Shown piece by piece: positions 1 to 14,725 of a stretch of DNA of 14,725 nucleotides; the stretch's first letter is position 1; each line of letters opens with the position of its first letter. The notes below the pieces were generated by a model. The model was given only the letters and a program-made list of their open reading frames with translations. It searched no databases and was not told the DNA's origin. The stretch lies in contig OMIW01000196.1 in assembly GCA_900299205.1 (NCBI GenBank), positions 1 to 14,725 on the forward strand, written 5' to 3'. Position numbers and translations under genes: made by a program. This DNA is from Pseudomonadota bacterium (GTDB lineage Bacteria > Bdellovibrionota_C > UBA2361 > OMIW01).

Positions 1-367
1 CCCCCCAGAGCATGTTGAACTGATTCTCGCTAACCACTCGGAAGTTGGTCACCATGTGCCATTGGTCGTGCAGGGTGAGGTCAGTGCTGTGATTGCCAAC
101 CTTGGATATCTTCCCGGCGGCTCTCGCGCTTTGATCACCACCCCCGAGAGTACTATTCGAGCAGTCAGGAGCGCAGCTGAATATCTTCGTCCAGGAGGAG
201 GTATCTCGATCCTCTGCTATCGGGGGCATCCAGGAGGCGCAGAGGAGGCCGATGTGGTAAGTGGTTTCTTCAAAACTCTTGATTCAGCAATCTGGGAGGT
301 GGGTGGAGTGGGTGACGGGGGGGATCGACACACGCCCGTATGGATTTGGGGACGCAGACGGGGGTGA
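1..367 (+). CDS. mnmM: SAM-dependent methyltransferase, YtqB/MnmM family (C-terminal part)
   Basis: The reading frame is open from the left edge (first full codon at base 2) to a TGA at 365-367, so about 121 C-terminal residues are visible and the start lies outside the window. The stretch NLGYLPGG, followed by a TTPESTI segment, then LRPGGGISILCYRGHPGG and a late ...W...ggdR.TPVWIW end, is the typical second half of the YtqB family (Pfam rRNA_methylase). The family has a Rossmann fold and uses SAM. Bacillus YtqB is now known as MnmM, which methylates the wobble uridine (nm5s2U34) of certain tRNAs. The SAM-binding N-terminal motifs are not in the window, so activity cannot be judged. Family assignment is firm; the exact substrate is inferred from homologues. 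Confidence 0.8.
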   Translation, partial: PPEHVELILANHSEVGHHVPLVVQGEVSAVIANLGYLPGGSRALITTPESTIRAVRSAAEYLRPGGGISILCYRGHPGGAEEADVVSGFFKTLDSAIWEVGGVGDGGDRHTPVWIWGRRRG

Positions 368-376
368 GAGAGGATT

Positions 377-408
377 TGCTAAGACATCCTACCGATAGCA
401 CTTTTTTT
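377..408 (+). terminator. weak candidate terminator after the methyltransferase gene
   Basis: A five-base inverted repeat, TGCTA (377-381) and TAGCA (396-400), is followed one base later by seven T residues (402-408). The stem is short and the loop is long (14 nt), so this is only suggestive. It lies 10 bases after the methyltransferase stop codon, where a terminator would be expected. Confidence 0.3.
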
Positions 409-585
409 GTTCAGCCGCGCTTGGAATCGAACCAAACGGAAAACGAATATCGGGTTGAGTATCACCGCGCGAGGTAATCAGGGAGCTATTTGTATGACAG
501 AGGAGCATTTACGGGCGATTCTCGGCATGAGGCTCCGAATGTGAGGAACAAACACGCATAGGACTCGTCAGGTAGGGTGGGTGAC

Positions 586-1656
586 TCATCCATCCAAAAT
601 GCTCTCCCTCATCGATGCTCCGTGACCAGGTAAGTCGGTGAGGTGCAGATGTCCAGCTTTATAGCCGACCCCATTCGCGGGGTCAGGAAGAAGATTGAGG
701 TGTGAATCAAGATCGATGTGGTCGAATAATGAACCGATCGACGCTCCTGCCGATATGCCTATGCTGCTCTCGCCCATGCACCCTATCATTGTTTCTAGCC
801 GATGGGCTCGGGCGGTGGCGACCACGCGGAGCGCCTCGGTGATGCCCCCTGATTTCATCAGTTTGACCACTACGCCATCAACGCATGATGCCAGAGGCGG
901 GACGTCGATACTGGTCTGGCATGACTCATCGACGAATATAGGGATCTGTCGCGATCGGAAAAGTGCTGGAAGCGCGTCGTTATCACTAACCGATAGGGGT
1001 TGTTCCACGAACTGTACCCCCCGCTCACTCAACCATTTCACCATGAAGCTGGCATCGTTAAGATTCCATCCACCATTCGCATCGACCCTCATTTGATAGG
1101 AGGAGGACCTCGGGAGAGACTCTTCGATAGCGATAAACGCCTCTTTGTCGGCATCGATTCCCTCGGGTGAACCGAGCTTGATCTTGAGAATCGTGGCTTT
1201 TGTTCGGTCGAGGATCTCGGGAATCCGTTCGCGCTGAATGTCCGGGGGATTGATGCCGATAGTTACTGATGTGGGAACAAGCGATCGAGGGAGCCCGAGG
1301 AGTTTCCATAGCGGCATGTTCGCCCTTTTGGCGTGAAGATCCCAGAGGGCAATATCGAGAGCGGCGCATGCAGGGGCAGAGAGTATTCGGAATCCTTGCT
1401 CCCAGATCTCGTGAATGCTCAGATGTCCATGACCAGAGGCGGTTGGAGCAATCGCTGACCAAAAAGAATGTATCTCGCGGGTAGCCTCTTCGGGAGATAC
1501 TCCGTGGAGTCCTCCCCCTGAGGCGACCTCTCCGAACCCATATGTATGGCCATCATCGATTGTCACCAACAGGTTATGGTTTTCGGTGATAAGGCCCCGG
1601 CTGATCCGCAGAGGGTGTCTTTTTTTGAGGACAATGGGGGCGGTGACCAGGCGCAT
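586..1656 (-). CDS. dgcA: enolase-superfamily epimerase/racemase (dipeptide epimerase / N-acetyl-D-glutamate racemase DgcA family)
   Basis: This 356-residue protein has the whole enolase-superfamily plan: an N-terminal capping region, then a TIM barrel. The visible barrel residues are K158-x-K160 (ILKIKLG), metal ligands D192 (VDANGGW), E218 (VEQPL) and D243 (FVDES), and K265-LM-K268 before a GGITEA turn. A late DLDSHLNLL strand is typical of L-Ala-D/L-Glu epimerases. Family members either epimerise L-Ala-D-Glu from murein peptides or, as DgcA, racemise N-acetyl-glutamate made by DgcN. Its start ATG overlaps the stop of the upstream DUF1611 gene by one base (TAATG), with a GGGAG Shine-Dalgarno about 7 bases before it, so the two are translationally coupled. 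That partner favours the DgcA role. It is cytoplasmic. The superfamily is certain; the substrate is inferred from the pairing. Confidence 0.85.
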   Translation of the reverse strand: MRLVTAPIVLKKRHPLRISRGLITENHNLLVTIDDGHTYGFGEVASGGGLHGVSPEEATREIHSFWSAIAPTASGHGHLSIHEIWEQGFRILSAPACAALDIALWDLHAKRANMPLWKLLGLPRSLVPTSVTIGINPPDIQRERIPEILDRTKATILKIKLGSPEGIDADKEAFIAIEESLPRSSSYQMRVDANGGWNLNDASFMVKWLSERGVQFVEQPLSVSDNDALPALFRSRQIPIFVDESCQTSIDVPPLASCVDGVVVKLMKSGGITEALRVVATARAHRLETMIGCMGESSIGISAGASIGSLFDHIDLDSHLNLLPDPANGVGYKAGHLHLTDLPGHGASMRESILDG

Positions 1657-2708
1657 TAACGGCTCCCGATAATAGCAGATAGAAGTCGTTCAGCACCGAA
1701 GCGCACAACATCATCGGTCGGTCGCCCCGTTTCCTTCTCTATCAGATGAATGTACGAGAGCGCATCATCATGGGGAAGATCGGCGGTATTGAGGGCAATC
1801 GCCTGGACCGGTGCAGCGGGGAAGGTTCCAGCAGCTTTTACGACTGACTCGTAAAACGCGACCACCTCTTTGAGAGGGGGAATTGGAAATGCGGGATTAT
1901 TCTTCACGGCGGTTTGTCCCGCTCGATGTACAAGCACGAGCCCGGTAGGTTGTGACCCCCGAATCAAGGGAAGGGTGGCCGTTGACGCGGGGTTGAGCAT
2001 ACTGCCCTGACCCTCAATCCATACTATATCGCAGTTTTCTGCGGAAAGGGTCATCACGCCATACTCGACCGCTCCCGCTGCGAAATCCACCGGAACTGCA
2101 TCGAGTGGTATCCCTTGTCCAGCGATTACGATGCCGGTCTGACCCGTCGCAAAAAACTGAGATGATATCCCGCGATTTTTTGCGGCTGCATGAAATTCGA
2201 GACATGCCGACATCTTTCCGATCGCCATGTCGGTGCCGACGGTCAAAACCCTCTGGTTTGGCAGCGATTGAGCGCGACCAAATCCCACGACAAAGCATTC
2301 CGGAGGTGGAACCCGAATATCGAAGATCTCTTGAGTCCCTGTAATGTGCGGGTTGAGGTGATTGAGTCGATCATGAAGGCCGTTGATGACCGAAAGACCG
2401 GCTGATATCGCATTCATCACGACCTCGCGGTGGTGCCCGGTCAATCGGCCACCACTCGGTGAGAGGCCAATTAACACGGTGTCGCCCCCCTGTGCGATTG
2501 CATCCTCGAGGGAAGCGACGATGGGAACCTCTCGCGCGATTCCGGTCACCTCAACGAGAGAGCGTCCCGCATACTCGGTGTCGATCACTGCGGCGATTGG
2601 GTGCGGCGAATAGCGAAGAACGGCTAACCCGGTCTTCCCGTTGATACTTCGGAGGTGATCCTGGAGATATATGATCAGGGTTCGGTTTGAGAGATCAAGA
2701 TTTAGCAT
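1656..2708 (-). CDS. dgcN: DUF1611 family protein, likely D-glutamate N-acetyltransferase (DgcN family)
   Basis: The chosen start is the ATG at 2706-2708, giving 350 residues. An AAAAGG Shine-Dalgarno lies just upstream, and the family-like sequence begins here. The frame stays open back to a TTG at 2837, but that 43-residue extension is atypical and would be encoded through a strong palindrome. The N-terminal half is Rossmann-like (AVIDTEYAG; VLIGLSPSGGRL about residues 78-89). The C-terminal half has a P-loop-like VGTDMAIGKMSA (157-168), ATGQTGIVIAGQG (187-199) and IEGQGSMLNPAS (231-242), all hallmarks of DUF1611. From memory of the literature, characterised DgcN proteins acetylate D-glutamate, after which DgcA converts the product to N-acetyl-L-glutamate. 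It sits directly upstream of, and coupled to, a dgcA-type gene, which supports that role. The family is firm; the reaction is by homology. Confidence 0.8.
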   Translation of the reverse strand: MLNLDLSNRTLIIYLQDHLRSINGKTGLAVLRYSPHPIAAVIDTEYAGRSLVEVTGIAREVPIVASLEDAIAQGGDTVLIGLSPSGGRLTGHHREVVMNAISAGLSVINGLHDRLNHLNPHITGTQEIFDIRVPPPECFVVGFGRAQSLPNQRVLTVGTDMAIGKMSACLEFHAAAKNRGISSQFFATGQTGIVIAGQGIPLDAVPVDFAAGAVEYGVMTLSAENCDIVWIEGQGSMLNPASTATLPLIRGSQPTGLVLVHRAGQTAVKNNPAFPIPPLKEVVAFYESVVKAAGTFPAAPVQAIALNTADLPHDDALSYIHLIEKETGRPTDDVVRFGAERLLSAIIGSR

Positions 2709-2729
2709 GCGTACCTTTTGAGAGAGGGA

Positions 2730-2757
2730 ATTCCTGTGCCAAGGGTGGCACAGGAAT
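2730..2757 (-). promoter_or_regulatory. perfect 12-bp inverted repeat in the dgcN leader
   Basis: Left arm ATTCCTGTGCCA (2730-2741), four-base centre AGGG, right arm TGGCACAGGAAT (2746-2757). The arms match perfectly. The element lies 21 bases upstream of the chosen dgcN start and ends before its ribosome-binding site. No T-run follows on either strand, so it is not an intrinsic terminator. It could be a repressor operator or a hairpin in the mRNA leader; the sequence alone does not decide. Confidence 0.6.
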
Positions 2758-2760
2758 GAG

Positions 2761-2773
2761 AAAGGTAACCTTT
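2761..2773. promoter_or_regulatory. 13-bp dyad upstream of dgcN
   Basis: AAAGGT-A-ACCTTT is a perfect six-base dyad with a single central base. It lies three bases beyond the larger palindrome in the dgcN leader. The near-absence of a loop rules out an RNA hairpin and suggests a site for a dimeric DNA-binding protein. Its short length means that chance occurrence is possible. Confidence 0.35.
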
Positions 2774-2838
2774 GGCAGACGAATCCGCGAGTTTTCAGAG
2801 AAGAGATGAGGATGTACCTCAGGTCAGATCTCATCAAA

Positions 2839-3138
2839 CTACCGAGGCATCTGATAAAATCCAGCCGATAACACTAATGCGATCGGCACAAGGGCAATTA
2901 CCATCCACGCTCGAACCTCCTGGATGGGAGAGAGTGTGGTTGTGGAATCTGTTCGCCGATGAGAAAGGAGCACCGCTGGAGGCGTCATCACAATCGTCAT
3001 CACCATGAGAAGACACAGCGTCGGCAGAAGAGACCCTGTGTACGCCCAGCGAACGACGAAGAAACAGAGGATGGTCTGGAGCCACAGGAGCCCACGACCA
3101 TTACTCCACTCATCGCGGCAGAGGAAGAAGGACTTCAT
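2839..3138 (-). CDS. small hypothetical membrane protein (99 aa)
   Basis: I do not recognise this family. The product starts with a charged stretch (MKSFFLCRDEWSNGR), then has a long hydrophobic region about residues 17-58 (enough for two helices: LLWLQTILCFFVV and LLPTLCLLMVMTIVM), a polar loop rich in S, T and R (59-75), and a last helix about 77-96 (WMVIALVPIALVLSAG). Three transmembrane segments are likely, which argues for a real gene despite only a weak GGTG ribosome-binding site. It lies 130 bp upstream of the chosen dgcN start on the same strand and may share its transcript. It is too small to be a conventional transporter. No function is assigned. Confidence 0.55.
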   Translation of the reverse strand: MKSFFLCRDEWSNGRGLLWLQTILCFFVVRWAYTGSLLPTLCLLMVMTIVMTPPAVLLSHRRTDSTTTLSPIQEVRAWMVIALVPIALVLSAGFYQMPR

Positions 3139-3188
3139 ATCACCGAAAACCGATGGAGTCGGTATATCACACGGCCCTGGACGTATCT

Positions 3189-3211
3189 AGATCAGCGATA
3201 ATCGCAGATCT
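3189..3211. promoter_or_regulatory. 23-bp near-perfect dyad upstream of the 99-aa gene
   Basis: AGATCAGCGAT (3189-3199), a single central A (3200), and ATCGCAGATCT (3201-3211) form a dyad with ten of eleven positions matching. It lies 50 bases upstream of the start codon of the 99-residue membrane protein, in the 217-bp gap behind the duplicated membrane protein gene. With one central base it suits a DNA-binding dimer better than an RNA hairpin. No regulator gene is adjacent. Confidence 0.4.
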
Positions 3212-3280
3212 GGTAATGACGGGTCTCATTGTGTGACCCGAGTCGGGTAAATCTGCTCGGAGGTGGTCGATGTACTCCAA

Positions 3281-3330
3281 AAGGGAGAAAAGAAACCACC
3301 CGCCCCTTCAATGTGATAGGGGCTGGTGGT
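3281..3330 (-). terminator. intrinsic terminator of the 327-aa gene
   Basis: Read on the minus strand, ACCAC and GTGGT form an outer stem, and GCCCCT and AGGGGC form a perfect six-base inner stem around a ten-base loop. A T-rich tail follows (TTTCTTTTCTCCC). The structure starts about 25 bases after the stop codon at 3356, so it separates that gene from the downstream membrane protein and dgcN-dgcA genes. Confidence 0.7.
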
Positions 3331-3355
3331 CGGTAGGTACATCCGGGAGGTGTTC

Positions 3356-4339
3356 TCACCACTCTTCACTCTTTCGATGACGCATGATGAGCGTTGCGAG
3401 GCAGAGGAGGGGGGCAAAGGAAACAACGGTGGCTTGATTGGAGGAGTCCTCCAGATAACGCCTGCCATTTGTAACTCCTTCCTGGAAGAAAAACCGCGCC
3501 CAGTCATCCGGTTGGAACCCTGATTGGGTCCAATGGATGTACAAGCCAAGTGCCTGGGGCCGACTATCTGGCGTCATCCGTCCCTTGGAGCTGTCAGGAA
3601 TGATCATTCCGACGTACAAGGTCTTCCCGCTTTTATCTCGAATCCAGATGATATCACCCGCTTCGAGAAACAGGAGACGCTCGGTTCGAGATGGCGAAGG
3701 CTTACGATAAACGGTCCACTCCATACCTTCCATACCGGTCTCGAAGTACCCGTATGGAGTCCCCTGGAGGAACGTATTTCGGCCACGGGTAAGGGGATGA
3801 AGATAAAAGACGGAGAGGAACCCATACCACCAATTCAGGAGTGGTAACCGGATGAGTCGAGCGCTGAGCCCTCGGTCGAGACCGTTATCCCCTGCGCTCT
3901 CGGACAGGAATAATCCGGTCCAGTCATCTCGACCCCGTCCCAGTTGGGCGGTCGTACAGTAGATGAACCACTGGTCGGAGCCTCGATAGCCATCGAGTTT
4001 GGCATGCTCAACGTCCTCCCGCAGCTGAGGGGGTATCTCATTGACCTCGAACCAAGAGTCGGTGGGAGACACGGGGAACACAATTCCCGCGAAGAGAATT
4101 GTTCCATCGTCATTCCAAACGGTGAGATGGTCCCCGGCTTTCACCGTCCAGACGAAGCCATTGGCTCGGATACACGGAACGCATTCACGCTCCCGGCCGG
4201 GATGGATTCCCGTTATACCCTGGATAATAGAAACCATGACAAAAACCGATATTGAGGCGGATACTACTGACACCCGCTTCAAACTGCAATGGAGGTGACA
4301 ATTTCGCCAGCTAACGGCGAAATGAGCGCACGCGCGCAT
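3356..4339 (-). CDS. membrane-anchored protein with two tandem copies of an unknown domain
   Basis: The family is not recognised. From the ATG at 4337-4339 the product has 327 residues; a TTG at 4280-4282 (residue 20) would instead give a tidy signal-anchor start (K, R, then a hydrophobic run to about residue 45), so the start is uncertain. The body contains two similar units, about residues 62-147 and 206-287. Each has a WTV strand, an AGD turn, a D-x-G-x-x-(L)-(F/Y)-x-G strand, a Q-(W/F or similar) segment and a terminal DDW-x-x-(L/F)-F motif. A hydrophobic segment follows each unit (about 163-181 and 304-319), and the protein ends with a basic tail (RHRKSEEW). The layout suggests beta-rich domains outside the cytoplasmic membrane. 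It is divergent from murF, with a terminator behind it, so it is probably a single-gene transcript. Confidence 0.7.
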   Translation of the reverse strand: MRACAHFAVSWRNCHLHCSLKRVSVVSASISVFVMVSIIQGITGIHPGRERECVPCIRANGFVWTVKAGDHLTVWNDDGTILFAGIVFPVSPTDSWFEVNEIPPQLREDVEHAKLDGYRGSDQWFIYCTTAQLGRGRDDWTGLFLSESAGDNGLDRGLSARLIRLPLLNWWYGFLSVFYLHPLTRGRNTFLQGTPYGYFETGMEGMEWTVYRKPSPSRTERLLFLEAGDIIWIRDKSGKTLYVGMIIPDSSKGRMTPDSRPQALGLYIHWTQSGFQPDDWARFFFQEGVTNGRRYLEDSSNQATVVSFAPLLCLATLIMRHRKSEEW

Positions 4340-4444
4340 CGTGGGAGATGTTCGCCCTCATTCGAGGATAGGTGCCTCTCGCTACGGACTCAGCTATACT
4401 CCTGTCAAAGTTCGCATCGTCACGATTATCCACCGGAAATACCC

Positions 4445-5845
4445 ATGTCTTGCGTTATCTCAAAGAATGAACTCGTCTCCGTCGTCAGTGGTAAGTCACT
4501 CGCATCTGCCTCCCGCATCATCGCATCGGGGGTGGTGACCGATTCCCGGGAGATACGGGGAGGTGAATTATTTGTGGCGCTTCCCGGGGAAAAAGCTCAT
4601 GGACACGCTTTTGTGCAGGCAGCATTTGACCGCGGGGCGAGCTTGTTGTTGGTCGAAACGGAGGAGCTTTTTCCGGGGGTTGACCCGGAGCGATGTGTGG
4701 TGGTCCCGAGTACGTTGGTGGCCCTTGGCCAACTGGCCACGTGGTGGCGCCACCATCGTGCGATACCGGTTCTTGGCATCACAGGCTCGGTGGGGAAGAC
4801 GACGACAAAGGAGCTGTGCGCAGCGATACTACTCGCCCACTCTCAGGGTACCTATTCGCGAAAGTCGTATAATAATCATGTGGGGGTGCCGTTATCGTTG
4901 TTGTCGATCGGCGAAAAGTCGGAGTGGGCAGTCATCGAGATGGGGATGAATCATGCAGGAGAGATTTCTGCTCTCACTGCGATGGCTCGGCCAACGGTTG
5001 CCGTCGTGAGTGCGATTGCCCCTGCTCATATCGAGAATCTCGGGAGTCTTGAAAATATCGTGAAGGCGAAGCTCGAGATAGCCGAAGGGCTCCCTGAGGG
5101 TGCGCCATTAATAATCAACGGCGACTCCGAGCTTTTAGTATCATGTGCTCGTGAGCTGGTACCTCACCATCCCCTCCTATCATTTGGCCACGCTGAAGAT
5201 GCGCAGCTGCGGGTGCTGGAGATCGCGGGTCGGGGAATTGAGGGGATTTCGGTAGCGATTATGTGGGAAGGAGAGCAACCAGAGCCCTTTGCTGTTCCGA
5301 TTATGGGTAAACACAACGGAATGAACGTCGCGGCGAGTATTCTTGCCGCGAAAACATTGATTCCAGAGCTTTCTTGGGACACCATACGGAGGGGTCTCGC
5401 TCGTTTTACTCCGCCCGATATGCGCCTTCGTCGATATCCGACCTCCTCGGGAATGCAGGTCATCGACGATTCGTACAATGCAAATCCTGAGTCGATGCGC
5501 GCGCTTTTGGCTATTGCGCGTGAGACCGCAGAGCAGGGGAGAGAAGTTGGGCTGGTATTGGGCGATATGCTCGAGCTCGGGGATATCTCGGAAGGTGCAC
5601 ACCGCGACATCGGGCGGCTGGCCGCCGAGATTCATCCCCTTTTTATTGTCGCTGTTGGTCCCCGATCAGAGATCCTCGCCGAGGAGGCGTCGCGATGTGG
5701 TGCATCGGTCACATGGTGCCATTCAGCGGCAGAGGCGACGACAACGGTCCTTGGACTTGGATGTGATGTACTCTTTGTCAAAGCATCGCGAGGTACGGGT
5801 CTCGATGCGGTGGTGCGAGCCATCGTGGGGCCATTCGCGGAGTAG
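4445..5845 (+). CDS. murF: UDP-N-acetylmuramoyl-tripeptide--D-alanyl-D-alanine ligase
   Basis: MurF joins D-Ala-D-Ala to UDP-MurNAc-tripeptide in the cytoplasm, the last Mur ligase step of peptidoglycan precursor synthesis. The 466-residue product (E. coli about 452) has the N-terminal TDSREIRGGELFVAL substrate-binding segment (32-46), the ATP loop GITGSVGKTTTKE (111-123), KSYNNHVGVPLSLL (140-153), EMGMNHAGE (165-173), the HNGMNVAAS ligase motif (290-298) and the C-terminal DDSYNANPESM (341-351) and LGDMLELG (372-379). I chose ATG 4445 because homology begins there; the longer open frame upstream lacks family character. The ribosome-binding site is weak (GGAA). There is no murE or mraY beside it, so it is outside a dcw cluster here. 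It is 99 bp upstream of metH on the same strand with no terminator seen. Confidence 0.95.
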   Translation: MSCVISKNELVSVVSGKSLASASRIIASGVVTDSREIRGGELFVALPGEKAHGHAFVQAAFDRGASLLLVETEELFPGVDPERCVVVPSTLVALGQLATWWRHHRAIPVLGITGSVGKTTTKELCAAILLAHSQGTYSRKSYNNHVGVPLSLLSIGEKSEWAVIEMGMNHAGEISALTAMARPTVAVVSAIAPAHIENLGSLENIVKAKLEIAEGLPEGAPLIINGDSELLVSCARELVPHHPLLSFGHAEDAQLRVLEIAGRGIEGISVAIMWEGEQPEPFAVPIMGKHNGMNVAASILAAKTLIPELSWDTIRRGLARFTPPDMRLRRYPTSSGMQVIDDSYNANPESMRALLAIARETAEQGREVGLVLGDMLELGDISEGAHRDIGRLAAEIHPLFIVAVGPRSEILAEEASRCGASVTWCHSAAEATTTVLGLGCDVLFVKASRGTGLDAVVRAIVGPFAE

Positions 5846-5944
5846 GTAGCAGATTCGTACGTATATGTCATTCGGCATCATCCAGTGTGGGGTACCACCG
5901 CAACGTAATTCGGGTTGTAACCCAACGGTAGGAAGCCGAGAGGT

Positions 5945-8900
5945 ATGAAAAAGACAGTTCGTTATGTAGAGCTCGAGCGGTTGCTCGCCAAGCGGATCGT
6001 GTTCCTTGACGGAGGGATGGGAACGATGATCCAGGGCTATCGGCTGGAGGAAGCCGATTTCAATGGTCCCGCGATTGGGCCTCGCGTGAAGGAGTTGCGA
6101 GGAAATAATGATCTACTCGTACTGACCCGACCAGAGCTTATTCAATCGATTCACGAGTCCTACCTGCGGGCTGGGGCCGACATTATCGAGACAAATACCT
6201 TCAACGCCACAACGATAGCGCAGGCGGATTACGGCACTGAAGATCTCGTCGATGCGATAAACCGCGAGGCTGCGGCGTGTGCGAGGCGGGCGTGCGAGGC
6301 GATGAAGCGAGAGGACCCGTCGCGGGTATGTTATGTCGCGGGCGCCATCGGCCCGACAAATAAGACCTGTTCTCTCTCTCCGCACGTGCACGATCCCGCT
6401 CACCGAGATGTTACCTTCGACCAGCTTGAGGAGGCATACTATCGGCAGGCCCGCGCCCTCATCGAAGGGGGGGTGGATCTCCTCCTCGCTGAAACATCTT
6501 TTGATACGCTGAACCTGAAGGCGGCGATCGTCGCAATGCAGCGGTTATGCGATGAACGGGGAGAGCGAATCCCCATCATGCTCTCGGCGACTATCACCGA
6601 CCAATCGGGTCGTACTCTCTCGGGACAAACGATTGCTGCATTCTGGTATTCGGTTCGGCACGCCCAACCGTTGAGTGTCGGCATCAATTGTGCGCTTGGC
6701 GCGCGTGAGATGCGCCCTTATATCGAAGAGCTCTCACGGATTGCCGATTGCTTCGTAAGTTGCTATCCGAACGCTGGTCTCCCCAATCCGCTCAGCGATA
6801 CCGGTTACGATGAAAATCCTTCAGACACCCGAGATGCGCTCGCCTCATTGATGGAGCGGGGCTGGGTCAACATGGTGGGGGGATGTTGCGGGACAACACC
6901 CGAACACATTGCAGCGCTCGTCGCGGCGTTCGGAAGTCTTCCTCCTCGGGTGCCTCCGACCCGCCGTACCATAACGACCCTCGCGGGACTTGAGCCCCTT
7001 GTCATCGATCAGGAGGAAAACCGCCAATTCATTGTGGTCGGTGAGCGCACCAACGTGACCGGTTCGCCCAAGTTTCGGAAGATGATTGAGGAAGGGCGGT
7101 TTGATGACGCCCTCGTCATCGCCCGTCAACAGGTTGAGAATGGGGCTCATATCATCGATATCAATTTTGATGAGGGGCTTCTCGACGGGGTCGCGTGCAT
7201 GACCCGGTTCCTTAACCTTATAGCGGGAGAGCCAGACATCGCGCGGGTACCGATCATGATCGACAGCTCGCGGTGGGAGGTGCTTCTTGCGGGTCTCAAA
7301 TGTGTGCAGGGGCGGCCGGTCGTCAATTCAATCAGCCTGAAAGAGGGAGAAACTCGATTTATCGAGCAGGCGCAGACGATTCGTCGATTCGGAGCCGCTG
7401 TAGTAGTGATGGCTTTCGATGAAAATGGTCAGGCAGCGACCCTCGCCGACAAGGTTCGTATCTGTCAGCGTGCCTACCAGATCCTCACTGAGACGGTGGG
7501 GATGGATCCAACCGATATTATCTTCGATCCGAACATCCTCACCGTAGCAACCGGCATTGAGGAGCATAACAGCTATGCTCTCGACTTTATCAATGCAGTT
7601 GCCGAGATAAAGCGGAGCTGCCCCGGGGCCCTCACCAGTGGTGGGGTCAGTAATATCTCCTTTTCGTTTCGCGGCAACGGGCCAGTTCGGGAGGCGATGC
7701 ACTCAGCATTCCTCTATCACGCGATCAAAGCCGGTCTTGACATGGGGATCGTCAATGCGGGGATGCTGGCGGTGTACGAGGAAATTCCGCCGGAGCTTCT
7801 CGAGCTCGTAGAAGCGGTGTTGCTGAATACCGATCCTCACGCCACCGAGCGGCTCACTTCGTTTGCCGAGAAATTCCGTGGAGAAGGGCAGAAAGCGGGA
7901 GGGGCAGAGCAGCTCGAGTGGCGTAATGGGAGTGTCGAGGAGCGGCTTTCCCACGCATTAATCAAGGGTATCGTCGACTTCGTCGAGGCTGATACCGCCG
8001 AGGCGCTTGCGCTTTATCAAATTCCGCTCGCGGTCATCGAAGGGCCGCTCATGAGTGGTATGAAGATAGTGGGCGAGCTCTTTGGTCAGGGAAAGATGTT
8101 TCTGCCGCAAGTAGTCAAGAGTGCGCGGGTCATGAAGCGTGCGGTGGCGGTCCTTGAGCCCATGATGGAGGCGGAGAAGGCGTCATCGGGAGGGGCGACA
8201 CAAGGAACATTTGTGATAGCCACCGTGAAGGGAGATGTCCACGATATTGGAAAAAATATCGTGGGGGTGGTGCTTGGATGTAACGGGTATCGCGTTATCG
8301 ACCTCGGAGTCATGGTCAGCTGTGAAAAGATCCTTGAGGCGATCAAAGAGCACAACGCCGACCTGGTGGGCATGAGCGGACTGATAACCCCCTCGCTTGA
8401 TGAGATGGCCCACAATCTCCGGGAATTCGAACGAGCGGGGGTAGCAATTCCCGTTCTCATTGGCGGTGCGACAACCTCAAAGGCGCACACTGCGCTTCGG
8501 CTGGCACCGCACTACACCGATGCTGTTGTGCATGTGGCTGATGCATCGCTTGTGGTTGAAGTATGCTCAAGGCTCCGTTCCTCCTCCGAGTATCGCGACG
8601 AGATTCGCCGAACCCAGGAGGCGATTCGTGTCGAGCACGGGGCCCATCGTACCGAGCTGGCGCATGCGACGTTAGCGGTGGCGCGAGAGCAAGGGGTTGC
8701 GATTTCATGGGATGATTACACACCTCCCGTCCCCGCATTCTTCGGGGTTCGAGAGCTGACTGATATCCCCATGAGCGACGTGGTCCCGTACATCGATTGG
8801 TCCCCTCTTTTTTGGGCGTGGGACCTGAAGGGGAGTTATCCCGATATTCTCGACAAAAAAGAGGTTGGCCCCGAGGCTCGTCGCATCTTTGCAGATGCAC

Positions 8901-9637
8901 AAGCACTTCTCGCCGAAATAATGGAAGAGAAGGCGTACCTGCTTCAGGCGGTGGTTGGCTTCTGGCCGGCTCATCGCGATGGGGATGATGTTCGGGTTGA
9001 GGTGGATGCAGGGAAGCATCCAGGGGACGTGGCGGAGCAGGAGAGGCTCTGTTTCCTCCGGAGTCAGCGGCAACAACAGGGTGTGCCAAATTACTGCCTC
9101 GCGGATTACATCTCGCCGATGCGGGGGAGCGATTATATCGGAGGATTTGCCGTCACGGTCCATGGGGTCGAATCTTTCGCGCACCGGTATGAGGTGCGTC
9201 ACGATGACTATACCTCGATTATGGCCAAGGTTATCGGTGATCGATTTGCTGAAGCACTCGCGGAGTATCTGCATCATCAGGTCCGTCAGTGGTGGGGGTA
9301 TGAACAGCGTGATGAGGTGCCCCTTGCGGCGATTATTCGGGAGGAGTATCGGGGTATTCGCCCCGCTCCGGGATATCCGGCCTCACCAGATCACACCGAA
9401 AAGGCGACCTTGTGGCGATTACTCGATCCAGCCAACAGGATCGGGTGTACGCTCACGGAGAACTATGCGATGTATCCCGCAAGCAGCGTATCGGGAATCT
9501 ATTTTTCGCACCCGGAAAGCAGATATTTTGCCGTTGGAAAGATAGGGAAGGATCAGGTTGTGGACTATGCAGCTCGCAAGGGAATGAGTCTTGAGGAGTG
9601 TGAGCGTTGGTTGGCCCCGGTCTTGGGGTATCGTTGA
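5945..9637 (+). CDS. metH: cobalamin-dependent methionine synthase
   Basis: MetH moves a methyl group from 5-methyltetrahydrofolate to homocysteine through methylcobalamin. The 1230 residues (E. coli 1227) hold all four modules. The homocysteine domain, about 1-330, has zinc cysteines C249 (GINCALG) and C314/C315 ([10 protein letters not shown]). The folate domain, about 360-630, has [13 protein letters not shown] and [10 protein letters not shown]. The cobalamin cap and Rossmann domain, about 660-890, has [11 protein letters not shown] with the cobalt-ligand H766. The SAM-dependent reactivation domain, about 930-1230, has [15 protein letters not shown] and [21 protein letters not shown]. No module is missing. 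The start ATG has GAGAGG just before it. The 99-bp leader is too short for, and shows no sign of, a cobalamin riboswitch. A flavodoxin-type reactivation partner is presumably encoded elsewhere. Confidence 0.97.
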
Positions 9638-9672
9638 GGAGGCAGCTTCAGGGTAAAAAGTTGAGGGAATAT

Positions 9673-9700
9673 TGACAGAAGAGGGTAGCTGAGGTTTTAT
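9673..9700 (+). promoter_or_regulatory. putative sigma-70 type promoter for the first HD-domain gene
   Basis: A perfect TTGACA (9673-9678) is followed after 16 bases by TTTTAT (9695-9700), four of six matches to the -10 consensus. It sits 35 bases after the metH stop and 24 bases before the GTG start of the next gene, which would leave a short leader. Confidence 0.45.
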
Positions 9701-9723
9701 TTCGGCAGTTTGCTGAAAAGGTT

Positions 9724-10302
9724 GTGAATACGAAATGTCGTCGCGAGCTGATGGTCTTGGATCGGTTTTCCGAGGCGCTGCAGTTCGCATCATCAAGACA
9801 TGAGTCTCAGGAGTATCCTGGTACGTCGACGCCCTACGTCGCGCACCTGTGGATGGTGTCGATGCTGTCGATGGACCTCTGTCGGAGGCATCGCAGAATG
9901 GATCTCGACGGTGTGTTTGCGGGGACGGTAGGAGCCCTCAAAGACACCCTCGTAAAGAGCAAAGTTTCCCATAGAGAGTTGGCCAACAAGTTTGGTCGCT
10001 CGATTGCCGATGCTGTTCTCGCCCTTTCTGAGAATGCATCACTCTCGAAATATGATCGGCTGCCTGACAGCCTTCATCGTATTCGTCAGCAGCGAAAGGA
10101 GGTGTGGTTGGTCAAGATCGCCGGTCGTATCTGCGATCTTGAGTCGATTCATCGAAATCGCTCGCGTCGCGCTCCGAAGTTTGCGTTCGGCTATCTCGCT
10201 GAATCGGCTCTTATCTTAAAAGAGCTGGGTTCTATTGGCGGCGATGGTCCTGATCTACTTCGCGAGAGGATAGAGGCGTGTCGAGCTGCGTTAATCAGGT
10301 AA
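9724..10302 (+). CDS. degenerate HD-domain protein of the SpoT/MESH1 fold, catalytic residues lost
   Basis: The 192-residue frame starts at GTG 9724 (AAAAGG lies very close, two bases away); ATG 9751 is an alternative start giving 183 residues. The fold resembles the alarmone-hydrolase HD domain: ALQFASSRHESQ (about 18-29), PYVAHL with the first histidine H41 kept, a helix KFGRSIADAVLALSE (89-103), and SLHRIRQQRKEVWLVKIAGRI (116-136). The hallmark HD is K73-D74 (ALKDTL), the catalytic E-D pair is V77-K78, and the last metal-binding Asp is G134 (AGRI in place of ADRI). It therefore should not bind the metal or hydrolyse (p)ppGpp. The structural residues and the open frame are intact, so it may be a regulatory pseudoenzyme; early decay is the alternative. 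An intact paralogue lies downstream. Confidence 0.7.
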   Translation: MNTKCRRELMVLDRFSEALQFASSRHESQEYPGTSTPYVAHLWMVSMLSMDLCRRHRRMDLDGVFAGTVGALKDTLVKSKVSHRELANKFGRSIADAVLALSENASLSKYDRLPDSLHRIRQQRKEVWLVKIAGRICDLESIHRNRSRRAPKFAFGYLAESALILKELGSIGGDGPDLLRERIEACRAALIR

Positions 10303-10311
10303 CGGAAGGAT

Positions 10312-10741
10312 GTGGGGCTCGAAGCGTTGCAAGAAAAGAGTCAGGTATCCCATCTTTTTTCCTTAGAGGGGTCTCTCTCTGTGATGGTATGTCAGGAGTA
10401 CGGAAGGTTCTTCATTATTGGTGGAGGAGGCAAATCCTCTTCCACCTCTTATCTCATGGAGTTGGCTCTGAAAAAACATTCATGGTTTTCACGGCAGCTC
10501 CAATCGTGCAGACGGAAGGTGGCGATTGCTGTATGAATCGTGGTTGGACGTTTTTGAGAAAAAACAGACAGTCTCAGTGAGCCAGTTTGTTGGTCATTCG
10601 GCTGAAATGCGATTCAAGGGTCATTAATGTTTGCCTCAATCTGTTGCAGTGAATTGCTTTTGCTCGAGTCGTGGGGCTGACGGATATCCAATTTCACTAA
10701 TCGGCAGTTGTCGGTCGGCAGTATCAAGGTTGAAGGAGTGA
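10312..10741 (+). pseudogene. frameshifted remnant resembling yqeC (selenium-dependent hydroxylase accessory protein)
   Basis: No intact gene fills the 543 bp between the two HD-domain genes, but pieces of one protein appear in order across all three frames. From GTG 10312 one frame gives RFFIIGGGGKSSSTSYLMELALKK, like the YqeC P-loop GGGGKTT.m..LA.EL. After a six-A run (10471-10476) the next frame gives TFMVFTAAPIVQ, where YqeC has its VLVTTTTKI strand. A third frame gives LLYESWLDVFEKKQTVSVSQ...RFKGH (to the stop at 10625), like the YqeC ...V.VG....KL.G stretch. Then SELLLLE (first frame) and ADGYPISLI (third frame) match VLVEADG...P.K. At least three frame changes are needed, so the gene is dead. 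The right end is approximate. The match is by eye and memory only; YqeC belongs to selenium/molybdenum-cofactor hydroxylase maturation. Confidence 0.55.
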
Positions 10742-10758
10742 GACTAAGCTGAAATATT
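10730..10758 (+). promoter_or_regulatory. putative promoter for the second HD-domain gene
   Basis: TTGAAG (10730-10735) and AATATT (10753-10758) are separated by the optimal 17 bases; each hexamer matches its consensus at four of six positions. It lies about 90 bases before the chosen start of the downstream HD-domain gene, at the ragged end of the pseudogene. The call is moderate to weak because both boxes are imperfect. Confidence 0.35.
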
Positions 10759-10762
10759 CAGC
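10748..10762. promoter_or_regulatory. 15-bp dyad overlapping the putative -10 box
   Basis: GCTGAA-ATA-TTCAGC is a perfect six-base dyad with a three-base centre. It covers the candidate -10 hexamer upstream of the second HD-domain gene, a position where a bound repressor would block transcription. Confidence 0.4.
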
Positions 10763-10845
10763 ATCCCTCGGTATTGACGAATTCAATGACAGCACCCTGC
10801 GGTCGGTGCGCGCGAGAAGCGATATCCTACCCAATAAGGACAGAT

Positions 10846-11643
10846 ATGTTCGGTAATCGGAGAAATAGTCACGGTGCGCGAGATCTGAACCCTGGTGATG
10901 AACATCTGCCGCCGGAGTTGGCTCAAGCACAAAGAGGGCACTTGTCGGGGAGATTGCCTCGGGTGCCGGGAGTAAGTGAGCGAGCGGCGAGCAGTGTGGC
11001 TCGACCGAAAGAGGAGGCCTTAGCTCTGCTCCCAAGGGTGACCGAGTTTGCCGCGCATGCTCATATGGGTCAGGTTTATCCGGACATGAATTCGCCCTAT
11101 TTTGATCATCTGGAGCGGGTCGCCCAGACGGCTGTCCGCATCTGTAATGGGTCAAGGTACCGTTGGCAGTCCAAGCCTGATAGAGACTCAGTTGTAGTTC
11201 TGGCCTATCTTCATGATGTACTGGAGGATACACCGGTAACATTTGTTGAGCTGGAGTCTCATTTTGGGACTCGCATCGCCGATAGCGTTCTCGCAATGTC
11301 TAAAGATGAAGCGATTAATAAAAGAGTGAGAATGATGGACAGCCTCTTTCGGATAAGTTCGCTCAAGGAACTGAGAACCGAGACGGTGGTCGTAAAGCTA
11401 GCGGACCGGATTGAGAATCTGGAGCCGTACCTTCTTCCAAATAGTAAAGCTCCCTGGTACGTTCGCAAACAAAACGCGGCAGAGGATTATCTAAAGGAAT
11501 CTCATCTCATTCTGGCGTGGGCAAAAAGGCACTATCGAGGTCCGGGTACCCGACTGCTCCGAGACCAGCTTGCCGAGGCGTGGCGGCACCATGAGGAGAG
11601 GTTCCCGCATCGGAGCGATCCGTGGTCTGATTTCTTCTTCTAA
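10846..11643 (+). CDS. HD-domain hydrolase, SpoT/MESH1-like, intact active site
   Basis: The start ATG 10846 is chosen for its AAGGA Shine-Dalgarno five bases upstream, giving 265 residues; a longer frame from 10774 has no family support. Residues 1-55 are polar and low in structure. The HD domain spans about 60-200: PYFDHLERVAQTA with H88, LAYLHDVLEDTP with H123-D124 and the catalytic E127-D128, SHFGTRIADSVLAMS (138-152), and VVVKLADRIENLEPY with D187. These are the metal and catalytic residues of the (p)ppGpp 3'-pyrophosphohydrolase domain of Rel/SpoT and of MESH1. There is no synthetase or TGS domain, so it is a stand-alone hydrolase. (p)ppGpp is the most likely substrate; other nucleotide substrates, such as NADPH for MESH1, are possible. 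It is a paralogue of the inactive HD protein upstream. Confidence 0.8.
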   Translation: MFGNRRNSHGARDLNPGDEHLPPELAQAQRGHLSGRLPRVPGVSERAASSVARPKEEALALLPRVTEFAAHAHMGQVYPDMNSPYFDHLERVAQTAVRICNGSRYRWQSKPDRDSVVVLAYLHDVLEDTPVTFVELESHFGTRIADSVLAMSKDEAINKRVRMMDSLFRISSLKELRTETVVVKLADRIENLEPYLLPNSKAPWYVRKQNAAEDYLKESHLILAWAKRHYRGPGTRLLRDQLAEAWRHHEERFPHRSDPWSDFFF

Positions 11644-11771
11644 CATACCCCTACCGCAGGGAGATATCCTGTGTTAACTCTCTTGGTGCTGCCATTTTTA
11701 GTGGTCATTGGATCGATGAAATAGCGCGAATATTCCTCAAGAGCAGAGCCTTATCCCTTTTAGGAGTACCC

Positions 11772-12725
11772 ATGCAGAAACGCTTCCTCGTCTCCGCTGC
11801 CCCTAGCCCTCTTCCTCCCTTCCTTGCCTTCTTAGCAACCCTCCTCACCTCCGTAGCCACAGCATTGCCGGCAAATCCAATCCGAATAGATGGATCAAGC
11901 ACCGTTTACCCTATTGTCGAGGCACTAGCGGAGGAATATCAAAGCGAGCACCCAGGCACCGAGATCACAATCGGGGTCTCTGGCACTGGGGGGGGCTTCA
12001 AGAAGTTCTGTGCGGGTGAGCTGGAGATAGCCACTGCATCGCGACCCATTCAGCCGGTCGAGCGTGCCCTTTGCGAGACATCGGGGGTTTCATTCCGAGA
12101 GATCCCGATCGCGACAGATGCCATAGTCGTTGTTGTTCATCCGAGCAATACCTGGGCTCAGTGCCTTACCGTTGGTGAGCTGGCGGCTATCTGGGAGCCT
12201 GCAGCGCAGGGGAAGATTACCTCGTGGAAGCAGGTGCGTGAAGAGTTTCCCGATCGGCCCCTCACTCTTTACGGGCCGGGCACCGACTCGGGAACCTTTG
12301 ATTACTTCACCGAAGCGGTTGTTGGGACCGCCAAGCGAAGTCGGGGAGATTACACGGCAAGTGAAGACGATAATGTGCTCATCCGAGGCGTTGCAGGAGA
12401 TCCCGGTTCGCTCGGTTATTTTAGCCTGGCGTATTACCTTCAAAATACGGGGCAGCTGAAGGCGGTCGCGGTTTCGCCGACGAAAGAGCGGGCAACTGCC
12501 ACAGCACCCTCTCCTCAGGTGGCGAACGGCTGTGTTCTTCCGAGCACCGATACTGTCAAGGCAGGAGCGTATCGTCCCCTTTCACGACCTCTCTATATCT
12601 ATCAATCGACGCAACCTGCTGGTACTGCGTCATCGTCCGAGGTGGGCCCTTTCATCGAGTTTGCTTCTGCTGTTGAACGGGGACCCTTGATCGAAGAGGT
12701 CGGGTTCATTCCGCTCGTCCATTAG
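11772..12725 (+). CDS. pstS: phosphate-binding periplasmic protein, PstS family
   Basis: The start ATG has AGGAG five bases upstream. The 317-residue product opens with a signal peptide (MQKR, hydrophobic run, likely cleavage after SVATA about residue 31); I see no lipobox cysteine, so it should be soluble in the periplasm or secreted. Phosphate-contact motifs of the PstS/SphX group are visible: [10 protein letters not shown] (39-48), [12 protein letters not shown] (69-80), ATASRPI (87-93), TDAIVV (115-120), [10 protein letters not shown] (170-179) and GDPGSLGYF (209-217). The protein captures phosphate for the PstCAB importer, yet no permease or ATPase gene follows; the next gene converges from the other strand 24 bp away. 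It may serve a Pst system elsewhere or act in sensing or scavenging. No clear Pho box was seen upstream. Confidence 0.88.
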
Positions 12726-12749
12726 GGGAGGGGGAGAGCTCCGCGAGAG

Positions 12750-13640
12750 TCACACATCTCTGCGTTGTGGTGTTCCACGAGCATCGGCAACAAGCTGCTG
12801 CAGAGCCTCTCCGAGCGCGCGATTTGGGGCCGCGAGTACCTGAGTGGTGCTCTCGGTAATTGGCTCCCCGTCCCAATTAGTAATGACACCACCCGCTTCT
12901 TCGATTATTGGAACAAGAGCGCAGATATCGTAGAACTGCAATCCCGCTTCGACTATCACTAAAGGGATGGTGCTCTTTCCGCCGATCATGAGGATGTAAT
13001 TGAACCAGTCACCTCCCCACGCCGACCGCCGACAATGATTCATGACGGCATCGCGGACTCGCTGTTCCGCAGAGGTCGTAAACATCAGAGGAGTTGTTGC
13101 GCAGACGCAGGCATCGGTAAGAGCAGTGTTTGTTGGTGTCGATGCGTTGTGCCGATTTGCCGCGACCGCGCCGTTCCAACGGGGGGGCACTCCCCGACGA
13201 GCGAGGATCCTTTCGCCGAGGATCGGCTGATCGGCGCCACCGCATACGATGGTGCCACTGCTTTTATCAATGAGGCCAATAAGGGTTCCAAAGAGCGGGA
13301 GCCCGCGCACGAGGGATGATGTGCCATCGATTGGATCGATGACCCACTCAAACGGTGAGCTTCCTGCCCGCGGTGCCTCCTCTTCACCGACGATCCCGTC
13401 GGTCGGAAAACGGTGGTGAATTGCCTCGCGTAACACCCGTTCAACCGCACGGTCTGCAGCGGTCACGAGGGGAGAGATCATCTCTTTGCTCTCGGTTGCG
13501 AGGGATTCACACCGATACGCCGGACGAAGCACTTCACCGGAAAGGTCGAAGAGGGTGTCAAAGAACTCGAACCGTTGTAGGGCATCAGGGGAGAGGGAGG
13601 AACAGCCGAAAGTGACGGATGGAGAAGCAGGTGCTGTCAT
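12750..13640 (-). CDS. hisN: histidinol-phosphatase, inositol-monophosphatase family
   Basis: This 296-residue protein has the inositol-monophosphatase metal sites: GEEE (E86), DPIDGTSSLVRGLPLFGTLIGL (D102, D105) and YD (D238). The C-terminal WGGDWFNYILMIGGK...VEAGLQFYDICALVPIIEEAGGVITNWDG closely follows the HisN subgroup (GGDxYxY..vasG..D.vvE..L..YD.aal.PiveeAGG..tdW.G). HisN removes phosphate from L-histidinol phosphate, the step before histidinol dehydrogenase. It lies 24 bp downstream of hisC on the same strand, and HisC makes its substrate, which strongly supports the role. The N-terminus is about 20 residues longer than usual, and the ribosome-binding site is poor, so it may depend on coupling to hisC. 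It is cytoplasmic. Confidence 0.9.
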   Translation of the reverse strand: MTAPASPSVTFGCSSLSPDALQRFEFFDTLFDLSGEVLRPAYRCESLATESKEMISPLVTAADRAVERVLREAIHHRFPTDGIVGEEEAPRAGSSPFEWVIDPIDGTSSLVRGLPLFGTLIGLIDKSSGTIVCGGADQPILGERILARRGVPPRWNGAVAANRHNASTPTNTALTDACVCATTPLMFTTSAEQRVRDAVMNHCRRSAWGGDWFNYILMIGGKSTIPLVIVEAGLQFYDICALVPIIEEAGGVITNWDGEPITESTTQVLAAPNRALGEALQQLVADARGTPQRRDV

Positions 13641-13664
13641 ACGATAGTACTCGGGAGGGAGGGA

Positions 13665-14725
13665 TTATCGCTCGGTTGCATCAAGATAAGCTGCGAAAAT
13701 CTCGATAACGTGCGCCGTCTCTGCCGCGGTCCCGAGACTTATCCGGATCGAACCCTCGATTGGTCCCCCAGAGCGTGGACGGAGTCGGATTCCGTGTTCG
13801 GCGAAATAGGTGCAGCACCGTTCCGGATATGGCGGGTGAACAAGGACGAAGTTACCGCCCGATTGCCAATAGGGCACCCCTCGATTATCCAGAAAATCAC
13901 ACAACAGGGGGCGTGAGACCGATGCGACCTCAGCAGCGTACTCTCGCATTGATGTCGGGTCTGCAAGCGCTGCTTGAGCCGCTATCGACGCGAAGGCATT
14001 TACATCGTACGGTCCGCGCACTTTGCAAAGTTCGGTGATGATGGTCGGATGGGCAAGCACATATCCGATTCGAAGGCCGGCCAAAGCCCACGTTTTTGAG
14101 AGGGTGCGGGTGATGCAGAGGTTGGGGTAATCATCGAGGTGCGATGCGACGGTAACCCCAGAGAACTCAAGATAGCACTCATCCACAAGGATAAGTGCGT
14201 CAGGTGCCGATGCTGCGACCGTCGAGGCGAGAGCAAGGATCTGGTCGACCGGCACAATAGTACCGGTCGGGTTGTTCGGGTTGCACACAACGACGAGTCG
14301 GGTCCGAGATGATAATGCCCCCTCCACCGCTTCAAGAGGAAAGCCAAAGTCACGCGAGTACTCGGGGCTTACTATTCTACAACCCTGCAGCCGTGCAGAC
14401 TGAAAGAAAGTGGCAAACGATGGAGCGGGAATGATCACTTCATCGTTTTGCTCTGCGTAGCCCCGAAAAATGATATCAATAGCCTGGTCTGACCCATTTG
14501 TGGGAAGGACGTATGACGAGGATACTCCTGCGTATGCACCCAACATCGCCGAGAGCGCGCCGTACTCAGGATAGCAACGGATAACCTTGGGGTTGTCGAG
14601 GGCGGCGCGGAGTGCCGCGATCACCCGAGGAGGTGGGCCCTGGGTGCACTCGTTTGCGTCAAGGAGAAGGTCAGAGGTGACGATACGACCCTCCGCAGGG
14701 CCGAGGTAGGGGGTGAGGGGGAGGA
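13665..14725 (-). CDS. hisC: histidinol-phosphate aminotransferase (5' end beyond window)
   Basis: The frame is open from the right edge of the window to a TAA at 13665-13667, showing about 352 residues, nearly the whole of a typical HisC (about 350-370); the start codon lies outside. It is a class I/II PLP aminotransferase. DLLLDANECTQGPPPRV near the visible start matches the HisC LdaNEnP.gp...v segment. Further motifs are YPEYGALSAML, LPTNGSDQAIDIIFR, NPNNPTGT, LVDECYLEF, and TRTLSKTWALAGLRIGY with the PLP lysine at about 14094-14096. R-containing GSIRISLGT closes the domain. HisC transfers an amino group from glutamate to imidazole-acetol phosphate in histidine synthesis. It is followed at once by hisN, so the two form an operon that probably extends to the right. 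Confidence 0.92.
   Translation of the reverse strand, partial: LPLTPYLGPAEGRIVTSDLLLDANECTQGPPPRVIAALRAALDNPKVIRCYPEYGALSAMLGAYAGVSSSYVLPTNGSDQAIDIIFRGYAEQNDEVIIPAPSFATFFQSARLQGCRIVSPEYSRDFGFPLEAVEGALSSRTRLVVVCNPNNPTGTIVPVDQILALASTVAASAPDALILVDECYLEFSGVTVASHLDDYPNLCITRTLSKTWALAGLRIGYVLAHPTIITELCKVRGPYDVNAFASIAAQAALADPTSMREYAAEVASVSRPLLCDFLDNRGVPYWQSGGNFVLVHPPYPERCCTYFAEHGIRLRPRSGGPIEGSIRISLGTAAETAHVIEIFAAYLDATER

Follow-up and report, generated by a model that had tools for sequence, protein, structure and literature searches.

What is a protein with the fold of a small alarmone hydrolase (SAH) and without most of its catalytic residues doing beside an intact relative? SAHs break down the nucleotides by which cells signal starvation. 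The question is raised by two neighboring genes in the 2.45-Mb draft genome (~90% completeness) of an uncultured bacterium, whose products we refer to as UP (upstream) and DN (downstream). The window, i.e., the whole stretch of 14,725 nucleotides that was analyzed, is a complete contig of this genome, in which UP and DN are flanked by metH and by the gene of a solute-binding protein of the phosphate-binding type. A first-pass annotation of the window had described the two as HD-domain proteins, one dead and one live, and such a pair does exist: its coordinates and motifs were correct, and both members carry an HD_4 domain (Table 1). The numbering of UP used here, with the first catalytic histidine as H41, matches the GTG start. 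For DN, the sequence shows a good AAGGA ribosome-binding site ahead of the ATG, which is more likely to be the start than the TTG that opens the longest frame.

Table 1. Features of the window and of two further contigs of the same genome.
Feature	Position	Strand	Size	Basis
UP, SAH homologue and predicted pseudo-hydrolase	9724..10302	+	192 aa, GTG start (183 aa from the in-frame ATG at 9751)	signature HKDVKGD, Pfam HD_4, structure model
DN, intact-looking SAH homologue	10774..11643 or 10846..11643	+	289 aa (TTG 10774) or 265 aa (ATG 10846)	signature HHDEDDN, Pfam HD and HD_4, structure model
N-terminal extension of DN	10846-11007	+	~54 residues	low model confidence
Terminator-like hairpin	10420..10446	+	11 pairs, weak T tail	fold z-score -2.4
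Epimerase and DUF1611/DgcN-like genes	586-2837	-
Open frame	3356-4339	-	327 aa
Third short HD_4 protein	C123, L164:1114-1785	-	223 aa	HD_4 match under the Pfam cut-off
RelA_SpoT-matching protein	C194, L160:1267-2388	-	373 aa	E 1.2e-4, under the curated cut-off

UP and DN are homologues of small alarmone hydrolases

Both proteins exceeded the curated cut-off of Pfam HD_4 (UP, 5.6e-8; DN, 7.9e-7), with DN also matching Pfam HD, which confirms that UP as well as DN belongs to the HD superfamily. The two are 36% identical over ~190 residues (E 4e-22), a similarity far past chance. By sequence, the best solved relative of each was the Pseudomonas aeruginosa SAH (PaSAH; 6yvc; UP 2.1e-12, DN 3.3e-10), and the same structure was the best fold match for both. 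A profile of the protein family scored 5e-53 against 6yvc, compared with ~1e-25 against human MESH1. The fold had initially been called SpoT/MESH1-type; the underlying homology holds through HD_4, but the closest solved relative is PaSAH and not MESH1 or Rel.

The AlphaFold model of UP was excellent (pLDDT 93.9, pTM 0.91) and superimposed on 6yvc with a Z of 24.3 and an rmsd of 1.8 over 173 residues, values which, given that the alignment behind the model was built from intact relatives, indicate compatibility with the fold and not stability. The alignments used for modeling were composed of sequences from the window and the genome collection only, both plasmid rows being left out. The HD part of DN was modeled well and its first 54 residues poorly; this N-terminal extension is without counterpart in the relatives.

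UP lacks five of the seven catalytic residues

The Mn2+-binding and water-activating residues of DN are complete, i.e., H88, H123-D124, E127-D128, D187 and N191 in the numbering of the 265-aa form, and all but N191 had been named correctly in the first-pass annotation, which counted from the same ATG. DN therefore combines a PaSAH/MESH1-related HD_4-type domain with intact catalytic motifs (HHDEDDN), and is predicted to be an intact-looking alarmone hydrolase. At the same positions UP has H41, K73-D74, V77-K78, G134 and D138, such that K, V, K, G and D replace H, E, D, D and N, and two of the seven catalytic residues are kept. The changes of HD to KD, of ED to VK and of the last metal Asp to Gly that had been reported for UP were reproduced by alignment. 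The accompanying statement that it keeps only H41 was half right: 'KD' retains its Asp, D74, so UP has two of the four metal ligands rather than one histidine alone. Outside the catalytic set, K103 of the conserved SK motif has become E, and the PPxxW stretch is gone.

UP thus has the size and fold of an SAH, i.e., a single HD_4-type domain of ~180-210 aa related to PaSAH and MESH1, but reads HKDVKGD where an SAH has an intact site (H, HD, D and the acid pair of HDxxED). Judged from its sequence, it is an SAH homologue and not a functional member of the group. With H, E, D, D and N gone from the site, Mn-dependent hydrolysis by UP is very unlikely, and the protein is probably non-catalytic. 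It might still hydrolyze something via a rearranged site, as H41 and D74 remain; we regard this as highly improbable, with two of the four metal ligands and both ED residues lost, and with relatives inactivated by mutation of the HD Asp or the ED Asp alone (Tde-SAH D74A, PMC10434055; MESH1 D66K, PMC9894426).

The dead signature was unique to UP. The full site was found in DN and in all 122 other HD sequences of the alignment, which comprised 80 genome-collection relatives, three from plasmids and the phylum's long Rel-type domains. It was found again in 35 further loci, a few of them already in the first set, that were gathered with UP as the query. These came from three phyla, those of a Chloroflexota, a Cyanobacteriota and a Bacteroidota relative, with 251, 386 and 395 genomes searched, respectively. 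Taken together, the active site of SAHs is otherwise strikingly uniform, being kept in ~115 relatives from several phyla.

A pair seen in a single genome

Amongst these ~115 related SAHs there was no other dead one, and a search of ~1,090 genomes with UP as the query yielded neither a dead copy nor an adjacent pair. Searches of the bacterial family, the phylum, viral contigs, phages, genome-collection relatives and three phylum samples gave no orthologue of UP. The bacterial family is sampled by this genome alone, and the phylum's 44 other genomes contained no adjacent pair, nearly all of their matches being long Rel-type proteins. The side-by-side conservation in relatives that had been proposed as a check was, accordingly, not observed. 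A second HD copy was absent from the sequence examined around 80 related loci; when the genomes of 12 relatives were searched whole, one had an SAH in triplicate, with the copies on different contigs. Of the 1,032 genomes in the three phylum samples, 34 carried such SAHs, nearly always as one copy and never as two adjacent ones. Across the 80 loci, the three phylum samples and the 44 phylum genomes, then, UP and DN do not form a conserved pseudoenzyme-enzyme gene pair, a term that calls for several lineages.

The sporadic distribution seen here matches that described for SAHs in general (PMC3153485). Plasmids carried intact relatives only, at most 37% identical to UP and 45% to DN, and viral contigs and phages gave no match. 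At metH loci in the order, none of the other genes of the window lay within ~1.5 kb. No account of a dead SAH or of an SAH pair turned up in the literature searched. The dead SAH is thus a single observation in one draft genome from a poorly sampled phylum.

UP and DN sit on very long branches, so trees cannot place either of them, and their sisterhood (support 71/10; AU p 0.33) was neither shown nor rejected. The two have 10 family-rare residues in common, compared with a mean of two for random pairs, and UP shares 12 such residues with a clostridial SAH that is not part of a pair. UP and DN may have arisen by duplication within this lineage or through two independent acquisitions.

Decay or retention of UP

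The first-pass annotation had offered early decay as the simpler alternative: UP would be a duplicate or an acquired copy that lost its site under relaxed selection, with a stop or frameshift yet to come. Its long branch and its occurrence in a single genome are in keeping with this, as is the presence of other alarmone hydrolases in the genome (DN, a long Rel and a third HD_4 protein). A drifting UP, however, would lose conserved columns everywhere. Amongst the 35 non-catalytic columns with a conservation of 95% or more in the protein family, UP keeps 27 and DN 26, and of the seven catalytic columns they keep two and seven, respectively; the test of catalytic against non-catalytic loss in UP is of modest strength (Fisher p 0.021) and rests on those seven columns. 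In columns less than 50% conserved, UP and DN alike keep 10 of 75. The losses of UP are therefore concentrated in the catalytic set, which does not resemble random decay.

The five lost catalytic codons of UP carry at least seven base changes by sequence, yet the frame is open, with no stop and no indel. The synonymous codon choice remains gene-like (z 2.9) and the fold model is confident, both of which also speak against decay. In neutral-drift simulations, a weak substitute for dN/dS, a UP-sized frame stayed open in ~1-7% of runs with 30-40% of residues changed, and in 33-43%, i.e., a third or more, with ~10% changed. As such short drift often leaves the frame open, a very recent decay would be compatible with what we see. 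In view of the constraint on the fold and the selective loss of the active site, early decay is nevertheless the less likely reading, to which we give a real but minor share of the probability. UP is best read as an SAH that is catalytically dead but retains its fold, and we put the probability that it is both without catalytic activity and maintained as a functional protein at roughly 0.55.

Possible roles of a non-catalytic UP

As a retained protein, UP would be a PaSAH-like SAH that has lost its Mn2+/water machinery and kept its fold, a pseudo-hydrolase beside the intact DN. It would not hydrolyze alarmones and would act by binding: UP could either join DN in a mixed dimer, of which it would form the non-catalytic subunit, or serve as a ligand-binding regulator. 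The lysines K73 and K78, which occupy the former positions of the His ligand and of the acidic Asp, could hold nucleotide phosphates without a metal, and their placement suggests a metal-free anion site. The loss of K103 and PPxxW may weaken nucleotide binding by UP.

Several SAHs have been reported as homodimers (PMC10434055), which makes a mixed UP-DN dimer physically reasonable; by this analogy, we put it forward tentatively, at a low probability. A regulator that binds its ligand without a metal would account for UP about equally well. A more elaborate version, in which a free-standing pseudo-SAH with two lysines in place of the metal site binds alarmones without hydrolysis and regulates the adjoining SAH, forming a heteromeric, allosterically controlled SAH, is likewise speculative. 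The heteromeric, self-regulated hydrolase suggested at the outset is thereby one of several comparable options.

The description of the genes as tandem holds in that they are neighbors on the same strand, but they are not tightly linked, being 471 bp (TTG start of DN) or 543 bp (ATG start) apart. The gap is of lower G+C and contains the terminator-like hairpin; Rfam gave no match in the window and no RNA element was found in the gap. With a gap of this length and a hairpin, co-transcription of UP and DN is not indicated; the arrangement suggests separate transcription and argues against tight co-expression. Separate transcription would suit a UP that works by itself, binding alarmones or nucleotides as a sensor or decoy, without a physical link to DN. 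Such a role would also agree with the exchange of a metal ligand and an acid for two lysines, one of which, K78, is the change of MESH1 D66K, a protein that is inactive yet binds ligand (PMC9894426). The disappearance of K103 and PPxxW, both conserved in the family, weighs against it, and we consider a sensor or decoy rather doubtful.

Comparison with known systems

PaSAH (PA0431; PDB 6YVC, 6Z3N, 6Z3O), a member of the PbcSpo2 family (PMC10434055), is alike in fold, length, H26xxQ, PYxxHL and motif order. Its site is full and it hydrolyzes (p)ppApp and (p)ppGpp, whereas UP is without five of the seven residues; DN differs from PaSAH in its extra N-terminal stretch. A dead HD of the same superfamily is present in gamma-proteobacterial RelA, whose HD domain is without the HDxxED motif and has been kept as a regulator or switch (PMC8012599). 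In RelA, however, it is a domain of a long synthetase, whereas UP is free-standing, SAH-sized and located beside an intact SAH.

Human MESH1 D66K (PDB 5VXA, 9CHY), which is catalytically inactive and was crystallized with NADPH (PMC9894426), shares with UP, where it gave K78, the Asp-to-Lys change in HDxxED. It is an engineered single mutant, whereas UP is natural and has four more changes in the site. A natural dead SAH with a kept fold would be the natural counterpart of MESH1 D66K and, if the fold is indeed kept, a ready test of SAH-dimer regulation via a non-catalytic subunit. A precedent for the mechanism comes from the trypanosomatid pairs AdoMetDC/prozyme and DHS/dead DHS, in which the dead paralogue activates the live one (PMC5201418, PMC3663545); these enzymes are unrelated and their complexes have been proved, whereas that of UP and DN is a proposed one.

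Other genes of the window and alarmone genes of the genome

At one end of the window, a gene for an enolase-superfamily epimerase adjoins a DUF1611/DgcN-like gene. The two resemble a D-glutamate or L-Ala-D/L-Glu epimerase pair, with the DgcN score under its cut-off. The 327-aa open frame matched no Pfam or NCBIfam family above cut-off, and PADLOC returned nothing relevant.

Elsewhere in the genome, contig C159 encodes a long, full-length Rel whose HD domain is intact, and a gene that follows one for an ABC transporter encodes a third short HD_4 protein. The latter contains the motifs YINHP, LLHDSVEDQ and KLADFSEN and keeps the first five catalytic positions; the last two fall outside the alignment, but the sequence has KLADFSEN. 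With the full-length Rel and this further HD_4 protein present, UP and DN are not the only possible alarmone hydrolases of the genome. A toxSAS toxin-antitoxin module with an SAH as antitoxin was considered for the locus and rejected, as there is no synthetase gene nearby and the RelA_SpoT matches of this genome are on other contigs, the long Rel on C159 and a weak match on C194. The 373-aa protein on C194 contains stretches (FGLKMVV, KDYLSESRAKNSGWKAIKLVV and FEVQIQP) that resemble a divergent RelA/SpoT nucleotidyltransferase, and is possibly an unusual alarmone synthetase-like protein.
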